NCBI GenBank assembly: GCA_958296125.1
Contig: OY282444.1
Coordinates: forward strand, 2,165,940-2,229,939
Origin: an uncultured Poribacteria bacterium
GTDB lineage: Bacteria > Poribacteria > WGA-4E > PCPOR2b
Direction: 5' to 3'
DNA length: 64,000 nucleotides
Part shown: positions 1 through 64,000 of the stretch, piece by piece
How positions within the stretch are numbered: position 1 is the first letter of the stretch
Layout: the number at the start of each line of letters is the position of its first letter
Made by a program: the position numbers and the translations under genes
The notes under the pieces: generated by a model
The model's database searches: none
Told to the model about the DNA's origin: nothing
The model's input: the letters and a program-made list of their open reading frames with translations, nothing else

Positions 1-1029
1 ACCGATGTGAGGGGCTTTCAGAAGATTCGTGTAATATTTCCCAGTCGGATTGTTTTGACGATCGTAGGTCCCCGCTAGTTCTGCTTCTAATCGCGGCAAA
101 TACTCATTCCAAGTGAGCTGTTCCCTCGTTTCCCACCCCTTTCCAGGTCTGAGAAACTCAAAAAAAGGAGAATATGCCGGCATACTTGGATTTAAGATGT
201 GGCGAATCAAGTTGGGTAAGACCGCCAAATTATTCTGAGCAATGCCAATATCATCTTTGCCAGTTGCAGTCTGACTGGGGCCGACTATGATTTCATCGAA
301 ATGGGTCTCAATTTCAAAAATCTTTAATAGAAGCAACGGGTCTATGTCGGCGACCCGTCCGGCAATAAGCGCGAATGGAAAGTAGCGCCGTGCCTCAAAT
401 AGCACATGCTCTAACGCCTTTGGACTGTATCCCGGTACACTTAATCCTTTTTCGTATACTAGTTCGTTCGCGGTAATCCCATATACTTCCTGCTCAGTTT
501 TCCGATTAAAGTCGTAATAAATTCGATAGGCTTGCTCGAACGCCGGTTGAATCAATTGTTCGTAGTTCTTTTTGTGATCTTCCTGCACCGCCATATTATA
601 AAGGATGGGAACCTGTTGCGGATTGCTTTGGGCATATCCATCTAGTTGCAGTTGAATCAACCGCTCTTGCATCGTCTTACCGGGGATTGTGAGTGTTTCC
701 AGAACACCATAGGTTGCAGTGTCCTGGACTTTCGTTCCCTGTATCAATGTCAGGACGATGGTGCGGTTTTTTGTCAGATAGTACCAAAACGTCTCTTTCT
801 CCTTCACTGCGCGATGAACTAGAAATCCACAAAGTGCCAAAAAAGACAGGAGACAAACGATTAGAGCGAATCGGAAAAGAATCCGAAAAAAACGCTTCCC
901 GCGCGCGGTGATAGAAGTTTTCGATATATATGGCGGAAGAATTGCGCTCAACCGTTCATTTATTTCTTGTTCTTCAGAGAAGTATGGTTTAACGGGGTAG
1001 GCTTCTAATTTCTTCGGTAATAAGTCCAT
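1..1029 (-). CDS. Membrane-anchored lytic transglycosylase-like protein (3' end outside window)
   Basis: The reading frame is open from an ATG at 1029 to the window edge (343 codons), preceded by a good SD (CGGAGGAC, about 3 nt from the ATG). The N-terminal 45 residues are cytoplasmic and basic, followed by one hydrophobic segment (about residues 49-68, FRFALIVCLLSFLALCGFLV), so the protein is probably a single-pass inner-membrane protein with a large external domain. Around residues 225-265 the segment IFEIETHFDE followed by DDIGIAQNN resembles the catalytic-Glu region and the GLMQ-type motif of SLT lytic transglycosylases, which cleave peptidoglycan glycan strands. That assignment is inference from a short motif; the C-terminus cannot be seen. 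Confidence 0.55.
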   Translation of the reverse strand, partial: MDLLPKKLEAYPVKPYFSEEQEINERLSAILPPYISKTSITARGKRFFRILFRFALIVCLLSFLALCGFLVHRAVKEKETFWYYLTKNRTIVLTLIQGTKVQDTATYGVLETLTIPGKTMQERLIQLQLDGYAQSNPQQVPILYNMAVQEDHKKNYEQLIQPAFEQAYRIYYDFNRKTEQEVYGITANELVYEKGLSVPGYSPKALEHVLFEARRYFPFALIAGRVADIDPLLLLKIFEIETHFDEIIVGPSQTATGKDDIGIAQNNLAVLPNLIRHILNPSMPAYSPFFEFLRPGKGWETREQLTWNEYLPRLEAELAGTYDRQNNPTGKYYTNLLKAPHIG

Positions 1030-1353
1030 GGTCCTCCGGAATAATTAATAAGGGCGAGGGGCAAAATCGGGCTAGTATTCCATTATTAATTCCTTAAGAG
1101 CCCGTAGTATAACTCCAGCCACACATAAAACGTAAAAAATTAAAACGTAAAAAATCTGTTTCCGTTTCGCATCTTGAGCGTGTAAACTTGTAGATAGATT
1201 TACGGTATAATTCTACTTACAGAAAGGAGGAGAACAAATTAGATAGAATCGTAGTCTGCTTTGCCAGACTTCTAAGGATTTTCCGCTATCAACAGATGGC
1301 TTTATTTATCTTTGCGTAGATACTCTTCACATTTCAGACTTCTTAGGTGGGTA
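1030..1353. other. Intergenic region with an orphan -10 box and SD but no gene
   Basis: A perfect TATAAT lies at 1206-1211 on the plus strand and a strong SD-like AAAGGAGGAG at 1223-1232, but no start codon with an open frame follows (the next in-frame codons hit TAG). The sequences CAGACTTCTAAGG and CAGACTTCTTAGG recur about 75 nt apart (near 1265 and 1338). The region may be the remnant of a decayed gene start. Nothing else is recognisable. Confidence 0.3.
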
Positions 1354-3489
1354 TTAAGCAGTGCTCCTGAAGAAATATTCCAACTGCTCAAGTGGAGTGT
1401 CCAACTGCATGGGCATCAACTCAGTAATAAGCGATCGAAGTTGATTTTCACGCCCCGGGACACTCTGAAGTTGCAGGTTTTGTGTGTCCAAGTATTTCTT
1501 CAGTTGTTCTACGAGGAAGGTCTGCAACCCTTTTCCAGATTCGTGCAGTTGCGCTGGCAGCAATGCGGGAACATTAATTCCGCTAATAAAGATTTCAATC
1601 AACTCCAGTTGATAATCAATCTGTTCGGCAATCTGCTCATATTTCTCCATTGCAGACTCGCGCACCTTATCATTGAACTTTGCGACCTCACGATCGACAA
1701 ACTCCGTATAAGCAGTATTCCAATTATTGTCATTGAATTGATCGCTAGCGGTACAAAACTCTTCCAACCTTTTTGTTATCTTCATCAACTGGTTCGATAG
1801 TGTGATCTTGGTATCTCCATGAAGCGTAGTGGTAAGCTGGACAAGTGTTCTAATGAATCCAAGTTCAAATTCCTTATAATTCTCATCCGATTCCCGCTGC
1901 ATCAGTTCAATCAGTTGATCAGAAACAGGGCGTAAGTCGGGAAACTCCTTCAAATGAAGTTGAGCTAAAATGTAAGCGGATTTTGCCAGACTAAAAGCGA
2001 CATCAAGAGCGGAGTCGTTGGCTTGCTCTTGGATATCATGAACAGTTTTCTGGACATCCAGTAACCACTCATAAAAGCTTATTTGGTCCTCGGTTTTGTC
2101 AAGGGTGTAGGTGCGGGGGTTAGGAACTTCAAATACTTTCTGCGTCAAAATCTCACGTCTGTCATGGATTTCACGACGGCGTTGCTTCTCCTCGGCATCC
2201 TCAAGTGCTTGTGAAAGTGATTGGACATATTCTTGAAGCGAATCAACCTGGTTCCTGATGGGCGGATAGTGGTGGTAGCGGAGGTCTGTTGTAATATCGC
2301 GAATCTCTTCTAACAGCTCGACGAGAATCTCTTCATACGCTTGATCTTCGAGGGGCGAGTATACCTCTTCTTCTTGTTCCTCTTCTTCATCCAATAGCCT
2401 TTGCACAAATTGATAGAGATATTCAAGTTGGTGCTCTTGTAGCACAGCTGCCTCTGTATAGGAGCAAAGTTTATCCCTCAAAATTGCACAACCATCAGTG
2501 ACTGCCCCCCGATCTAGGCTCAATGCTGCGAGGCTGATGTGCATCAAGTCTTCCTCGATTTCTGAGAAATGTTGATCAAAAGTAAAGGCTAGTATCTCAT
2601 ACATTTCATCCGGTATGGGTTCAGGGCGGCCTTTATCGACAGTTAAATGCTGACCGGGGTGTCCTCTACGCGTAGGCTGATGCGTTTTTGTGATAATTAA
2701 GGGATGTTCTTCATCTTCGTGCAGGACAGCAGATCGCCGCCTTGAAGTTCTTTGGTTATATAGATTGAGCGCATCTTGGTAGTGGTGGAGCAGCTCCTCA
2801 CTACCCAATTCAATCAGTAATGATTCGATAGTGCTTTTCGGATCGACGGCAACACCTTCTTGGACAAGTAATCGATTCGACAAGGAGGCAAACCCATCGG
2901 CTCCCAAATTCCGGAAGGGGCGCAGCAAATATGCCCGTTGACCGTCAATGCAGATTTTATGTCGTCCAAGTGAAAAAAATTGTTTTGTATGCTTCTGATC
3001 GCTATCGAACCAGATTTCCAGCGGATAGGTCTTGTTATAAATTTGGAAATTGATAGCTCTGGTGTTGAGTTGATCAAACATCTCCTGACTGACGCGAGCT
3101 AGATCATTTGCATCAATAAGGATGGCAGAGACATCGGCGTTCGTATAAAAGTTCGCTTCAATGATCCGGTCTTCTGGAAGAAAGTGACGTCGTTCGATGA
3201 TATGTGTTCCCGTTGCGTTTTCATTCGTAATGGCAATCCGCGGGATATCATACACATCATAGTAGTAATAAGACTTCCAACTGAAGGTGCGCCGTCTCAT
3301 TTTCTCAAACAACTGATATGACAAACGTCCCTTAACCTGCTTTTCGCGGCGTGTTTCCCTTCCCTCATAGATAGCAATTTTCTCAGCTGCTGCGGGTGAT
3401 TGCAGGCTGAGTTGAGGCAGCGTCGAACCCTTTCTCTTTCCTGAAAAACGCTCGAGTGTGTCCTGAATATATTCACTCCAATTTGCCAT
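1354..3489 (-). CDS. Conserved-looking hypothetical protein, 711 aa, acidic and helical
   Basis: I do not recognise this family. The start ATG at 3489 is preceded by GAGGAGATAAC, a good SD. The N-terminal 300 residues are mixed alpha/beta and rich in aromatic residues (SYYYYDVYD). The middle (about residues 360-380) holds a strongly acidic run with repeated EEE, and residues 380-520 are rich in Glu, Gln, Lys and Leu with coiled-coil character. There is no signal peptide or membrane segment, so it is probably cytoplasmic. It lies between a transglycosylase-like gene on the same strand and a divergent unknown gene. Its codon use looks like that of its neighbours. Confidence 0.7.
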   Translation of the reverse strand: MANWSEYIQDTLERFSGKRKGSTLPQLSLQSPAAAEKIAIYEGRETRREKQVKGRLSYQLFEKMRRRTFSWKSYYYYDVYDIPRIAITNENATGTHIIERRHFLPEDRIIEANFYTNADVSAILIDANDLARVSQEMFDQLNTRAINFQIYNKTYPLEIWFDSDQKHTKQFFSLGRHKICIDGQRAYLLRPFRNLGADGFASLSNRLLVQEGVAVDPKSTIESLLIELGSEELLHHYQDALNLYNQRTSRRRSAVLHEDEEHPLIITKTHQPTRRGHPGQHLTVDKGRPEPIPDEMYEILAFTFDQHFSEIEEDLMHISLAALSLDRGAVTDGCAILRDKLCSYTEAAVLQEHQLEYLYQFVQRLLDEEEEQEEEVYSPLEDQAYEEILVELLEEIRDITTDLRYHHYPPIRNQVDSLQEYVQSLSQALEDAEEKQRRREIHDRREILTQKVFEVPNPRTYTLDKTEDQISFYEWLLDVQKTVHDIQEQANDSALDVAFSLAKSAYILAQLHLKEFPDLRPVSDQLIELMQRESDENYKEFELGFIRTLVQLTTTLHGDTKITLSNQLMKITKRLEEFCTASDQFNDNNWNTAYTEFVDREVAKFNDKVRESAMEKYEQIAEQIDYQLELIEIFISGINVPALLPAQLHESGKGLQTFLVEQLKKYLDTQNLQLQSVPGRENQLRSLITELMPMQLDTPLEQLEYFFRSTA

Positions 3490-3753
3490 GTTATCTCCTC
3501 AAAATTTTAGCTTATGATGACAGATTATTTTGCGATAGGATGCTTTAATCGATAGTCAACGAATCGTCATTGGTCTAATCGCAGTCGATAGCCTCACTAT
3601 ATTGAACGCTTTTGCTGAAATAGTTGTTTCATTTTCGAGCGATATAGTGTATAATTTCTATAGTGGCTTCTAATTCGTAACCATAAATCTATGGAATTAT
3701 TTTGAGCATCCGATCCCCTATTAGATAAGCAGCGTATTATAGCACAACTTCGT
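3490..3753. promoter_or_regulatory. Divergent intergenic region with a TATAAT box
   Basis: A perfect -10 hexamer TATAAT is at 3650-3655, pointing to the plus-strand gene at 3754. No convincing -35 lies 16-18 nt upstream (TTTCAT at 3627 is the nearest). Toward the minus-strand gene I see only a weak TTGACT without a good -10. The region is AT-rich. Confidence 0.35.
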
Positions 3754-4734
3754 ATGAAAGAAAAGAAGAATTTAGCGACAGTGGATAAACCTCAGCAATT
3801 AATAACTCCTAAATCAGTGACGGAAATAGCGCAGTTGACCTCGGAATCTCTTAAAAAGACGTTGTTAGAGTCGAAGTTGTTGGCAGAAGATTTTGAGAAA
3901 TCTAATAACTTTGTGGATCAGATTGAACATTTGAGTGCAGCCCCTCTAGGGTTTGATATATTCCAGAGAAAGATTGTGCGCCTCATTGAAAATCTCAAAA
4001 TAATCAGTGGACGCGCAGCTGAAAATCACCGGTATCTCGCTAGCAATCTCGAAGATATATACGGATATACTATCGAACTCCAAAATATGATTGGTGAAAC
4101 CCACGCTAGTATTAACGCTCGTTTCAAATTCTGGCTACACTCCTTTCAGCCAGAGCATCAACGTGAAGGACAGAAATCACGTGAAGTTTCAAGCTTTTCG
4201 GAATTTCTCGATTTGTTCGCTGAAAAGCCGGCGCGCTATGCTTACTTTTTAGCGTCGATCAGATCAAAGCCGCTTCTCATTTGCCGGTATATCCCTCCGG
4301 ACACCGATCCACAAAAAAATATCACCTATTCCCTGTCCTCTTACGTTGCACCACCCTCCGGATCCTTTCGTGGCTTAAAAAGGGCTTGGAATAAACTCTT
4401 CAAATCTCCCAATAAGAATGTGTTACATCTTTTTCACAATTCTCGTCCTCAGTCGTTGCTCGGCACGTTCAAAGGACGTTCGCCGGTCTTGATTGGACCG
4501 TATTCCCCCTATCAATATAGTGAACTAGATCAGCTGCCCAAAATTATCTATGATTTCATCAATATCTACGGCATTTCCGGCTGCATTCACGTCCACCTGT
4601 TGAAGCGCGAGGATCAGTGTGCTGTCTTCACAACGCAGCGGCAGGTTGAGTTTGATGGGAGTTCAGTTCAGTTGTCCGACACGGACTGCCCTGGCGAGTC
4701 GCTGAAAGATTATCATCAGCTAATCATTGAATAA
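3754..4734 (+). CDS. Hypothetical protein, 326 aa
   Basis: I do not recognise this protein. Residues 20-125 are predicted to be long amphipathic helices (rich in Glu, Lys, Leu and Asn), which suggests a coiled-coil or helical-bundle region. Residues 135-326 look alpha/beta, with aromatic-rich strands (RYIPPDTDP, VLIGPYSPYQYSELDQLPK, GCIHVHLL). There is no signal peptide or transmembrane segment. No clear SD precedes the ATG, so translation may be weak. It is divergent from the 711-aa unknown gene and may share a regulatory region with it, but no functional link is visible. Confidence 0.65.
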   Translation: MKEKKNLATVDKPQQLITPKSVTEIAQLTSESLKKTLLESKLLAEDFEKSNNFVDQIEHLSAAPLGFDIFQRKIVRLIENLKIISGRAAENHRYLASNLEDIYGYTIELQNMIGETHASINARFKFWLHSFQPEHQREGQKSREVSSFSEFLDLFAEKPARYAYFLASIRSKPLLICRYIPPDTDPQKNITYSLSSYVAPPSGSFRGLKRAWNKLFKSPNKNVLHLFHNSRPQSLLGTFKGRSPVLIGPYSPYQYSELDQLPKIIYDFINIYGISGCIHVHLLKREDQCAVFTTQRQVEFDGSSVQLSDTDCPGESLKDYHQLIIE

Positions 4735-5059
4735 CGCAGGAAGTTGTCCTATAGGTATTAAAAATCCATCGGTTTTCTGTTAAAACTGAAGGGCTCTACC
4801 TTTCGCCCCAGTTGCTCTGAATCCCGATCTTATCGGGGAGGAGCGATATGTGTATAGCAGAACATATCTCACAAATCCCCAAAAACCCCAGCGGGGTGAC
4901 AGGTCGCAACTTGGGTTCAAATAGTGTAAACCAATACAAGTATTTAAAAGTTGACAACCCCGATCAGATTTGGTATGCTTTGGCCACGTCAAACTACATT
5001 CAGCGTCAACTATCTTGCGAGGCGCGGGATGCCTCGTACTTTACAGGGAGGTCATAACA
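4735..5059. other. Intergenic region with palindrome, dispersed repeat and promoter
   Basis: No gene is supported here. The region contains the palindrome CCCGATCTTATCGGGG (4823-4838), which recurs identically at 60828-60843. It also contains a 34-nt sequence at 4884-4917 that recurs with 5 differences at 25377-25410. The molybdenum hydroxylase promoter follows, then a 75-nt leader. Confidence 0.6.
4951..4979 (+). promoter_or_regulatory. Sigma70-type promoter of the molybdenum hydroxylase operon
   Basis: TTGACA at 4951-4956, a 17-nt spacer, then TATGCT at 4974-4979. This is a near-consensus promoter with transcription expected from about 4986. It excludes the in-frame ATG at 4970 as a start for the downstream gene and supports the TTG at 5060. 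Confidence 0.8.
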
Positions 5060-5926
5060 TTGAGAAATTTCGAGTTTTTTGAACCGACAACGATTGAGGA
5101 TGCGTCAGCCCTGCTGACAAAATATAACGGTAAAGCAAAGCTCTTAGCCGGTGGAACAGATCTCATTATAGAAATGAAAGCCCGGACGGCGACACCTGAA
5201 TACGTTATCAGCTTGGAAAAAATTCCCGAATTAGCGGATATCACGTATGATGAAGAAAGTGGACTGCGAATCGGTGCGCTGACGAAGCTGCGTACGTTGG
5301 AAAAAGATTCAATAATCCGTGAACGCTATACTGCGCTTGCCGAAGGGGCCGGTGAGGTCGGAGGTGTCCAAATTCGCCACCTTGCAACAATAGGGGGTAA
5401 CATTAGTCATGGCTCTCCCGCTGCAGATACCGCAGCACCCCTGCTGGTGCTTGGTGCTCAGGTTAGAATTGCGAGTGCCGATGGCGAGCGCACCGTGCCT
5501 ATTGAGCTGTTCTTTTTAGGTCCGGGGCAAACCGTATTAGAAACAGGAGAGATTGTTACAGCGTTTGAATGCCCACCCCGCAGTGCGAATGAAGGTTCAC
5601 AGTATATCAAGCAAAAAATTAGAGAAGTGATGGACCTTGCCTTCGTCGGTGTCGCGTCATCCGCAAAATCGGATAACGGCACTGTATCGGAGGTTAAGAT
5701 CGGGCTTGCCGCCGTGGCACCCACGCCTCTTCGAGCCACCGATGCCGAAGCAATGATCAACGGAAATTCGTTGACACCAGAATTGCTAGAGCAAGCGGCT
5801 GCGGCTGCTTCAGCTCAATCAAGCCCCATTTCAGATTTGCGGTGTTCGGCCGAACATCGTCGAGAAATGGTTGGTGTCTTAACCCGGCGGACACTTCAAG
5901 CCGCAGCCGCTCTTGCACAAGGCTAA
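5060..5926 (+). CDS. Molybdenum hydroxylase, FAD-binding (medium) subunit
   Basis: This is the FAD subunit of a xanthine dehydrogenase/CO dehydrogenase-type hydroxylase, which passes electrons from the 2Fe-2S subunit to an acceptor. It shows the FAD-binding motif LLAGGTDLI near residue 34 and ATIGGNISHGSPAADTAAP near residue 112, both typical of the CoxM/XdhB family. The length of 288 aa matches the family. The TTG start at 5060 is chosen because GGGAGG lies 8 nt upstream and the promoter -10 sits on the upstream ATG. The 2Fe-2S and Mo subunits follow on the same strand. The substrate cannot be read from the sequence: purine, aldehyde or aromatic acyl-CoA are all possible. Confidence 0.9.
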   Translation: MRNFEFFEPTTIEDASALLTKYNGKAKLLAGGTDLIIEMKARTATPEYVISLEKIPELADITYDEESGLRIGALTKLRTLEKDSIIRERYTALAEGAGEVGGVQIRHLATIGGNISHGSPAADTAAPLLVLGAQVRIASADGERTVPIELFFLGPGQTVLETGEIVTAFECPPRSANEGSQYIKQKIREVMDLAFVGVASSAKSDNGTVSEVKIGLAAVAPTPLRATDAEAMINGNSLTPELLEQAAAAASAQSSPISDLRCSAEHRREMVGVLTRRTLQAAAALAQG

Positions 5927-5985
5927 ACGGCAGGTTAAGCTCAGCCAAATCCCGATTTATCGAATGCGAGAAAACTTAGAACATT

Positions 5986-6138
5986 AGGCCTTACGCAGTT
6001 GAACGCTCAAAGTCAACCCCCTAACCCCCAACTCCCTTATCAGGGGGCTTTCTCTTATCAGGGGGGTAGTTCGGCGATTTATTGCCCGTCCGAACGCGGG
6101 TTGACTTGCGCGACTCCAAACTGAAGGGCGTAAGTCCT
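5986..6138. repeat. MITE-like inverted repeat element, about 150 bp
   Basis: The left end (AGGCCTTACGCAGTTG, continuing to AAAGTCAACCC) and right end (GGGTTGACTT continuing to AACTGAAGGGCGTAAGTCC) form long imperfect terminal inverted repeats of about 30 bp. The interior holds a C-rich tract and two copies of CTTATCAGGGGG. No reading frame is present. A related half-end, GGCTTACGCACCTCAGTTTG, occurs near 30200. It sits between the FAD and 2Fe-2S genes of one operon. Confidence 0.55.
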
Positions 6139-6199
6139 CACATCATACTCATTATAGATTCGTCCCCGAACCCATTTGGGGAACAGAAAGGATAATCCA

Positions 6200-6676
6200 A
6201 TGAAGAAGCATCCAGTCAGCCTAACGGTCAATACTGATACGTATGATCTGTTGATTGAACCGAGAAAGACATTGTTAGCGACCCTTCGTGACACGATCGG
6301 TTTAACGGGTACGAAAGAAGGCTGCAGCACCGGCGATTGTGGCGCGTGTACAGTCATTGTAGATGGAAAAGCGGTGACATCTTGTATGATGCTTGGTGTC
6401 AGTGCCAACGGCAAGGAAATCACGACTGTAGAAGGGCTAGCAAGCCGAGATCAGCTGCACCCCATCCAGCAAGCGTTCATAGATAAAGGGGGATACCAAT
6501 GTGGCTTCTGCACGCCGGGATTTATCGTGGCATCCAAAGCATACCTTGATGAAAACCCCAATGCAACAGAAGCAGAGATAAGGCACGCCCTTGGTAATAA
6601 CATCTGCCGATGCACGGGGTATACGAAGATTATCGAAGCTGTGATGAGTGCAGCAGAAGCGATGCGTAATGCGTGA
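6200..6676 (+). CDS. Molybdenum hydroxylase, 2Fe-2S (small) subunit
   Basis: This 158-aa protein is the electron-transfer subunit with two [2Fe-2S] clusters. The N-terminal plant-ferredoxin domain has CSTGDCGACTV plus SCMM (about residues 44-67), and the C-terminal helical domain has QCGFCTPGF and CRCTGY (about residues 104-145). The full set of eight cluster Cys is present. ATG at 6200 is chosen over the upstream TTG at 6176 because AAAGGA lies 7 nt before it. It stands between the FAD and Mo subunits, the normal arrangement, although the gap from the FAD gene is enlarged to 273 bp by an inserted repeat. Confidence 0.95.
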   Translation: MKKHPVSLTVNTDTYDLLIEPRKTLLATLRDTIGLTGTKEGCSTGDCGACTVIVDGKAVTSCMMLGVSANGKEITTVEGLASRDQLHPIQQAFIDKGGYQCGFCTPGFIVASKAYLDENPNATEAEIRHALGNNICRCTGYTKIIEAVMSAAEAMRNA

Positions 6677-6708
6677 TACCCACCCCGCATTGAGGTCAAG
6701 ATTTTAAC

Positions 6709-6742
6709 CTTTACGTTTTACGCATCACGTTTCACGTTCCAT
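6709..6742. repeat. Heptad-period intergenic repeat
   Basis: The stretch reads as consecutive 7-mers of the form ACGTTTT, ACGCATC, ACGTTTC, ACGTTCC. The same words recur between genes at 14971, 26597 and 39273, always with a period of 7. Confidence 0.5.
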
Positions 6743-6761
6743 CCCAAAAAGGAGATTTGTC

Positions 6762-9059
6762 ATGTCAGAATATGCTGTTCTTGGCAAAAGAGTACCACGA
6801 GTTGATGCCCTCGAAAAAGTGACAGGTGCGGCGCAGTATGGAGGAGATGTCCACCTGCCCGGTATGCTTCACGGGAAGTTTGTTCGCAGCAAACACCCGC
6901 ACGCAAAGATCCTGAATATTGATACGAGCGAAGCTGAAAAACTGCCCGGTGTCCGAGCTATCATCACCCAAGATGATGTCGAGAGTGGACGACGGGTCTT
7001 TGCTTCTGATAAAGTCCTATATCTTGGTGAACCGATAGCAGCGGTTGCGGCAACAGATCCGGATATCGCGGAGGAAGCTGCGGATCTCATCCAGATCGAC
7101 TACGAAGTACTCCCCGCTGTTCAGGATGTGATGGAAGCCATTCAGCCGGACGCGCCACGTCTACATAGCGATGATACGAAAGATGGACCCGCCCGTCGAG
7201 CAATTAGCACCGTCTTGAGAAAACTTGAGCGAGACAACTCGCAAGACCACAGCGCAGAGATTGCCGAGTTAAACGCGCAGTTGGAAACCATTGAGGGCGA
7301 GGTCTATTACAATATCTCTGCTGAAACACACTCCGCAAGCGGCGATGTCGAACAAGGTTTCGCCGAATCAGATCTTGTTGTCGAAGATACCTATGTCATT
7401 CCACGGGTGCATCAGACCTACATGGAGCCACACGTCTCCGTCGCTGATGTCGAGTCCACTGGAAAAGTGACGGTATGGGCAAGTACGCAGGGTCCCTTCG
7501 CCATCCGATCCGGCATCGCCGGTACGCTTGGTATTCCGCTCAATCAGATTAACGTTATCCCGACGACGATGGGCGGCGGATTTGGTGGACGTTTCGGCGT
7601 TGTGCTCACGCATGTGCCCGCTGTCCTTCTTTCCCAAAAGACGGGACGCCCGGTGAAGATTCAGATGACCCGCGAAGAGGAGTTTACCGATGGCCGCCCG
7701 GCACCGGGCTGCGTGATTAAATTGAAGACCGGCGTGAAGAATGATGGCACAATCCTCGCCCGTGAAGGACTGGCTTTTTGGGATTCCGGTTCCATATCGG
7801 GTGCCTCGATCGGGAGTACCATCCGCCTGCGTGGTGTCTATAAGTTCCCGCACCTAAAGGTTGATGCGTATGGTGTCTACACAAATAAGTCAGGCACCGC
7901 CGCCTATCGGGCGCCGGGAACACCACAGGTGGCTTTTGCTGGCGAGTCTCAGCTTGACGAGATAGCCCGTAAGCTCAACCTGGATCCGGTTGAATTTCGC
8001 CTCAAAAACATGCGGGTCACGGGAGACCCGGTGCCTGCGGGTCCGAAAGAGCCCAAAGTCGGTTATAAGGAAACCCTGCAAGCGGTCGCGGATGCGGTGG
8101 ATTGGAAGAATCGCACGAAGGGACCGAATCAAGGGTGGGGTGTGGCGATCGGCGATTGGACAAATGGCTGTGGACCGGGTGGGATGTTTGTTTCTATCCA
8201 CGAAGATGGGAGCGCGCGAATCTTCCACGGTTCAATAGACATCACCGGCACAGATACCGCACTCGCCCAGATTGTCGCTGAAATCTTGACCCTCCCCTAT
8301 GAGGATGTCACAATCTCACGCGGCGATACCGATTCAGCACCCTATGCCACCGGCTCCGGCGGCAGTGTTGTCACCTTCACAATGGGCAATACCGCCAAGC
8401 TCGCTGCGGAGGATACACAGAGACGCCTCCTCGAACTCGCCTCTGAGCGGTTGAACACCGAGGTTGAATCCCTCGAACTCAAGGATGGAAGGGTCTCAAC
8501 CATCGTGGGCGATCCACCGAAGTCGATCGGATTCGGCGAATTGGCTGCATACAGCCTCTCAACAACGGGTGGGCCTATCGTTGGCAAAGGCTCCTTTGCA
8601 CGAAAGCCTTCGACACCGGCCCTTGCAGCGCAGATTGCTAAGGTCGAAATCGACCCGGAGACCGGCAGGATTAAAGTGTTGAAGATGGCATCCTCACAGG
8701 ATGTCGGCTTCGCCATTAACCCGATGGCGGTTGAAGGGCAGATTGAGGGCGGCACGGTGCAAGGCTACGCTTGGGCGACTATGGAGGAGATGCAGTATGA
8801 CAAGAAGGGCAATGTGAATCCGGGCTTCGTCGATTATCGCGTGCCTACCTCCGCGGATCTCCCCACCGTTGAGTCCGTTATCGTTGAAGTGGAAGCACCC
8901 GATGGACCGTTTGGTGCGAAGGGTGTCGGTGAACCCCCAATCACTCCAACGTTGGCAACCATGGCAAACGCTGTCACCGACGCGGTTGGCATCCGGATAA
9001 CGGAACTCCCAATGAAACCGGAGAAGGTTGTCGCTGCGTTGCACGGCAACGGGAAGTAG
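6762..9059 (+). CDS. Molybdenum hydroxylase, molybdopterin-binding (large) subunit
   Basis: This is the catalytic subunit of the xanthine oxidase family, holding the molybdopterin (cytosine dinucleotide) cofactor. It shows GGGFGGRFG at about residues 270-278, YRAPGTPQVAFAGE near 385, and GAKGVGEPP near 718-726, whose Glu is the expected general base. The length of 765 aa is normal. It lacks the AYXCSFR loop of true CO dehydrogenase CoxL, so CO oxidation is unlikely. Between about residues 140 and 185 there is a hydrophilic insert (RRAISTVLRKLERDNSQ onward) before the conserved GDVEQGF segment. An SD (AAAAGGAG) precedes the ATG. It ends the operon. Confidence 0.93.
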   Translation: MSEYAVLGKRVPRVDALEKVTGAAQYGGDVHLPGMLHGKFVRSKHPHAKILNIDTSEAEKLPGVRAIITQDDVESGRRVFASDKVLYLGEPIAAVAATDPDIAEEAADLIQIDYEVLPAVQDVMEAIQPDAPRLHSDDTKDGPARRAISTVLRKLERDNSQDHSAEIAELNAQLETIEGEVYYNISAETHSASGDVEQGFAESDLVVEDTYVIPRVHQTYMEPHVSVADVESTGKVTVWASTQGPFAIRSGIAGTLGIPLNQINVIPTTMGGGFGGRFGVVLTHVPAVLLSQKTGRPVKIQMTREEEFTDGRPAPGCVIKLKTGVKNDGTILAREGLAFWDSGSISGASIGSTIRLRGVYKFPHLKVDAYGVYTNKSGTAAYRAPGTPQVAFAGESQLDEIARKLNLDPVEFRLKNMRVTGDPVPAGPKEPKVGYKETLQAVADAVDWKNRTKGPNQGWGVAIGDWTNGCGPGGMFVSIHEDGSARIFHGSIDITGTDTALAQIVAEILTLPYEDVTISRGDTDSAPYATGSGGSVVTFTMGNTAKLAAEDTQRRLLELASERLNTEVESLELKDGRVSTIVGDPPKSIGFGELAAYSLSTTGGPIVGKGSFARKPSTPALAAQIAKVEIDPETGRIKVLKMASSQDVGFAINPMAVEGQIEGGTVQGYAWATMEEMQYDKKGNVNPGFVDYRVPTSADLPTVESVIVEVEAPDGPFGAKGVGEPPITPTLATMANAVTDAVGIRITELPMKPEKVVAALHGNGK

Positions 9060-9189
9060 AAGCAGAACCGGTAGGGGCATGGCATAACCTGCTCCTACCA
9101 GTATTCTTCATCAGCCTTTATGGTATCGTGGACGTAGTCGGATGGTTCATCGTTCGTTGGATTAAGACGACGAGCACTCAAGTATACCC

Positions 9190-11217
9190 TTAACAGGATT
9201 GTTCAGCGCGCAGGACACGGCGCATGATTTTGTTGGAGGCGGTTCGGGGCAGGGCATCGACAACAATAATGTTGTGAATCCTAAAGAGCGGATTGAGATG
9301 GCTCCGGATCGCCGATTGTAAAGAAGTAGTCAGCGATTGCGTATCTGCGCCTGGCAGAAGCACGGCGTAAATGACCAGTTGGCTGGGTCCACCGTCGGGC
9401 GGAGACACGGCAATCGCGGCGACTTCTCGAATGCCGCTCACGGAATTGAGGACTTCCTCAATCTCTGCCGAACTGACTTTGATGCCGCCGAGATTCATCG
9501 TATCATCTACGCGCCCGTGGATGCGGTAGTAGCCATCAGCCAGTTGCTCAACTCCATCCCCATGACGACGGAGAAGCGATCCCTTCGACAGTTGGGGAGT
9601 TCCCTCAAAGTACACCTCATGATGGTCTTTGTTTAGTAACTCGGTGGAAAGTCCAATGGAGGGCGGTATTACAAAGACCTCTCCGTTATCGCTCAGCTGA
9701 CCATCCTCATCGCAGATGACGACATCCAGTCCCAAGGCGGGGGTTGTAAAGGTTGCCGGGGCAGCAGGCTGGACGGTCGTGCCGGTGAGATAACCACCGC
9801 CTATCTCGGTCCCGCCACAATACTCAATAATTGGACGGTATCCCGCCAAGGACATCAGAAACAGCATATCTTCCGAGTGAGAACACTCACCTGTGGAGCT
9901 GAAGGCTTTGATCGCGTGCCAGTCGAGCCCCTTCATACACTCCGTGTTTTTCCAACTTCTCACCAGACTCGGCACAACGCCAAGCATTGTAACGCGAGCG
10001 TTCTGCACAAACTCGCCAAATTCCCTTTCCGTCGGAGCACCGTCGTATAACGCAATCGTCGCCCGGTTGATTAAACTCGCGTAGATGAGCCAGGGTCCCA
10101 TCATCCACCCAAGATTCGTGGGCCAAGCCAACACATCTCCGTGCTGAATATCATGATGCAAGTAAGCATCTGAGGCGCACTTAATTGGTGTAATTTGCAT
10201 CCACGGAATTGCTTTAGGCTCTCCAGTCGTTCCCGAAGAAAACAGGATGTTCGTGTGGTTATGTGGATCACAGCCAACTGCATCAAACTGATCGCTATCG
10301 CTGAGAAACCCCTCCCAACTTAAATCACCGTTTCGTAATTCCAGCGAGGGTTCGTCTCCACGGGAGAGCACAATCGCTTTTGGCGCGTTGGTGTCAACAA
10401 CCTTCGCATATAGCGGCAACTGTTTTCCAGCACGGCGGATATAGTCTTGCGTAAAAATCCCTTTCGCATTTGCGATACGCAAACGCATCTGGATCTCATC
10501 CGGCGCGAAACTATCCGCAATCGAAATCACGACACCGCCCGCTCTGATGATGCCCAGATAGATGGCAACCGATTCGATGTGCATCGGCATATTAACGGCG
10601 ATAGCATCGCCCGGCTCGAAACCGGCAGCCGTGAAGCCATTGGCAACCCGATTGGTCAGTGCGTTGAGTTCACCGTAAGTCATCGCTGCAAGTGGCGAAC
10701 CCTCTGCCTGAAATACAATAGCGGTGGCATCGCTTGGCGCGTTAAAACAACTCTCGACGATGTTAAGCCGTGCGTCCACGAGCCACTTGGGGAATTCATC
10801 GCCTTTGGACAGATCAACCACCTCGCTGAATTTTCGATTGAATTGAATCCCAAGCCTTTCAATCATCAACTCCCAAAAATCGGCGCGATGGTGCACCGAC
10901 CACGAATGGAGTGCTTCGTAAGAATTGAGATGGAGTTCTCGCATAACCATCGCAATGTTTGTTTTCTCAACCTGATCCTCAGTCGGAAACCAAGCGGGTG
11001 CAGCTACACCCGCCCAGTTAGCAAAAACCGCATCGTAGAGGAGTTGATGAAGGGCGAATGGGTGGTCAGGGGTTAAAATGGTCTGCGAGATTTCCAACCA
11101 ACAGGCTGCGGGTGGGAGTGATGCGAGTAATGGGTTGATACGCTCTATCATTCGTTCCGATGTCGATTGGTCCAATCCGCATTCGGTGAGGTTTTCACTC
11201 GTCAGTTGCTTCGCCAT
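9190..11217 (-). CDS. Acyl-activating enzyme (AMP-forming acyl-CoA synthetase, AAE17/18-like)
   Basis: This is an ANL-superfamily enzyme that adenylates a carboxylate and transfers it to CoA. It contains the P-loop ILFSSGTTGEPKAIPW, the mid motif YCGGTEIGGG, the hinge region YYRIHGRVDDTMNLGGIKVS and the C-terminal catalytic Lys in RTASNKIMRR. It also has a 150-residue N-terminal extension with WFPTEDQVEKTNIAM, as in acetoacetyl-CoA synthetase and plant AAE17/18. The start at 11217 (MAKQLTSEN) is preferred to the ATG at 11253 because AGGAG lies upstream of it. It follows the sarcosine oxidase-like genes on the same strand and is probably co-transcribed. The substrate is unknown. Confidence 0.85.
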   Translation of the reverse strand: MAKQLTSENLTECGLDQSTSERMIERINPLLASLPPAACWLEISQTILTPDHPFALHQLLYDAVFANWAGVAAPAWFPTEDQVEKTNIAMVMRELHLNSYEALHSWSVHHRADFWELMIERLGIQFNRKFSEVVDLSKGDEFPKWLVDARLNIVESCFNAPSDATAIVFQAEGSPLAAMTYGELNALTNRVANGFTAAGFEPGDAIAVNMPMHIESVAIYLGIIRAGGVVISIADSFAPDEIQMRLRIANAKGIFTQDYIRRAGKQLPLYAKVVDTNAPKAIVLSRGDEPSLELRNGDLSWEGFLSDSDQFDAVGCDPHNHTNILFSSGTTGEPKAIPWMQITPIKCASDAYLHHDIQHGDVLAWPTNLGWMMGPWLIYASLINRATIALYDGAPTEREFGEFVQNARVTMLGVVPSLVRSWKNTECMKGLDWHAIKAFSSTGECSHSEDMLFLMSLAGYRPIIEYCGGTEIGGGYLTGTTVQPAAPATFTTPALGLDVVICDEDGQLSDNGEVFVIPPSIGLSTELLNKDHHEVYFEGTPQLSKGSLLRRHGDGVEQLADGYYRIHGRVDDTMNLGGIKVSSAEIEEVLNSVSGIREVAAIAVSPPDGGPSQLVIYAVLLPGADTQSLTTSLQSAIRSHLNPLFRIHNIIVVDALPRTASNKIMRRVLRAEQSC

Positions 11218-11297
11218 TACAGGGGGTCTCCTGTGAATTGCTAATGCCGACATTTTAGCAGAAAGTCAGATTGAACAGTCCCTGATCTTCTCTCCGC

Positions 11298-11981
11298 TTA
11301 CACTCCTAACGCGGCTAGTGCTGCCCTGCCAGTTGGGAGAATCTCAAACTCTCGTCCCGCCTCCACCATGGTATCCCAGATGTATGCTCCCAGCGACTGT
11401 GCACCGATGATGGAAAATGCTGGCACCCCGCCGATGTCGCGACGGATGATTAGCTGTGTTGTTTTGGCGAGACTGCTCTGTTTCGCTGTTTCGTTTGGGA
11501 AGGCCGAAGGGTGGAAATCCAATCCACACACCTTGCTCAACAGTTCTTGACTATCAGGACCAATCACCCGGATCTCCGCTCGTCCGTGCGTTATATCTGT
11601 GACTGTGACGAATTGTTCAGCCGCTGCCGATGCGGTCGTCAGCTTTTTCCGTGCGTTAGCCTCTCTGCCGGGCGGCGTGCTAATGAAAAAGAGGTCATTC
11701 CGCAAACGATAGATTCCATCGTGTCCTTCGTTGACTTTGAGGGCCCCTAATTTCAAGGTATCCATCAACACAGATTCGGCTTGATCTCCTTCGAGCAGCA
11801 GCTTCCCATTCGGGGTTTCGTCGGCGAGGGCAAGCCCTTCCTGTGCGGCAGCAATTTCCGCTTTCAGGGTTGTATAAACCTCTGGGATACGCCATCCGCG
11901 TTGTTCGGTGAACGTCGCGCCCAAGCGTTGGGCGATGGAGTATAATGGGGTCAACTTGATGGGTGTTTTGGAGGTGTTCAC
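11298..11981 (-). CDS. soxG: Sarcosine oxidase-like gamma subunit
   Basis: This 227-aa protein has the GcvT/YgfZ-like fold of the SoxG family. Visible features are LALADETPNGKLLLEGDQAE near residue 50 and RAEIRVIGPDSQELLSKVCGLDFHPSAF in the middle, typical of gamma subunits of heterotetrameric sarcosine oxidase and relatives. It starts at a GTG that overlaps the alpha-subunit stop (GTGA), which implies translational coupling. It is the fourth gene of a beta-delta-alpha-gamma array. Its role is structural or folate-related within the complex, known for the family rather than seen here. Confidence 0.85.
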   Translation of the reverse strand: MNTSKTPIKLTPLYSIAQRLGATFTEQRGWRIPEVYTTLKAEIAAAQEGLALADETPNGKLLLEGDQAESVLMDTLKLGALKVNEGHDGIYRLRNDLFFISTPPGREANARKKLTTASAAAEQFVTVTDITHGRAEIRVIGPDSQELLSKVCGLDFHPSAFPNETAKQSSLAKTTQLIIRRDIGGVPAFSIIGAQSLGAYIWDTMVEAGREFEILPTGRAALAALGV

Positions 11982-14911
11982 ATGCGTAACCTTTCTCCGC
12001 TGGGGTCATAAAAGGCACCGTGATGGACATGCGCCGCTTTCAGGTCTCCCCCCATGCGAATTGTAAAGGATGCACCGTTTTGAGATGCCAAATCCGCCGG
12101 CAGCCAACAGAGTCCAATCGCTTCCTCTAGGGTTGGACTGAATCGACTGGAGGTGACCCAACCGATAATTTTCAACCGGCCATCCACTTCAGGCGCGACA
12201 ACCTGTAGCCCTTCGGCTGGAACAACGTCCGGATCAACCATCTTGAAGCCTACTAGCAGCTGCTTGGGTCCTTCGGCAGAAATTCGCATCAAGGAAGGTT
12301 TGCCCAGAAAATCGGGTTTGTTCAATTTTACCGCCCACGCCATATTGGCAGAGAGTGGATCGGACATGGCATCGGTGTCCTGTCCGACGATAATGTGCCC
12401 CTTCTCCAATCGCAATATGCGCTGTGCCTCAAGACCAAATGGCGCAATACCCAACTCTCTACCTACGTCCATCAGTGCTTCCCAGACGTGCAGCGCATAA
12501 CCGGACGGACAGTGAACCTCGTAGGCGAGTTCACCGGTGAAACCGATACGCAGCAATTGACACGGCACATCCGCAATCTTGGCGGAACGGATACGCATGT
12601 AAGGGAAGGCTTTGTTGGCGAGGTTGCGCGCTGTTAATTTCTCCAGCACCGTCCGTGATTGGGGACCTGCCAAGTTGAATGCGGCATAGGTATCGGTCAG
12701 GTCCGTTAAGTGGACACCCTCCCCCCACCCCGATTGCAACCACCACTGCAGCCACTCAAAGACCGCTGTTGCACCGGTGGAGGTGGTGGTCATATACCAC
12801 GTTTCGTCCTTCAGATGGGCGCAGACCCCGTCGTTTAGCACCACACCTTCGTCATTGCACATCACGCCGTAGCGCACTCGCCCCACGCGGAGATTGTGCC
12901 ATTGGTTAGTGTAGATGCGTTCGAGCAGTTTGGGGACTCCAGGACCGGTAAGTTGTAGTTTCCCTAACGGGCTCACGTCAATAAGCCCGCCCTGTTTGCG
13001 AACGCACACCGCCTCTGCCGCTGGATCGCCGTAATGGTTTGGACGTAACCACAACCCCGCGACCATCATGTTTGCGCCGTGATCGAGATGCCATTGATGA
13101 ATAGGGGTTGTCTGCACCGGTTCCACGTTTTGTCCCGCCAGAGCCCCTAGTGTCACCGGCGCGATGGGAGGTCTCGCAGTCGTGGTGCCGGTCTCCTGCA
13201 CTGTCCGGCCGTTGGCCCGGGCGCAAAGGTGGATAGTATTCATCGAGCACATCGCACCCTGACAGGGTCCCATTGAGATGGTGCTGTATCGTTTGAGCAA
13301 CTCGATGCTGTCGTATCCTTCCGCAATCGCTGTCTCCACGTCCTCGTCGGTGACATCTTCGCAATAACACACGAATCGCTTCTTTTTGCCGGGCACGCAC
13401 ACCCGTTCGGAAGTGCGGCGCGGTTCCGAAATGTCAGAAGCTTGTGCTGCTAACTCGTCAAATTCACCGAAACCTGCGAAGGTGGCCGCATTCGATCCAG
13501 CTTGCCACGCTTCGGTAATCTGTGAATCCACGGCGTGTATTCCTGCCGCTCGCCCTGCCACATAGATACCGGGTGGGGTAGACACCGGCACTGTTTCCGC
13601 TCGGTCTGCACTGTATTCCGATTTTCCACCCGCCATATACAAAAGTTCCGTAGCAGGGGTCCAACCCATGCTTGTCACGATGAGATCGCACTGCAGCACT
13701 TGTGTCGTCGCGGGAGCGATTTCACCGCGTCCGTCGAGACGCACAATCTTTGCTCCGCTGACTGCGCTTGAACCGATGGCTTCACGGATGGTATGCCGAT
13801 AGAACACCGGAACGCCGATATTCGCCAATCCATCCCTATATGGACTGGAGCAAGCGTTGTGCTCACGTTCGTCCACGATCGCCGCTACGTTCACCCCCAG
13901 TGCCTGAAGGTCGGCGGCGACATCCCAGCCATCCTCGTTAGCGGTTACAATCACGACCTGCCTGCCGGGAAGGACACCGAAAAGGTGAAGCAGACGCTGT
14001 GCGGCACTACCCAACATAACGCCCGGCAGGTCGTTGTTGTCGAAGATAAGCGGCGTTTCGTAGGCACCTGTTGCCACAACCACCGACTTCGTCCGTATCT
14101 TGAACAGACGCGCTCCCTTCGCGGCGCAAAGCCAGTTGTCTTGATACCAACCCAGAACACTCGTATCGGTGAAAGCCGTGACATTTGGCTGCTGACTGAG
14201 GGCTTCTAGCAATTCAGGTAGGTCTTTGGACACTTGCGAGGGCAAGGAGGAGTGTAGGGGGACGGTGAAGCGGAGGTGCCCTCCGAGAGCTGAGTTCTCG
14301 TCGAAAAGCAACACTTGTGCGCCGCCTTCCGCTGCCCCCAATGCCGCGCTGATCCCTGCCGGCCCGCTACCGACTACGACGACATCGGTATGCAGATATT
14401 GCTTGTCAAACTTGCCTGAAGGTGTATCAATATCGACCTCACCCAAACCAGCGGCATGACGTAGGGTATGTTCGTAGAGAGGCCACAGCTTTTTGGGACG
14501 AATGAAAGTCTTATAGTAAAAGCCGACCGGCATCAAACGGGATCCCAGTTGGGTCAGGGAAAGCAAATCTCGATTGAGCGAGGGCCAAACGTTCTGCGCT
14601 CGCACGTCCATCCCCGCTTCGACGGATCTCATACAGGCGCGGACGTTTGGTTCATCTCCAATTTGCACCAGACAGTTGGGGCAGTGCCCGGCGCAACAGA
14701 GCAGCCCACGCGGACGATGATACTTAAACGAGCGGCTCAAGACTTTGACACCCGCCGCTGTCAAAGCCGAAGCAACGGTATCGCCAGGGTGGGCGATATA
14801 CTTCACCCCATCAAAAGTGAATCGAATTGTGGTAGAGCGATCAATCACCTCACCTTGCTTTGGATGGAGTCGATTGGGCGTTGTTTTTAGTGTATCTTGT
14901 TCAGTTTGCAT
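11978..14911 (-). CDS. soxA: Sarcosine oxidase-like alpha subunit (2Fe-2S/NAD/GcvT fusion)
   Basis: This 977-aa subunit has four parts. First is an N-terminal ferredoxin-like domain (residues 25-115) with cluster Cys in LLCCAGHCPNCLV and RAC. Second is a dinucleotide-binding domain, VVVGSGPAGISAALGAAEGG, near residue 175. Third is a BFD-like [2Fe-2S] segment (FVCYCEDVTDEDV and MGPCQGAMC, about residues 490-540). Last is a C-terminal GcvT domain that in this family accepts the one-carbon unit onto tetrahydrofolate. The start at 14911 (MQTEQD) is chosen because GGAG lies 5 nt upstream; an in-frame ATG at 14983 would overlap soxD and lacks an SD. Retained cluster Cys in both Fe-S regions suggest it could also be a related amine or imino-acid dehydrogenase. 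Confidence 0.9.
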   Translation of the reverse strand: MQTEQDTLKTTPNRLHPKQGEVIDRSTTIRFTFDGVKYIAHPGDTVASALTAAGVKVLSRSFKYHRPRGLLCCAGHCPNCLVQIGDEPNVRACMRSVEAGMDVRAQNVWPSLNRDLLSLTQLGSRLMPVGFYYKTFIRPKKLWPLYEHTLRHAAGLGEVDIDTPSGKFDKQYLHTDVVVVGSGPAGISAALGAAEGGAQVLLFDENSALGGHLRFTVPLHSSLPSQVSKDLPELLEALSQQPNVTAFTDTSVLGWYQDNWLCAAKGARLFKIRTKSVVVATGAYETPLIFDNNDLPGVMLGSAAQRLLHLFGVLPGRQVVIVTANEDGWDVAADLQALGVNVAAIVDEREHNACSSPYRDGLANIGVPVFYRHTIREAIGSSAVSGAKIVRLDGRGEIAPATTQVLQCDLIVTSMGWTPATELLYMAGGKSEYSADRAETVPVSTPPGIYVAGRAAGIHAVDSQITEAWQAGSNAATFAGFGEFDELAAQASDISEPRRTSERVCVPGKKKRFVCYCEDVTDEDVETAIAEGYDSIELLKRYSTISMGPCQGAMCSMNTIHLCARANGRTVQETGTTTARPPIAPVTLGALAGQNVEPVQTTPIHQWHLDHGANMMVAGLWLRPNHYGDPAAEAVCVRKQGGLIDVSPLGKLQLTGPGVPKLLERIYTNQWHNLRVGRVRYGVMCNDEGVVLNDGVCAHLKDETWYMTTTSTGATAVFEWLQWWLQSGWGEGVHLTDLTDTYAAFNLAGPQSRTVLEKLTARNLANKAFPYMRIRSAKIADVPCQLLRIGFTGELAYEVHCPSGYALHVWEALMDVGRELGIAPFGLEAQRILRLEKGHIIVGQDTDAMSDPLSANMAWAVKLNKPDFLGKPSLMRISAEGPKQLLVGFKMVDPDVVPAEGLQVVAPEVDGRLKIIGWVTSSRFSPTLEEAIGLCWLPADLASQNGASFTIRMGGDLKAAHVHHGAFYDPSGERLRM

Positions 14912-14972
14912 TAATTCTCCAATTACCGCACCTGATACCTGATAGATAATCGCAAAATGGGGAGAGACCCCA

Positions 14973-15239
14973 TCACGCATCACGCTTCACGTAAGGGAAA
15001 GTCTTTATCACTTCGTTAGTCCGTGTATACCGCTCTGCCAGAAACCATAGACCACAACCATCGCTGTGATGCCACCACTCCGTTTGTGCGCCCATGACGT
15101 TATGGCGCATGTAGAGATAGTTTGCCCATTCTGCATCACTAGTAGCCGACGGGTCTTTGGGACGCGGACCATACTCTCCACCAAAACGGAATTCGCTCAC
15201 ATTTCGATCTCCGCAGTTAGGACAGGTTAAAAGTAACAT
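14973..15239 (-). CDS. soxD: Sarcosine oxidase-like delta subunit
   Basis: This 88-aa zinc-binding subunit starts MLLLTCPNCGDRNVSEF and continues with the family motif FGGEYGPRP and the region WWHHSDGCGLWFLAERYT. The Cys/His set matches the zinc site of SoxD. The start at 15239 is supported by GGAGG 7 nt upstream; an in-frame ATG at 15257 overlaps that SD. The last codons (coding VKRDA) lie within the heptad-type repeat TACGTGAAGCGTGATGCGTG, so the C-terminus may have been acquired from a repeat. Confidence 0.9.
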   Translation of the reverse strand: MLLLTCPNCGDRNVSEFRFGGEYGPRPKDPSATSDAEWANYLYMRHNVMGAQTEWWHHSDGCGLWFLAERYTRTNEVIKTFPYVKRDA

Positions 15240-15257
15240 ATATTGACCTCCATTCAC

Positions 15258-15443
15258 GTTTCACTCATGTTAAGAAATCGTGCAACAGTAATCGCAGGGG
15301 CGGGGTCTCCCCGTCCGAACATTTACAGTTTTGGGCGGACTGTAGGGGCAAGTTACCCGTCTTTAATCTCTCTTTTTTTATTTGTGTAAATTCGCGTTGA
15401 TTCGCGGATACTTCGCACCTTCTTTTTACATGAACCTCGCGTT
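15258..15443. other. Gap within the sox operon, no gene seen
   Basis: The gap between soxB and soxD is 204 nt on the minus strand. It carries a heptad-type repeat word (TTCACGTTTCACTC, near 15253), a T-rich run and no plausible reading frame or clear promoter. Such a gap is unusual inside a sox operon. Confidence 0.4.
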
Positions 15444-16682
15444 TTAGTGTCCCACTGCCGCCGCACCTTTCTCACCGACCAGATCATTTTCCTCAAAACG
15501 TGATAAGCGGAAGGGGACGATGAGGATTGGAGGCTTGCCGGTGGCGATTAACTCTGCCAAGGTTTTGCCGGCAATGGGGGAGGCCTTGAACCCGTAAGTT
15601 CCCCAACCGACATCTATCAGAAAGCCATTGACGGGGGTGAACCCCATGATTGGGCTATAGTCGGGAGGCATTTCACAGATGCCAGCCCACTGACGCAGGA
15701 TACGGACATGGCTCAGAGACGGGAAAAGTTCGAGAACGTGCCCCGCAATGCCTTCGAGAAATGCGAGGGAACCCGCCATCGAATAGGAGGAAAAGGGGTC
15801 TACGCTCGCGCCCATCACTAACTCCCCCCGATCGGTCTGGCTGATGTAGACGTGCAGGCTACCGGAGACAACCACCACATCCAAGAAGGGCTTGAGCGGC
15901 TCGGTCACACAGGCTTGCAGGGGGATGGTGGTCAGCGGCAGCTTGACCCCCACCATCGCTGTAATTGTTGAAGCCCAGCCGGCGGTCGCGTTGAGGACCG
16001 TTCCCGTTTTGATGTGACCACGCGTTGTTTCCACGCCGGTCACTTTTCCGTCCTGCACCTTGATCCCGGTTACCTCTGTATTCTGGTGGATGTGGACCCC
16101 GCGCACGTCCGCTTGATGGGCATACCCCCAAACGACCGCATCATGGCGAATGATACCGCCGGGCGGATGGTAGAGTGCCGCCAAAATGGGATAGCGGGGA
16201 TGGTCGCTCACGTCGAGATAGGGGCAGAGGCTTTTGATGTCATCGGGAAAAATCAGGCGCGAATCCACGCCTTCGATCTGATTGACCTCCGCTCGACGGC
16301 GCATGGTATTGACCCCGCCATCGGTGTGGGCAAGTGTCAAGTGCCCCCGCTGGCTAAACATCACATTGAAATTGAGTTCATCCGACAACTGCTCGTAAAG
16401 TTTAACACTCTGGTTATAAAAGCGCACACCTTCTGAGGTGAGGTAGTTGCTGCGGATGATAGCGGTGTTACGTCCGCTGCCGCCCGCACCGATGTAGCTT
16501 TTTTCCAGCACAGCCACATCGGTGATGCCGTGCTCTTTGGCGAGATAATAGGCACAAGCGAGCCCGTGTGCCCCCCCGCCGATGATAACGACATCGTAGT
16601 ATTCTTTCAGTTCATGCGACCGCCACATTTTTGGAGGGGGTCGGTTGCCGTTGAAGGCTTGTCGGATGAGTTGGATTGACAT
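15444..16682 (-). CDS. soxB: Sarcosine oxidase-like beta subunit (FAD-dependent oxidoreductase)
   Basis: This 412-aa DAO-family flavoprotein oxidises a secondary amine. The N-terminal Rossmann motif VVIIGGGAHGLACAYYLA is at about residues 31-48, followed by VLEKSYIGAGGSGRNTAIIRSNY, which is characteristic of SoxB. The C-terminal motif GWGTYGFKASPIAGK closes the FAD site. Length and motifs match the beta subunit of heterotetrameric sarcosine oxidase. It is first in the beta-delta-alpha-gamma order. Its SD is weak (GGGG). Its 5' end overlaps the tail of a truncated HEPN gene, which suggests the junction was made by a deletion or insertion. Confidence 0.9.
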   Translation of the reverse strand: MSIQLIRQAFNGNRPPPKMWRSHELKEYYDVVIIGGGAHGLACAYYLAKEHGITDVAVLEKSYIGAGGSGRNTAIIRSNYLTSEGVRFYNQSVKLYEQLSDELNFNVMFSQRGHLTLAHTDGGVNTMRRRAEVNQIEGVDSRLIFPDDIKSLCPYLDVSDHPRYPILAALYHPPGGIIRHDAVVWGYAHQADVRGVHIHQNTEVTGIKVQDGKVTGVETTRGHIKTGTVLNATAGWASTITAMVGVKLPLTTIPLQACVTEPLKPFLDVVVVSGSLHVYISQTDRGELVMGASVDPFSSYSMAGSLAFLEGIAGHVLELFPSLSHVRILRQWAGICEMPPDYSPIMGFTPVNGFLIDVGWGTYGFKASPIAGKTLAELIATGKPPILIVPFRLSRFEENDLVGEKGAAAVGH

Positions 16683-16864
16683 TTATTTCCCCGTAAAACT
16701 TCAAGCATTGCGTCTTGGCATATCTGTGTTCTAGTTGCCAGCGCGTGGAACAGCGCGTAATAGGTGGCACTAACTGACCGCCTCAGGTTGGCTTCGCGGG
16801 GACGGCCTCTGCTCGTTCCGCGTGCCAGTTGTTTGGCAATTCTTAGCAAATCACGCGGATTCAA
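16607..16864 (-). pseudogene. Truncated HEPN-domain gene running into soxB
   Basis: The first 44 residues (MNPRDLLRIAKQLARG, then RRSVSATYYALFHALA) match the start of HEPN-type proteins, with the typical R-rich helix and TAYYALFHA-like helix. After HALA, at about 16735, similarity ends and the frame runs through the soxB leader and into soxB out of frame. Normal members are about 140-160 aa; this is 85 aa and lacks the RxxxxH region expected later. It overlaps the upstream small gene by 14 nt, as in two-gene HEPN modules. I judge it broken. Confidence 0.6.
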
Positions 16865-17168
16865 AGTATCGGCCCCTTTGGAGTGCCTCCCACTCGGATT
16901 TCTCCACGAAGGACTTGCTTGGAAACTCGTCGATCCCCATTTCTATTAGCTTCGGACGGATACGCCCAAGTAGGCCAGCAGTCCATTCCGGATCGAGATG
17001 TTTCTGGTCCCCGTCGAATACGATGATAATGTGCAGATACTCTTCGCCATCACGGTCTGTTTCAGGTTTTACGATAATCGGATCGAATACAAATTCGTCC
17101 TCAAAGCGTTGGGCCAGCGTCTTGCTAACGATATTCGCAACCGCATCTGTCCGTGTTTTGTTTGTCAT
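16851..17168 (-). CDS. Small protein paired with the HEPN fragment, possible antitoxin-like partner
   Basis: This 105-aa protein has no recognised name. It contains an alpha/beta core with EEYLHIIIVFDGD near the middle and a C-terminal helix (FVEKSEWEAL). The start at 17168 is chosen because AGGAG lies 7 nt before the ATG. Its 3' end overlaps the start of the truncated HEPN gene, so the two formed a translationally coupled pair. Pairing with HEPN suggests a toxin-antitoxin or abortive-infection type module, but I do not see the GSx10DxD motif of MNT antitoxins, so the class is unresolved. Confidence 0.55.
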   Translation of the reverse strand: MTNKTRTDAVANIVSKTLAQRFEDEFVFDPIIVKPETDRDGEEYLHIIIVFDGDQKHLDPEWTAGLLGRIRPKLIEMGIDEFPSKSFVEKSEWEALQRGRYFESA

Positions 17169-17287
17169 TGTATATCTCCTATGATTGCCGACGTACATAT
17201 CCGGCTATTATTAAATCCGTCACCCCTGCGGAGGTATCAGCATTGCGGCGATGTCTGCTGGCAACCGAAACCCATTTAATCCGCGAT

Positions 17288-20200
17288 TCAGACATTTGCC
17301 GCCCCCTCCACAATCGCAATTTCTTCAGGGGTCAAGTTGTATAACAAGTATACTATCTGATCAATCTTTTTTTCAAGTTCGGATACATCGGTGTCTGGAT
17401 TGGTGCGTTTGGCATCAAGGATTTGATCGACGAGTTCAATTATCGGTACTTGTTGTTCAAAAGTAGCAATTGGGACAGGAACCTTGCCTACATAGTAGTT
17501 ATCGAAATCCATAGTCCTAATTGCAGAGCAAAAAATGAACCTATAAGCATACCAATTTATAAGCGTTGAATTAAAAAGAGACGAAATGAAAATCGGGCTA
17601 AAGTTTTTATTTTCAATGATTGTATTTTCCACTGTATCAACATTCAATATATCGCCGGTTTTATCAACCGTTGAAGTTATTTTAATATGAGGCTTAGGAT
17701 TTTGAATATGAGCCACAAGCCTCTGAGAAATTACTTTCGGCTGAAGTAAACGTTGAATTTTCTGACTTGTGAAGTCTAAATTCTCACGGTTTACAAATCC
17801 TTTTATACCTACAATTCCATACCTGCTGACTTCTTTACCGCCAATTACTTCAATATCACCGTGCGTGCTGAGATTCTTTTGGATAGGCAATCCTCGAGTC
17901 GTCTTAGAAATATCTCTGCAATACGTTCCTGTGTTGGCAATTTTTGAACCCAACTTAATATCATCGCTTGACACATCACAGATCCAAGCCTGAAACTGTT
18001 TGGGATATTTTCTATCAATATGGGTCGTTCGCACAAAAGCGTTATTCAAAAACTTGCGCCCGACATAAAAACAATTGTCGCATTGAGGAGAATAAATAAA
18101 AACAACCTGCTCCAACTTGACCTTTTTAAAGGCTTTTTCAACATCTACCAAAGTCGCTGTCTTTTCTAATAGAGAAAAAGCTAACTCATGCCATTTTTCG
18201 GAATACAATAGGGATTTGGGAACAATAAAAGCGACAATACCACCTTGACGATTACCCTGGATTAAACGATTCTTAGCATAATCAATAAACAATGCCGCAC
18301 TATTTGAATTTTTCGTGTTTTGGGCATTGGCTTTAATTTTGTTTAAATCATCTTGATTAATCTTAGCATTATAGGGGGGATTCCCAATCACCACATCAAA
18401 GCCCTCCCTGACCCCAAACATCCACTCCGAATCAAACCAATCCGCGCTTGCATTTTGGTCGTAGGGGTCCCAGTTGGCAACTTTATCCGCATTGTCGGCG
18501 GGCATGCCGATATGCCTTAATTCTGTCGCTAATTCTCGCCGCAATTTTTTGTCCGCTCGCTTGCACGCGAGTTTCTGCGGGCGTGTCGTTGCGTGGAAAT
18601 GCCGTTCGCGATTCTCCCCCAATTCCCGCTCTAATACTTCCGCTTTGGGGCTTGTGAGGGTTCGCTCCCCTTCGAGCCCGATTAGCGTGTTTGCCGCGAT
18701 AAAGCGCGTCTCCAGATTCGGCAACGGCTTAATCCCGAAATTGTCTGCATTCCTATCCGGCTCCTGCTCAATAGCAAGGGAGATAAAAAAGCGGAGTTTG
18801 GCGATTTGACAGGCGATGGATTGAATGTCCAAACCGAAGATGCTGTTTTGAATTAGATACAACTTGCGTCCGAAGTCCGAATCCCGATAGCGTTTGAAAG
18901 TTTCATTGATTTCCAGTAGTTCTTCACGCCGCACTTGATCATCTTTCGTTTCAAACGCAGCCTCTGCCCGCTGTAGGGCACGCTCTTTTTGCAGTTTTTC
19001 CCAGATTTCGTTTTCGGGGTCAATCCGCCGCAAAGCCAGAGTGAGTTTGTGCAAAACGCCCATCGGGAACGCCCCGGAACCGACTGCGGGGTCTAACACC
19101 TTGAGCTCGGAAATCGCCCGCACAACCCTCTCCGCCTCGTCCGCTTCAAACAACTCGTTGGCATCGTCGAAAGCTTGTGCATAATCGAGCAGATAGCGCA
19201 ACCGCTCCTCCCAAAACTTCGCATCGCCGTCCGTTGGCGGCCCCTGTCGCGTCAGTGCCGCTACTAACACCTCGTCCACCATGTAATCCACAATAGGGCG
19301 CGGAGTGTAATAAGATCCCGTCTGTTTCCGTGCTGTCGCGCCGGTTTCGGGGTTATACGCTGCAAGTAGGTTTTCAAACACCTTGCCGAGCAGCTCCGGA
19401 TCCAACGCCACCTCCTGCTCTATCGGCGTGTTTTCCTCAACGGTGAATTTGTAGTGAGTTAGCAGGGGGAATAGCCCGCGTGCCTCATCAAAGAAGAGAC
19501 GGTTGGGAACGCTCAACTCCTTGTTACCTCCATCAGAAAAGCAGTCAATCCGATAGCCGCCGGTCCCGGTAGCCTTCTCACTGTCCAAGCAATCAAACAA
19601 GCCCCCATTGATAAACGGTGTCTGTTCAAACAGTTTCAGCAGTTTATCCGGGGCAGCTATCTGATCTTTGTAGCGATACCGCGAGAAATTGCGATGGTCG
19701 GCGTTTGTCCCTTTGCTAAACCGACGCTTCTCTATCTCCGTGTTCAGTGTGGCAAAAAACAGGTTCTGGAGCACGGCGCGGTAATAGGTATCGCCTTTGT
19801 CGCGGTCATAGTTTTTCAACAGGTTACCGATTTTCGTCTCGTTAAACAGATCCGCGGTAACCAGTCCTTTCTCTTTGATAAACCAGATAAACAGTAGGCG
19901 CGTTATCAACCGGATCACATGCTCCTCCGGCTGTAACGTCCGCTTCTCTTTTTTCGGGAATTCTGCCACTGCCACCGCCCATTCAAACCAAGCGAACAAC
20001 TCCTTGTAAAACCGCTTGTTGAGTTCAGAGGTGTCGAGTGTTTTCTGCCACACCTGATGGAGCTCGAGGAAGTTTGTGAATTCGTGTTGGCGGTATAACT
20101 CCTTGAGGGAGAGATCGGATAGGATATCGATATGGGCACGGTGGGGGCTGCTGAAATCAATGTCCTTGATCAGCGTTATCTTTTCGAGAACATCGCTGTT

Positions 20201-20692
20201 TTCGTCGCGCTTGTGGGGGCGGCGGTCAATAATCGACAGCGTGAGCGTCCTCCCATGCTGAAAAATTACCATCGCGGGCATCGGGGTCAGCTTGTTGATT
20301 TCACGGGTGACCCCCGAAAGTTGGGTGCGGGTGTAGTCACGGCTCCGTAGCTTCAGGGCGAAAAAGAGGTAGGATTGATAAAGTTCCTTATCAACTTCGC
20401 TGCTGCCGAATCGAAGCGTGCCCTGAGCGCTCTGGGTAATATCCTCGCCTGTCAGTTGACACAGGAAATCAATCGACTCCCATTCCTCTAGCTGCGCCCT
20501 CTCCTGATTCATCTCACCAAACTGCCCGAAAAGCTCAATAAATCCCGCTGCGGTATTCGGTTCAAGGTCGATCGCTCTTTCGCTCTGGTAGCCGAGTGTG
20601 TTAAGCAGGTTTCGGGCGTTTTCGGCGAGGTCGCCACTTCCGAAGCCGTTTAGGGCGTGTCCAACTGCGTTTTTGTATGCTGTATCGTTCAT
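17288..20692 (-). CDS. Eco57I-type adenine-specific DNA methylase/specificity protein
   Basis: This 1134-aa protein carries a gamma-type N6-adenine methyltransferase core: SAM motif I, VLDPAVGSGAFPMGVL, at about residues 528-543, and catalytic motif IV, NPPYN, at about 769. The N-terminal 480 residues are a helical region typical of type IIG/Eco57I-like enzymes but without a visible PD-(D/E)xK. The C-terminal 300 residues would hold the target-recognition domain. The ATG overlaps the helicase stop (ATGA), which shows coupling. With the upstream PLD-SNF2 helicase it forms a two-gene restriction-like module, where the methylase marks self DNA. The nuclease is presumably in the partner. Confidence 0.85.
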   Translation of the reverse strand: MNDTAYKNAVGHALNGFGSGDLAENARNLLNTLGYQSERAIDLEPNTAAGFIELFGQFGEMNQERAQLEEWESIDFLCQLTGEDITQSAQGTLRFGSSEVDKELYQSYLFFALKLRSRDYTRTQLSGVTREINKLTPMPAMVIFQHGRTLTLSIIDRRPHKRDENSDVLEKITLIKDIDFSSPHRAHIDILSDLSLKELYRQHEFTNFLELHQVWQKTLDTSELNKRFYKELFAWFEWAVAVAEFPKKEKRTLQPEEHVIRLITRLLFIWFIKEKGLVTADLFNETKIGNLLKNYDRDKGDTYYRAVLQNLFFATLNTEIEKRRFSKGTNADHRNFSRYRYKDQIAAPDKLLKLFEQTPFINGGLFDCLDSEKATGTGGYRIDCFSDGGNKELSVPNRLFFDEARGLFPLLTHYKFTVEENTPIEQEVALDPELLGKVFENLLAAYNPETGATARKQTGSYYTPRPIVDYMVDEVLVAALTRQGPPTDGDAKFWEERLRYLLDYAQAFDDANELFEADEAERVVRAISELKVLDPAVGSGAFPMGVLHKLTLALRRIDPENEIWEKLQKERALQRAEAAFETKDDQVRREELLEINETFKRYRDSDFGRKLYLIQNSIFGLDIQSIACQIAKLRFFISLAIEQEPDRNADNFGIKPLPNLETRFIAANTLIGLEGERTLTSPKAEVLERELGENRERHFHATTRPQKLACKRADKKLRRELATELRHIGMPADNADKVANWDPYDQNASADWFDSEWMFGVREGFDVVIGNPPYNAKINQDDLNKIKANAQNTKNSNSAALFIDYAKNRLIQGNRQGGIVAFIVPKSLLYSEKWHELAFSLLEKTATLVDVEKAFKKVKLEQVVFIYSPQCDNCFYVGRKFLNNAFVRTTHIDRKYPKQFQAWICDVSSDDIKLGSKIANTGTYCRDISKTTRGLPIQKNLSTHGDIEVIGGKEVSRYGIVGIKGFVNRENLDFTSQKIQRLLQPKVISQRLVAHIQNPKPHIKITSTVDKTGDILNVDTVENTIIENKNFSPIFISSLFNSTLINWYAYRFIFCSAIRTMDFDNYYVGKVPVPIATFEQQVPIIELVDQILDAKRTNPDTDVSELEKKIDQIVYLLYNLTPEEIAIVEGAANV

Positions 20693-23600
20693 TTAATCAC
20701 CAACCATGTAATAAGTTCAAAGTCAGTCATATCGCTGACCTGTTCACCTCGTTTGGGCAGGACACCGCCACGACTCGATAAGAGGTTGCCGATAGCCCGT
20801 TTCTGATAGGTGCTATTCAGCGACTGCACCGCTTTCTGAATCAGGTCGTTATATTGCGTCATGTTTTCGCCGTTATCTGTCTGCTTGTTGAACAGACGCA
20901 CCAGCTCCTCGTGCGGTTTTTCCACGCCCGCGCACAATAGACGATACATCTCAAGAATCTGTTTCGGTTGGACAAAGGTAAAGCGCACTTTGCCATCTTC
21001 CCGGATATAGACGAGGAAATAGGGGTGCAACGGATTGATCTTCTCGTTTTCCGTCACATCGCCCTTTTGTCTCAGACAGAAGATAACGCCGGGGGTAATC
21101 ACCGGATAATCCGGGTGCGTTGGGACAACGGCATAAAGTCCAAACGGCGCGTCTCCGAGGATTTGCCGATTATTCTCGATATACTTCATCAGCTCGATGC
21201 GGAAATCGTCGAGGGTGAATTCATTGAGCGCGACGCTTTCACTGAAATCCTCAAGGTCTAAGACTTCATCTTTCAAGCGCAGGAGTTGCTTGTCGCGGTA
21301 TTTGAGATCATCGGCAATCGCGTCCTGAATCTCCTCGGGCGGCAGCAGATTGTCTTCCTGAGTGGCGGCGATATCCACCAGTGCCATCCGTGCCTCAACG
21401 CGATTTTTCAGCTTGATGTAGCGGTTGAGGTCGGGCGTTGGCCAAAAATTGACAAGTTGGACGCTGGAGTTGATACTCCCGATGCGGTCAATTCGTCCAA
21501 ACCGTTGAATGATACGCACCGGATTCCAGTGAATATCGTAGTTAATCAGGTAATCGCAGTCTTGCAGATTTTGCCCTTCGGAGATACAATCTGTGCCAAT
21601 TAGTAGGTCGAGCTCCCGGTCCTGCTGCATTGATGTGATTTTGGCGCGGTTCTTCGCAACTGGCGAGAAATTGGTGAGGATGTGGTTGAAGTCATTCATT
21701 CCAAACGTGGTTTTGTTCGCCATTGAGCCGCCCGTCACCAGCGCACTGTGAATATTCAATTCCTCGGTTGCCCACTGATGGAGTGCATCGTAGAGATAGG
21801 CGGCGGTATCCGCAAAGGCGGTGAATACTAGCACCTTGCGATTCGGTTGTCCCCGTTTATCGGTCGGCGGGTTTTTGACCTTCTCAGCGATCAGTTTCTT
21901 GAGTTCGGCGAGTTTGGCATCGCGGTCGGCGGCAATCTCTTTTGCAGCACGGTAGGGCAGCTCAAGTTGCTTACGGTCGCGCTTCAAATCCCCCAACCAC
22001 GCTTCAACGTCAAGGTGCGCCATCTTGAAGACTAATTTTTTGCCAACCTGCATCGCTGCCTGTAGGTCTTCGTCTTCGAGGGCTTCAATTTCAATCTCTT
22101 CCAGGTCCAGATTGGGATTTTCGTCGCGGAACGCTTGAAACCGTCGGATGCGTGCTTCCAGGCCCTTAATTTTTTCGATGGTCCGCTCCAACGTAATGGA
22201 AAAGGAGTGGACGGAACTTTCCAACCGTTTGAGGAAGTTTACCTTCATCATACCGATTAGATAGTGTTCGCGGTGGCTTTGCGTAAAGTGTTTGATTCGC
22301 CCCACATCATACTCGGAAAGGTATTCGGAAAGGACATAGTTCGAGGGGTTATACAGGGAAAGCTGGTAATCGGAGATCTGATCGTTCAGCGCGTCGTAAG
22401 ACATAAACTGACCTCTCAGATCGATTTCGGAATAGACAGAGAGCGGGGTCTCTCGTTTCGGGAATCCACCAAGTTCTTTAAGCGAGTCTGTGTAGTATTT
22501 CTCAATGTGTTTGCGGGAACGGGCGATGGTTAGCTCGTCAAGCAACTTGAAAAATGCGGAACTGAGCCGTTCCAACAAGGTGGAGGTTTGTCGGTGTGCA
22601 CCGCTCTGCTTCGCCCATTCGGTAAAGACGCGTTGAGCGGTTGCTAGGGTGTCTTTCAGGCTAACAATACCGATCGATTCACGGAAGGCTTCATCGCGAT
22701 CTTCGGTCAAAAAAGAGATCTGATTGCGTAAGTCTTTCAAATCGTTGTTGACCGGCGTGGCGGAAATCAGCAGCACTTTGGTTTTGATCCCGCTCTGGAT
22801 AATATTCTCCATCAGCCGTTGATAACGACTTTTGCGAATCAGGTTGCCATCCTCGTCTCGCACTCCCGGTGTGTTATTTCGGAAATTGTGCGATTCATCA
22901 ATGACAACCAGATCGAAATTGCCCCAGTTGATGGTTGCCAGATCAAGGTCACCCGACTTGCCGTGGTCGCGGCTCAGATCGGTGTGTGACAGCACCGTGT
23001 ATCCGAAGCGGTCTCGGAGGAAGGGATTGAGGGCGCTATTGTTCTGTGCCTGATAAATTGTCCAGTTGTCGCGCAGTTTCCGGGGGCACAGGACGAGGAC
23101 CCTGTCATTGAGCAGTTCAAAGTATTTGATCACTGCCAATGCCTCGAAAGTTTTGCCCAAGCCAACACTATCAGCGATGATACAACCGTTGTGTTGAAGA
23201 ATTTTGTTAATCGCGCCCTTTACGCCATCCTTCTGAAATTCAAACAGGGCGTTCCAAATCTCTGTATCAACGAGTTGCATTTGCTCGGTAAGCAGCCCGC
23301 TGTCTTCCTGTTCCCCTAAAAATTGCTCAAAGATGTGAAACAGCGTTTTGTAGTAGATAAATTCCGGATCGTGATCCCGATAGAGTTGCTCAAGATACCA
23401 CAGCACATCCTCTTTGACATCTTCGACCCGATCTTTGTCATGCCAGAGTTCATCAAACCACGCTTTCAGGTCGCGGCGGTCGCGGTTGCTATCTACCTCC
23501 AGATTGAGTTCAATATTATTGCCCGTCGGACTCATCCCCAGGCCGCGCATCGTGAAATTGGAACTGCCCACAATCGCCTCTTCCACGCCATTATTGGCGA

Positions 23601-23994
23601 TGTGGTACATTTTCCCGTGTAACAGATTCAATGCTCTGATCGACCGAATCTGCACCTTTTTTGTTATCCACTCGGCGCATTCTTTGGCGACGCGATTTTG
23701 TGTTAGTCGATCCGGAAGTTGCAACCCCTCGTCCTCGAGCTTGAAGGCTTTCTTGTCCGTCTTTTTCGGGTCAAGGCTGTTGATAAAACGCGGTTCGCCA
23801 AACAGAAACCGGAGCTCTTCGATTTCCACAAGCGATGCTTTCAGCGCATCAAAAGCATAAATTGTAAAGTACGCGGAGACAATGGAAAGTGATGAACCGT
23901 TCTGGATTTTGGACTTGAGAAACTCGCCCACCGTGCCCCGCTGATGGTTATCCCGGATTCCAGACATTTGAAGCTGTGAACTGCTACGTGACAT
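20689..23994 (-). CDS. PLD-domain SNF2-family helicase/translocase
   Basis: This 1101-aa protein combines a phospholipase D-like nuclease domain (residues 20-190; HGKMYHI at about 126 and VGSSNFT about 20 residues on) with an SNF2-type helicase. Walker A is DSVGLGKTFEAL near 271, Walker B is VVIDESHNF near 363, and motif VI is QRFGRIDRIGS near 828. The HKD motif has its His and Lys, but the Asp position is not conserved. AGGAG lies 6 nt before the ATG and a near-consensus promoter precedes it. The family links translocation with DNA cleavage in restriction-like defence. It is coupled to the methylase gene downstream. Confidence 0.88.
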   Translation of the reverse strand: MSRSSSQLQMSGIRDNHQRGTVGEFLKSKIQNGSSLSIVSAYFTIYAFDALKASLVEIEELRFLFGEPRFINSLDPKKTDKKAFKLEDEGLQLPDRLTQNRVAKECAEWITKKVQIRSIRALNLLHGKMYHIANNGVEEAIVGSSNFTMRGLGMSPTGNNIELNLEVDSNRDRRDLKAWFDELWHDKDRVEDVKEDVLWYLEQLYRDHDPEFIYYKTLFHIFEQFLGEQEDSGLLTEQMQLVDTEIWNALFEFQKDGVKGAINKILQHNGCIIADSVGLGKTFEALAVIKYFELLNDRVLVLCPRKLRDNWTIYQAQNNSALNPFLRDRFGYTVLSHTDLSRDHGKSGDLDLATINWGNFDLVVIDESHNFRNNTPGVRDEDGNLIRKSRYQRLMENIIQSGIKTKVLLISATPVNNDLKDLRNQISFLTEDRDEAFRESIGIVSLKDTLATAQRVFTEWAKQSGAHRQTSTLLERLSSAFFKLLDELTIARSRKHIEKYYTDSLKELGGFPKRETPLSVYSEIDLRGQFMSYDALNDQISDYQLSLYNPSNYVLSEYLSEYDVGRIKHFTQSHREHYLIGMMKVNFLKRLESSVHSFSITLERTIEKIKGLEARIRRFQAFRDENPNLDLEEIEIEALEDEDLQAAMQVGKKLVFKMAHLDVEAWLGDLKRDRKQLELPYRAAKEIAADRDAKLAELKKLIAEKVKNPPTDKRGQPNRKVLVFTAFADTAAYLYDALHQWATEELNIHSALVTGGSMANKTTFGMNDFNHILTNFSPVAKNRAKITSMQQDRELDLLIGTDCISEGQNLQDCDYLINYDIHWNPVRIIQRFGRIDRIGSINSSVQLVNFWPTPDLNRYIKLKNRVEARMALVDIAATQEDNLLPPEEIQDAIADDLKYRDKQLLRLKDEVLDLEDFSESVALNEFTLDDFRIELMKYIENNRQILGDAPFGLYAVVPTHPDYPVITPGVIFCLRQKGDVTENEKINPLHPYFLVYIREDGKVRFTFVQPKQILEMYRLLCAGVEKPHEELVRLFNKQTDNGENMTQYNDLIQKAVQSLNSTYQKRAIGNLLSSRGGVLPKRGEQVSDMTDFELITWLVIK

Positions 23995-24044
23995 AATCTA
24001 CTCCTAGCCGATCGTTCCTTCATTATTGTGGAGATGACGCTATT

Positions 24045-24073
24045 CTTATATCACAATTTGTCCGTCACGTCAA
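24045..24073 (-). promoter_or_regulatory. Sigma70-type promoter of the helicase-methylase pair
   Basis: On the minus strand, TTGACG (24073-24068), a 17-nt spacer and TATAAG (24050-24045) lie about 50 nt upstream of the helicase ATG. It is divergent from the promoter at 24138. Confidence 0.7.
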
Positions 24074-24137
24074 GGGGAAAGCATCATCGGGGTGTGAAAG
24101 GAATTTGTCAGTCACGTTAGTAGAAAGTAGAAATATG

Positions 24138-24166
24138 TTGTCAAATCCCTAGATGGATGTTATTCT
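24138..24166 (+). promoter_or_regulatory. Sigma70-type promoter of the enolase-superfamily gene
   Basis: TTGTCA at 24138-24143, 17 nt, TATTCT at 24161-24166. Transcription from about 24173 leaves a short leader carrying the SD AAGGAG and excludes the upstream in-frame ATG at 24153. Confidence 0.65.
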
Positions 24167-24188
24167 AACTCATAGAAAGGAGTGCTTT

Positions 24189-25295
24189 ATGTCACATCAA
24201 CCAAAAATTGAAGATAGTGGATCCCAAATCAGAATTACTGCGCTACACGCCTTTCCTATGGGCGTCAAAGCCTATGTCAAAATCGAGACCAACATGGGAG
24301 TGACGGGTTGGGGCGAGATTAACAACATGGAGAACAATGTTACCTGCCGCCTCGCAGAATCGCTCTCGGAAATCATTATCGGCGAAAACCCGACTCGCAT
24401 TGAGCATCATTGGCAGCGACTTTTTCGCGCCCACCGCAACATCCGCGGCGGCGGATTGATGGTGCATACCATCTCCGCAATTGACATGGCGTTGTGGGAC
24501 ATCGCCGGCAAGCTCTGGAATGTCCCCGTCTACCGCTTACTCGGTGGTCCATGCCGCGACAAGGTCTGGATGTACCCGAGTCCCAAAGCCATCAAAACAG
24601 GGCCCGGCGGTTCCAAACCGTTTGCCGGAACACCTATGGAGATCAAAGAGCTGGTTCAAAAGGTGCGGGAAGCGCGTGCACAGGTTGGACCCGATGGAGC
24701 TGTGATGTTTGATGCCCATAGTTGCCTACCACCCCCTATCGTGAAACAATTTGCAAGCTATCTAAAAGCTGATGACCTGCTTTTCTTGGAAGAAGCGTGG
24801 GTGCCCGGTAACATTGAGGTGATGCGGAAGATTCGCGAATCGGTTCCCGTCCCGCTGGCGACAGGGGAGCGCGATCGGACCATCTGGGAGGTTCGCGAAA
24901 TCCTCGAAGCGCAGGTGATTGACATCCTTCAACCGGATTGTGGACATGGCGGCGGCATCAGCCAAATGAAGAAGGTAGCAGCCCTCGCAGAAGCCCATCA
25001 CGTCCCGCTTGCACCGCATTGCACAATGTCGCATCTCGGGTTGACCGCTAGTCTACATGTGGCGGCATCCGTCCCATTTTTCTTAATACATGAAGGTTAC
25101 AAAGGTGTCTTGCCAGAAAGTGTGGCACGGAAGACATGGGAAATGGATGCGGAGGGCTATGTTTCGCTACCAGAAGGTCCCGGCTTGGGCGTTGAGGTTG
25201 ATGAGGCATCGGTGATTGAAGTCGGAAAAGATACTGAGCGTAAGTTCACCTGGCCCGACAGTCGATTGAAGGATGGCTCGGTCGCAGATTATTAG
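24189..25295 (+). CDS. Mandelate racemase/enolase-superfamily dehydratase, galactonate dehydratase-like
   Basis: This 368-aa member of the enolase superfamily abstracts a proton alpha to a sugar-acid carboxylate. Metal ligands are visible as FDAH (Asp), FLEEAW (Glu) and TGERDR (Glu), with a distal His in LAPHC and the motif DILQPDCGHGGG, as in D-galactonate dehydratase relatives. The start at 24189 has AAGGAG 6 nt upstream. Compared with that subgroup, the segment that normally carries the second-strand KxK appears shortened: VWMYPSP runs directly into KAIKTGPGG. The substrate is unknown. A second superfamily member follows downstream. Confidence 0.85.
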   Translation: MSHQPKIEDSGSQIRITALHAFPMGVKAYVKIETNMGVTGWGEINNMENNVTCRLAESLSEIIIGENPTRIEHHWQRLFRAHRNIRGGGLMVHTISAIDMALWDIAGKLWNVPVYRLLGGPCRDKVWMYPSPKAIKTGPGGSKPFAGTPMEIKELVQKVREARAQVGPDGAVMFDAHSCLPPPIVKQFASYLKADDLLFLEEAWVPGNIEVMRKIRESVPVPLATGERDRTIWEVREILEAQVIDILQPDCGHGGGISQMKKVAALAEAHHVPLAPHCTMSHLGLTASLHVAASVPFFLIHEGYKGVLPESVARKTWEMDAEGYVSLPEGPGLGVEVDEASVIEVGKDTERKFTWPDSRLKDGSVADY

Positions 25296-25376
25296 AACCC
25301 AAGCTGCTGGTAGTAGGCATACTCCCTATGTCGTAACCTCCACACACCCGTAGGTCGGGCATCCTGCTCGACTCAT

Positions 25377-25410
25377 AACCCTAGCGGGGCGATAGGTGGC
25401 AACTTGCGTT
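25377..25410. repeat. Dispersed 34-nt repeat, second copy
   Basis: This copy differs from 4884-4917 at 5 of 34 positions. It has the core GCGGGG, then AGGTGGCAACTTGCGTT. It lies between genes in both places and has no reading frame. Confidence 0.55.
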
Positions 25411-25456
25411 ATTAATGCAGCGGCATTCTGATTGTTGCTATGAGGAGAGGTGCGCT

Positions 25457-26545
25457 ATGAAAGTAACTTCTGTTGAGAGTTTTCGGGTTGAAGTTCCAAT
25501 CACTGAGGAGAAACGGCAGCAGCGATACTACAATTCTTCGGGGATTACGCGAATCCATACCGATGAAGGCATCACAGGTTACGGCTTCCATGAAGTGGAT
25601 GTCGATGTTGTCAGCCAACTTTTGGTGGGGGCGGATCCGTTTCAGATTGAGCGACATCTCGAGGCGGGTTTGGATAAGTGGTTTGGTGCAGAAAATGCGC
25701 TTTGGGACATTGTGGGCAAAGCAGCGGGAATCCCCCTGCATAAGCTAATGGGTGCCTATCGCGATGAGATTCCTCTATACCTGACCTGTGTTTGGCCCGG
25801 CGCAGCGGATCAGACCGACGTGACACCCCATCAACAGGCTGAAGATGTATTGCGATATTCAGAACACGGGTACAAAGCGGTCAAGATTCGCATATTCCGG
25901 CCAGATCTGATGGAGGATATCGAAGCCATCCGATTAATTCGCGAACAGGTTGGTGGACGGGATAAGATAGAAGTGATGGTGGACAGAACAGCGGAATACT
26001 CTGGCTCCACTTGGGATTATGATACCGCGCTTCGCGCCGCCAGGGCACTGGAGGCGGTAGATGCCACTTGGCTGGAAGAACCCTTCACTCGCGGCGACAT
26101 ACACCTTCACGCTCGGCTGCGGGCAGAAACAGACATCCCCATCACCGGCGGAGAGCATCAGCCGGCAGAGGTCTATCGGGGATATGTTCAGGGCGAAGCG
26201 TTTGATATTGTCCAACCCCATTGTGCCAATCTGATCGTCACACTGAAAAGGGTGGCAAGTATGGCTGAGATGTTTGGCATGGAATGTATTTTTCACGGGT
26301 CACACGGGATGAATCTAGTCTATTCGTTGCAAGTTGCTGCAACCATCCGCACCTGCCGGATGCAAGAATTGGTTTTCACAACCCCGCCGGCCCTCCCTGA
26401 AGATGCTTGGTCGCCTTTGAACAAGTTGGTCAAAGCGGATACGCTTTACACGGTGAAAGATGGCTGTGTCCAAATTCCACAAGCACCGGGCATGGGAATA
26501 GAGCTCGACGAGGAAGCACTTGAACGGTATCGCGTTGACAGCTGA
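25457..26545 (+). CDS. Mandelate racemase/enolase-superfamily enzyme
   Basis: This 362-aa TIM-barrel enzyme has metal ligands in MVDRTAEY (Asp), WLEEPF (Glu) and GGEHQPAE (Glu), and a possible catalytic His in FHGSHGMNL. On the second strand the motif is AVKIRIF, i.e. KxR rather than the KxK of muconate lactonising enzyme, as in some acid-sugar dehydratases. The ATG at 25457 is supported by GAGGAGAGG 6 nt upstream; an earlier in-frame ATG at 25415 has none. It lies between another superfamily member and a sugar isomerase-like gene, which suggests a sugar-acid catabolic set. The substrate is not predictable. Confidence 0.85.
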   Translation: MKVTSVESFRVEVPITEEKRQQRYYNSSGITRIHTDEGITGYGFHEVDVDVVSQLLVGADPFQIERHLEAGLDKWFGAENALWDIVGKAAGIPLHKLMGAYRDEIPLYLTCVWPGAADQTDVTPHQQAEDVLRYSEHGYKAVKIRIFRPDLMEDIEAIRLIREQVGGRDKIEVMVDRTAEYSGSTWDYDTALRAARALEAVDATWLEEPFTRGDIHLHARLRAETDIPITGGEHQPAEVYRGYVQGEAFDIVQPHCANLIVTLKRVASMAEMFGMECIFHGSHGMNLVYSLQVAATIRTCRMQELVFTTPPALPEDAWSPLNKLVKADTLYTVKDGCVQIPQAPGMGIELDEEALERYRVDS

Positions 26546-26559
26546 CAGATATGAGGGGA

Positions 26560-26618
26560 AAATTCGCTGCACCAATGAACTAATGAACCAATTATTTTCA
26601 CGTTTCACGCATCACATC
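26560..26618. repeat. Heptad-period intergenic repeat
   Basis: It holds CAATGAACTAATGAACCAAT followed by TTCACGT, TTCACGC, ATCACAT in register of 7. The same two word families occur together at 39258-39292 and separately at several other intergenic sites. Confidence 0.5.
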
Positions 26619-26686
26619 CCATATTCAGACAGGCGCCGGAACAACAGCTAACAACCCACGTTTTAATACCGTAGAGGAGAATATAC

Positions 26687-27481
26687 ATGAAGAATCGTTT
26701 CGGCTTTGATGTTTCGGGCCAACCTATTGAGGACTTGATTCGCTGGGCAGCCCAAAACGATTTTTGTTACATCGATTTTCAGGCGGATTTGTCCCCGAAT
26801 GACATCGCCTCATTCGACACCGCTCGTGTTCGGACTGTTCGAGACCTCTGTGAAACGCATCATATCGCCATCGGCATCCATCCATCGTCTGCAATAAATA
26901 ACGCCGAGTATGTGCCTATCATGGCGGAAGCGGTAGACGAATACCTATTTTCTAACCTCGACCTGGCCGCTCGACTCGGCTGCGGTTGGCTCATCGGGCA
27001 TGGGGGGTATCATTTCGGTGATAGCCCACGACGGCGGGAGGTGGCTGTTGAACGGATGAAGCGACTGGTGGACAGGGCAGAGCGGGCAAATGTTGTCATC
27101 TTCTTCGAGAACCACAACAAAGAGCCCGAACATGCTGAAATCCACTACATCCCGCACAACGTCGAAGAAACGCACTGGTTCTTTGATGCGATTCAATCGT
27201 CGCACTTTAAGTGGGCGTTCAATGTTGCCCACGGTCATCTCGTGCCCGAAGGTTGGCAAGGGTTCCTCGATGAGTTTGGCGTGGAGAATATCGGTCAGGT
27301 CCGCCTCAACGACAATACAGGCGATTATGAGGTGCATCTCGTCCCCGGTGAGGGGACTATTGACTTTGAAGCGTTGTTTGCGAGGCTGAAGGCGGATGGC
27401 TATTCCGACTGGTTCAGTCTCGGTTTTGGCAACAACGCGGATAAAGTGCGGGTGCGGGATTGGTTCGCGACTTTGGTGTGA
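26687..27481 (+). CDS. Sugar phosphate isomerase/epimerase-like TIM barrel protein
   Basis: This 264-aa protein belongs to the AP-endonuclease-2/xylose isomerase-like TIM barrel clan. It starts MKNRFGFDVSG and shows the typical metal-binding pattern: GIHPS, LIGHGGYH, FFENHNK (Glu), FNVAHGHL (Asp position replaced by Asn, followed by His), QVRLND and VPGEGTIDFEAL near the end. Such enzymes isomerise or epimerise sugars or inositols, or act as dehydratases. The length matches the family. AGAGGAG precedes the ATG. It may act with the two preceding enolase-superfamily enzymes, but the genes are 140-160 nt apart and could be separate transcripts. Confidence 0.8.
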   Translation: MKNRFGFDVSGQPIEDLIRWAAQNDFCYIDFQADLSPNDIASFDTARVRTVRDLCETHHIAIGIHPSSAINNAEYVPIMAEAVDEYLFSNLDLAARLGCGWLIGHGGYHFGDSPRRREVAVERMKRLVDRAERANVVIFFENHNKEPEHAEIHYIPHNVEETHWFFDAIQSSHFKWAFNVAHGHLVPEGWQGFLDEFGVENIGQVRLNDNTGDYEVHLVPGEGTIDFEALFARLKADGYSDWFSLGFGNNADKVRVRDWFATLV

Positions 27482-27631
27482 TAGAATCAACTCCCCATCC
27501 GCCCCCTTTCTCTTAATAGGGGCATTGGCTCATGTTTGCTTTTGGTGCTTTGCACTTTCTTTTTAATGATCCGGGGCATTTAGTCCGCCTGTAGGAGAGA
27601 TTTCCGAATCCTGACATTCTTAATTTTTTTC

Positions 27632-27660
27632 TTGACAGTTGTGGGTCTGAATGCTAACAT
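27632..27660 (+). promoter_or_regulatory. Strong sigma70-type promoter of tRNA-Pro and hom
   Basis: Consensus TTGACA at 27632-27637, 17-nt spacer, TAACAT at 27655-27660. It lies 32 nt upstream of the tRNA 5' end. Confidence 0.8.
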
Positions 27661-27691
27661 TTACCCGTATTATATCTGAAAGAATAATTGT

Positions 27692-27765
27692 CGGGGCGTA
27701 GCGCAGCCCGGAAGCGCGCTTGAATGGGGTTCAAGAGGTCGCTGGTTCAAATCCAGTCGCCCCGA
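27692..27765 (+). tRNA. tRNA-Pro (anticodon GGG)
   Basis: The 74-nt cloverleaf is complete. The acceptor stem is CGGGGCG/CGCCCCG with discriminator A. The D stem is GCGC/GCGC, the anticodon stem CTTGA/TCAAG with loop ATGGGGT (anticodon GGG, G37 as expected for tRNA-Pro), and the T arm GCTGG-TTCAAAT-CCAGT. CCA is not encoded. The hom gene begins 19 nt downstream, so the tRNA is likely cut from a transcript that also carries an mRNA. Confidence 0.97.
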
Positions 27766-27783
27766 TTTTATGGAGAGGTTGTA

Positions 27784-29106
27784 GTGGATAACGCCAGCAT
27801 CAATGTAGGGCTTCTTGGCTGGGGCACAGTCGGCACAGGTGTTTCCAAGATTTTGCTCAACCAGCGTAATCTGATTGAACAGAATGCCGGGATCCAACTC
27901 CGTCTAATCAAAATTGCGAAACGTTCGCTACCGGCATCTCGTCCGGGGGTTGAACTGGACGCGGCCTGTTTGACGACGGATCCCGCTGAGATTGTCGAGA
28001 ACCCTGAAATCGATATAGTTGTAGAGTTGATGGGTGGGACCGATGAAGCGCGTCTTTTAGTGACTCAAGCCATTCGCAACGGGAAGCACGTTGTGACGGC
28101 AAATAAGGCGTTGTTGGCAGCGCATGGATTTGAGCTCTTTCAACTTGCTGATAAGCATAACGTCAGTCTGAATTTCGAGGCGAGCGCGGCCGGGGGCATC
28201 CCAATTATCAAGACCCTACGGGAGAGTTTCGCCGCAAACCGCATTCACTCAATCTACGGCATCATCAACGGCACCTGCAACTACATCTTAACGGAAATGC
28301 ACGAAAGCGAAGTCAATTTTGACGAAGTGCTGAAAGATGCACAAGCCAAGGGGTATGCTGAGGCAGATCCGACATTTGATGTTGAAGGGATTGATGCCGC
28401 GCATAAACTGACCCTCCTCACTTCCCTCGCCTACGGTTTTGCCATGCCGATGGAGGGGGTTTACACGGAAGGTATCTCACACATCACGCCAACTGAGATT
28501 CAGTACGCTCGTGAACTCGGGTACGTAATCAAACTCCTTGCTATCGCAAAACTGAATCAAGACCGGGTTGAAACGCGTGTCCATCCGACGTTGGTGCCCG
28601 TACGCAGTATGATTGCAAATGTTGGTGGCGCATTCAACACCATCTGTGTCATTGGCGATGCCGTTGGTCCAACCCTATTCTATGGACAAGGTGCTGGCGA
28701 AATGCCAACAGCGAGTGCCGTTGTTGCTGATATTATCGACGCAGCGAAATCGATTAGCGGTAAGGTTAGATCTCAAGTCCCGCGCGGTTGGCTTTCCGGA
28801 TCGCAAGCCAACATTTCTCTCTGTCCCATTGATGACGTTCAAACCCGCTACTACGTCCGCCTTGTTGTCCTAGATCAGCCGGGGGTGTTAGCACAGATTA
28901 GCAATATCCTCGGAGAACACCGTATCAGCATCGCATCTGTCATCCAGAAAGAACGCCATGAAGTTGACGATACCGCTTCAATTGTTATCGTAACGCACAA
29001 GGCTGTTGAGAAAAACATGCAGATGGCAATCCAAGAGATTGATACACTTGATGTTGTCAAGGGGGCAAGCCGCCTGATCCGCATTGAAGAGGAAGTTGCA
29101 TTTTAA
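27784..29106 (+). CDS. hom: Homoserine dehydrogenase
   Basis: This 440-aa enzyme reduces aspartate semialdehyde to homoserine in threonine/methionine synthesis. It has the NAD(P) motif GLLGWGTVGTGV at the N-terminus, VTANKALLA near residue 105, and the catalytic region GIINGTCNYILTEM and YAEADPTFDVEGIDAAHK in the middle. A C-terminal ACT domain (YYVRLVVLDQPGVLAQI onward) points to allosteric control, probably by threonine. GTG at 27784 is chosen because GGAGAGG lies 5 nt upstream; earlier in-frame starts fall within the tRNA. thrC follows after 14 nt. Confidence 0.95.
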   Translation: MDNASINVGLLGWGTVGTGVSKILLNQRNLIEQNAGIQLRLIKIAKRSLPASRPGVELDAACLTTDPAEIVENPEIDIVVELMGGTDEARLLVTQAIRNGKHVVTANKALLAAHGFELFQLADKHNVSLNFEASAAGGIPIIKTLRESFAANRIHSIYGIINGTCNYILTEMHESEVNFDEVLKDAQAKGYAEADPTFDVEGIDAAHKLTLLTSLAYGFAMPMEGVYTEGISHITPTEIQYARELGYVIKLLAIAKLNQDRVETRVHPTLVPVRSMIANVGGAFNTICVIGDAVGPTLFYGQGAGEMPTASAVVADIIDAAKSISGKVRSQVPRGWLSGSQANISLCPIDDVQTRYYVRLVVLDQPGVLAQISNILGEHRISIASVIQKERHEVDDTASIVIVTHKAVEKNMQMAIQEIDTLDVVKGASRLIRIEEEVAF

Positions 29107-29120
29107 GGAAATCGCAGCGA

Positions 29121-30182
29121 ATGATTTGGAAGGGTGTCATTCATCACTACCGTGCATATCTACCGGTCACATCAGAGACCCCGGTTATTACACTCAAGGA
29201 AGGGAATACGCCCCTCATTGAAGCGACAAACTTAAATGAGGCAATCGGTAGCGACCTGCACATCCACCTGAAATACGAAGGGTTAAATTCGACAGGTTCC
29301 TTCAAAGATCGGGGCATGACCGTTGCTATCTCTAAATCCGTTGAGGATGGTGCCCACGCGGTAATGTGTGCCTCAACTGGCAACACATCGGCATCTGCCG
29401 CTGCCTACGCTGCCAAAGCAAAATTGAGATGTATTGTGCTCGTTCCAAAAGGGGAAATTGCTCTTGGGAAATTGGCACAGGCGTTGATGCACGGTGCAAA
29501 AGTCCTCGCGGTTGATGGAAATTTCGACAAGGCACTTCAGCTCGTGCGAGACATTACCGAAAAACACCCGGTTCATCTGGTGAATTCGCTTAACCCCTAT
29601 CGCATTGAAGGGCAGAAGACGGGTGCCTTTGAAATTATCGACCACCTCGGTTTTGCTCCTGATTATCAAGCGATGCCCGTCGGCAACGCAGGGAATATTA
29701 CCGCTTATTGGAAAGGATACAAAGAATATTACGACTGTGGCAAGGCGGATAGCCTTCCTAAAATGCTCGGCTTTCAGGCATATCGAGCGGCACCGATAGT
29801 TTTAGGCTATCCTATTGAGAAACCGCAGACAGTCGCCAGCGCAATTAAAATTGGGAATCCTGCAAGTTGGCGGGCTGCGGAGGAAGCGCGCGATGAATCG
29901 AAAGGTTTAATCGATCGAGTATCGGACGACGAAATCTTGCAAGCCTACCAGATGCTCGCAAAATTAGAGGGATTGTTCGTCGAACCTGCCTCGGCGGCCT
30001 CTGTCGCTGGCATCATCAAGTTGAATCAGAGCGGATATTTCGAGCCGGGCTCTACGATTGTTTGCATCCTGACCGGACATGGCTTGAAGGATCCGGACGC
30101 TGCGCTAGGGGAAATCGGGGGAGAGCCAATTACGGTGCCTACGAGCGAAGCTGCAATCCTCAAGTACGTTTATGAAGCGTGA
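29121..30182 (+). CDS. thrC: Threonine synthase
   Basis: This 353-aa PLP enzyme converts O-phosphohomoserine to threonine. The PLP-binding Lys is in STGSFKDRGM near residue 60, ASTGNTSASAAAYAAKA is the phosphate-side helix, and MPVGNAGNITAYWKGY and CILTGHGLKDPDA are family signatures. The length matches the short bacterial (ThrC2, Bacillus-type) form. It lies directly downstream of hom and upstream of lysC, a complete homoserine-to-threonine branch. Confidence 0.95.
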   Translation: MIWKGVIHHYRAYLPVTSETPVITLKEGNTPLIEATNLNEAIGSDLHIHLKYEGLNSTGSFKDRGMTVAISKSVEDGAHAVMCASTGNTSASAAAYAAKAKLRCIVLVPKGEIALGKLAQALMHGAKVLAVDGNFDKALQLVRDITEKHPVHLVNSLNPYRIEGQKTGAFEIIDHLGFAPDYQAMPVGNAGNITAYWKGYKEYYDCGKADSLPKMLGFQAYRAAPIVLGYPIEKPQTVASAIKIGNPASWRAAEEARDESKGLIDRVSDDEILQAYQMLAKLEGLFVEPASAASVAGIIKLNQSGYFEPGSTIVCILTGHGLKDPDAALGEIGGEPITVPTSEAAILKYVYEA

Positions 30183-30275
30183 GCGGCGTGAGACACATAC
30201 GGCTTACGCACCTCAGTTTGTACGGACAGCTACTAAATCGCCCGACAACAAAAAGTATAAAAGAGGTTGGTAAGC

Positions 30276-31499
30276 GTGGGAATCATTGTCCAAAAATTTG
30301 GTGGAAGCTCCGTCGCGGATGCTGCAAAGATTAAAAATGTTGCCAAGCGAATCGCACTGACACACGAGCAAGGATACTCTGTCGTTGTCGCTGTTTCCGC
30401 TATGGGAAATACGACTGACAACCTGATCCAACTTGCCCATAAGATCTCTGCAAATCCTCCTGAACGGGAACTCGATATGCTGCTGTCCACCGGTGAACAG
30501 GTCTCGATTGCCCTGTTAGCGATGGCGGTGTCAGAACTTGGCTATCAAGCAATCTCCCTCACAGGAACGCAGGTCGGCATCATCACCAATGGTTTTTATA
30601 GCAATGCCCGAATTAAGAGCATCAACAAAGAGCGCATCCTGTCGGAACTTGAGCGTGGCAGGATTGTTATATTAGCGGGCTTTCAGGGAGTAACCATTGA
30701 TAACGAGATTACGACCCTCGGACGGGGTGCATCCGACACCACTGCTGTTGCCATTGCCGCAACGTTAGGGGCTGATCGTTGCGAAATTTATACGGATGTA
30801 GAGGGGGTTTACACGGCAGACCCCCGTATCGTTCCAAATGCCCGTAAGCACGATCGGATCACCCATGATGAAATGCTTGAGATGGCGAGGCTCGGTGCGA
30901 AAGTTTTGCACTCCCGATGCGTAGAGCTTGGGAAGAAATTTAATGTCCATCTTTGCGTCCGCTCTAGCTTCAGTGAAGCCGAAGGGACAATGGTGGTAAA
31001 GGAAGACGAGATGATAGAAGAAGTTGTCGTCAGCGCGGTGACCTCTGAGAAAGATCAGGCAAAGGTATCGCTGCTCGGTGTGCCGGACATACCAGGGATC
31101 GCGGCGCGTATTTTTCAGGCAGTTGCTGATGCTCACATCAGTATTGATATGGTCATCCAGACGACAAATCCGGGGGGTACAGCCGACATCGCGTTTACAG
31201 TTACTGAGAAGGACCTACAAGCAACAATTAAAATTATCGAAGGCCTCAAAAGCGAAATTGGTTTCGCCAGCGTTAGCCCGGACAAAAACATTGCACAGGT
31301 GTCGTTAGTCGGAATTGGGATGAAGAGTCATGCGGGTATCGCTGCGCGAATGTTCCAAGCCCTCGCTGATGCAAATATCAACATTCAGATGATCAGCTCT
31401 TCGGAAATTACGATTTCTTGTGTGATTGATGAGCGTGAAACGGAACGTGCCGTGTGCACAATTCACGATCGATTTGAACTCGGAGGCACTGCTTCGTGA
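30276..31499 (+). CDS. lysC: Aspartate kinase
   Basis: This 407-aa enzyme phosphorylates aspartate, the first step of the Lys/Thr/Met pathway. It shows [13 protein letters not shown] at the N-terminus, [22 protein letters not shown] in two parts near residue 140, and [15 protein letters not shown]. Two C-terminal ACT domains (about residues 265-407) predict feedback control by lysine and/or threonine. GTG at 30276 is preferred, with AAGAGG 9 nt upstream, over the in-frame TTG at 30267. The stop overlaps the next start (GTGA). A half-end of the MITE-like element lies just upstream near 30200. Confidence 0.95.
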
Positions 31500-32041
31500 A
31501 AACGCTCGAATTCATTGTTAGGGAAATCTCTGACAACCAATCCGCACGACATGAGGTTTGGGTTCCGCCTGCAGAAATCGACTTAGAGCTAGAAGAAGCA
31601 CAGTTTGTTGGAGAGATTCACGGACATCTACAACTCTCACGCCGCGCGGAGGATGTTTACGTGAAAGGAAGTTTTTCAACGTCGGTTGAGGTCGAATGTC
31701 GTTGCTGTGTCGAATCATTCACAACCAGCATTTTGGGGGATATTGAAGTCCAGTTTTGTCCAGCAGATGCGACTACCCCCTCAGCCCCATGGCAAGCGGA
31801 TACCGGCGAGCGGTATTATTTGGGAGATACAATCGATTTATCAGAGGAAGTCCGGCAAAGCCTCATACTTGAAATTCCCAATTGGCCCCTCTGTTCGGAA
31901 ACGTGCAAGGGACTCTGTCCGCAATGTGGAGAAAATCTCAACGTTACTGACTGCGGTTGTCAGATCGCCGAGGAGGCCTCCTCTCCATTTGCTGCTTTGG
32001 CAGATCTATTAGATCGGTCTGATCGCGCGCTCGAAAGTTGA
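31496..32041 (+). CDS. yceD: YceD/DUF177 family protein
   Basis: This 181-aa protein is the usual partner of rpmF. Family members are thought to act in large-subunit rRNA accumulation. The central [10 protein letters not shown] and the C-terminal zinc-binding-like cluster ([18 protein letters not shown], then DCGC) are typical. It starts at a GTG overlapping the lysC stop by 4 nt, so its translation is coupled to the amino-acid operon. rpmF follows after 50 nt. Confidence 0.85.
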
Positions 32042-32091
32042 CTTCTCTGATTCTAAAATATATAATTTATACGCTGATAAGGAGATGACCT

Positions 32092-32277
32092 ATGGCACAT
32101 CCAAAACGTCGAACTTCAAAATCAAAAAAGCGGATGCGAAGAAGCCACCATGCACTTGGGGAAAAATTTGTTTCAACATGTCCTCACTGTTCAGAGACAA
32201 TCCTATCTCATCGTGTTTGTCCGAGCTGTGGCTACTATAACGGGCGGGTTGTGGTGAAAACAGCTGAGGAAGCCTAA
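32092..32277 (+). CDS. rpmF: 50S ribosomal protein L32
   Basis: This 61-aa protein begins AHPKRRTSKSKKRMRRSHHA, the conserved L32 start, and has two Cys pairs (CPHCS and CPSCGYY) for zinc. An SD (AAGGAGATGACCT) precedes the ATG. It has the standard position between yceD and the fab genes, but plsX, often found between rpmF and fabH, is absent. Confidence 0.97.
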   Translation: MAHPKRRTSKSKKRMRRSHHALGEKFVSTCPHCSETILSHRVCPSCGYYNGRVVVKTAEEA

Positions 32278-32322
32278 TCCAATACTATAACCAAAATCAA
32301 CTTCAATAAGGATGCTATCGTA

Positions 32323-33312
32323 ATGGCTCGACATGCAGTAATTACCGGAACGGGTTCATACCTGCCGGAGGGGATTTTAACAAACTTTGACCTAGAAAAG
32401 CGGGTTGATACTAGCGATGAATGGATCCGTCAGCGAACTGGTATTGTCGAGCGGCGTATCGCCGATCCCGATATGGCAACCTCGGATTTATGTATTCGAG
32501 CAGCTCGCCAAGCTATTAAAGCTGCTGAGGTGGATCCACTTGATGTTGACATGGTCATTGTTGGTACTGCGACCCCTGATACATTTTTTCCTTCAACAGC
32601 GTGTTATGTGCAGCAAGGCATTGGTGCCAAAAATGCCTGTGCTTTCGATCTTTCGGCGGCTTGTGCGGGATTTATCTATGGACTTGACGTTGCCGACAGT
32701 ATGATTCACTCCGGGCGTTATCAAACAATTCTAGTCGTTGGTGGAGAAGTTTTTAATAAAATTCTCGATTGGGAAGACAGGGACACCTGCGTTTTGTTCG
32801 GAGATGCGGCAGGGGCTGCAATCGTGCAGGGGACAGATGAGGCAAAAGGGATTCTGGCATCTTATATTGGATCCGATGGTGATTATGCCGATCCAGATCT
32901 GCTTGGAATGCCCGCTGGTGGCACACGCCTTCCGGCAAGCTATGAGACCATTGATAACAGAATGCACTCGATTAAAATGCGTGGGCGGGAGGTATTCAAA
33001 CTCGGCACCCGTATTATGCCAGAAGCCGCTCAACGTGTATTAGACATGGCAGGAGTAACGATTGATGAAATCGATCTGCTTATCCCGCATCAGGCGAATA
33101 TCCGCATCATCGAAGCTGTCGGCGAGCGGATTGGAATTGCCCCAGAAAAAGTCTATGTCAATGTTGATAAGTACGGAAATACCTCTGCTGCCACTACAAT
33201 CGTTGCACTTGACGAAGCCCTCCGGTCCGGACGGGTTAAACCGGGCGACTTAGTGTTGCTAGTTACATTCGGTGCCGGACTGACGTGGGGAAGCACCCTG
33301 ATTAAAATCTAA
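32323..33312 (+). CDS. fabH: 3-oxoacyl-ACP synthase III
   Basis: This 329-aa condensing enzyme starts fatty-acid synthesis from acetyl-CoA and malonyl-ACP. The catalytic triad is visible: Cys in LSAACAGFIYGLD (about residue 113), His in IPHQANIRI and Asn in YGNTSAATT. The C-terminal VTFGAGLTWGSTLIKI is typical. It lies first in the fabH-fabD-fabG-acpP-fabF cluster. Confidence 0.97.
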   Translation: MARHAVITGTGSYLPEGILTNFDLEKRVDTSDEWIRQRTGIVERRIADPDMATSDLCIRAARQAIKAAEVDPLDVDMVIVGTATPDTFFPSTACYVQQGIGAKNACAFDLSAACAGFIYGLDVADSMIHSGRYQTILVVGGEVFNKILDWEDRDTCVLFGDAAGAAIVQGTDEAKGILASYIGSDGDYADPDLLGMPAGGTRLPASYETIDNRMHSIKMRGREVFKLGTRIMPEAAQRVLDMAGVTIDEIDLLIPHQANIRIIEAVGERIGIAPEKVYVNVDKYGNTSAATTIVALDEALRSGRVKPGDLVLLVTFGAGLTWGSTLIKI

Positions 33313-33334
33313 ACGAAACAGAGATTTAGGGGTC

Positions 33335-34345
33335 ATGTCTGATATGATTGAAGCCTCGCTAAGAGACGCATTTGCTTTCCTCTTCCCCGGTCAAGGTTCT
33401 CAAAAAGTGGGAATGGGGTTGGAGCTTTCCCAAGAATACGCCACAGCTCGTGCAGTCTTTGACGAGGCGGACGCGATCTTGAATCGGAAGTTAAGCCAAC
33501 TCTGCTTTGAGGGACCCGCGGAAGCACTAAAACAGACGGATAATACACAACTAGCGATTCTCACATGCAGTGTTGCGGCATTGCGAGTCTTGAGCGAACA
33601 CGGAATTACACCCCAAGCTGTTGCTGGTCATAGCCTCGGAGAGTATTCCGCCCTTGTTGCGGCAAACGTGCTAACCTTCTCAGACGCGCTGAAGTTGGTT
33701 GAATATCGGGCACAGGTCATGGCGGAAGCTTCCCAGCAGCAAGATTGCACCATGGCTGCAATTTTAGGGTTGGAGGAAGCAATGTTACAAGATTTCTGTG
33801 AAGCTGCTTCGTCTGCCAAAATAACCTCCACGGGTCAGGAGGTAAGTAACGGTGTGGCTCAAATCGCAAACTACAACTGTCCTGGGCAACTAATTGTTTC
33901 TGGTGACACCGCTGCTGTTGAACAGGTCATGGATAGTGCGAAAGCTGCCGGTGCCAGACGTTGCCGCCGACTTGAGGTGAGTGGCGCATTTCATTCTTCC
34001 TTGATGGCACCTGCACAAGAACAACTTCAAACTGTAATTGATGATTTCCAATTCAACGATCCAAGTATTGGAGTGGTTGCTAATGTAACGGGTGAATTTG
34101 TGCAAGCTGTAGATGAAATTCGTCGTCTGTTGATAGCGCAAGTGACGACCACTGTCCAGTGGGAGCGGTCAATACGAACTATCGGAGCCGCCGGTATCTC
34201 GCACTTTGTGGAAGTAGGCCCCGGGATAGTGCTTTCTGGACTGGTACGCCGCACCCTTCCGGAAGCGATTTGCCTGAATGTTGAAGATGCCAAGAGTCTT
34301 GATAAAGTAATAAGTATAGCGAGTGGCCCCTCACATGCAGGTTGA
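33335..34345 (+). CDS. fabD: Malonyl-CoA:ACP transacylase
   Basis: This 336-aa enzyme moves malonyl groups to ACP. FLFPGQGSQKVGMG lies at the N-terminus, the nucleophile elbow is GHSLGEYSALVAA, and the catalytic His is in GAFHSSLM. It is somewhat longer than E. coli FabD (309 aa) because of an insert, SAKITSTGQEVSNGV, after residue 150. AGGGG precedes the ATG closely; a second ATG three codons on is possible. Downstream, 190 nt separate it from fabG. Confidence 0.96.
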   Translation: MSDMIEASLRDAFAFLFPGQGSQKVGMGLELSQEYATARAVFDEADAILNRKLSQLCFEGPAEALKQTDNTQLAILTCSVAALRVLSEHGITPQAVAGHSLGEYSALVAANVLTFSDALKLVEYRAQVMAEASQQQDCTMAAILGLEEAMLQDFCEAASSAKITSTGQEVSNGVAQIANYNCPGQLIVSGDTAAVEQVMDSAKAAGARRCRRLEVSGAFHSSLMAPAQEQLQTVIDDFQFNDPSIGVVANVTGEFVQAVDEIRRLLIAQVTTTVQWERSIRTIGAAGISHFVEVGPGIVLSGLVRRTLPEAICLNVEDAKSLDKVISIASGPSHAG

Positions 34346-34536
34346 TGAATTCAGCGTGAGAGCAAAATTTTTCACACCCACTAAGAACGTATATGTGAAA
34401 AAATTGGGTTCTCGAACTTATTTTTACCGTCAATAGCCCAAAGCCAAGTCACGTAGGTGCAGCAGTTCGACCGATTTTACCTCAATACACAAGCATAAGT
34501 TATCTGACAGTGTACTAGGGTGAAAGGGATAATTAG
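34346..34536. other. fabD-fabG gap with an inverted repeat
   Basis: TTTTTCACA (near 34368-34376) and TGTGAAAAA (34394-34402) form a 9-bp inverted repeat with a 17-nt gap. It could be an operator or a weak hairpin. No gene is seen here. Confidence 0.3.
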
Positions 34537-35277
34537 ATGACACTTAAAGACAAAGTGGCAATTGTAACAGGCGCATCGCGTGGAATTGGGGAAGCGATTG
34601 CTCGCAAATTCTGTCAGGAAGGCGCAAGTGTGATGCTCTGTTCACGTTCCGCTGAATCAGTTGCTGCTATCGCTGAATCCCTTTCGGACGAAGGCGGAAA
34701 CGCAAAATCGACGCAAGCCGATATTTCCAACAAAGCCGATGTAGAGGCACTCGTGGATTTGACTCTGAAGGAATTTGACCGTGTCGACATTCTCGTGAAC
34801 AATGCCGGAATTACCCGCGATGCCTTGTTTATGCGAATGAAGGCTGAGGACTGGGAGACGGTTTTACAGACCAATCTCACAGGAACGGCATATTGCCTGC
34901 GTGCGGTTATTCGTTCGATGATACGCCAAAGAGGTGGACGCATCATTAATATTTCATCAGTGATCGGAATCGTAGGAAATGCCGGACAAGCCAACTATGC
35001 GGCTTCCAAAGCCGGGATAATTGGCTTGACGAAATCTGTTGCAAAAGAGGTTGGCAGCCGCGGTATCACGGTCAACGCAATCGCCCCCGGCTTTATCACA
35101 ACCGATATGACGGGAAAAATATCGGAAACAGATCAGCAGAAAATGCTAGAAATGATTCCAGCGGGTAGTTTCGGTACACCAGAGGATGTTGCAGAAGCTG
35201 CCCTGTTTTTAGCGTCGGATGCCGCCCGATACATCACAGGGCAGGCCATCCAAGTTGATGGCGGTATGTTTATGTAG
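34537..35277 (+). CDS. fabG: 3-oxoacyl-ACP reductase
   Basis: This 246-aa short-chain dehydrogenase uses NADPH to reduce 3-oxoacyl-ACP. It has TGASRGIGEAIA, NNAGITRD, Ser in NISSVIG, YAASKAG (Tyr-x-x-x-Lys) and NAIAPGFI. The length matches. It stands between fabD and acpP, the standard context that supports FabG over other SDR roles. Confidence 0.96.
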   Translation: MTLKDKVAIVTGASRGIGEAIARKFCQEGASVMLCSRSAESVAAIAESLSDEGGNAKSTQADISNKADVEALVDLTLKEFDRVDILVNNAGITRDALFMRMKAEDWETVLQTNLTGTAYCLRAVIRSMIRQRGGRIINISSVIGIVGNAGQANYAASKAGIIGLTKSVAKEVGSRGITVNAIAPGFITTDMTGKISETDQQKMLEMIPAGSFGTPEDVAEAALFLASDAARYITGQAIQVDGGMFM

Positions 35278-35322
35278 GTTAATCGATATACAATTTTTAA
35301 TGACTAGGAGGTTAATAAATCA

Positions 35323-35556
35323 ATGGCAGTAGATCAAGGTCGAATCATCAAAATGATTGCAGATCAGTTACAGATTGACGAAGAGCAGGTTAAACCTGAT
35401 GCCTCGTTTATGGATGATTTAGGTGCTGATTCGTTGGATACAGTGGAATTGATCATGGCACTTGAAGAGGAATTTGATATTGAAATTTCGGATAGTGAAG
35501 CTGAAAAGATTCGCACTGTGCAACAAGCATTTGATTACCTAGCTGAGAATGCCTAA
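35323..35556 (+). CDS. acpP: Acyl carrier protein
   Basis: This 77-aa acidic protein has the phosphopantetheine attachment Ser in [20 protein letters not shown] strong SD (AGGAGG) lies upstream. The short N-terminal [19 protein letters not shown] is typical of fatty-acid ACPs. Confidence 0.97.
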
Positions 35557-35754
35557 CGGTTGTATTCGCTCAATTCGAGCGGTGCAGTTACCGGTCCGGT
35601 AGACGGTATTCTGCTCATTATTTGGGGAAGGTGTTCTATCACTAAATACGTGAGGCAATCTATTGCTTTGCTATAAGGCTTCTCACAGTGTGATAGCACA
35701 CATTCCCTTTCCACCAATCTATTCCTATATTTCTAAAACGAGAGAGGTATATCC

Positions 35755-36996
35755 GTGGGGGCTCGAGTCGTTATCACTGGAATAGGAGTTGTCTGTTCCG
35801 TTGGCAACTCTAAAGATGAGTTTTGGGAATCAATTGCGGCAGGCAAAAGCGGTATTGATCGGATTACACATTTCGATCCGCAAAGTTTTCGTACGCAAAT
35901 TGGAGGCGAGATCAAGGGGTTTACGCCGGAGGCGCATCTTCCACGGAAGGCTGTGGCGCGTTTGCCATTATTCATCCAATACGCACTGGTGGCCGCAATC
36001 CAAGCCCAACAAGATGCGGGGCTTGATCTTTCTTCAGTAGACCCTTACCGCGTTGGTGTCGGTGTCGGATCCGGAATCGGTGGCATCAGCGTTCTTGAAG
36101 AAAATTACCGAATCTTGCTCGAAAAAGGACCGAGAAGGGTCAGCCCGTTCTTTGTACCTTACGAGATTATTAACATGGCCGCTGGGCAGATCTCGATTCA
36201 TTTGAAACTCAAGGGGCCCAATTTCGCATCGGTTACCGCCTGTGCAACTGCGAACAACTCGATTGGGGAATCGTTCCGGATCATCCAACGGGGTGATGCC
36301 GATGTCATGTTTACCGGTGGCTCAGAAGCTGCAATCACCCCATTGAGCTATGCCGGCTTCTGCGCTATGCGTGCAATGTCTACGCGCAATGACGAACCGC
36401 AGCGGGCAAGCCGCCCATTTGATAAAAACCGCGATGGGTTTGTGATGAGCGAAGGGGCAGGTGTGCTAGTCTTGGAATCCCTCTCACACGCCTTGAAACG
36501 CAATACCCCTATCTATGGCGAGCTGGTTGGCTATGGGATGAGTGCTGATGCATATGATATGGTGCACCCGAGTGAAAATGGAGAAGGGGCTGCCAAGGCA
36601 ATGGAATTGGCACTCAGAGATGCCCAAATTGCACCGGAGGACGTTGATTATATCAATGCCCACGGGACCTCAACGCCAGTGGGCGATATTGCAGAAACTC
36701 TTGCCATTAAGGAGCTTTTTGGGGAACATGCCTACCGTCTCTCCCTGAGTGCAACGAAATCCATGATGGGCCACCTCCTCGGTGCCGCCGGGGCAGTTGA
36801 GTTAATTGTCTGTCTGTGTGCAATGGAAAACAGCTATATCCCCCCGACCATCAACTACGAAAACCCCGATCCAGATTGTGATTTGGATTGCGTGCCGAAT
36901 CAAGGACGATCTGCAGATATTCAAGTCGCATTGTCCAACGCCTTTGGTTTTGGCGGGCACAACACGGCTATTGCTGTCCGAAAATATGTGGCGTGA
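35755..36996 (+). CDS. fabF: 3-oxoacyl-ACP synthase II
   Basis: This 413-aa elongating ketosynthase has its catalytic Cys in [14 protein letters not shown] and two His in [11 protein letters not shown] and [23 protein letters not shown] is near the C-terminus. It starts with GTG, preceded by GAGAGG. A 198-nt gap from acpP has no gene. The stop codon lies in GTGGCGTGAAACGTGAG, which matches the heptad repeat words in reverse. Two tandem hairpins end the cluster. Confidence 0.96.
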
Positions 36997-37005
36997 AACG
37001 TGAGC

Positions 37006-37040
37006 CTCTGTTAGGCACAACCTAACAGAGATTCATTTTT
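37006..37040. terminator. Rho-independent terminator after fabF
   Basis: A perfect 10-bp stem CTCTGTTAGG/CCTAACAGAG with loop CACAA (37006-37030) is followed by ATTCATTTTT. It is the first of two tandem hairpins. Confidence 0.8.
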
Positions 37041-37066
37041 GGTTCATGTAACATGAACCAACTTTT
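37039..37066. terminator. Second, bidirectional terminator hairpin
   Basis: TTGGTTCATG and CATGAACCAA pair perfectly around TAA (37039-37061), with T-runs on both sides (TTTTT before on the other strand's A-side, CTTTTT after). It lies between convergent genes. Confidence 0.75.
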
Positions 37067-37148
37067 TGAAGGCGAGCTCGGATTTATTCTACCTAAACTT
37101 AGCTTCATCTAACCGCTAAAGATTTCTCTAATCCTGTATTGCTGTGAC

Positions 37149-38489
37149 TTAGAGTTGTTGGAAGGCATTCCGCACTTCGGACACCAATCTGTCGATATGT
37201 GCCTCCGTCATGGGGAGCGATACATTTCCACCGCTTGTCCAATAAATCCCGTGGTTCAGGAGCCAGAAAAAGAGATAATCCTGCAATAGCTTGTCATCTT
37301 GTGCGGCTTCGCGATAGTTTCGTGGAGCACGGGGCAAAAAGTGCACGCGGAAAAGCGAGCCGACGACAGTGACCTGAGCCTCAACCCCTACCTCGGCAAA
37401 CACAGATTCCAATCCTGCTCCCAATCGTTGCGCCAGCACACCGATTTTTTCGTATGCCGCCGGTGTCATTGTTTGGAGTGTAACGAGTCCGGCGACCATA
37501 GCGATGGGGTTCGCGTTGTAAGTTCCTGATTGGGGAATCTTCGCCCCAGAGGTGGGATCGTACAGTCCCATCACATCAGCGTGTCCACCGAAGGCAGCCC
37601 CCGGCGTTCCGCCTGCGATGACTTTTGCCATGCACGTTAAGTCGGGTCTCACGTCGTAGAGTTCTTGTGCACCGCCGCAGGAGGCTCTAAAACTGATGAT
37701 TTCATCAAAAATGAGCAGGGCATCTGCCTGCGTTGTAAATTCTCTCAGGCGGGTCAGGAAGCCATCGACTGGGAGGCAGGTGCCCGCACCTGTTGCCAGC
37801 GGATCTACGATGACAGCAGCCAGATCGTCCGCATTCTCATTGATAATTTCTGCACAAGCATCCGCGTCGTTAAACGGCAGCACCAGCACCTCTTCGAGAA
37901 CAGCCGGTGAAAGCCCTGCTGTAGAGGGAATTGACCGAGGACGGTCAGCGGGCCCCAAGTCTGGTCCCAGCGGCGGAACGTAGCTAACCAGCGCGTATTC
38001 ACCTACACCGTGGTATGCCCCCTCAAATCTAGCAATTTTACGTTTGCCGGTGAAAGCTCTAGCCACTCTCAGTGTGTTCAACACCGCCTCAGTGCCTGAG
38101 CTACAGAAGCGAATCTGTTCTAGGGAGGGCACTCGCTCCCGCAGCAGTTCTGCCATTTCGACCTCAAGGGCTGTTGGTCGAGAGAACGCTGTTCCTTTAG
38201 CCACACGGTCTTGAAGTGCTTCCACAATCGCAGGGTGAGCGTGGCCCAGAATCAAGGCTGTGTTGTTGTTGACAAAGTCTAACAAACGATGACCATCTAA
38301 GTCGTAAAAATAGACACCTTCACCGCGCTCTACATAAATCGGAAAGGGATGCATATACGCGCCAGTACGGGTATTCCCCCCCGGCAACGATTCCTGTGCC
38401 CGATCGAACATCTCCCGCGAGCGTGGATTGTTAGCCACATATTCCATGACCAAGCTATCCAGCGAATTTTGTAACGCTTGCTTATCCAT
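37149..38489 (-). CDS. Class III aminotransferase, glutamate-1-semialdehyde aminomutase-like
   Basis: This 446-aa PLP enzyme shows the class III pattern: LPGGNTRTGAYMHPFPIY and LDFVNNNTALILGHAHP at the N-terminus, RFCSSGTEAVLNTLRVAR, LIFDEIISFR and the PLP Lys in CMAKVIAGGTPG near residue 270. It resembles HemL, but a leading position next to a VOC protein and the absence of other haem genes argue for a related transaminase or aminomutase. It is second in a two-gene operon with the VOC gene, 29 nt apart. Confidence 0.8.
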   Translation of the reverse strand: MDKQALQNSLDSLVMEYVANNPRSREMFDRAQESLPGGNTRTGAYMHPFPIYVERGEGVYFYDLDGHRLLDFVNNNTALILGHAHPAIVEALQDRVAKGTAFSRPTALEVEMAELLRERVPSLEQIRFCSSGTEAVLNTLRVARAFTGKRKIARFEGAYHGVGEYALVSYVPPLGPDLGPADRPRSIPSTAGLSPAVLEEVLVLPFNDADACAEIINENADDLAAVIVDPLATGAGTCLPVDGFLTRLREFTTQADALLIFDEIISFRASCGGAQELYDVRPDLTCMAKVIAGGTPGAAFGGHADVMGLYDPTSGAKIPQSGTYNANPIAMVAGLVTLQTMTPAAYEKIGVLAQRLGAGLESVFAEVGVEAQVTVVGSLFRVHFLPRAPRNYREAAQDDKLLQDYLFFWLLNHGIYWTSGGNVSLPMTEAHIDRLVSEVRNAFQQL

Positions 38490-38518
38490 ATTACTCCCCT
38501 ATTTTCTGCTGATTGTTG

Positions 38519-38968
38519 TTACGACTTCGTCGGTTGAAAAAGCTCCATCGTGATGCCATCCGGATCCGTCATATAAACCGCCCAAGCACCTTTATTCGCT
38601 CCTGCCCTAATCTCGACGGGCGGTGAGCGGAACTTCACACCTGCGGCGCACAATTCCTCATACGCTGCCGACAAGTCATCAACTAGAAACGCGATGTGTG
38701 AACTGCCCACATTTTTGGTCCGGACATCGGCGGAGACACCACGCGGGACGACGTACTCAATTAACTCGATAGCGTGGGTGGAACCGGGAACACTCAACAT
38801 TGCCATCTTCGCGACGCTATCGGGATAGCCCACAATATCGCGAAAGTATTGGTCGCGGTTCTCGCGCTGCCAAATTACCTCGCAACCGAGCAATCCAACA
38901 TAGAACTCAAGCGAGCGTTCGAGGTTAGAAACAGTGTAACTGGTGTGGTGCGCGCCGGTAATTTTCAT
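38519..38968 (-). CDS. VOC/glyoxalase family protein
   Basis: This 149-aa protein has two beta-alpha-beta-beta-beta modules of the vicinal oxygen chelate fold. His in GAHHTSYTVSNLERSLEFY is an N-terminal metal ligand, HAIELIEY and SHIAFLVDDL follow, and Glu lies in DPDGITMELFQ near the C-terminus. GAGGAG precedes the ATG. The family includes glyoxalases, epimerases and dioxygenases; the role here is unknown. It is first in the operon. Confidence 0.85.
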   Translation of the reverse strand: MKITGAHHTSYTVSNLERSLEFYVGLLGCEVIWQRENRDQYFRDIVGYPDSVAKMAMLSVPGSTHAIELIEYVVPRGVSADVRTKNVGSSHIAFLVDDLSAAYEELCAAGVKFRSPPVEIRAGANKGAWAVYMTDPDGITMELFQPTKS

Positions 38969-39025
38969 GCCGTCTCCTCAAGGTTGTATGTTATTGGATA
39001 ACTGATGTTTTCACTATCTCCGGGC

Positions 39026-39054
39026 ATTTTACCAAAAATTCGACATGCTGTCAA
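39026..39054 (-). promoter_or_regulatory. Sigma70-type promoter of the VOC-aminotransferase operon
   Basis: On the minus strand, TTGACA (39054-39049), 17-nt spacer and TAAAAT (39031-39026). Both boxes are close to consensus. It is about 55 nt upstream of the VOC ATG. Confidence 0.78.
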
Positions 39055-39086
39055 TTAAGAATGTTGTTTCAGTCCCCTATAAATCG

Positions 39087-39226
39087 TGCTATAATTTTCA
39101 AGTCACAGTATGGATGACTACCTGTGCGCCCTCCTGCAAGGAAAAATGTCAACGACCGTGAAACAATGGTTGAAGAGCAAATTCGGGGAAAGCTTGCCGC
39201 AATGCTGCTGGGTTAAATGCCAATAG
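39087..39226 (+). other. Extended -10 promoter and 38-codon Cys-rich mini-ORF
   Basis: TGCTATAAT at 39087-39095 is an extended -10. An ATG follows at 39110 and opens a 38-codon frame to TAG at 39226, with five Cys (CCWVKC at the end). There is no SD, and the start would be only a few nucleotides from the transcript end, so it would be near-leaderless. It may equally be a noncoding transcript. The rest of the gap to 39380 holds repeat words. Confidence 0.3.
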
Positions 39227-39257
39227 TAGTAACCTTTGGTGCGAGCTGGTGAGGATA

Positions 39258-39292
39258 ATGAACCAATGACCATTTACGCATCACGTTTCACT
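39258..39292. repeat. Heptad-period intergenic repeat
   Basis: It holds AATGAACCAATGACC followed by TTACGCA, TCACGTT, TCACTCT in a 7-nt register, the same two word families seen at 26560-26618. Confidence 0.5.
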
Positions 39293-39380
39293 CTAACGAA
39301 TGGTGGCTGTTAATCCTTAGCCCCTAAATTCCGTCTCAGTATATACACAGAGGTAAACGCAAAAGATAAGGGGGAATTCA

Positions 39381-40625
39381 ATGCAAATCATACAAAGCTT
39401 GCTCATTGGGTTGGCTGCCCTGAGACGGAATAAACTCAGGTCCCTGCTGACGATGCTCGGTATCATCATCGGCATTTCTGCGGTTGTCGGCATGGTTTCA
39501 ATTGGTGATGGGGCAAAGTTTTTAGTCTTAGCGGAATTTGAACGGATGGGTGGATCGGATTTAATCATTTGTTTCCGACCGAGATGGATCCAAAGGGAGG
39601 ATGGCACCTGGATCCGGAACAAAGCCCCAGTGTATCTCGAATACGAAGACGTGGATGCAATTACAACTTCCTGCCCTTCGGTGAGAAGCATTACGGCAGA
39701 GATTGATACGATGGCGCGGCCTATATCCTACAAAGGAGAAACGAAGCATTTCCGCTTTGAAGGTGTTACGCCGCTTTATTCAGAGGTGCACAACTGGCAT
39801 GTGCAATCCGGGCGTTTTATCCAACAGGATGATTTGACTCGGAACGAGTCGGTATGCGTGATTGGGGCGCAAGTCCAGAAGGATTTATTCGGCAAAACGC
39901 ATCCCATCGGTCAAGAATTGAAGATTGGCAGGCAACGATTCACCGTCATCGGGGTGATGCAGGAAAAAGGGGACAAAATGGCGACCGAGGGTTGGGATAA
40001 AAAGTTGATAATCCCGTTTACAACAATGTGGACCCGTTTCATCGGCAATCAGAAGCGGGGATTTGAATTGTGGATGAAAGCGGAGAATTTTGAAAAAGTG
40101 GATCAGGCACTAGCGGAAGTGATGATTACTCTGCGTCGCCGACACGGTTCTGAAGAGCACTTCCAATTTTACACCGCAAAGGCGGTCTTGGAGGATGTTG
40201 GAAAAGTCAGCCAGGTCCTCAAGATTCTGCTCGGCGGTGTTGCAAGTATCTCATTATTGGTCGGCGGCATCGGTATCATGAATATCATGCTAGTTTCCGT
40301 GACGGAACGCACGCGGGAGATCGGACTGCGTAAAGCAGTTGGCGCACGACGACGCGATATTCTGCAGCAGTTTCTGATCGAATCGGTTGTTCTGAGCGTC
40401 TCTGGAGGGTTGATTGGAATTCTCATTAGCGGGTTCATTACTTTTGTGGTCGCATGGGGAGTCACAACGTTTCTTATCAAAGAGACAGAATGGCCCGCAG
40501 TTGTATCATTATGGGCGGCGATGATTGCTTTCGGCTCTTCCGCTCTTATTGGTATGGTATTTGGCATTCTTCCTGCGTATAAGGCGGCACGGCTGACACC
40601 AACAGAGGCTTTGCGGCATGAGTAG
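39381..40625 (+). CDS. MacB/FtsX-type ABC transporter permease
   Basis: This 414-aa membrane protein has an N-terminal transmembrane helix (LLTMLGIIIGISAVVGMVSI), a large periplasmic MacB_PCD domain (residues 50-240) and three C-terminal helices of the FtsX domain with the signature MNIMLVSVTERTREIGLRKA. Members move lipoproteins, peptides or antibiotics, or act in mechanotransmission. GGGGG precedes the ATG. The matching ATPase and periplasmic adaptor genes are not adjacent, so it is an orphan here. Confidence 0.9.
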   Translation: MQIIQSLLIGLAALRRNKLRSLLTMLGIIIGISAVVGMVSIGDGAKFLVLAEFERMGGSDLIICFRPRWIQREDGTWIRNKAPVYLEYEDVDAITTSCPSVRSITAEIDTMARPISYKGETKHFRFEGVTPLYSEVHNWHVQSGRFIQQDDLTRNESVCVIGAQVQKDLFGKTHPIGQELKIGRQRFTVIGVMQEKGDKMATEGWDKKLIIPFTTMWTRFIGNQKRGFELWMKAENFEKVDQALAEVMITLRRRHGSEEHFQFYTAKAVLEDVGKVSQVLKILLGGVASISLLVGGIGIMNIMLVSVTERTREIGLRKAVGARRRDILQQFLIESVVLSVSGGLIGILISGFITFVVAWGVTTFLIKETEWPAVVSLWAAMIAFGSSALIGMVFGILPAYKAARLTPTEALRHE

Positions 40626-40709
40626 AGGTGGGATTGAACGGAATCCGCCAGATAGGTGGAGGTCAATTAATAGAAATTAGATAATGAAAGTATGAAAGGA
40701 GGAAGGGAT

Positions 40710-41804
40710 GTGATCAAATTATACGGCGAGGAATACCATCGGCTACAACTGCTTCGGCACGTCGGAGACATTTCCCAGATTGCCGGTGTGAAGCAATATG
40801 AATTAGCGAGCGGACCTGAGAAGGGGGTAGCTGGCGTTGATTTTCGGACGGGCTCCGGGTTAAATTTTACCGTCCTACCCGACCGTGGATTGGACATCTC
40901 TTATGCAGAATACAACGGCATTCCATTGTGCTGGCGTTCGAGCACCGGCGATGTTGCACCGACCTATTATGAGCCGGAAGGAAATGGCTGGCTGCGCGGA
41001 TTCTTTGGTGGGTTGCTAACCACCTGTGGCATGACGTACCTTGGGGAACCGGACACCGATGACGGAGAGCCGCTTGGCTTGCACGGCCGTGTCTCTTATA
41101 TCCCCGCCCGGAATGTGTGGATCGATAGCCGCTGGGAGGGAGATCGGTATATCATGTGGGCTCAAGGTAAGGTGACGGAGACAACAGTCTCGGGCGAAAA
41201 CCTCTGTCGAACCCGGCGCGTTTGGACGGAACTCGGTGCAACGAAACTCCGTATTGAAGATATTGTTGAAAATCTTGGCTATCAGGATACGCCGCACATG
41301 TACCTATTCCATATCAACCCCGGATTTCCAATTGTCGCTGAAGGTTCCGAGTTGATTGCTCCTTCGACGCAAGTAAGCCCAATGGATGAGCACTCGGCGG
41401 GAAAGTTGAGCGACCATGCGCGGTGTGAAGCCCCTACCGTCGATTTTCATGAGGAGGTGTATTACCATGAGATGGAAGCGGACGAGGATAACCATATCTA
41501 TGTTGCTCTGGTCAATCGGTCGTTCGACGATGGACAGGGGTTGGGACTGTACGTGAGATACCACAAAACGCAGCTTCCCCAATTCGTTCAGTGGAAGATG
41601 AATGGTGAAGGTTTCTATGTCATTGGCTTGGAACCGGCGAACTGCTGGGTTGATGGCCGGTCGAAAGAGAGAGAACGAGGGACGCTGGAATTTCTCGAAC
41701 CGGGTGGACGTAGACATTATGAAGTTGAAATCGGTGTTCTGACTTCTAACGCAGCGATCGAGAGGCTAGCAGAAAAGATTGAAGCGACAAAGCGGAATAG
41801 CTGA
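40710..41804 (+). CDS. DUF4432 family (aldose epimerase-like) protein
   Basis: This 364-aa beta-rich protein has the family motifs AGVDFRTGSGLNFTVLPDRG and FFGGLLTTCGMTYLG, LHGRVSYIPA and a C-terminal FYVIGLEPANCW. DUF4432 resembles galactose mutarotase-type beta-sandwich enzymes, so sugar binding is likely, but the reaction is unknown. The GTG start at 40710 has AAAGGAGG 7 nt upstream; the ATG at 40692 overlaps that SD and is less likely. The gene fits the sugar-acid theme of the 24-27 kb region. Confidence 0.85.
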   Translation: MIKLYGEEYHRLQLLRHVGDISQIAGVKQYELASGPEKGVAGVDFRTGSGLNFTVLPDRGLDISYAEYNGIPLCWRSSTGDVAPTYYEPEGNGWLRGFFGGLLTTCGMTYLGEPDTDDGEPLGLHGRVSYIPARNVWIDSRWEGDRYIMWAQGKVTETTVSGENLCRTRRVWTELGATKLRIEDIVENLGYQDTPHMYLFHINPGFPIVAEGSELIAPSTQVSPMDEHSAGKLSDHARCEAPTVDFHEEVYYHEMEADEDNHIYVALVNRSFDDGQGLGLYVRYHKTQLPQFVQWKMNGEGFYVIGLEPANCWVDGRSKERERGTLEFLEPGGRRHYEVEIGVLTSNAAIERLAEKIEATKRNS

Positions 41805-41965
41805 TCTGGATTGACTGAAACCCCCTAAAGGGTGGGGATGTGCAAGATTAGGGTCATTTAATTCTTCGATCCGTGCTGTGACCAGGGGCGGGCTGGAACG
41901 GACTACCCGCCAAAATCGGTCAAAGCACGGAAAACTCAATAGCCCTATCGCACGATTGTTGGGCA

Positions 41966-41995
41966 TTGCTTAACAATCGCAAAATATGGTATACT
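41966..41995 (+). promoter_or_regulatory. Promoter of the 614-aa exported protein gene
   Basis: TTGCTT at 41966-41971, 18-nt spacer, TATACT at 41990-41995, about 100 nt upstream of the ATG. Confidence 0.6.
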
Positions 41996-42097
41996 TGTTT
42001 TAGATTTCGTGGGAGAATGTCACCACCGGCGCTCGTCGGTGCCTCCCACAACCTAGTGACATAGGATATGAGATCCGGAAAAAGGAGAAAATAACTT

Positions 42098-43942
42098 ATG
42101 AGAATGCTCTGTGTTTTTACTGCCGTAACCCTAATCTTGCTGACCTGCATCATGGTACCGAGTCGCAGCGGCAAAGCAATGGCAGCGACTTCCGATATCG
42201 CTCCCGATAGCGTCTTGAATGTCATCCCCCAAGACACTGTTGGGGTGATTTACATGCCAAGCTTACTTGGCCTCAATGACGAAATTAATACACTCCTTTC
42301 AGAAATGATTCCTTCAGACCCACCGCAAGAACTGCCCGCTAAGGTGTTGGCGAACGCTTTTGGTGCGGGTTTTGAGACGCTGGCGGAATTGGAAGAACTG
42401 GGTTTGGACCTGCGGAAAAACTTTGCGGTGTTTCTCTCCGGTGTGAATCCACCGATGCTCTCCGCTGCTGTTCACGTTAAAGATGCACAAAGCGTTAAAC
42501 AGCTAATCGAAATGGAAGCGGAAGGCAGTAGTTCAGTTACCCATAACGGTGTGACATATTACACCACAGGTGAGGAAGGGGCGTTCGTTCTGATGGACGA
42601 TGTGATGGTCTATTCGGGTTCAGCGGAGATCTGCGAAAAAGTCATTGATACCCAGAAGAAGGCGATGCCATCGATTGCCGCCAATACCGATTTTCAATCG
42701 CTCAGGCTCGATACGACATCTGGCGTAAATGATCTGGTTGTTTACTTTGCAATGGATTCTATTGTGCAAGCCCTCCGTCCCTTGCTGACTGAAAAAGCGG
42801 AAGGGTTAAAAGCGGAAATGGAGGCAAGTGCAGAAGTGGATCCAGAACTCAACGTCGGTTTAGGGTCTGCCAAGCATCTGATTGACAGCGGTATACGGCT
42901 GCTGGATCAGTCAAAAACCTTGAGCCTTACTGTGCAACTCAACGGCAGCGACCTGCAGATTTCTCCATTCCTCAAATTTAAGCGGGATAGCGAAATCCAA
43001 ACCTATTTTCGCCAAATGCCGAGAGAACTGACACACCTCAAATACCTGCCTCCAAATGCGTTTCTCAACGGCGAAATGCAATTTCAGAAGGAGATGTTCA
43101 TTGGTTTGACACACACAATGATGAAGTTATTTATCCCTTCGGATCCGAACGCAGATACAGAGGAGGTCGAAAAAACCTTCGAGGCACTTACTGAAGCCAC
43201 GACAAATTTCTACGAAGGTTTGGGAAATGAGGTCGCTGTTTCCGTCAATTTCAGCGGAAGCCTGATGCCCGACTTATTATACATCTACGATGTGACGGAC
43301 GAAAAGCAGGTTAAAGCGTCCATGGAGAAAGATTTCATCTCATATTTGGGAACCTCGATGGCATTGGTTGAAGCGATGGGAGCGGGTCAGGAATTCATTG
43401 ACATGTACGCGGATGTCTCAGCAGGCCGCCCTGAGATATACAATGGCGTGGTGATTAAAAATTATATTCTGCCAAATATCACCGATCTTTTCGCTGGACT
43501 TCCGTCCGGAATGGAAGGCTTTGCTCCAGAACAGTGGAATATCTACTATGTCATCAATGGTGGCAAACTGCTCTACGGAATGGCGGCTAATGCCCGGCCG
43601 GTCAAAGATGCCCTGGATCGAATGGCGGGGACGGGGGTAGGCTTTGATCGCGGGGTAGGTTACGCCAAACTGACCGGTGCCTTGACTCTAAAAAACAACA
43701 TGCTCTTTGCTATTTCACCCATCACAGCGGTCAAGAGTCTCGTACAGACTTTTGCTCAAATGGATCCGAACGTCGGCATGATCCAGATGCTTTTGGTGAA
43801 CATTCCCGAAACTTATGGCATCGGTATTGCCAGCCAAAATCGGGATGATGGGGTTGCAGGGGAGCTATTTGTCTCACTCAGTGATTTCAAGGAAATCATC
43901 ACTATGCTCATCGGTTGGCAGCAAATGGAGGCAATGCAGTGA
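42098..43942 (+). CDS. Exported hypothetical protein (DUF3352-like), 614 aa
   Basis: A signal peptide is clear: MRMLCVFTAVTLILLTCIMV with probable cleavage after AMA near residue 30. The mature protein begins with a repeated theme of the type VIPQDTVGVIYMPSLLGLND, FAVFLSG and VHVKDAQSVKQLIE, resembling DUF3352 proteins that read like substrate-bound or adhesin-like periplasmic proteins. No catalytic motif is visible and no C-terminal anchor. AAAGGAG precedes the ATG. It is convergent to the selenoprotein candidate, with a long hairpin between them. Confidence 0.7.
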   Translation: MRMLCVFTAVTLILLTCIMVPSRSGKAMAATSDIAPDSVLNVIPQDTVGVIYMPSLLGLNDEINTLLSEMIPSDPPQELPAKVLANAFGAGFETLAELEELGLDLRKNFAVFLSGVNPPMLSAAVHVKDAQSVKQLIEMEAEGSSSVTHNGVTYYTTGEEGAFVLMDDVMVYSGSAEICEKVIDTQKKAMPSIAANTDFQSLRLDTTSGVNDLVVYFAMDSIVQALRPLLTEKAEGLKAEMEASAEVDPELNVGLGSAKHLIDSGIRLLDQSKTLSLTVQLNGSDLQISPFLKFKRDSEIQTYFRQMPRELTHLKYLPPNAFLNGEMQFQKEMFIGLTHTMMKLFIPSDPNADTEEVEKTFEALTEATTNFYEGLGNEVAVSVNFSGSLMPDLLYIYDVTDEKQVKASMEKDFISYLGTSMALVEAMGAGQEFIDMYADVSAGRPEIYNGVVIKNYILPNITDLFAGLPSGMEGFAPEQWNIYYVINGGKLLYGMAANARPVKDALDRMAGTGVGFDRGVGYAKLTGALTLKNNMLFAISPITAVKSLVQTFAQMDPNVGMIQMLLVNIPETYGIGIASQNRDDGVAGELFVSLSDFKEIITMLIGWQQMEAMQ

Positions 43943-43972
43943 TGTTGTGAGGGCAGGAAGGAGGAAGTGAAA

Positions 43973-44018
43973 GAACGGAAGGTATTGGTCTCTCAATCCG
44001 AGACCAGACCTTCCGTTC
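43973..44018. terminator. Bidirectional hairpin between convergent genes
   Basis: An 11-bp outer stem (GAACGGAAGGT/ACCTTCCGTTC) and a 7-bp inner stem (TGGTCTC/GAGACCA) form a long hairpin just past the stops of both flanking genes. The T-run is weak, so termination is inferred from position and stem strength. Confidence 0.55.
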
Positions 44019-44040
44019 ACGCTTTAACTGTAGGAATGGA

Positions 44041-44424
44041 CTAATTTGTTGCGGTTTCTGCGCTGAAACCCGCCTTTTCGACAGCATCTGCCAGTTGGAG
44101 GGCGGTGGCTTTGCCTTTTTCCAGCTTAACGATGGCTTTACCATCGGCTTGAAGAACATCGGCACTAATCACGCCAGGAATGTTTGTAAGTGCGGTCCGC
44201 ACTTTGGCTACACAGCCACCTCACGTCATCCCATCAACGCTTAACGTGATTTGCTCGTGAGCCGCCGGAGCTGCTTCAGACATATCCGTGCTTGCAGTGG
44301 TATCGGCTTCTGTGGTTGCAGGTTGCGCCGTCTCAGCTGCCTTTTCCATCTTCTTCTCTGAAGCACAGCCAATAGCAAGCAGCATTGCGATGCAGCAGAT
44401 TAGTGTGAGTTTTAGTATACGCAT
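44041..44424 (-). CDS. Probable selenoprotein: lipoprotein with heavy-metal-associated (MerP/CopZ-like) domain, TGA read as Sec
   Basis: The frame from ATG 44424 (SD AAAGGAGGT, 9 nt away) to TAG at 44043-44041 gives 127 residues if the in-frame TGA at codon 68 (44223-44221) is read through. The N-terminus is a lipoprotein signal with lipobox LAIGC (Cys20). A Thr/Ala/Glu-rich linker follows, then an HMA domain from residue 58: SVDGMT-Sec-GGCVAKV, then IPGVISADV and ATALQLADAVEKAGF. HMA domains carry GMTCxxC; here the first Cys is TGA, giving UxxC. Similarity to the family continues unbroken after the TGA, and a hairpin with SECIS geometry follows. The alternative, a simple nonsense mutation, is possible but explains neither the exact Cys position nor the hairpin. 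Likely role: metal or redox binding at the cell surface. Confidence 0.75.
44188..44204 (-). promoter_or_regulatory. Candidate bacterial SECIS hairpin
   Basis: On the minus strand, AAGTGCG-GAC-CGCACTT is a perfect 7-bp stem with a 3-nt loop starting with G. The loop begins 23 nt after the TGA, within the 16-37 nt window known for bacterial SECIS elements. A small GGCT-GTGT-AGCC hairpin (44217-44206) lies between them. Confidence 0.65.
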
Positions 44425-44465
44425 TTGGATTACACCTCCTTTCAGGATTACAATCGAGTGCCCAT

Positions 44466-44657
44466 TCATTGTATGTGACAACACCGATTTTTTGACTGCT
44501 CCCAAGCATAAATACTTGGGATTCCTATGATAGACTGACCAGTTGCAGTCCGTTTAACGTCTCCGAGTGCCCCTCGGCGACGGTTACTCAACCCTGGTCT
44601 CCCCGCAAGCGGGCCTGGTTTCGGAACGGATCCATCCACTTCATTGTTTCGGACCAC
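44466..44657 (-). mobile_element. Solitary IS200/IS605-type right end (TnpB/omega-RNA tail remnant)
   Basis: On the minus strand, GGAATCCCAAGTATTTATGC is followed by TTGGGAGCAGTCAA: a short hairpin CCCAAG/CTTGGG flanked by GGAAT and GGGAG, then a TCAA cleavage-type tetranucleotide. This is the pattern of right ends of IS605/IS1341 elements, where the omega RNA scaffold ends. About 130 nt of structured sequence lies upstream; no tnpA or tnpB is present. A small open frame over it is probably the tail of tnpB or noncoding. It lies directly upstream of the selenoprotein gene. Confidence 0.5.
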
Positions 44658-44989
44658 CGCTTCAAGGGAGTATAAGACAATTATAACACATTTTTACTAT
44701 GGACGGAATAAAAAACTACACGGTTTGACCCAATGTTGTCCGTTCCGAGACCCCCGCGAACGGGCCTGTCCCGATGGAATCGGGGACAGGCAGGAAAACA
44801 TTGGGCTTGTGAGAATTTTTGTTAAATAGAATCTGACGTTCAGATTTTCAATAATGGCAATATTTAGCAAAAAGAGATTTCTACGATGAGGTCCTGACGT
44901 TCCCTCCGCTGCGTTACTGCCATTCAAGGCGTTAGAACGCCCTCAGATTTTGCGATAACAGGGAGGCCAAAGAACCTTATTGTATCAAT
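44658..44989. other. Intergenic region with hairpin and repeated GC motif
   Basis: No gene is seen. CCTGTCCCGAT/ATCGGGGACAGG forms a near-perfect hairpin (44765-44790). AGACCCCCGCGAACGGGCCTG-like sequence here (near 44750) also occurs as GTCTCCCCGCAAGCGGGCCTG near 44598, so the two sites share a repeat. The remaining sequence is AT-rich. Confidence 0.4.
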
Positions 44990-45589
44990 TCACCAACCCG
45001 GTGTATTCACACGCCGAACCCTACCATCCCGCCCTAGAAACAGAAGATACCCATTTTGACAGGCATACTCATGCAGTTGCTTTGTGATTTCGACATCCTT
45101 GCGACAGTATCTTGCAACCAGATCGACCCTGCCTGCTTTCCACCACCGCACAGACTGCAACCCATCCGCTGATTTGGAATCTCGTAACGTCTCCTTTGCA
45201 AGTGCATCAAGGCTGACACGAAATCCCAGTGCACGGTTGATGTGTTCCAACATATCGAAGGTTGGCAACCGCCACAGATTAACCGATGTATATGGACCGA
45301 GAACGAGGTAATCAAAAGCCTTGAGATTGAATCCAACGATGCAGTCTGCTTTTGTGAGTTGGCTTATCAGGGCATCAACATCGGGCTCTTGGAAGGTCGT
45401 GTATTGCTGATCGACGGTGCTGAACGTCACAGCGACTGCGAGTTTCAGCCGGTCAATATATGACCAACCTCCGACTTCCTGGGCTGCTTTTTGTGTTTCC
45501 AAATCAAAGTAGATTGTGTTTCTTCGCGCTTTGCTGGGTTTGCTATCCATAGTGTGCATATTATACCTGTAGATGACCCTCTCTGTCAT
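44990..45589 (-). CDS. RNase H-like 3'-5' exonuclease domain protein (DEDD, YprB-like)
   Basis: This 199-aa protein shows the exonuclease I motif IYFDLETQ (Asp and Glu), motif II IVGFNLKAFDYLVL (Asp), and motif III YCRKDVEITKQLHEY (Asp), in the order of DEDD nucleases. LSTFDMLEHI-like sequence (PTFDMLEHI) follows motif II. YprB-type domains of this size digest or repair nucleic acids. The start is uncertain: ATG at 45589, 45559 or 45550, none with a strong SD. Confidence 0.7.
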   Translation of the reverse strand: MTERVIYRYNMHTMDSKPSKARRNTIYFDLETQKAAQEVGGWSYIDRLKLAVAVTFSTVDQQYTTFQEPDVDALISQLTKADCIVGFNLKAFDYLVLGPYTSVNLWRLPTFDMLEHINRALGFRVSLDALAKETLRDSKSADGLQSVRWWKAGRVDLVARYCRKDVEITKQLHEYACQNGYLLFLGRDGRVRRVNTPGW

Positions 45590-45696
45590 CTAACAATCAC
45601 TGATATGTTTCCATTCATTCAGGGTTGACAAGGCCTGAACCCTATTGAATTTGTCAGTCCAACGGGAGCTTGGGATTTCTAACCGATAACTCATGC

Positions 45697-45725
45697 TTGA
45701 CAAGGTTCGCCTCTCGTGATAGGAT
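45697..45725 (+). promoter_or_regulatory. Sigma70-type promoter of glycerate kinase
   Basis: TTGACA at 45697-45702, 17-nt spacer, TAGGAT at 45720-45725, giving a leader of about 75 nt that contains a repeat word (TTTTACGCATTACGC). Confidence 0.68.
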
Positions 45726-45806
45726 AAAGAACGAGTTCGTAGGTAAATGAGTTAATGCGTGTAGTTGCCTATATTCTGTTTTACGCATTACGCCCGGAGT
45801 CCACTC

Positions 45807-46961
45807 ATGAAAATCGTTATTGCCCCCGATTCATTCAAAGGAAGCCTGACCGCATTGCAGGTAGCAGAGGCAATGGAAGTTGGATTGCACCGCGTGTTCC
45901 CGGAGGTGGCTATCGAAAAAGTACCGATGGCAGATGGCGGTGAAGGCACGGTACAATCTCTTGTCGATGCAACTGGTGGAAAAATCCTAACTGCACAAGT
46001 GCTGGATCCGCTTGGCAATGCAATTAATGCCCAATATGGAGTGCTTGGCGATGGTCTCACAGCGGTTATCGAAATGGCGGCGGCATCCGGCTTAACACTT
46101 GTTTCTCCCAATAAACGCGACCCGCGCGTCACGACAACTTACGGCACAGGAGAGCTCATCCGAGCCGCCTTAGCACACGGTTGCCGAAAACTGATCATTG
46201 GAATCGGCGGCAGCGCGACAAACGATGGTGGTGCCGGAATGGCACAAGCCCTTGGTGCAAAGCTGCTCACAACAAATGGGGAACAGATAAAACCGGGAGG
46301 CGGCTATCTGGCGACACTCAATTCAATTGACCTTTCCGAATTGGATCCGCGCGTCGCTGAAACAGAAACCGTCGTTGCTTGCGATGTCAACAATCCACTA
46401 ACGGGTAAACAGGGGGCTTCTCATGTCTATGGCCCTCAAAAGGGAGCGACCCCCGAAATGGTCGAGGTATTGGATGCAAATCTGACGTATTTTGATGAGA
46501 TCCTGCGGCGAGACCTCGGTAAATCTGTTGGAAACATCCCCGGCGCGGGTGCCGCCGGCGGGTTAGGTGCCGGCTTGATGGCTTTCCTGAACGCATCACT
46601 AAAATCCGGTATCGAAATCGTCACCAAAGCGACCCAATTGAGCAAACGGCTCGCCGGTGCAGATCTCGTCATCACGGGCGAAGGGCAAATTAACTTTCAA
46701 ACGGTTTTCGGCAAAACGCCTGTCGGTGTTGCGAAGGTTGCAAAGACACACAACATTCCGGTGATTGCAATCGCTGGCAGTATTGCTGATGATTCTGATG
46801 GCGTTTACGACGCAGGGATTGACGCGATGATTGATATTGTCCCTGAACCAATGCTTCTAGAAACCGCGATTGAAGATGCAACAGCCCTCATCGAAACTGC
46901 TGCGGAGCGCGCAGGACGCATGGTCGCCACCGGCATGAAAATCAAACACGATCTATCGTGA
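45807..46961 (+). CDS. Glycerate kinase (GarK/GlxK type)
   Basis: This 384-aa enzyme phosphorylates D-glycerate, usually to 2-phosphoglycerate. It begins MKIVIAPDSFKGSLTALQVA and has MADGGEGT, GTGELIRAAL, GIGGSATNDGGAGMAQALGA and GASHVYGPQKGA, all family signatures. The ATG at 45807 has GGAG 7 nt upstream; the earlier ATG at 45765 has none. Glycerate is a common product of sugar-acid breakdown, which fits the dehydratase genes elsewhere in the window. A terminator follows downstream. Confidence 0.92.
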   Translation: MKIVIAPDSFKGSLTALQVAEAMEVGLHRVFPEVAIEKVPMADGGEGTVQSLVDATGGKILTAQVLDPLGNAINAQYGVLGDGLTAVIEMAAASGLTLVSPNKRDPRVTTTYGTGELIRAALAHGCRKLIIGIGGSATNDGGAGMAQALGAKLLTTNGEQIKPGGGYLATLNSIDLSELDPRVAETETVVACDVNNPLTGKQGASHVYGPQKGATPEMVEVLDANLTYFDEILRRDLGKSVGNIPGAGAAGGLGAGLMAFLNASLKSGIEIVTKATQLSKRLAGADLVITGEGQINFQTVFGKTPVGVAKVAKTHNIPVIAIAGSIADDSDGVYDAGIDAMIDIVPEPMLLETAIEDATALIETAAERAGRMVATGMKIKHDLS

Positions 46962-47361
46962 AAGCTCTTTTGACAGAAACTAAGAGCAACTAAGAGATAT
47001 ATGCTAAGGGTTACGTTCTTTCTGTGAGAGTGGTTTCTAATTTGCTTTTCTATGCGGTTCAAGATAGTGAAAAACTTTAATCACGAACCTCCACCGAGGT
47101 ACACGCAACCCAGCTTGAGTATTGAGGGGCCTTCAGATGTGAGGCAGGGTATCCAAGCACATTGGATGCCCTGTTTTTTTTCTGGTCACGCTTTGTTATG
47201 CCTTGTGCAGCGTAAGGTCAATGTAGAGAACGCAGATCTGCGTTCCCTATCCAAGCCCGCCACCAAATGGATGGAGTCCCTCCCCTGAAGATTCGATGCG
47301 GATTAAAAAGCGAAGGATTTATCTCCATTTAGCAACGAAAAAGTACAGGGGTGAAGATAAG
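46962..47361. other. Intergenic region, no gene
   Basis: The region between glycerate kinase and the PorV-like gene holds a strong terminator at 47145-47181 and no convincing reading frame; a 78-codon frame at 47052 has no SD or family features and spans the terminator. Confidence 0.5.
47145..47181 (+). terminator. Rho-independent terminator
   Basis: A 12-nt stem CAGGGTATCCAA/TTGGATGCCCTG (one T-G wobble) around GCACA is followed directly by eight T. It ends the glycerate kinase transcript. Confidence 0.85.
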
Positions 47362-48321
47362 GTGCGAATCGCCATCAGTGCAATCGGACTGCTTATCTTG
47401 TGTGCAGGAGGTGCTGTCGCCGCATTTAATGACATCGGTATAGGCGCACGACCGCTCGGAATGGGTGGCGCGTTCGTGGCACTAGCTGACGATGGGAACG
47501 CGGCGAGTTACAACGCCGCCGGGCTTGGCTATATTAACGCGGTTCATGTCAATCTAACGACGGCGCAACGGTTCGGAGGGCTCATCAATTATAACTATAT
47601 TGGTGGAGTCGTGCCGCTCCGATCTGCAGGTTCTTTCGGCGCGAGCATCGGCATTCTGAGCGAAGATTCAGAGATCTATAAAGAACAGACGGTTACCATA
47701 TCTTACGGAAAAAGCTTCTTACAGAAGTTCGCAATCGGCTTGAACCTGAAATCCTTTAGCACCCGTTTCGATGAAAATAACGAATCCGTTAGCACCCATC
47801 TTGAAAACAACCGCCAGTTTTTCGCCCACACCTCCGCCACCGATATCTCCTTTGATCTCGGTATGATAGCACATCCGGCAGCCGGCTTAACCTTTGGGCT
47901 CTCGGCAGAAAATCTTCTCCCTGCTAATGTCAGTGTCTCCGAGGTAGGGGAAGATCCTGTCCCGCGAAACATTCGTGTCGGCTTAGTATATCGCCTTGCC
48001 GCAATTGCTGCCACTACCCAGCAGGAAGCCTTGCGCGAAGTGCTCAAGTCGGGGCTTGGCCTTTTTGAAATTGCCTTTCGAGATGGGTCTCGACACATCC
48101 ACGCTGGTGCGGAGTTGTGGCTCAACAGGGTGATTGGTGTCCGTGTCGGTTATTCGCTAAGAAGCGGTGTCAATCGTGCGACCGGTATTGCGCTCGGCGG
48201 CAGTGCGAAACTGCCGATCGCTGCCCTTCGACTCCAACTAGATTACGCTTTTCAGATTGTCACAGGGGCCCTAGCGGACAACACGACCCAGCGGTTTTCT
48301 TTGAACCTTATGTTTGAATGA
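47362..48321 (+). CDS. PorV/PorQ-like outer-membrane beta-barrel protein
   Basis: With a GTG start at 47362 the protein (319 aa) has a clean signal peptide (MRIAISAIGLLILCAGGAVA), then FNDIGIGARPLGMGGAFVAL and SYNAAGLG, the hallmark start of the PorV/PorQ/UPF0164 family (FadL-like barrels). Alternating beta strands follow to the C-terminal aromatic residue (LMFE). The upstream ATG at 47296 would add a basic extension that hides the signal. The barrel precedes an FnIII protein with a FlgD/type IX-like tail, which hints at surface delivery. Confidence 0.75.
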   Translation: MRIAISAIGLLILCAGGAVAAFNDIGIGARPLGMGGAFVALADDGNAASYNAAGLGYINAVHVNLTTAQRFGGLINYNYIGGVVPLRSAGSFGASIGILSEDSEIYKEQTVTISYGKSFLQKFAIGLNLKSFSTRFDENNESVSTHLENNRQFFAHTSATDISFDLGMIAHPAAGLTFGLSAENLLPANVSVSEVGEDPVPRNIRVGLVYRLAAIAATTQQEALREVLKSGLGLFEIAFRDGSRHIHAGAELWLNRVIGVRVGYSLRSGVNRATGIALGGSAKLPIAALRLQLDYAFQIVTGALADNTTQRFSLNLMFE

Positions 48322-48405
48322 ACGGTTTTTCCCTTTGCTCGGTCTAGATTGCCAAATCCAGACCTTCCCCAGCTTTGTCAATCCGGCGGGAGCAGTTGAC
48401 GCAAA

Positions 48406-49851
48406 ATGAACGAAAAAAGACAACCCCATCTCCTCGTTGGACTGATTGCATTTTTTGTGGTGCGTTTTGCAATTAATGGGCTCGCGGCGGTTACATCGAT
48501 AGGCGAAATCAACGTTAAAGACGATGACCAAGGGCTTGTCCCCGCAGGTTCAACCGTGACGCTGATCGTCACTCTAAGAATTGATCGATCGCTCGCCAAA
48601 CCGGTTGATGAAGCCATCAAAACCATTGAAATCATACTGCCGGCAGGATTTGTCGTTGAACCATCAAATTTCAGATCCTTTTCTCGTGACGGTAAGCAAG
48701 TTGATGCAGTTCCAGAGCCTGCGGGGAATCGTCTACGGATTCGTTTGGACGAGGCGATCACAGATTTTGAGAATACCCTCAACGAAATTATCTTCGATAG
48801 CAGGACACCGGATCCCACGCTTGCAGCGAATAGCACTGCCGAAGAGGTCACTTTTAGAATACAGCTCAGAAACTTGGAAGATGTGCCGATTGGCGGATTC
48901 ATCGAGCCAGGGAACGCAGATGGCAAACCGAATAATGACGATTTTACCCTGCAAATCATCCCCAACCTACCCCCCGCCCCCGTTGAAGGGTTCAGTGCTA
49001 CCAGGGATGCGAATGGTGAAAACGACGTTATCCTCATTTGGCAGAAATCAGACAATCCGGATGTGGCTGGTTACTTTATCTATCGTGACGATGCACCACG
49101 GATTGACATCAAAGTCGAAGCCGATTCGAGTCGAAATACCGAAAGGTTTCTGGATGTGAACGTCGCACCGGGAACGCACGATTACGCAATTGAAGCCTAT
49201 AAAACGCCGCTCCTAAGATCCAAGCGTTCCGAAGGTGTTACCGTCGAAGTGCTACCGGACACCGCCCGACCTCAGCCCCCTGAAGGCCTGTCTGTCGTCG
49301 AATCCGACGATGTAATCAACGTGAGTTGGACCAGCAGCCCGACCCCCGATGTCGTTAAATATAGGCTTTTCTTTAGTGCATTGGGGACGCAACTCATGCC
49401 TCTAAGAAACCGGAGCGGAAAAAACGTGGAAATTTCTATAGAGGCGGCCAGTGAGTTTCTGGATGAACGCAGACTCGGGGTCGGCGTTTTTACCTATGCC
49501 ATTGAAGCTGTTGATGAAGTGGGGCATCACTCGGAGCAGATTAACCAAATCCTGCGCATCCTCGGCAAACCGTTTCCCAATCCGTTTACCCCGCTCTCGG
49601 ACAATCCCGATTTTAATCGTGTTGTATTTCCCGCCCGCGCTATCGAAGGCGTTGAAGGCGAGTTCGGTGTTCTCATTTTCAACATCAATGGCGTTCTCAT
49701 CAGGGAATTAAAGTCCGCAGATCCGGGGGCGCGTGACTTGGAATGGGACGGTAAGGATGAAGTTGGCAATTTTGTCGAAAGCGGCGTTTACGTTTACCAG
49801 ATTCAAGTGGGTGCAAGTTTCGATACCGGCACAGTCATTGTTGCGAAATAG
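48406..49851 (+). CDS. Surface protein with two FnIII domains and a FlgD-Ig/type IX-like C-terminal domain
   Basis: This 481-aa protein has an N-terminal hydrophobic segment (LLVGLIAFFVVRFAINGLAA), a beta-sandwich region, two fibronectin type III-like modules (about residues 190-285, SDNPDVAGYFIYRD; and 290-385, SPTPDVVKYRLFF), and a C-terminal domain starting FPNPFTP with LEWDGKDEVGNFVESGVY and VYQIQVG. That tail resembles FlgD-Ig/CHU_C-type sorting domains used with the type IX system. It lies 84 nt after the PorV-like gene. The function is inferred; it could be a plain adhesin. Confidence 0.75.
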   Translation: MNEKRQPHLLVGLIAFFVVRFAINGLAAVTSIGEINVKDDDQGLVPAGSTVTLIVTLRIDRSLAKPVDEAIKTIEIILPAGFVVEPSNFRSFSRDGKQVDAVPEPAGNRLRIRLDEAITDFENTLNEIIFDSRTPDPTLAANSTAEEVTFRIQLRNLEDVPIGGFIEPGNADGKPNNDDFTLQIIPNLPPAPVEGFSATRDANGENDVILIWQKSDNPDVAGYFIYRDDAPRIDIKVEADSSRNTERFLDVNVAPGTHDYAIEAYKTPLLRSKRSEGVTVEVLPDTARPQPPEGLSVVESDDVINVSWTSSPTPDVVKYRLFFSALGTQLMPLRNRSGKNVEISIEAASEFLDERRLGVGVFTYAIEAVDEVGHHSEQINQILRILGKPFPNPFTPLSDNPDFNRVVFPARAIEGVEGEFGVLIFNINGVLIRELKSADPGARDLEWDGKDEVGNFVESGVYVYQIQVGASFDTGTVIVAK

Positions 49852-50023
49852 TGCCGGTAAATCTGATGCGGTCGGTAAGCCTTTGAAACGGTTGACTAAC
49901 GCTGCATCCGTTGTCTCGCGTGAGGTGTGAGAGCCCCTCGTCACCAGCTACCAAAAGAGCACACGTAGCTTGTCAAAGGCCAGATAGCAAATTGGTATAC
50001 AGGTAACGCAAGAGGTGATTTAT

Positions 50024-51844
50024 ATGAATTTCAAAACAACACTGATTATTCTTGTAATATTCATCCTACTCGGCGGCGTTTACTTCCTTTTCGGACGGCC
50101 ATCTCCCGATGCCGAGCAGTCGAAAGCGGACATGCAGAAGATTCGCGAGGTTTATGCGCTCAATAAAGACAAAATTCGGCAGATCCGCTTATCGTTCAAG
50201 GACAAATCGTATCAACCCCTGATGTTGGCCAAAAACGCTGACAGTATATGGCAATTGACTACACCCTTTACCGCTGATGCCGATCTACCCAAGATCGATG
50301 AGATGCTGCAAGACCTGCTGGAAAAGAAGGTCAAGCAGACTCTCGAAGCGGAGGATTTGGCACAATACGGACTACAACCCCCCAATATCCGGATCGAATT
50401 GTGGACAGCGGGAGAGAGTCCAGCTAAAACCTTCCTCATTGGCGATAAGACCGTCAACTATTCCGTTTACACAAAGGAGCAGTCTGAATCCCATATCTTT
50501 CTGATTGAATCGAGTGCACTTGATGATTTTACAAAGTCGCCTTCAGATTTACGAGATCGAAACGTTTTCAAGTTTTCACCGGCTGAAGTGGCAACACTCC
50601 GTCTTCAAGTTACCGGGCATCCCGAAATCCGCTGCGAGAAACAGGTTGCTTTGAATCCAGATACAACTGGGGAGGCCGGTGAATGGAAAATGATTCAACC
50701 GGTGAAAGCAAAAGCCGATACCAGAGCGGTTGAAGCAATGGTATCAGCACTTGATGGCCTGAAAGTAGTGGTCTTTGAAGCGGATGGTGAGTATGACCCC
50801 GCCGACTACGGGCTTGCTCAACCCAGAATTACCGTTGCGCTCCAATTCACGGTTGATGACCGGATACAAGAATTACAAATCGGCAACGATGTAGGGACAC
50901 CCGATCGGATTTACGTTGCACGTTCGGAACACCGTGCCGTTTACGCGGTCAACAAAGAAATCTACACGAAATTGAACAAAACCGTTTTCGATCTCCGCAA
51001 TAAGTGGGTCATCGACTTCCAACGTACAGCCACCCATCGGTTTGCGATCCGTCAAGGGGACAGTAATATTGTGTGTCAGAAAAATGCGAACGGCGAATGG
51101 GAGATTACGGCACCGGTTGCGCTGCAAGCAGATGAGGCAGCTGTCGATGACCTTCTATTTGGCGTTGATGCGCTGAAGGTTGTTGCGTTTGTCGATGATC
51201 AACCGAAGAGCCTTCAGTCTTACGGTTTGGATTCACCTTCGATCAAGGCTTCGTTCATGGTGCCCGACACCGAGCCTGCTGTCCTACTTGTGGGGAAGGT
51301 AAAAGGCGATAATATTTATGTCAAAGCCCAAAACACTGAACCGGTCTTTTTGGTCAAGAAAGAGCTCCTCGATCTTGTTGGGGTGGGAGTCGCAGGACTC
51401 CGAGACAAACAGATCCTTGATTTTGACAGCGATGCCGCTGCGAAAATTGTCTTGAAGCATGGCAGTGTCAATCTGACTTGTCAAAAACAGGGAACAAATT
51501 GGCGACTCACGCATCCAGTACAAGAACGAGCGAAAAACGGAGCGGTTCGCGGCATCATCCAGCAGATAAACAGGTTGACAGTCGAAGCGTTTTTAGCGGT
51601 GTCGCCCCCCATAACATCCACAGGCTTTGATGTGCCGGAGGTTCAACTTGTCGTCACACTGAAAGATCAAACGAAGCACCTACTGGAAATCGGGAAACTC
51701 GCTGATGACGAGCACTACTACGGACGTTTGCAGAACTTACCGGATACAGTTTTTCTCCTCAAGAAAGGAACTACGAAAATCTCAAAAAGACGGTGGACGA
51801 TCTGCGGTCAACGCCGGACGAAGCGTAAATCAAACTGGCAGTAA
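50024..51844 (+). CDS. DUF4340 repeat protein with a C-terminal frameshift
   Basis: One N-terminal membrane helix (TLIILVIFILLGGVYFLFG) is followed by several copies of a DUF4340-type module, each ending in a strand-helix pattern such as IFLIESSALDDF, VYAVNKEIYTKLNKTVFDLR and VFLVKKELLDLV. Family members are often near ABC-type gliding or exopolysaccharide loci. The ATG at 50024 has AGAGGTG upstream. After LPDTVFLLKK the frame diverges; one frame back, the sequence reads NYENLKKTVDDLRSTPDEA with a stop at 51828, which matches the module repeats. A one-base deletion near 51768 therefore probably scrambled the last 25 residues. Confidence 0.8.
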   Translation: MNFKTTLIILVIFILLGGVYFLFGRPSPDAEQSKADMQKIREVYALNKDKIRQIRLSFKDKSYQPLMLAKNADSIWQLTTPFTADADLPKIDEMLQDLLEKKVKQTLEAEDLAQYGLQPPNIRIELWTAGESPAKTFLIGDKTVNYSVYTKEQSESHIFLIESSALDDFTKSPSDLRDRNVFKFSPAEVATLRLQVTGHPEIRCEKQVALNPDTTGEAGEWKMIQPVKAKADTRAVEAMVSALDGLKVVVFEADGEYDPADYGLAQPRITVALQFTVDDRIQELQIGNDVGTPDRIYVARSEHRAVYAVNKEIYTKLNKTVFDLRNKWVIDFQRTATHRFAIRQGDSNIVCQKNANGEWEITAPVALQADEAAVDDLLFGVDALKVVAFVDDQPKSLQSYGLDSPSIKASFMVPDTEPAVLLVGKVKGDNIYVKAQNTEPVFLVKKELLDLVGVGVAGLRDKQILDFDSDAAAKIVLKHGSVNLTCQKQGTNWRLTHPVQERAKNGAVRGIIQQINRLTVEAFLAVSPPITSTGFDVPEVQLVVTLKDQTKHLLEIGKLADDEHYYGRLQNLPDTVFLLKKGTTKISKRRWTICGQRRTKRKSNWQ

Positions 51845-52043
51845 TATTCACTTGCCCCAGTTCTTTGTGAGGGGTTATGCTCATTGGTTTTGTGAGCGAT
51901 AGATGTGAGAACGGCTTGTCAGATATGGTAAAGGAAAATACCCCCAAAAGCGAGGGAATCCCATACCCATGATAACTACCGGTGCTATAAGCGGGGAATA
52001 ATGACTAAAAAACAGAGTAACCCCCATGTTATCATAACCCCTT
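51845..52043. other. Intergenic region, nothing seen
   Basis: There is no reading frame, promoter or hairpin of note between the DUF4340 gene and the frameshifted gene. Confidence 0.4.
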
Positions 52044-53239
52044 TCATTGGGAAACCGCCTCTTCGTTTCGGTGGCGTTGCACCTGCTTGGCAACCTCTGG
52101 GTCGCTTTCTTTCAGGCGGCGGAGCCCCTCTTCGGGCCCATACCGTTCCAACGTGGACATCGCCCGCTCGAATCGCTCTGATGAAAACTGTGCTTTTAGG
52201 ACGGTTTCAAGTTGAAAACTCTCGGAACGGAGCCCTTCTACGGTGGGAAGCTCGGTCGGTGCTTTAGGCGCATCGGTTAAGTCGGGGTCCGGTGTCGCTG
52301 CGGCGCGAGGGTCGTTGTCGGGAATTGTAGGACGTTCAGCCGCATCAGTTGAGGAAGGGACTCGGCTTGGACGGGACATCTCCGTTGCGTCAGGGGATGT
52401 CGAGGAACTTCCATCAACGGACGAGAGATCCCACGAAGGGGCAGAAGCTTTTGATTCGGGAGACTCAACTCTCGCTTGCTCCGCGGCTGCGACAATACTC
52501 GCCGCATTTCGCTGCACGCTGGCTATCCATGCCAAAGCGGAGTTGCTTTCCATACCTTCCTGTTCAACTAGGAGGGACCCGTCCCAGTCTTCATCGAACT
52601 GACCGAGGTGCCATACAGCATTCAGCGTGTCTTTTCTTCTAAATTCACTGAACACTTCGCGACGTTGTTGAGCATCTGCTTCTAGATCTGTCAGGTTCAG
52701 CGGCGAGAAACATTTTTGCTATCTTTAGCCGCATTTCCGGCTCATAATCCTCCGGCTCTCCGGTGGGAAAGTGCCCTCGGAAGAGCTCGTTAAACACTTC
52801 CCGATCTTTTCGGAAGCCCTTTTAATTCCCAAAAGTCAAACCAATTCCGAGTACTCGGATGTTTCAAAAATTCGATGAACTCCGGTGAATCATAAGCCTC
52901 AAGTTCTTTTTGCACCCTTGGTGTTGCGAGCTCCGCTTCGCTATATCTGGACATAATCGCTCTTTTGCCGCTCCTGACAAGTCTTTCCTCGGCACTCAAC
53001 TCTTCCCCTTCCAGATTGCCATCAGGATTTTGAGACAGTTGTGGGGTGTTTCTGCTTTCGGTCACCCCCCGTTGTTGGAGGGGAGTGGTTCTCTCATGCA
53101 CGAGGAGGCTCCTCCCTTTGTGCTCCCGGAGTAACTCCCACACCAATACACAAACGGCTATTCCTATCAACAGGGCCCCGAACACATAAACTGAATTTTT
53201 CATCTTCATTGAAAAATTGGGTATCAATTTGGTTTTCAT
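52044..53239 (-). pseudogene. Hypothetical membrane-anchored gene split by two frameshifts
   Basis: The N-terminal part (53239 to about 52813) encodes a signal-anchor protein with SVYVFGALLIGIAVCVLVWE and a conserved-looking segment ending WELKGL. It then continues in the next frame (KDREVFNELFRGHFPTGEP onward) to about 52704, then in the third frame (LNLTDLEADAQQRREVFSEF onward) to a stop at 52044. Each junction needs one extra base (near 52812 and 52697-52704). The last part is Pro/Ser/Asp-rich, then helical (MSTLERYGPEEGLRRL). The family is not recognised. It is either a decaying gene or carries sequencing errors. Confidence 0.6.
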
Positions 53240-53336
53240 CAGTTAACCCCTTGTGTCCCTCTGTGGCAGAATGAGAGCACTGCCACAGGGGTAGAAAATG
53301 TTGCTAAGATTTTAATTGGAGCACCCCTTAGGCAAG

Positions 53337-55793
53337 TTACAACACACTTATCGGATCAATATCCACAATCAGGTCGATATTCGTGGGCGATGTCGCGGAA
53401 ACCGCACACCGAATCAGTTCACGCAGCTCCTCCACATCCTCAGATCGCAATTGAAAATGCCACCGAAATTTATTTTTAATTTTCGCAAGCGGCGCGGGGA
53501 CAGGGCCCCGAATCTCAACGGAGGGAAAGCGATCCGCTTTGAAGGCTTCAAGTTGCTCCAGCAGATGATTGGCAGTCTGAATCACCTCCGCCTCAACCTC
53601 CCCACGGAGCAGGATAGTTGCAGCGTGACTCAACGGTGGATAAAGCAGTGCCTCCCGATAACCGATCTCTTCACGATAGAAACGGAGATAGTCGTGCCCC
53701 TGCGCTGCTTGGATGCTATAGTGTTCGGGCATGTAGGTCTGAAGGATGACGTTGCCGCCCGCCTCGCTACGTCCCGATCGGCCAGCAACCTGTGTCAGCA
53801 AATTAAACGCCCGCTCGCCGGCACGGAAATCCGGCAGATTGAGCGCGGTATCGGCAGAAATCACACCGACAAGGGTCACGTTCGGGAAATCTAACCCTTT
53901 CGCAATCATTTGTGTCCCCACCAAAATATCAATTTCTCCGGCCTTGAAGCCATCCAAGATCTTCTGATGCGCGTCTTTGCGTGTCGTCGAATCGGCATCC
54001 ATCCGTTTAACTTTTGCTTTGGGGAATGCCTTAGTAACCTCCTGCTCAACTTGCTCGGTGCCAAGTCCAAAATAGCGGATGTACATGCTGCCACATTGCG
54101 GACAAACCTTGGGGGTTGGGCGCTTATAACCGCAGTGGCGACACCTCATCTGTTTGGTGCGAAAATGAAACGTCAGTGAAATCGAGCAGTTATCGCACCG
54201 TTCAACGTAACCACAGGTTCTGCAAAAAACGTGAGTGGAGTATCCCCGCCGATTCAGGAACAGGATAATCTGTTCCCTCTTAGAAAGCCGTTCCTCGATT
54301 GTCCCTCGGAGCGATGTCGAAAAGATTGTGCGATTGCCCCTTTTTAACTCCTCGCGCATATCCACAATCTCGACGGGTGGCATCTCAATATTCGATACGC
54401 GGGAAGGGAGCCTCAGAAGGGTATATTCTCCCTGCTGCGCATGATAAAAACTCTCCAGCGATGGTGTCGCACTACCGAGAATCAACGGACAGTTGGTTAG
54501 CTCAGATCTCTTCACTGCAACGTCTCGGGCGTTATAGAATGGCAGCGCGGCATCCTGCTTGTATGACGTTTCATGTTCTTCATCAATTACAATCAGTCCG
54601 AGATCCGCAAAGGGTGCGAAGATGGCGGATCTGGGTCCCACAACGATGTCTGCCCCTCCGTTTTTAATCTGCTGCCACTGATCGTATCGCTCTCCATCTG
54701 AAAGATTGCTGTGGAGAACAGCAACTCGCGCCCCAAAACGCCCGACAAACCGAGAGACCGTTTGGGGGGTCAGGGAAATCTCAGGAACGAGCACAATCAC
54801 CTTTTTGCCTCGACCCAAGACGGAAGCCATCGCTTGCATGTAAACCTCCGTCTTGCCGCTACCGGTGACACCGTGCAGGAGAAACAGTTCACGCCTATCC
54901 GAATCGATCGTCTCTTGAATTGCCTGCAACGCAGATGCCTGATCCGGATTCAGGGTGAGCGGCTGCGTGGAGGGCACCGGATCCAAACTCAGCGGATTCC
55001 GCACAACTTGGACAACCTCAACGCAAATTAACCCCTTCCCCTCAAGGGATTGTAGCGTTGTTAGCCGTGTGTTGGCGCGTTGGGTCAGGTCCGCCGTTGT
55101 CACCGTTTCATCGTTGCAGTCGAGGAGAATACGGAGAATTTGTGCCTGTTTCGGGGCGCGATTGGCTTCCAACTGAGTAATCTGATTCTCAATCTCCGAG
55201 ATCGGCTTGGCAAGCGAAACAACCGAGACCGTTTGTGGCTTCGCTTTGGATTGGAAGTTCGATCGTAGTTCAATGAGCCCTTTTTCTTGTAGAACAGACA
55301 GCACCGGACGTAACTTTGAAGCTCCGACCCCGATACGCTGCGCGATCTGGTTAATAGATAACGCCTCATCCTCCCTGAGTATCGACAAGATCTGCGTCTG
55401 ACGTGATCGCCGCATATTCGCAATCTGCTCATCGGTTGCAAGCGAATGCACAACCCGGTTTTGACGGGTTCTTACCGCTGCGGGTGCAGCACACCTCAAT
55501 GCCTCCCCCCACGACGACAGGTAATATTCCGACAGCCATCTCGTCAATGTAAGCAGTTCGTCGGAGAATGTAGGAGTATCATCCAAGCAGTTGGTGAGGT
55601 TTTTGATTTTGATTGAGTTGTCAGGGAGGTTAGGTTCATCCATTAAATCGACGATGACCCCTTCCCGCGTGCCTTCTCCCAAGGGCGCAAGTACGCGGCT
55701 GCCAACCTGCACAAGGGATTGAAGACGGGGCGGAATGGCATAAGAAAAGGTGAGATCTTGGGGGAGTGGGAAAGCGACGCGAGCGTACTTCAT
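53337..55793 (-). CDS. priA: Primosomal protein N' (PriA helicase)
   Basis: This 818-aa replication-restart helicase has an N-terminal DNA-binding domain, Walker A GVTGSGKTEVYMQA near residue 315, DEEHETSYKQD (Walker B), a zinc-binding insert with paired Cys (CRTCGYVERCDNC and CRHCGY, CPQCGS) near 535-580, and a helicase C domain with GTQMIAKGLDFPNVTLVG. The length and order match PriA. A hairpin without a T-run lies just past the stop (near 53257-53291). Confidence 0.95.
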   Translation of the reverse strand: MKYARVAFPLPQDLTFSYAIPPRLQSLVQVGSRVLAPLGEGTREGVIVDLMDEPNLPDNSIKIKNLTNCLDDTPTFSDELLTLTRWLSEYYLSSWGEALRCAAPAAVRTRQNRVVHSLATDEQIANMRRSRQTQILSILREDEALSINQIAQRIGVGASKLRPVLSVLQEKGLIELRSNFQSKAKPQTVSVVSLAKPISEIENQITQLEANRAPKQAQILRILLDCNDETVTTADLTQRANTRLTTLQSLEGKGLICVEVVQVVRNPLSLDPVPSTQPLTLNPDQASALQAIQETIDSDRRELFLLHGVTGSGKTEVYMQAMASVLGRGKKVIVLVPEISLTPQTVSRFVGRFGARVAVLHSNLSDGERYDQWQQIKNGGADIVVGPRSAIFAPFADLGLIVIDEEHETSYKQDAALPFYNARDVAVKRSELTNCPLILGSATPSLESFYHAQQGEYTLLRLPSRVSNIEMPPVEIVDMREELKRGNRTIFSTSLRGTIEERLSKREQIILFLNRRGYSTHVFCRTCGYVERCDNCSISLTFHFRTKQMRCRHCGYKRPTPKVCPQCGSMYIRYFGLGTEQVEQEVTKAFPKAKVKRMDADSTTRKDAHQKILDGFKAGEIDILVGTQMIAKGLDFPNVTLVGVISADTALNLPDFRAGERAFNLLTQVAGRSGRSEAGGNVILQTYMPEHYSIQAAQGHDYLRFYREEIGYREALLYPPLSHAATILLRGEVEAEVIQTANHLLEQLEAFKADRFPSVEIRGPVPAPLAKIKNKFRWHFQLRSEDVEELRELIRCAVSATSPTNIDLIVDIDPISVL

Positions 55794-55795
55794 GG

Positions 55796-55840
55796 CGTGA
55801 AATGTGAGTGGTTCATTGGTTTATTAATGAACTAATTACG
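55796..55840. repeat. Heptad-period intergenic repeat
   Basis: It reads GTGAAATGTGAG, then TTCATTG, GTTTATT, AATGAAC, TAATTAC with a period of 7, between priA and the uracil-DNA glycosylase. Confidence 0.4.
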
Positions 55841-56513
55841 TTTTTAATTCCGCCATTACCTTTTGCATATCTTCCCAGACATCTCGTTTGCCATGCGGAT
55901 TTCGGAGGAGGTAGGCGGGGTGGTAGGTTGCCATGAGTTTGCAGCCGTGATAATCGTGGAAACGACCACGTAACGAAGAAATACTCTGTTTGGTGCGGAG
56001 CAGCGTTTGAGCAGCAAAGGTGCCGAGGGCACAGATAACTTGGGGCTTGATGAGCTCTATTTGTCTGAGCAGGAAAGGCTCACAGGTTTCAATCTCGATC
56101 GGTTTCGGATTACGATTGCCGGGCGGACGGCACTTAATCACATTGGCAATATAAACATCATCGCGCGTCAACTCCATCGCTTCGATAATCTTTGTAAGCA
56201 GTTGACCCGCCCGTCCCACAAAGGGGATGCCCTGAAGGTCTTCATCCGCGCCGGGGGCTTCTCCAACAAACATAAGGTCTGCATCTTCATCGCCTATTCC
56301 GAAAACGACGGTGTTTCGTCCCTGATGCAATTCGCACCGCTCACAGCCCATCGCTTCATGGCGCAACCGCTCTACATCAAACTCGGAAAATTCGGATTTC
56401 TCTTCTGGCTCAAGTAATTCTGTGAACCCAAGTTGTATTTGTTCTTCCACGTATTCCCTCACTGTTGCGACAATTTGCAAATATCCTTCGACAACTTCAT
56501 TCTGATCTGACAT
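55836..56513 (-). CDS. Uracil-DNA glycosylase, family 4
   Basis: This 225-aa iron-sulfur glycosylase removes uracil from DNA. Cluster Cys are visible in CERCELHQGR near residue 75 and in NVIKCRPPGNRNP and CEPFL. The catalytic motifs are MFVGEAPGADEDLQG and TYHPAYLLRNP. An N-terminal extension of about 60 residues, VREYVEEQIQLGF, resembles that of SPO1-type polymerase-linked members. The ATG at 56513 is chosen over a GTG at 56525; neither has a strong SD. Confidence 0.93.
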   Translation of the reverse strand: MSDQNEVVEGYLQIVATVREYVEEQIQLGFTELLEPEEKSEFSEFDVERLRHEAMGCERCELHQGRNTVVFGIGDEDADLMFVGEAPGADEDLQGIPFVGRAGQLLTKIIEAMELTRDDVYIANVIKCRPPGNRNPKPIEIETCEPFLLRQIELIKPQVICALGTFAAQTLLRTKQSISSLRGRFHDYHGCKLMATYHPAYLLRNPHGKRDVWEDMQKVMAELKT

Positions 56514-56542
56514 GGGGCATAACACATAAAACGCTTTGTGTT

Positions 56543-57601
56543 TTACATCTCCAATCGGCGTTTGAGTTCTTCAATTCGCCCAACGGGTGTTGGATTCTGT
56601 TCGTACAAAATTGCGAGATAAAAACTGGTCCAATCACCAATTGCAACCAAGGATAACAGGCGGGTGAGTAGCGATCCACCCCCCGAATGCACCTGAGTGA
56701 TGCCGGCGGTATGCGGTTGAATCAGTTCTGCTGTGATGTCCATCCGACGCTGAGTCTGATACGGAGCGATCGGATCTCGGAGTTGGATGACGTGGCACTG
56801 TTGCGTCAACGCCGATGGCTGCTTCCACCCCTCGATCTCATTGTGATTCATCTCCGGATACACACTATAATAAGCGAGCGATTTGCTGTTTTCATTAATC
56901 TGGCCCTTCCATCGCATCGCAATGGCCTCTAATTCTTGAGGAGCATAGATGACAGGCAATTTTCCATGCAACGCTTGTGCAAGCTGCTTGGGCTGACTCT
57001 CTGGCACATCAGGATGAAAATCTTCCACCAACTTCGCCAGCACGGTAATTGTCTCCTCCAGATCGCTCTGGAAATCGAGGTCTGGGGTAAATCCAAGCCG
57101 GACAAAGGTTGATAAGATCGGCATGAGCAGATAGCCGAGTGAGGCTCTAGGCGGTTGTCCGGGTGGAATAATCACACAGGGGAGACCGTGTGCGTCCGCG
57201 AACGCTTTTAACTTCCCACCGCTGGTAACTGCGAGAATTTGCGCGCCCTGTGCAAACGCCCTTTCAACGGATAGGATGGTTTCTTCGGTATTACCGGAAT
57301 AGCTGACCGCAACGAAAAATGTCTGAGATGTAACAAACGCAGGGAGCGTATAGCCACGGCAGACGATAATTGGACAGGGGGATTGACCCCCGAGCACTGC
57401 TTTCACCAAGTCGCCGCCAATTCCAGAACCGCCCATCCCAGCGATGGCAATGTTGTTAGGGATTCGCTCATCGCCCCCATCTAATTCGAGTGCTTCGCCA
57501 ATCTCCCATCCACGCTTACACTGCTCAGAGAAGGTGCACAACAAGCGAAGCATGCCCTCGGAATCATATTGTTTGATTTGATCGAGATTTAGCATCGTCA
57601 T
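56543..57601 (-). CDS. Bifunctional phosphoglucose/phosphomannose isomerase (SIS domain)
   Basis: This 352-aa enzyme interconverts glucose-6-P or mannose-6-P and fructose-6-P. It shows AIAGMGGSGIGGDL near residue 53, SYSGNTEETILSV and the C-terminal SIS half with PEMNHNEIEGW, which are family signatures. It lies just upstream of the uracil-DNA glycosylase on the same strand. Repeats flank its 5' end. Confidence 0.92.
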   Translation of the reverse strand: MTMLNLDQIKQYDSEGMLRLLCTFSEQCKRGWEIGEALELDGGDERIPNNIAIAGMGGSGIGGDLVKAVLGGQSPCPIIVCRGYTLPAFVTSQTFFVAVSYSGNTEETILSVERAFAQGAQILAVTSGGKLKAFADAHGLPCVIIPPGQPPRASLGYLLMPILSTFVRLGFTPDLDFQSDLEETITVLAKLVEDFHPDVPESQPKQLAQALHGKLPVIYAPQELEAIAMRWKGQINENSKSLAYYSVYPEMNHNEIEGWKQPSALTQQCHVIQLRDPIAPYQTQRRMDITAELIQPHTAGITQVHSGGGSLLTRLLSLVAIGDWTSFYLAILYEQNPTPVGRIEELKRRLEM

Positions 57602-57602
57602 C

Positions 57603-57662
57603 TATTTAATATGAGTTCATTCGTTCATTAATGGACCAATGTGCTAATGAACCAATCCAGCT
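57603..57662. repeat. Heptad-period intergenic repeat
   Basis: It reads GAGTTCATTCGTTCATTAAT followed by GGACCAATGTGCTAATGAAC, with loose 7-nt spacing, between the PGI/PMI and rseP genes. It shares words with 26560 and 39258. Confidence 0.4.
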
Positions 57663-57669
57663 TTCGGGG

Positions 57670-59304
57670 TCAGACAAAAAAGACGCGCAGGAGGTCGTAG
57701 AATGTGATATATAAAAATAGACCCGCCAGCAAGACAATACTGACCTGCTGGATAATAACCTGCTTACGGATACTCAAAGGTCTGCCGCGCAACTTCTCAA
57801 GGCTGAAGAAAAGGATTTGACCCCCATCTGCAATCGGAATGGGCAATAAATTGACGATGCCGAGATTGACGCTGATGAAGCCCACGAAAAAGAGCAAACT
57901 TCTTAGACCAAATTCCACAACTCGGCGCGTCGCATCCACAATCCCAATCGGCCCGGTGAGATGTTTTGTCTTAACTTCGCGGGTGACGAGGCGCTTGAGC
58001 ACCTTTACAACCATCTCCAAAATTAACCAGTTCGTTTGGAACCCCTCCCCCACAGCCGTAATGACATTATATCTCGGAATTGGAACCGATGGTACGGCAA
58101 GCGTAAGTCCATCCAGCGACAACTTCCAATGTAATCCCTGGAGGTTGAGTTGATTCTCATCGCCGCCAAGGTCGGGGGTCAGCGTTGCGTTTAGTTGTTC
58201 ACCGTTGCGGAGCAATCCAATTTCAATGGGTTGACCGGGATTTGTTGCGGTCAATTCGTACAGTTTCGGATATAACTCGAAATTCTTGACAGATTCACCG
58301 TTAATTGAAACAATCTCGTCTCCGCTTTGGATGCCCACTTTTTCTGCTTCGCTTCCCTCTACAACAACAGCATTAACTATCCAATTGATAGGCAAACTGA
58401 CAGTTAAAGACTCGGAACCACGTCGAATCCCTAGGGAGATCTCGTCATTTTGACTTACGTTAATCTCCTTGTAAAATCTCCGATGCGCCGATCCAAAGAG
58501 GTAAGAAGGTTCCCAAATAACCGAACCAAATTCAGGTATATGATAAATCTTTCGTCCATTGATACTTTCAATCAAGTCTCTTGCTTGGATACCGACTTTC
58601 GCCGCTGCACTGCCTTCGGTGATACCTTCAACCATCACCTCCTGCCGCGCAGAAACTTGAATCTGACCAATCTCTCTTCTATCAAGACTTTTCGGTGTCA
58701 CATAGAGCGTCTTGGGTTGACCCTCGCGGGAAACAATAATTTTCAGCTCCTCATCGGGATGGGTGAGGATTGTTGTGTTGAAATCCTGCCAATTTTTAAT
58801 CTTCCGATCATTGATTGAAACAATCGTGTCGCCCGGTTCAATGCCTCCCCGCTTCGCGGGGCTATCATCAGCGACCAAGCCAATTTGAGCCATTCGATCT
58901 GACCGTCCAATCAGCATCTCTATCAACCACATCGTACCATGGTCTAAACCGACAAGATACACAAACGCAAAGAGAATAATACCCAGCAAGAAGTTCATTG
59001 CGGGGCCCGCAATTGCCACAAAAATACGATGTCCCACAGGGGCTGAAGCGAATTCGCCTTCCTCACCTTTCTGTTCTTCAGGGTTTTCCCCCGACATTTT
59101 CACAAATCCACCAAACGGCAAGGCAGATAAACAGTATTCTGTTTCTCCCCGCTGAAAACCGATGAGCCTAGGACCGAAACCTATTGAAAATTTCTCCACT
59201 CGAATCCCGCATCTTTTTGCCGCAAAGAAATGTCCGAGTTCATGAATAAAAATGAGAAAGCCGAGGGCGAGGATAGCGAGAATAATGGTAGCAGAATGAA
59301 TCAT
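57670..59304 (-). CDS. rseP: Site-2 metalloprotease (RseP-like) with three PDZ domains
   Basis: This 544-aa inner-membrane protease has the zinc motif HELGH in the first helix and a C-terminal membrane block with NLGIVNLLPIPIADGG (the usual DGG zinc ligand). Between them are three PDZ-like units: near 125-195 (GIEPGDTIVSINDRK), 205-275 (GIQARDLIESINGRK) and 305-370 (GIQSGDEIVSINGES). RseP usually has two, so the third is unusual. The ATG at 59304 has AAGG upstream and follows dxr by 5 nt, so the two genes are coupled. Confidence 0.92.
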   Translation of the reverse strand: MIHSATIILAILALGFLIFIHELGHFFAAKRCGIRVEKFSIGFGPRLIGFQRGETEYCLSALPFGGFVKMSGENPEEQKGEEGEFASAPVGHRIFVAIAGPAMNFLLGIILFAFVYLVGLDHGTMWLIEMLIGRSDRMAQIGLVADDSPAKRGGIEPGDTIVSINDRKIKNWQDFNTTILTHPDEELKIIVSREGQPKTLYVTPKSLDRREIGQIQVSARQEVMVEGITEGSAAAKVGIQARDLIESINGRKIYHIPEFGSVIWEPSYLFGSAHRRFYKEINVSQNDEISLGIRRGSESLTVSLPINWIVNAVVVEGSEAEKVGIQSGDEIVSINGESVKNFELYPKLYELTATNPGQPIEIGLLRNGEQLNATLTPDLGGDENQLNLQGLHWKLSLDGLTLAVPSVPIPRYNVITAVGEGFQTNWLILEMVVKVLKRLVTREVKTKHLTGPIGIVDATRRVVEFGLRSLLFFVGFISVNLGIVNLLPIPIADGGQILFFSLEKLRGRPLSIRKQVIIQQVSIVLLAGLFLYITFYDLLRVFFV

Positions 59305-59309
59305 CAGTA

Positions 59310-60485
59310 TTACCTTCCTGTTTGGATTAATTGGTGTGCAACTGACCTTGCCCATCGATCAGCGGCGAGAATATCATCAAGCGTTGGCTGAGATGTTACA
59401 TCATGTCGAGTCATCACTTCTTCAAGGTAGTTCGGGATGTCCATGAATCCGATTTGCTGGTTCAGGAATGCCTGCACAACCACTTCATCAGCACTACTGA
59501 GAACAGTCGGTAAGGTCCCACCAACATTCGCAGCACTATAGGCGAGTTCTAGGCAAGGAAACTTTTCAGAATCAACCGGCTCCATGTGGAGGACACCAAT
59601 TTGGGCCAGGTCAAGGCGCGGAACGGAGGTCGGAAAACGGCACGGATAGGTTAATGCGTATTGGATCGGCAGGCGCATATCCGAAACCCCCAATTGAGCG
59701 AGTAACGAACCATCGACAAATTCAACCATTGAATGAATAATACTTTCCGGGTGAATAACAACTTCAATTTGCGACAGCTCCATATCAAAAAACCATTTCG
59801 ACTCAATGACCTCAAATCCCTTGTTCATCATTGTTGCCGAGTCAATTGTAACTTTTTCTCCCATCTTCCAGTTCGGATGCTGCAAAGCCTGTTGAGGTGT
59901 CACCGAGTTAAGCTGATCCGAAGGTGTTTCACGAAAAGGACCCCCAGAACCTGTGAGGATCAGTCGATGAATTTCAGCACGCTTATAACCATCCCTATTA
60001 ACGTCGGAAAGACACTGGAAGATTGCACTGATTTCGCTGTCCACAGGTAAAAGGCGGACCCCATATTCCTTAGCCGCCTCCATAATCAGCGAACCGCACA
60101 TGACCAACACCTCTTTGTTGACAAACGCAAGGTCTTTTCCGGATTGAATCGCTTTTAGTGTTGGTAAGAGTCCTGCTCCCCCGCCGATTGCTTCAAGGAC
60201 AAGGTCAACCTCCGCCATCGCCGCAATTGCCGAAACCCCTTCGGGCCCTGACAGGACTTCAACGGTTTTGACATCCTTCAGGCGTTTCCTCAGTTGATCA
60301 GCAGCTTCCCCATCGCTTAACGCCACAAGCCGCGGGCGAAATTGACGCGCTTGCCGTTCGATCCAGTCAACCGATGTATTGGCAGCAAGCCCAGCGACGA
60401 CAAATTCATCGGGATGGGTCTCCACAACTGAAAGTGCGTTTTGCCCAATAGATCCTGTGGAGCCAAGAATGGCGAGGTGTTTCAT
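59310..60485 (-). CDS. dxr: 1-deoxy-D-xylulose-5-phosphate reductoisomerase
   Basis: This 391-aa NADPH enzyme makes MEP for isoprenoid synthesis. It shows ILGSTGSIGQNAL at the N-terminus, FVNKEVLV, the metal/substrate site LLPVDSEISAIFQCL, LTGSGGPFR and HPNWKMGEKVTIDSATMMNKG. The length is typical. It directly precedes rseP. No SD is obvious upstream. Confidence 0.96.
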   Translation of the reverse strand: MKHLAILGSTGSIGQNALSVVETHPDEFVVAGLAANTSVDWIERQARQFRPRLVALSDGEAADQLRKRLKDVKTVEVLSGPEGVSAIAAMAEVDLVLEAIGGGAGLLPTLKAIQSGKDLAFVNKEVLVMCGSLIMEAAKEYGVRLLPVDSEISAIFQCLSDVNRDGYKRAEIHRLILTGSGGPFRETPSDQLNSVTPQQALQHPNWKMGEKVTIDSATMMNKGFEVIESKWFFDMELSQIEVVIHPESIIHSMVEFVDGSLLAQLGVSDMRLPIQYALTYPCRFPTSVPRLDLAQIGVLHMEPVDSEKFPCLELAYSAANVGGTLPTVLSSADEVVVQAFLNQQIGFMDIPNYLEEVMTRHDVTSQPTLDDILAADRWARSVAHQLIQTGR

Positions 60486-60859
60486 AGCGAGTTCACGACT
60501 GAAAGCACAGCAAGTTTTGGGCCCCTACGGTGGTATTGTCCATTAATAGTGATATCGGGCTTGGAGGAAATCAATATGATAATTACTTACAATATCTGCA
60601 ATCCAATACTCTTGAAGACAGGTTGACGATGCATATTCAGCTAAATATCTTCGCCCGGGTTGCCATCTAAACCGCTTCCCAACCAGGCAGGTCCGTAGAG
60701 CTAACCTTTCCCTGCTTCAGTCCTCCGCTCCAAAGGGGCGGCCTGTTTATAGAACGCCGATACCTCTGATTCGTCAGTACCGCTAAATCTGAATTGGCAC
60801 TACTAGACCTCACAAGTTGTTTTGAAACCCGATCTTATCGGGGCAGCGCAATACGCCCA
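60486..60859. other. Intergenic gap between cdsA and dxr
   Basis: This 374-nt stretch holds no supported gene. It contains the palindrome CCCGATCTTATCGGGG (60828-60843) and GC-rich inverted segments (GCGGCCTG near 60745) that could be remnants of an IS605-type element, but no end motif like that at 44500 is seen. Confidence 0.4.
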
Positions 60860-61675
60860 TCATGCCGGCTGTATCAAATACGCAAAATAGTAATAAAGGG
60901 TCGGTGCCGAAAAAATCAAACTGTCGCATCGATCCAGTAATCCACCGTGGCCCGGAATTAAATGGCCTGAATCTTTAACATCAGCACTCCGTTTGATAAC
61001 AGACTCGCTCAAGTCGCCCAGTTGACCAACGATTCCTAACAGAATACCAAGAATCAGCGCGTGCGGGAAGCTCAGTATATCTTTCAATAAGACAGGCCAA
61101 ACGCCAAGCCCACCGAGTGCCCCAAAAACTAATCCTGCAATGGTCCCTTCGATAGTTTTGCCGGGACTAATTTTCGGACTGAGTTTGTGCGTCCCAAACC
61201 ACTTGCCAAAGAGATATGCCGCTGTATCACCGAGCCAGATAATCGCCAGCAAGAAAAAGATTAATCCCTTACCAGCTCCGCCAATATCGCGCAGCAGAAT
61301 CAGATGATAGCCAAAAGCCCATCCGATATAGACAACTCCCAGTAGCGTGCTGGCAACAGAAAGGAACGCAAGGTTGACCTGATCTCGAAAAACCTGGTAG
61401 GAGAAGGGAAGCAGGAGCGTCAAGGCGAGCGCCAGTTCAACAGGAATTTTGAAGCCGATTGAATCCACCGCCGATAAACAGAACAGCACGCCACATACAA
61501 CGGTGAACATTCGACCGGCTTTCACCCCAATTGACCGGGAAAGCCCCCAAAACTCAATCAGCATCAGACTGGTAACCAGAACAATCACTGCTGAATAGGG
61601 GTACCCTCCCCACCAGACAAGGAAGATAATAACAGGCATTAGGATAATCGTACTAATAGCTCGCTTCCAAAACAT
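60860..61675 (-). CDS. cdsA: Phosphatidate cytidylyltransferase
   Basis: This 271-aa integral membrane enzyme makes CDP-diacylglycerol for phospholipid synthesis. It has seven or more hydrophobic segments and the signature KRSADVKDSGHLIPGHGG followed by LLDRCDSL at the C-terminus. The length matches the family. It lies 52 nt downstream of frr; uppS, usually between them, is missing. Confidence 0.95.
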   Translation of the reverse strand: MFWKRAISTIILMPVIIFLVWWGGYPYSAVIVLVTSLMLIEFWGLSRSIGVKAGRMFTVVCGVLFCLSAVDSIGFKIPVELALALTLLLPFSYQVFRDQVNLAFLSVASTLLGVVYIGWAFGYHLILLRDIGGAGKGLIFFLLAIIWLGDTAAYLFGKWFGTHKLSPKISPGKTIEGTIAGLVFGALGGLGVWPVLLKDILSFPHALILGILLGIVGQLGDLSESVIKRSADVKDSGHLIPGHGGLLDRCDSLIFSAPTLYYYFAYLIQPA

Positions 61676-61727
61676 TGGCTGCAGGGGAGACGATTTTTTT
61701 GGTCGAATACCATGCCTCAGTTGCTGA

Positions 61728-62285
61728 TTACAATTCGAGCAGTTCCGCTTCCTTGGATTTCAACAACTCATTGGCTTCGTCGGTGTATAGATCTGTGAAA
61801 TCTTGAACCTGCGCTGCATAAGTATGGCGCTCATCCTGAGAAATCTTTTTTGACTTTTCTAACTTCTGCAACGAATCATTTGCATCACGTCGGATGTTTC
61901 TGATAGCGACCCGTCCCTCTTCAGCTAACTTCGCAACATATCTGGTCAGTTCCTTTCGACGTTCCGTTGTTAGCTCAGGGATTTGGATGCGAATCACGTT
62001 TCCGTCACTGTTTGGATTCAATCCCAAATCAGATCGGGCAATCGCTTTTTCAACATCCTTCATAATCGTTTTATCCCACGGTTGGATGACGATAAAGCGA
62101 GGTTCAGGGATGGTAATCGTTGCAACTTGATTAATTGGACTTTTGGTGCCGTAGTAGTCGACATGAATATTATCCAATAGAGAAGCCGAGGCTCTCCCGG
62201 TGCGTACATGTGCAAAATCTCTTGCTGTCGCTTCCACAGCCTTTTGCATTCGCGTCTCTGCATTACGAAGAATTGTTTTAGGCAT
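61728..62285 (-). CDS. frr: Ribosome recycling factor
   Basis: This 185-aa protein splits post-termination ribosomes. HVRTGRASASLLD and RIQIPELTTERRKEL are diagnostic, with a long helical C-terminus. ATG at 62285 is chosen because AAAGGAG lies 8 nt upstream; an upstream ATG at 62324 has no SD. The pyrH gene that usually lies between tsf and frr is absent. Confidence 0.97.
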   Translation of the reverse strand: MPKTILRNAETRMQKAVEATARDFAHVRTGRASASLLDNIHVDYYGTKSPINQVATITIPEPRFIVIQPWDKTIMKDVEKAIARSDLGLNPNSDGNVIRIQIPELTTERRKELTRYVAKLAEEGRVAIRNIRRDANDSLQKLEKSKKISQDERHTYAAQVQDFTDLYTDEANELLKSKEAELLEL

Positions 62286-62352
62286 TTTGAAAACTCCTTT
62301 AGATTGCCCATCGATAACAGCCAATCACCAATCCACATTCCTGTTCTACAAT

Positions 62353-62949
62353 TTAGTCTTGTCCTAACACATAGAGCGAAAACCGCTTCACAACAATGTT
62401 TTCTCCAAGCTGAGCGATTGCATCTTGAATCAGTTGTTTGACCGTTTTATCCATTTCCCGAATATAAGGTTGTTCCAGTAAACAAGCCTCAGCGTAAAAT
62501 TTAGAGAGTCTGCCATCAACGATTTTGTCAACGATATGCTCCGGTTTTCCCTCGTCAAGTGTTTGCCGCCTCAAAATCTCTTTTTCTGATTCTAACACAC
62601 TTGCTGGCACATCTTCCCCGCTAACGTATTTCGGTTTTGCGGCAGCAACCTGCATTGCAATCTCTTTGGTTAATTGCTGAAATTGTTCCGTGCGGGCGAC
62701 GAAATCTGTTTCACAGTTGACTTCAACCAACACGCCAATTCGGCTGCCGGGGTGAATATACGAGGCAATCACCCCCTCAGAGGTAGTGCGTCCACCTTTG
62801 AGCTCCGAAGCCTTCAGTCCCTTTTCGCGCAGGAGTTGAATGGCTGCCTCTAAATCGCCATTCGATTCGGTAAGGGCTTTCTTACAGTCCATAATTCCGG
62901 CACCTGTGCGTGTGCGCAGCTCACTAACCATCTTCGCGGTAATTTGCAT
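62353..62949 (-). CDS. tsf: Translation elongation factor Ts (short form)
   Basis: This 198-aa nucleotide exchange factor for EF-Tu has the N-terminal UBA-like TRTGAGIMDCKKALTESNGD and the core motif VEVNCETDFVARTEQF. It is the short type found in Thermus and other lineages. The start overlaps the rpsB stop by one base (TAATG), which shows coupling. Confidence 0.97.
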   Translation of the reverse strand: MQITAKMVSELRTRTGAGIMDCKKALTESNGDLEAAIQLLREKGLKASELKGGRTTSEGVIASYIHPGSRIGVLVEVNCETDFVARTEQFQQLTKEIAMQVAAAKPKYVSGEDVPASVLESEKEILRRQTLDEGKPEHIVDKIVDGRLSKFYAEACLLEQPYIREMDKTVKQLIQDAIAQLGENIVVKRFSLYVLGQD

Positions 62950-63758
62950 TAACTGTTATCCTCCATCGCTATCACAGAATTTTCTTGATTTTCATCCTGT
63001 GAGTCCTCTGATTCTGATGTTTCCGGTTCGCTAGCTTCCTCTAATGGCGGTTCCGAATCATCTGCACCCTCTAGCGCACTCGCCCGTCCTTCGATGACCG
63101 CGGTTGCAAGTACGGAACAGATAAGCTTAATCGCCCGAATCGCATCATCATTTGCAGGGATTGGATAATCAATCGGGTCCGGATCACAGTTAGTGTCAAC
63201 GATTGCAACAACTGGAACGCCCAGCTTATTCGCCTCTTTTACCGCAATGTGCTCCTTACGAGTATCTGTAATAATAACGGCTTCAGGAAGTTGCCCCATC
63301 GTCTTGATGCCCGCAAGGTTATTATCCAACTTCATCTTCTCACGTCTGAGGCTTATTACTTCCTTTTTAGGGAGCTGCTCAAAGACTCCGTTCGCTTCGT
63401 CTGCCTCTATTTTCGTCAACCGGCCGATACTACGCTTAATCGTCTCATAGTTGGTCAACATGCCGCCCAACCAACGATGGTTCACATGAAACATCTGGCA
63501 TCTGGCTGCTTCTTCTACAACCGTTTCTTGGGTCTGCTTTTTCGTTCCGACAAAGAGCACTGCCCCGCCCCGCGCCGCAACATCCTGCACAAATTCATAA
63601 GCTGTCTGGAGTAGACGCAACGTTTTCTGGAGATCGATGATGTAAATCCCATTGCGTTCCGCAAAAATGTACGGTGCCATCTTCGGGTTCCAGCGCCGAG
63701 ACTGATGCCCGAAATGAACCCCCGCCTCCAGGAGCTCTTTCATCGTAACTGTTCTCAA
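62949..63758 (-). CDS. rpsB: 30S ribosomal protein S2
   Basis: This 269-aa protein starts [19 protein letters not shown] and has the S2 motifs [21 protein letters not shown] and [11 protein letters not shown]. The C-terminal 40 residues are a highly acidic tail ([17 protein letters not shown]). The start is a TTG at 63758, decided by AAGGAGG 5 nt upstream; the ATG five codons on is 20 nt from the SD, too far. Confidence 0.97.
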
Positions 63759-63814
63759 AAGAACCTCCTTACCTAACTTTAGTTTTTTGCTTCTACTTCC
63801 CTCATATTTACATC

Positions 63815-64000
63815 AGATTCTCAAAAGAGGAGAGAATCTTCTGTTTGACGTACTCCCAAGCATGGAGGCTTGGGATTCTTGAACGCCAGTATTATTCGAC
63901 GGACTTACATAGGTGCAGGTTGAACCGAACACCTATGGGGGACACCATAGCCCCAACTACAGGATTAAATAGAAATCCTGATACTTTCACGAGCAAGTTC
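63815..64000 (-). mobile_element. IS200/IS605-type right end and omega-RNA tail, continuing beyond the window
   Basis: On the minus strand, GAATCCCAAGCCTCCATGCT is followed by TGGGAGTACGTCAA: a hairpin CCCAAGC/GCTTGGG then TCAA, matching the right-end pattern at 44500. Upstream of it (63860-64000 on this strand) are further stem-forming segments (GGGGCTATGGTGTCCCCC and ATAGGTG/CACCTAT), as in an omega RNA scaffold. A tnpB gene would lie beyond 64000. An 8-bp inverted repeat AGATTCTC/GAGAATCT (63815-63839) lies between this end and rpsB. Confidence 0.5.

Follow-up and report, generated by a model that had tools for sequence, protein, structure and literature searches.

We identified a gene of an uncultured Poribacteria bacterium that very likely encodes a selenoprotein (probability approximately 0.93), a predicted lipoprotein in which selenocysteine (Sec) occupies the position of the first cysteine in the metal-binding motif of an HMA domain. 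This reading was inferred from sequence alone, without protein data. The window, that is, the whole stretch of DNA analysed, comprises 64,000 nucleotides. The gene resides on its minus strand (44041–44424) and runs from an ATG at position 44424 to a TAG at 44043–44041, with a Shine-Dalgarno-like AGGAGG (44435–44440, minus strand) located 10 nt upstream of the start codon. It encodes 127 amino acids when its single in-frame TGA, codon 68, is read as Sec (Sec68), an assignment based on the sequence, its relatives, and dN/dS values. The criteria for a bacterial selenoprotein were met, because the in-frame UGA aligns with a Cys of homologues, the bSECIS model is fulfilled, and selA, selB, selC, and selD are all present. 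The selenium in the protein is nevertheless inferred.

The predicted protein reads MRILKLTLICCIAMLLAIGC-...-LSVDGMT-U-GGC... and has a linker of low complexity between a signal peptide with lipobox and an HMA domain. The signal peptide and the lipobox L-A-I-G-C20 are encoded at 44365–44424 (minus strand), with a predicted signal peptidase II cut before Cys20. The lipobox (LAIGC, residues 16–20) was called by eye from the translation and from its conservation in relatives, without a predictor. With a signal peptide, a lipobox, and a Cys at position +1, all conserved in relatives, the criterion for a lipoprotein was met. The HMA domain (residues 60–120; 44065–44247, minus strand) has a predicted beta-alpha-beta-beta-alpha-beta topology. 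With the TGA read as Cys, it scored 47.9 bits against Pfam PF00403 (gathering cut-off 24.8). AlphaFold2 modelled the domain with a pLDDT of about 96–98, and the top fold match was MerP (1osd, TMt 0.93). By score and modelled fold, the protein thus qualifies as an HMA-domain protein. The TGA (44221–44223, minus strand), which is kept in relatives, lies in the frame V-D-G-M-T-(TGA)-G-G-C. It therefore occupies the first-Cys position of the HMA motif GMTCxxC and provides the first residue of a UxxC metal site, the second being Cys71.

Downstream of the TGA we found a perfect 7-bp hairpin with a G-first loop, AAGUGCG-GAC-CGCACUU (44188–44204, minus strand), supported by sequence, folding, and covariation. 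The stem begins 16 nt and the loop 23 nt past the TGA. The published bSECIS model comprises a loop of 3–9 nt, a stem of 4–16 bp, a spacing of 16–37 nt, and an MFE ≤ −7.5, and it also demands a G within the first two loop positions (PMC13188914). The window hairpin meets this model with a 3-nt loop, 7 bp, G in first place, 23 nt, and a local MFE of −8.2 kcal/mol, and equally good folds occurred in 4 of 200 shuffles. Folded as a single sequence, the whole 46 nt were only weakly unusual (z −1.36), and the minimum-energy folds of many relatives prefer a different pairing. The case for the hairpin therefore rests on comparison, not on energy. Its loop GAC is the sole exception among 118 UxxC sequences, the others showing GG or GU as is usual for bSECIS elements; Sec insertion is thus possibly less efficient in the species of the window. 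An Rfam search of the window revealed one tRNA and nothing else. An earlier note, made from the DNA letters only, had placed the TGA at the first Cys of GMTCxxC without stating the strand, and had described the downstream HMA sequence as intact and the other stops in the window as normal. All three claims held; TGA terminates 16 of the 36 long open reading frames in the window. The same note had put the hairpin 23 nt after the TGA, which is correct for the loop, not for the stem.

Conservation of the hairpin alone would be weak evidence, because the hairpin overlaps the codons of a conserved peptide, KV[QR]xAL. We therefore compared Sec with Cys domains. The 5-bp core of the hairpin was fully paired in 119 of 128 distinct TGA-HMA sequences versus 1 of 12 Cys-HMA sequences of the phylum (Fisher p 3e-10, with kinship ignored). 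The other nine Sec sequences had lost one pair and retained four of the five; the A-A cases among them have a 5-nt loop with G in second position. A loop G was present in all 128. Among the 118 UxxC sequences, 117 encode the Val with GTG and all 118 have A as the third base of the Ala codon, compared with a background use in the window of 29% for GTG and 27% for GCA. Compensatory changes from G-C to A-U, affecting both sides, were observed at two core pairs, and 89.8% of cells pair, a value that fell to 15–48% if the strands were slid by 1–3 columns. In tandem HMA arrays, the Sec domains use GTGCAG-GAT-GCA, whereas in Cys domains with the identical peptide KVQDAL either GTG is replaced by GTT or GTA, or GAT by GAC, and every one of these changes costs the hairpin a pair. 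We thus rejected the possibility that the hairpin is a by-product of the KVQ-x-AL peptide, since Cys domains with the same peptide break it by synonymous codons. Within the phylum, Cys forms are limited to different proteins or different domains, most of which lack the hairpin.

The genome containing the window is a single 5.16-Mb contig (98.85% complete) and carries the full Sec machinery. The genes selA (C1:50138–51235, 529 bits), selB (C1:48137–50029, 370 bits), and selC (C1:47917–48006, 76.6 bits) are contiguous at C1:47917–51235, and selC was called tRNA-Sec with anticodon TCA by ARAGORN. A selD gene (370 bits) carries an in-frame TGA itself, in the Sec motif TCGUAAK, and this TGA is also followed by a hairpin, with G as the second loop base. 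Across 85 Poribacteria genomes, selB exceeded the cut-off in 76. Seven of the nine genomes without selB are just 61–83% complete, and the remaining two (76% and 95% complete) represent family f5, which possesses neither selB nor any match to the protein, not even in the 95% complete genome. Against this pattern, several genomes with the TGA gene lack a selB match above the cut-off, but these are only 73–83% complete.

The Sec-HMA lipoprotein, as inferred from sequence, is conserved across one order of Poribacteria; no restriction to this phylum is implied. Matches to the protein were detected in 82 of the 85 genomes. Every full-length lipoprotein match contains exactly one TGA, and no Cys in place of the TGA was found among the listed lipoprotein matches of the phylum. 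The closest relatives belong to Candidatus Poribacteria, and all five (79–87% identical) keep both the TGA at this codon and the hairpin. The residues of the GMTCxxC metal loop are conserved in relatives as well. As the same TGA, motif, and hairpin recur in 128 distinct relatives, the combination is more than chance, although species counts are not independent events. Among six congeneric species, dN/dS 3' of the TGA was 0.12–0.50, similar to that of the part 5' of the TGA, indicating that the downstream region is under purifying selection. Stops are present in both other frames. The earlier note would have been refuted by the absence of the sel genes, or by close relatives with TGC or TGT and no conserved hairpin; neither was observed.

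Several variants of the lipoprotein were encountered. Family f4 contains tandem lipoprotein paralogues. Three Sec-HMA lipoproteins of family f3 (L146, L147, and L175) show a U-x-x-x-C spacing, U-G-I/V-S-C, with one extra residue, and their hairpin is located 3 nt further from the TGA. One TGA-HMA sequence (L192 555–776, G012:C129) has a second in-frame stop inside the hairpin, TAG where relatives have CAG, which may reflect a pseudogene, a sequencing error, or something else. A further family of predicted lipoproteins of ~100 amino acids carries GMDUGGC or GLDUGGC with the same type of hairpin (L204–L212, in G050, G058, G069, and G072), with several copies per genome.

Sec-HMA domains also occur in larger proteins of the phylum. 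An exported protein found in several genomes (L149–L157) joins a cytochrome domain of the Planctomycete type (PSCyt1) to WD40 repeats and ends in an HMA domain. At one and the same position of this protein, family f4 has TGA, whereas family f1 has TGC or TGT; the Sec and Cys forms are orthologous, sharing 61% identity across 497 residues. In the Cys forms, the 5' arm GTGCA of the hairpin is retained, but a matching 3' arm and a G-first loop do not occur together; the retained arm may be a remnant of a SECIS that has been lost. Tandem HMA arrays in one reading frame were observed in five f4 genomes: G027 (L148/L200), G028 (L199), G076 (L201), G071 (L202), and G047 (L203). They consist of three Sec and one Cys domain in G027, G047, and G071, of three Sec and two Cys domains in G028, and of four Sec and one Cys domain in G076. 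Every TGA in the arrays has its own downstream hairpin, and one or two CxxC domains close each array. The assemblies of G027 and G028 comprise four and two contigs, respectively. The four-Sec array is unconfirmed, as it stems from an assembly of 100 contigs and contains two almost identical domains. For comparison, a 2026 catalogue lists 2–3 Sec in a small subset of multi-Sec prokaryotic families (PMC13188914).

Sec in HMA/MerP-type domains is already known from NCBIfam models and from the GOS survey. The metal-binding (seleno)protein model UxxU_metal_bind (NF041115) likewise describes a small domain of HMA type whose metal motif contains Sec, and the window protein aligned over nearly the whole model, but with 58.6 bits it stayed below the curated cut-off of 95. 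The catalogued motif of that family is UxxU with two Sec (PMC13188914), whereas the window protein has UxxC and is a predicted lipoprotein. The MerT/CopZ fusion-like heavy metal transport selenoprotein (NF045683) also contains a CopZ/MerP-like domain; here, the window protein scored 26.8 bits (cut-off 375) and lacks the MerT membrane part. It reached 61 bits for the CopZ metallochaperone (NF047957, curated cut-off 85) and 51.9 bits for MerP (TIGR02052, cut-off 92.55). MerP (PDB 1osd/1afi) shares the HMA fold, the GMTCxxC site, and the extracytoplasmic location predicted for the window protein. Unlike MerP, the latter has Sec for the first Cys, an inferred lipid anchor, and no surrounding mer operon. 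Thus, the proposal of a Sec version of a MerP/CopZ-like metal-binding lipoprotein is supported, with the reservation that metal binding is inferred from the fold and the curated MerP and CopZ cut-offs were not met. The GOS survey predicted a MerP selenoprotein in marine metagenomes (two sequences, no Cys homologues; PMC2398784). It resembles the window protein as a MerP-type protein with predicted Sec, but it is a table entry only, and family identity is not established. The cation-transporting ATPase E1-E2 selenoprotein is a catalogued case of UxxC in a metal-transport protein (PMC13188914). It is a membrane ATPase, unlike the lipoprotein, and the P-type ATPase of the window's genome keeps CxxC in its HMA domain; the lipoprotein and this P-type ATPase are the only HMA matches in that genome. 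In the same genome, a search for MerT gave no match, as was the case for the control genomes. All MerA matches stayed below the cut-off. A plasmid search revealed only HMA relatives of <60% identity, none spanning most of the lipoprotein. In the literature searched, nothing paired "selenoprotein" with "Poribacteria", and the text of the 2026 catalogue mentions neither HMA, MerP, Poribacteria, nor lipoprotein (PMC13188914). The lipoprotein, its spread, the PSCyt1-WD40 fusion, and the arrays were not found in the literature searched.

The recoding signals, the Sec machinery, the conservation, the read-through coding, and the HMA fold are shown at the level of sequence. Lipidation, the extracytoplasmic role, metal binding, and the advantage of Sec are inferences made without metal data. 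In the mechanism we propose, SelB would act on the hairpin just downstream of the UGA at codon 68 and recode it as Sec. The exported protein would be lipid-anchored via Cys20 outside the cytoplasm. A flexible linker of ~35 residues would then be followed by the C-terminal HMA domain, presenting Sec68-x-x-Cys71 where MerP and CopZ carry Cys-x-x-Cys. This UxxC site would capture soft metals outside the cytoplasm, such as Hg(II), organomercury, Cu(I), or Ag(I), and Sec may provide tighter binding or keep the site reduced. Because selenolates exceed thiolates in softness and acidity, soft-metal capture is the most likely function. The metal cannot be named from the present data. Comparison of the relatives' neighbourhoods revealed no conserved metal operon around the lipoprotein gene; none of its neighbours is a metal gene and its surroundings differ between genomes, so that the domain is the only support for a metal role. 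A gene at 42098–43942 (plus strand) encodes a 614-residue exported protein without Pfam match and adjoins the lipoprotein gene in the genus and in L033.

The main rival is a selenoprotein whose UxxC is redox-active, as a selenenylsulfide/dithiol switch or a reductase, rather than a metal ligand. In its favour, the majority of catalogued selenoproteins have redox functions (PMC9312934), MerP-type sites form extracytoplasmic disulfides (1osd is oxidised MerP), and the fusion to the predicted cytochrome-like PSCyt1-WD40 suggests an electron-transfer setting. However, the domain is a plain HMA domain by sequence and fold, not a thioredoxin fold, and its metal-loop residues are conserved. We therefore regard the redox reading as unlikely and a role as metal ligand, although deduced from the domain only, as the likely one.

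The remaining alternatives deny Sec altogether, and both are all but excluded. The TGA might be a real stop, yielding a 67-residue product, or mark a decayed gene, as would fit its ordinary use as a stop elsewhere and the extra in-frame TAG in G012. Against this stand the retention of the TGA across an entire order, the purifying selection downstream, the stops in the other two frames, the co-conserved hairpin, and the presence of a complete Sec system. A pseudogene or truncated product was rejected on the basis of downstream dN/dS and conservation. Alternatively, TGA could be read as Trp, Gly, or Cys through reassignment or a suppressor tRNA, which an in-frame TGA alone would permit. However, TGA closes 16 of 36 long open reading frames in the window, so that genome-wide reassignment was rejected; moreover, the in-frame TGA is restricted to the Sec position, coupled to a hairpin mostly missing from Cys domains, and replaced by Cys in orthologues.

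A bolder version of the selenoprotein reading, which we consider as likely to fail as to hold, is that Poribacteria own a whole Sec-based set for extracytoplasmic metal handling built on the HMA domain, with Sec serving mainly as metal ligand. The set would comprise the single-Sec lipoproteins (often tandem paralogues), the PSCyt1-WD40 Sec-HMA proteins, and the arrays with 3–4 Sec, each UGA with its SECIS. In that case, the arrays would act as sponges for soft metals, and their maximum of four Sec in one polypeptide would exceed the 2–3 of the catalogue (PMC13188914). As ordinary gene callers would stop at the TGA, these genes are probably truncated in public annotation, which we infer without having viewed the annotations. 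Sec is usually explained by redox catalysis, and here an order-wide family has Sec replacing a metal-binding Cys. The natural Sec/Cys swaps, between orthologues and within single proteins, would allow a direct test of why a cell should bear the cost of Sec for binding a metal, and the multi-Sec arrays represent a natural test of ribosome passage over several UGA codons per mRNA, each with its own SECIS.
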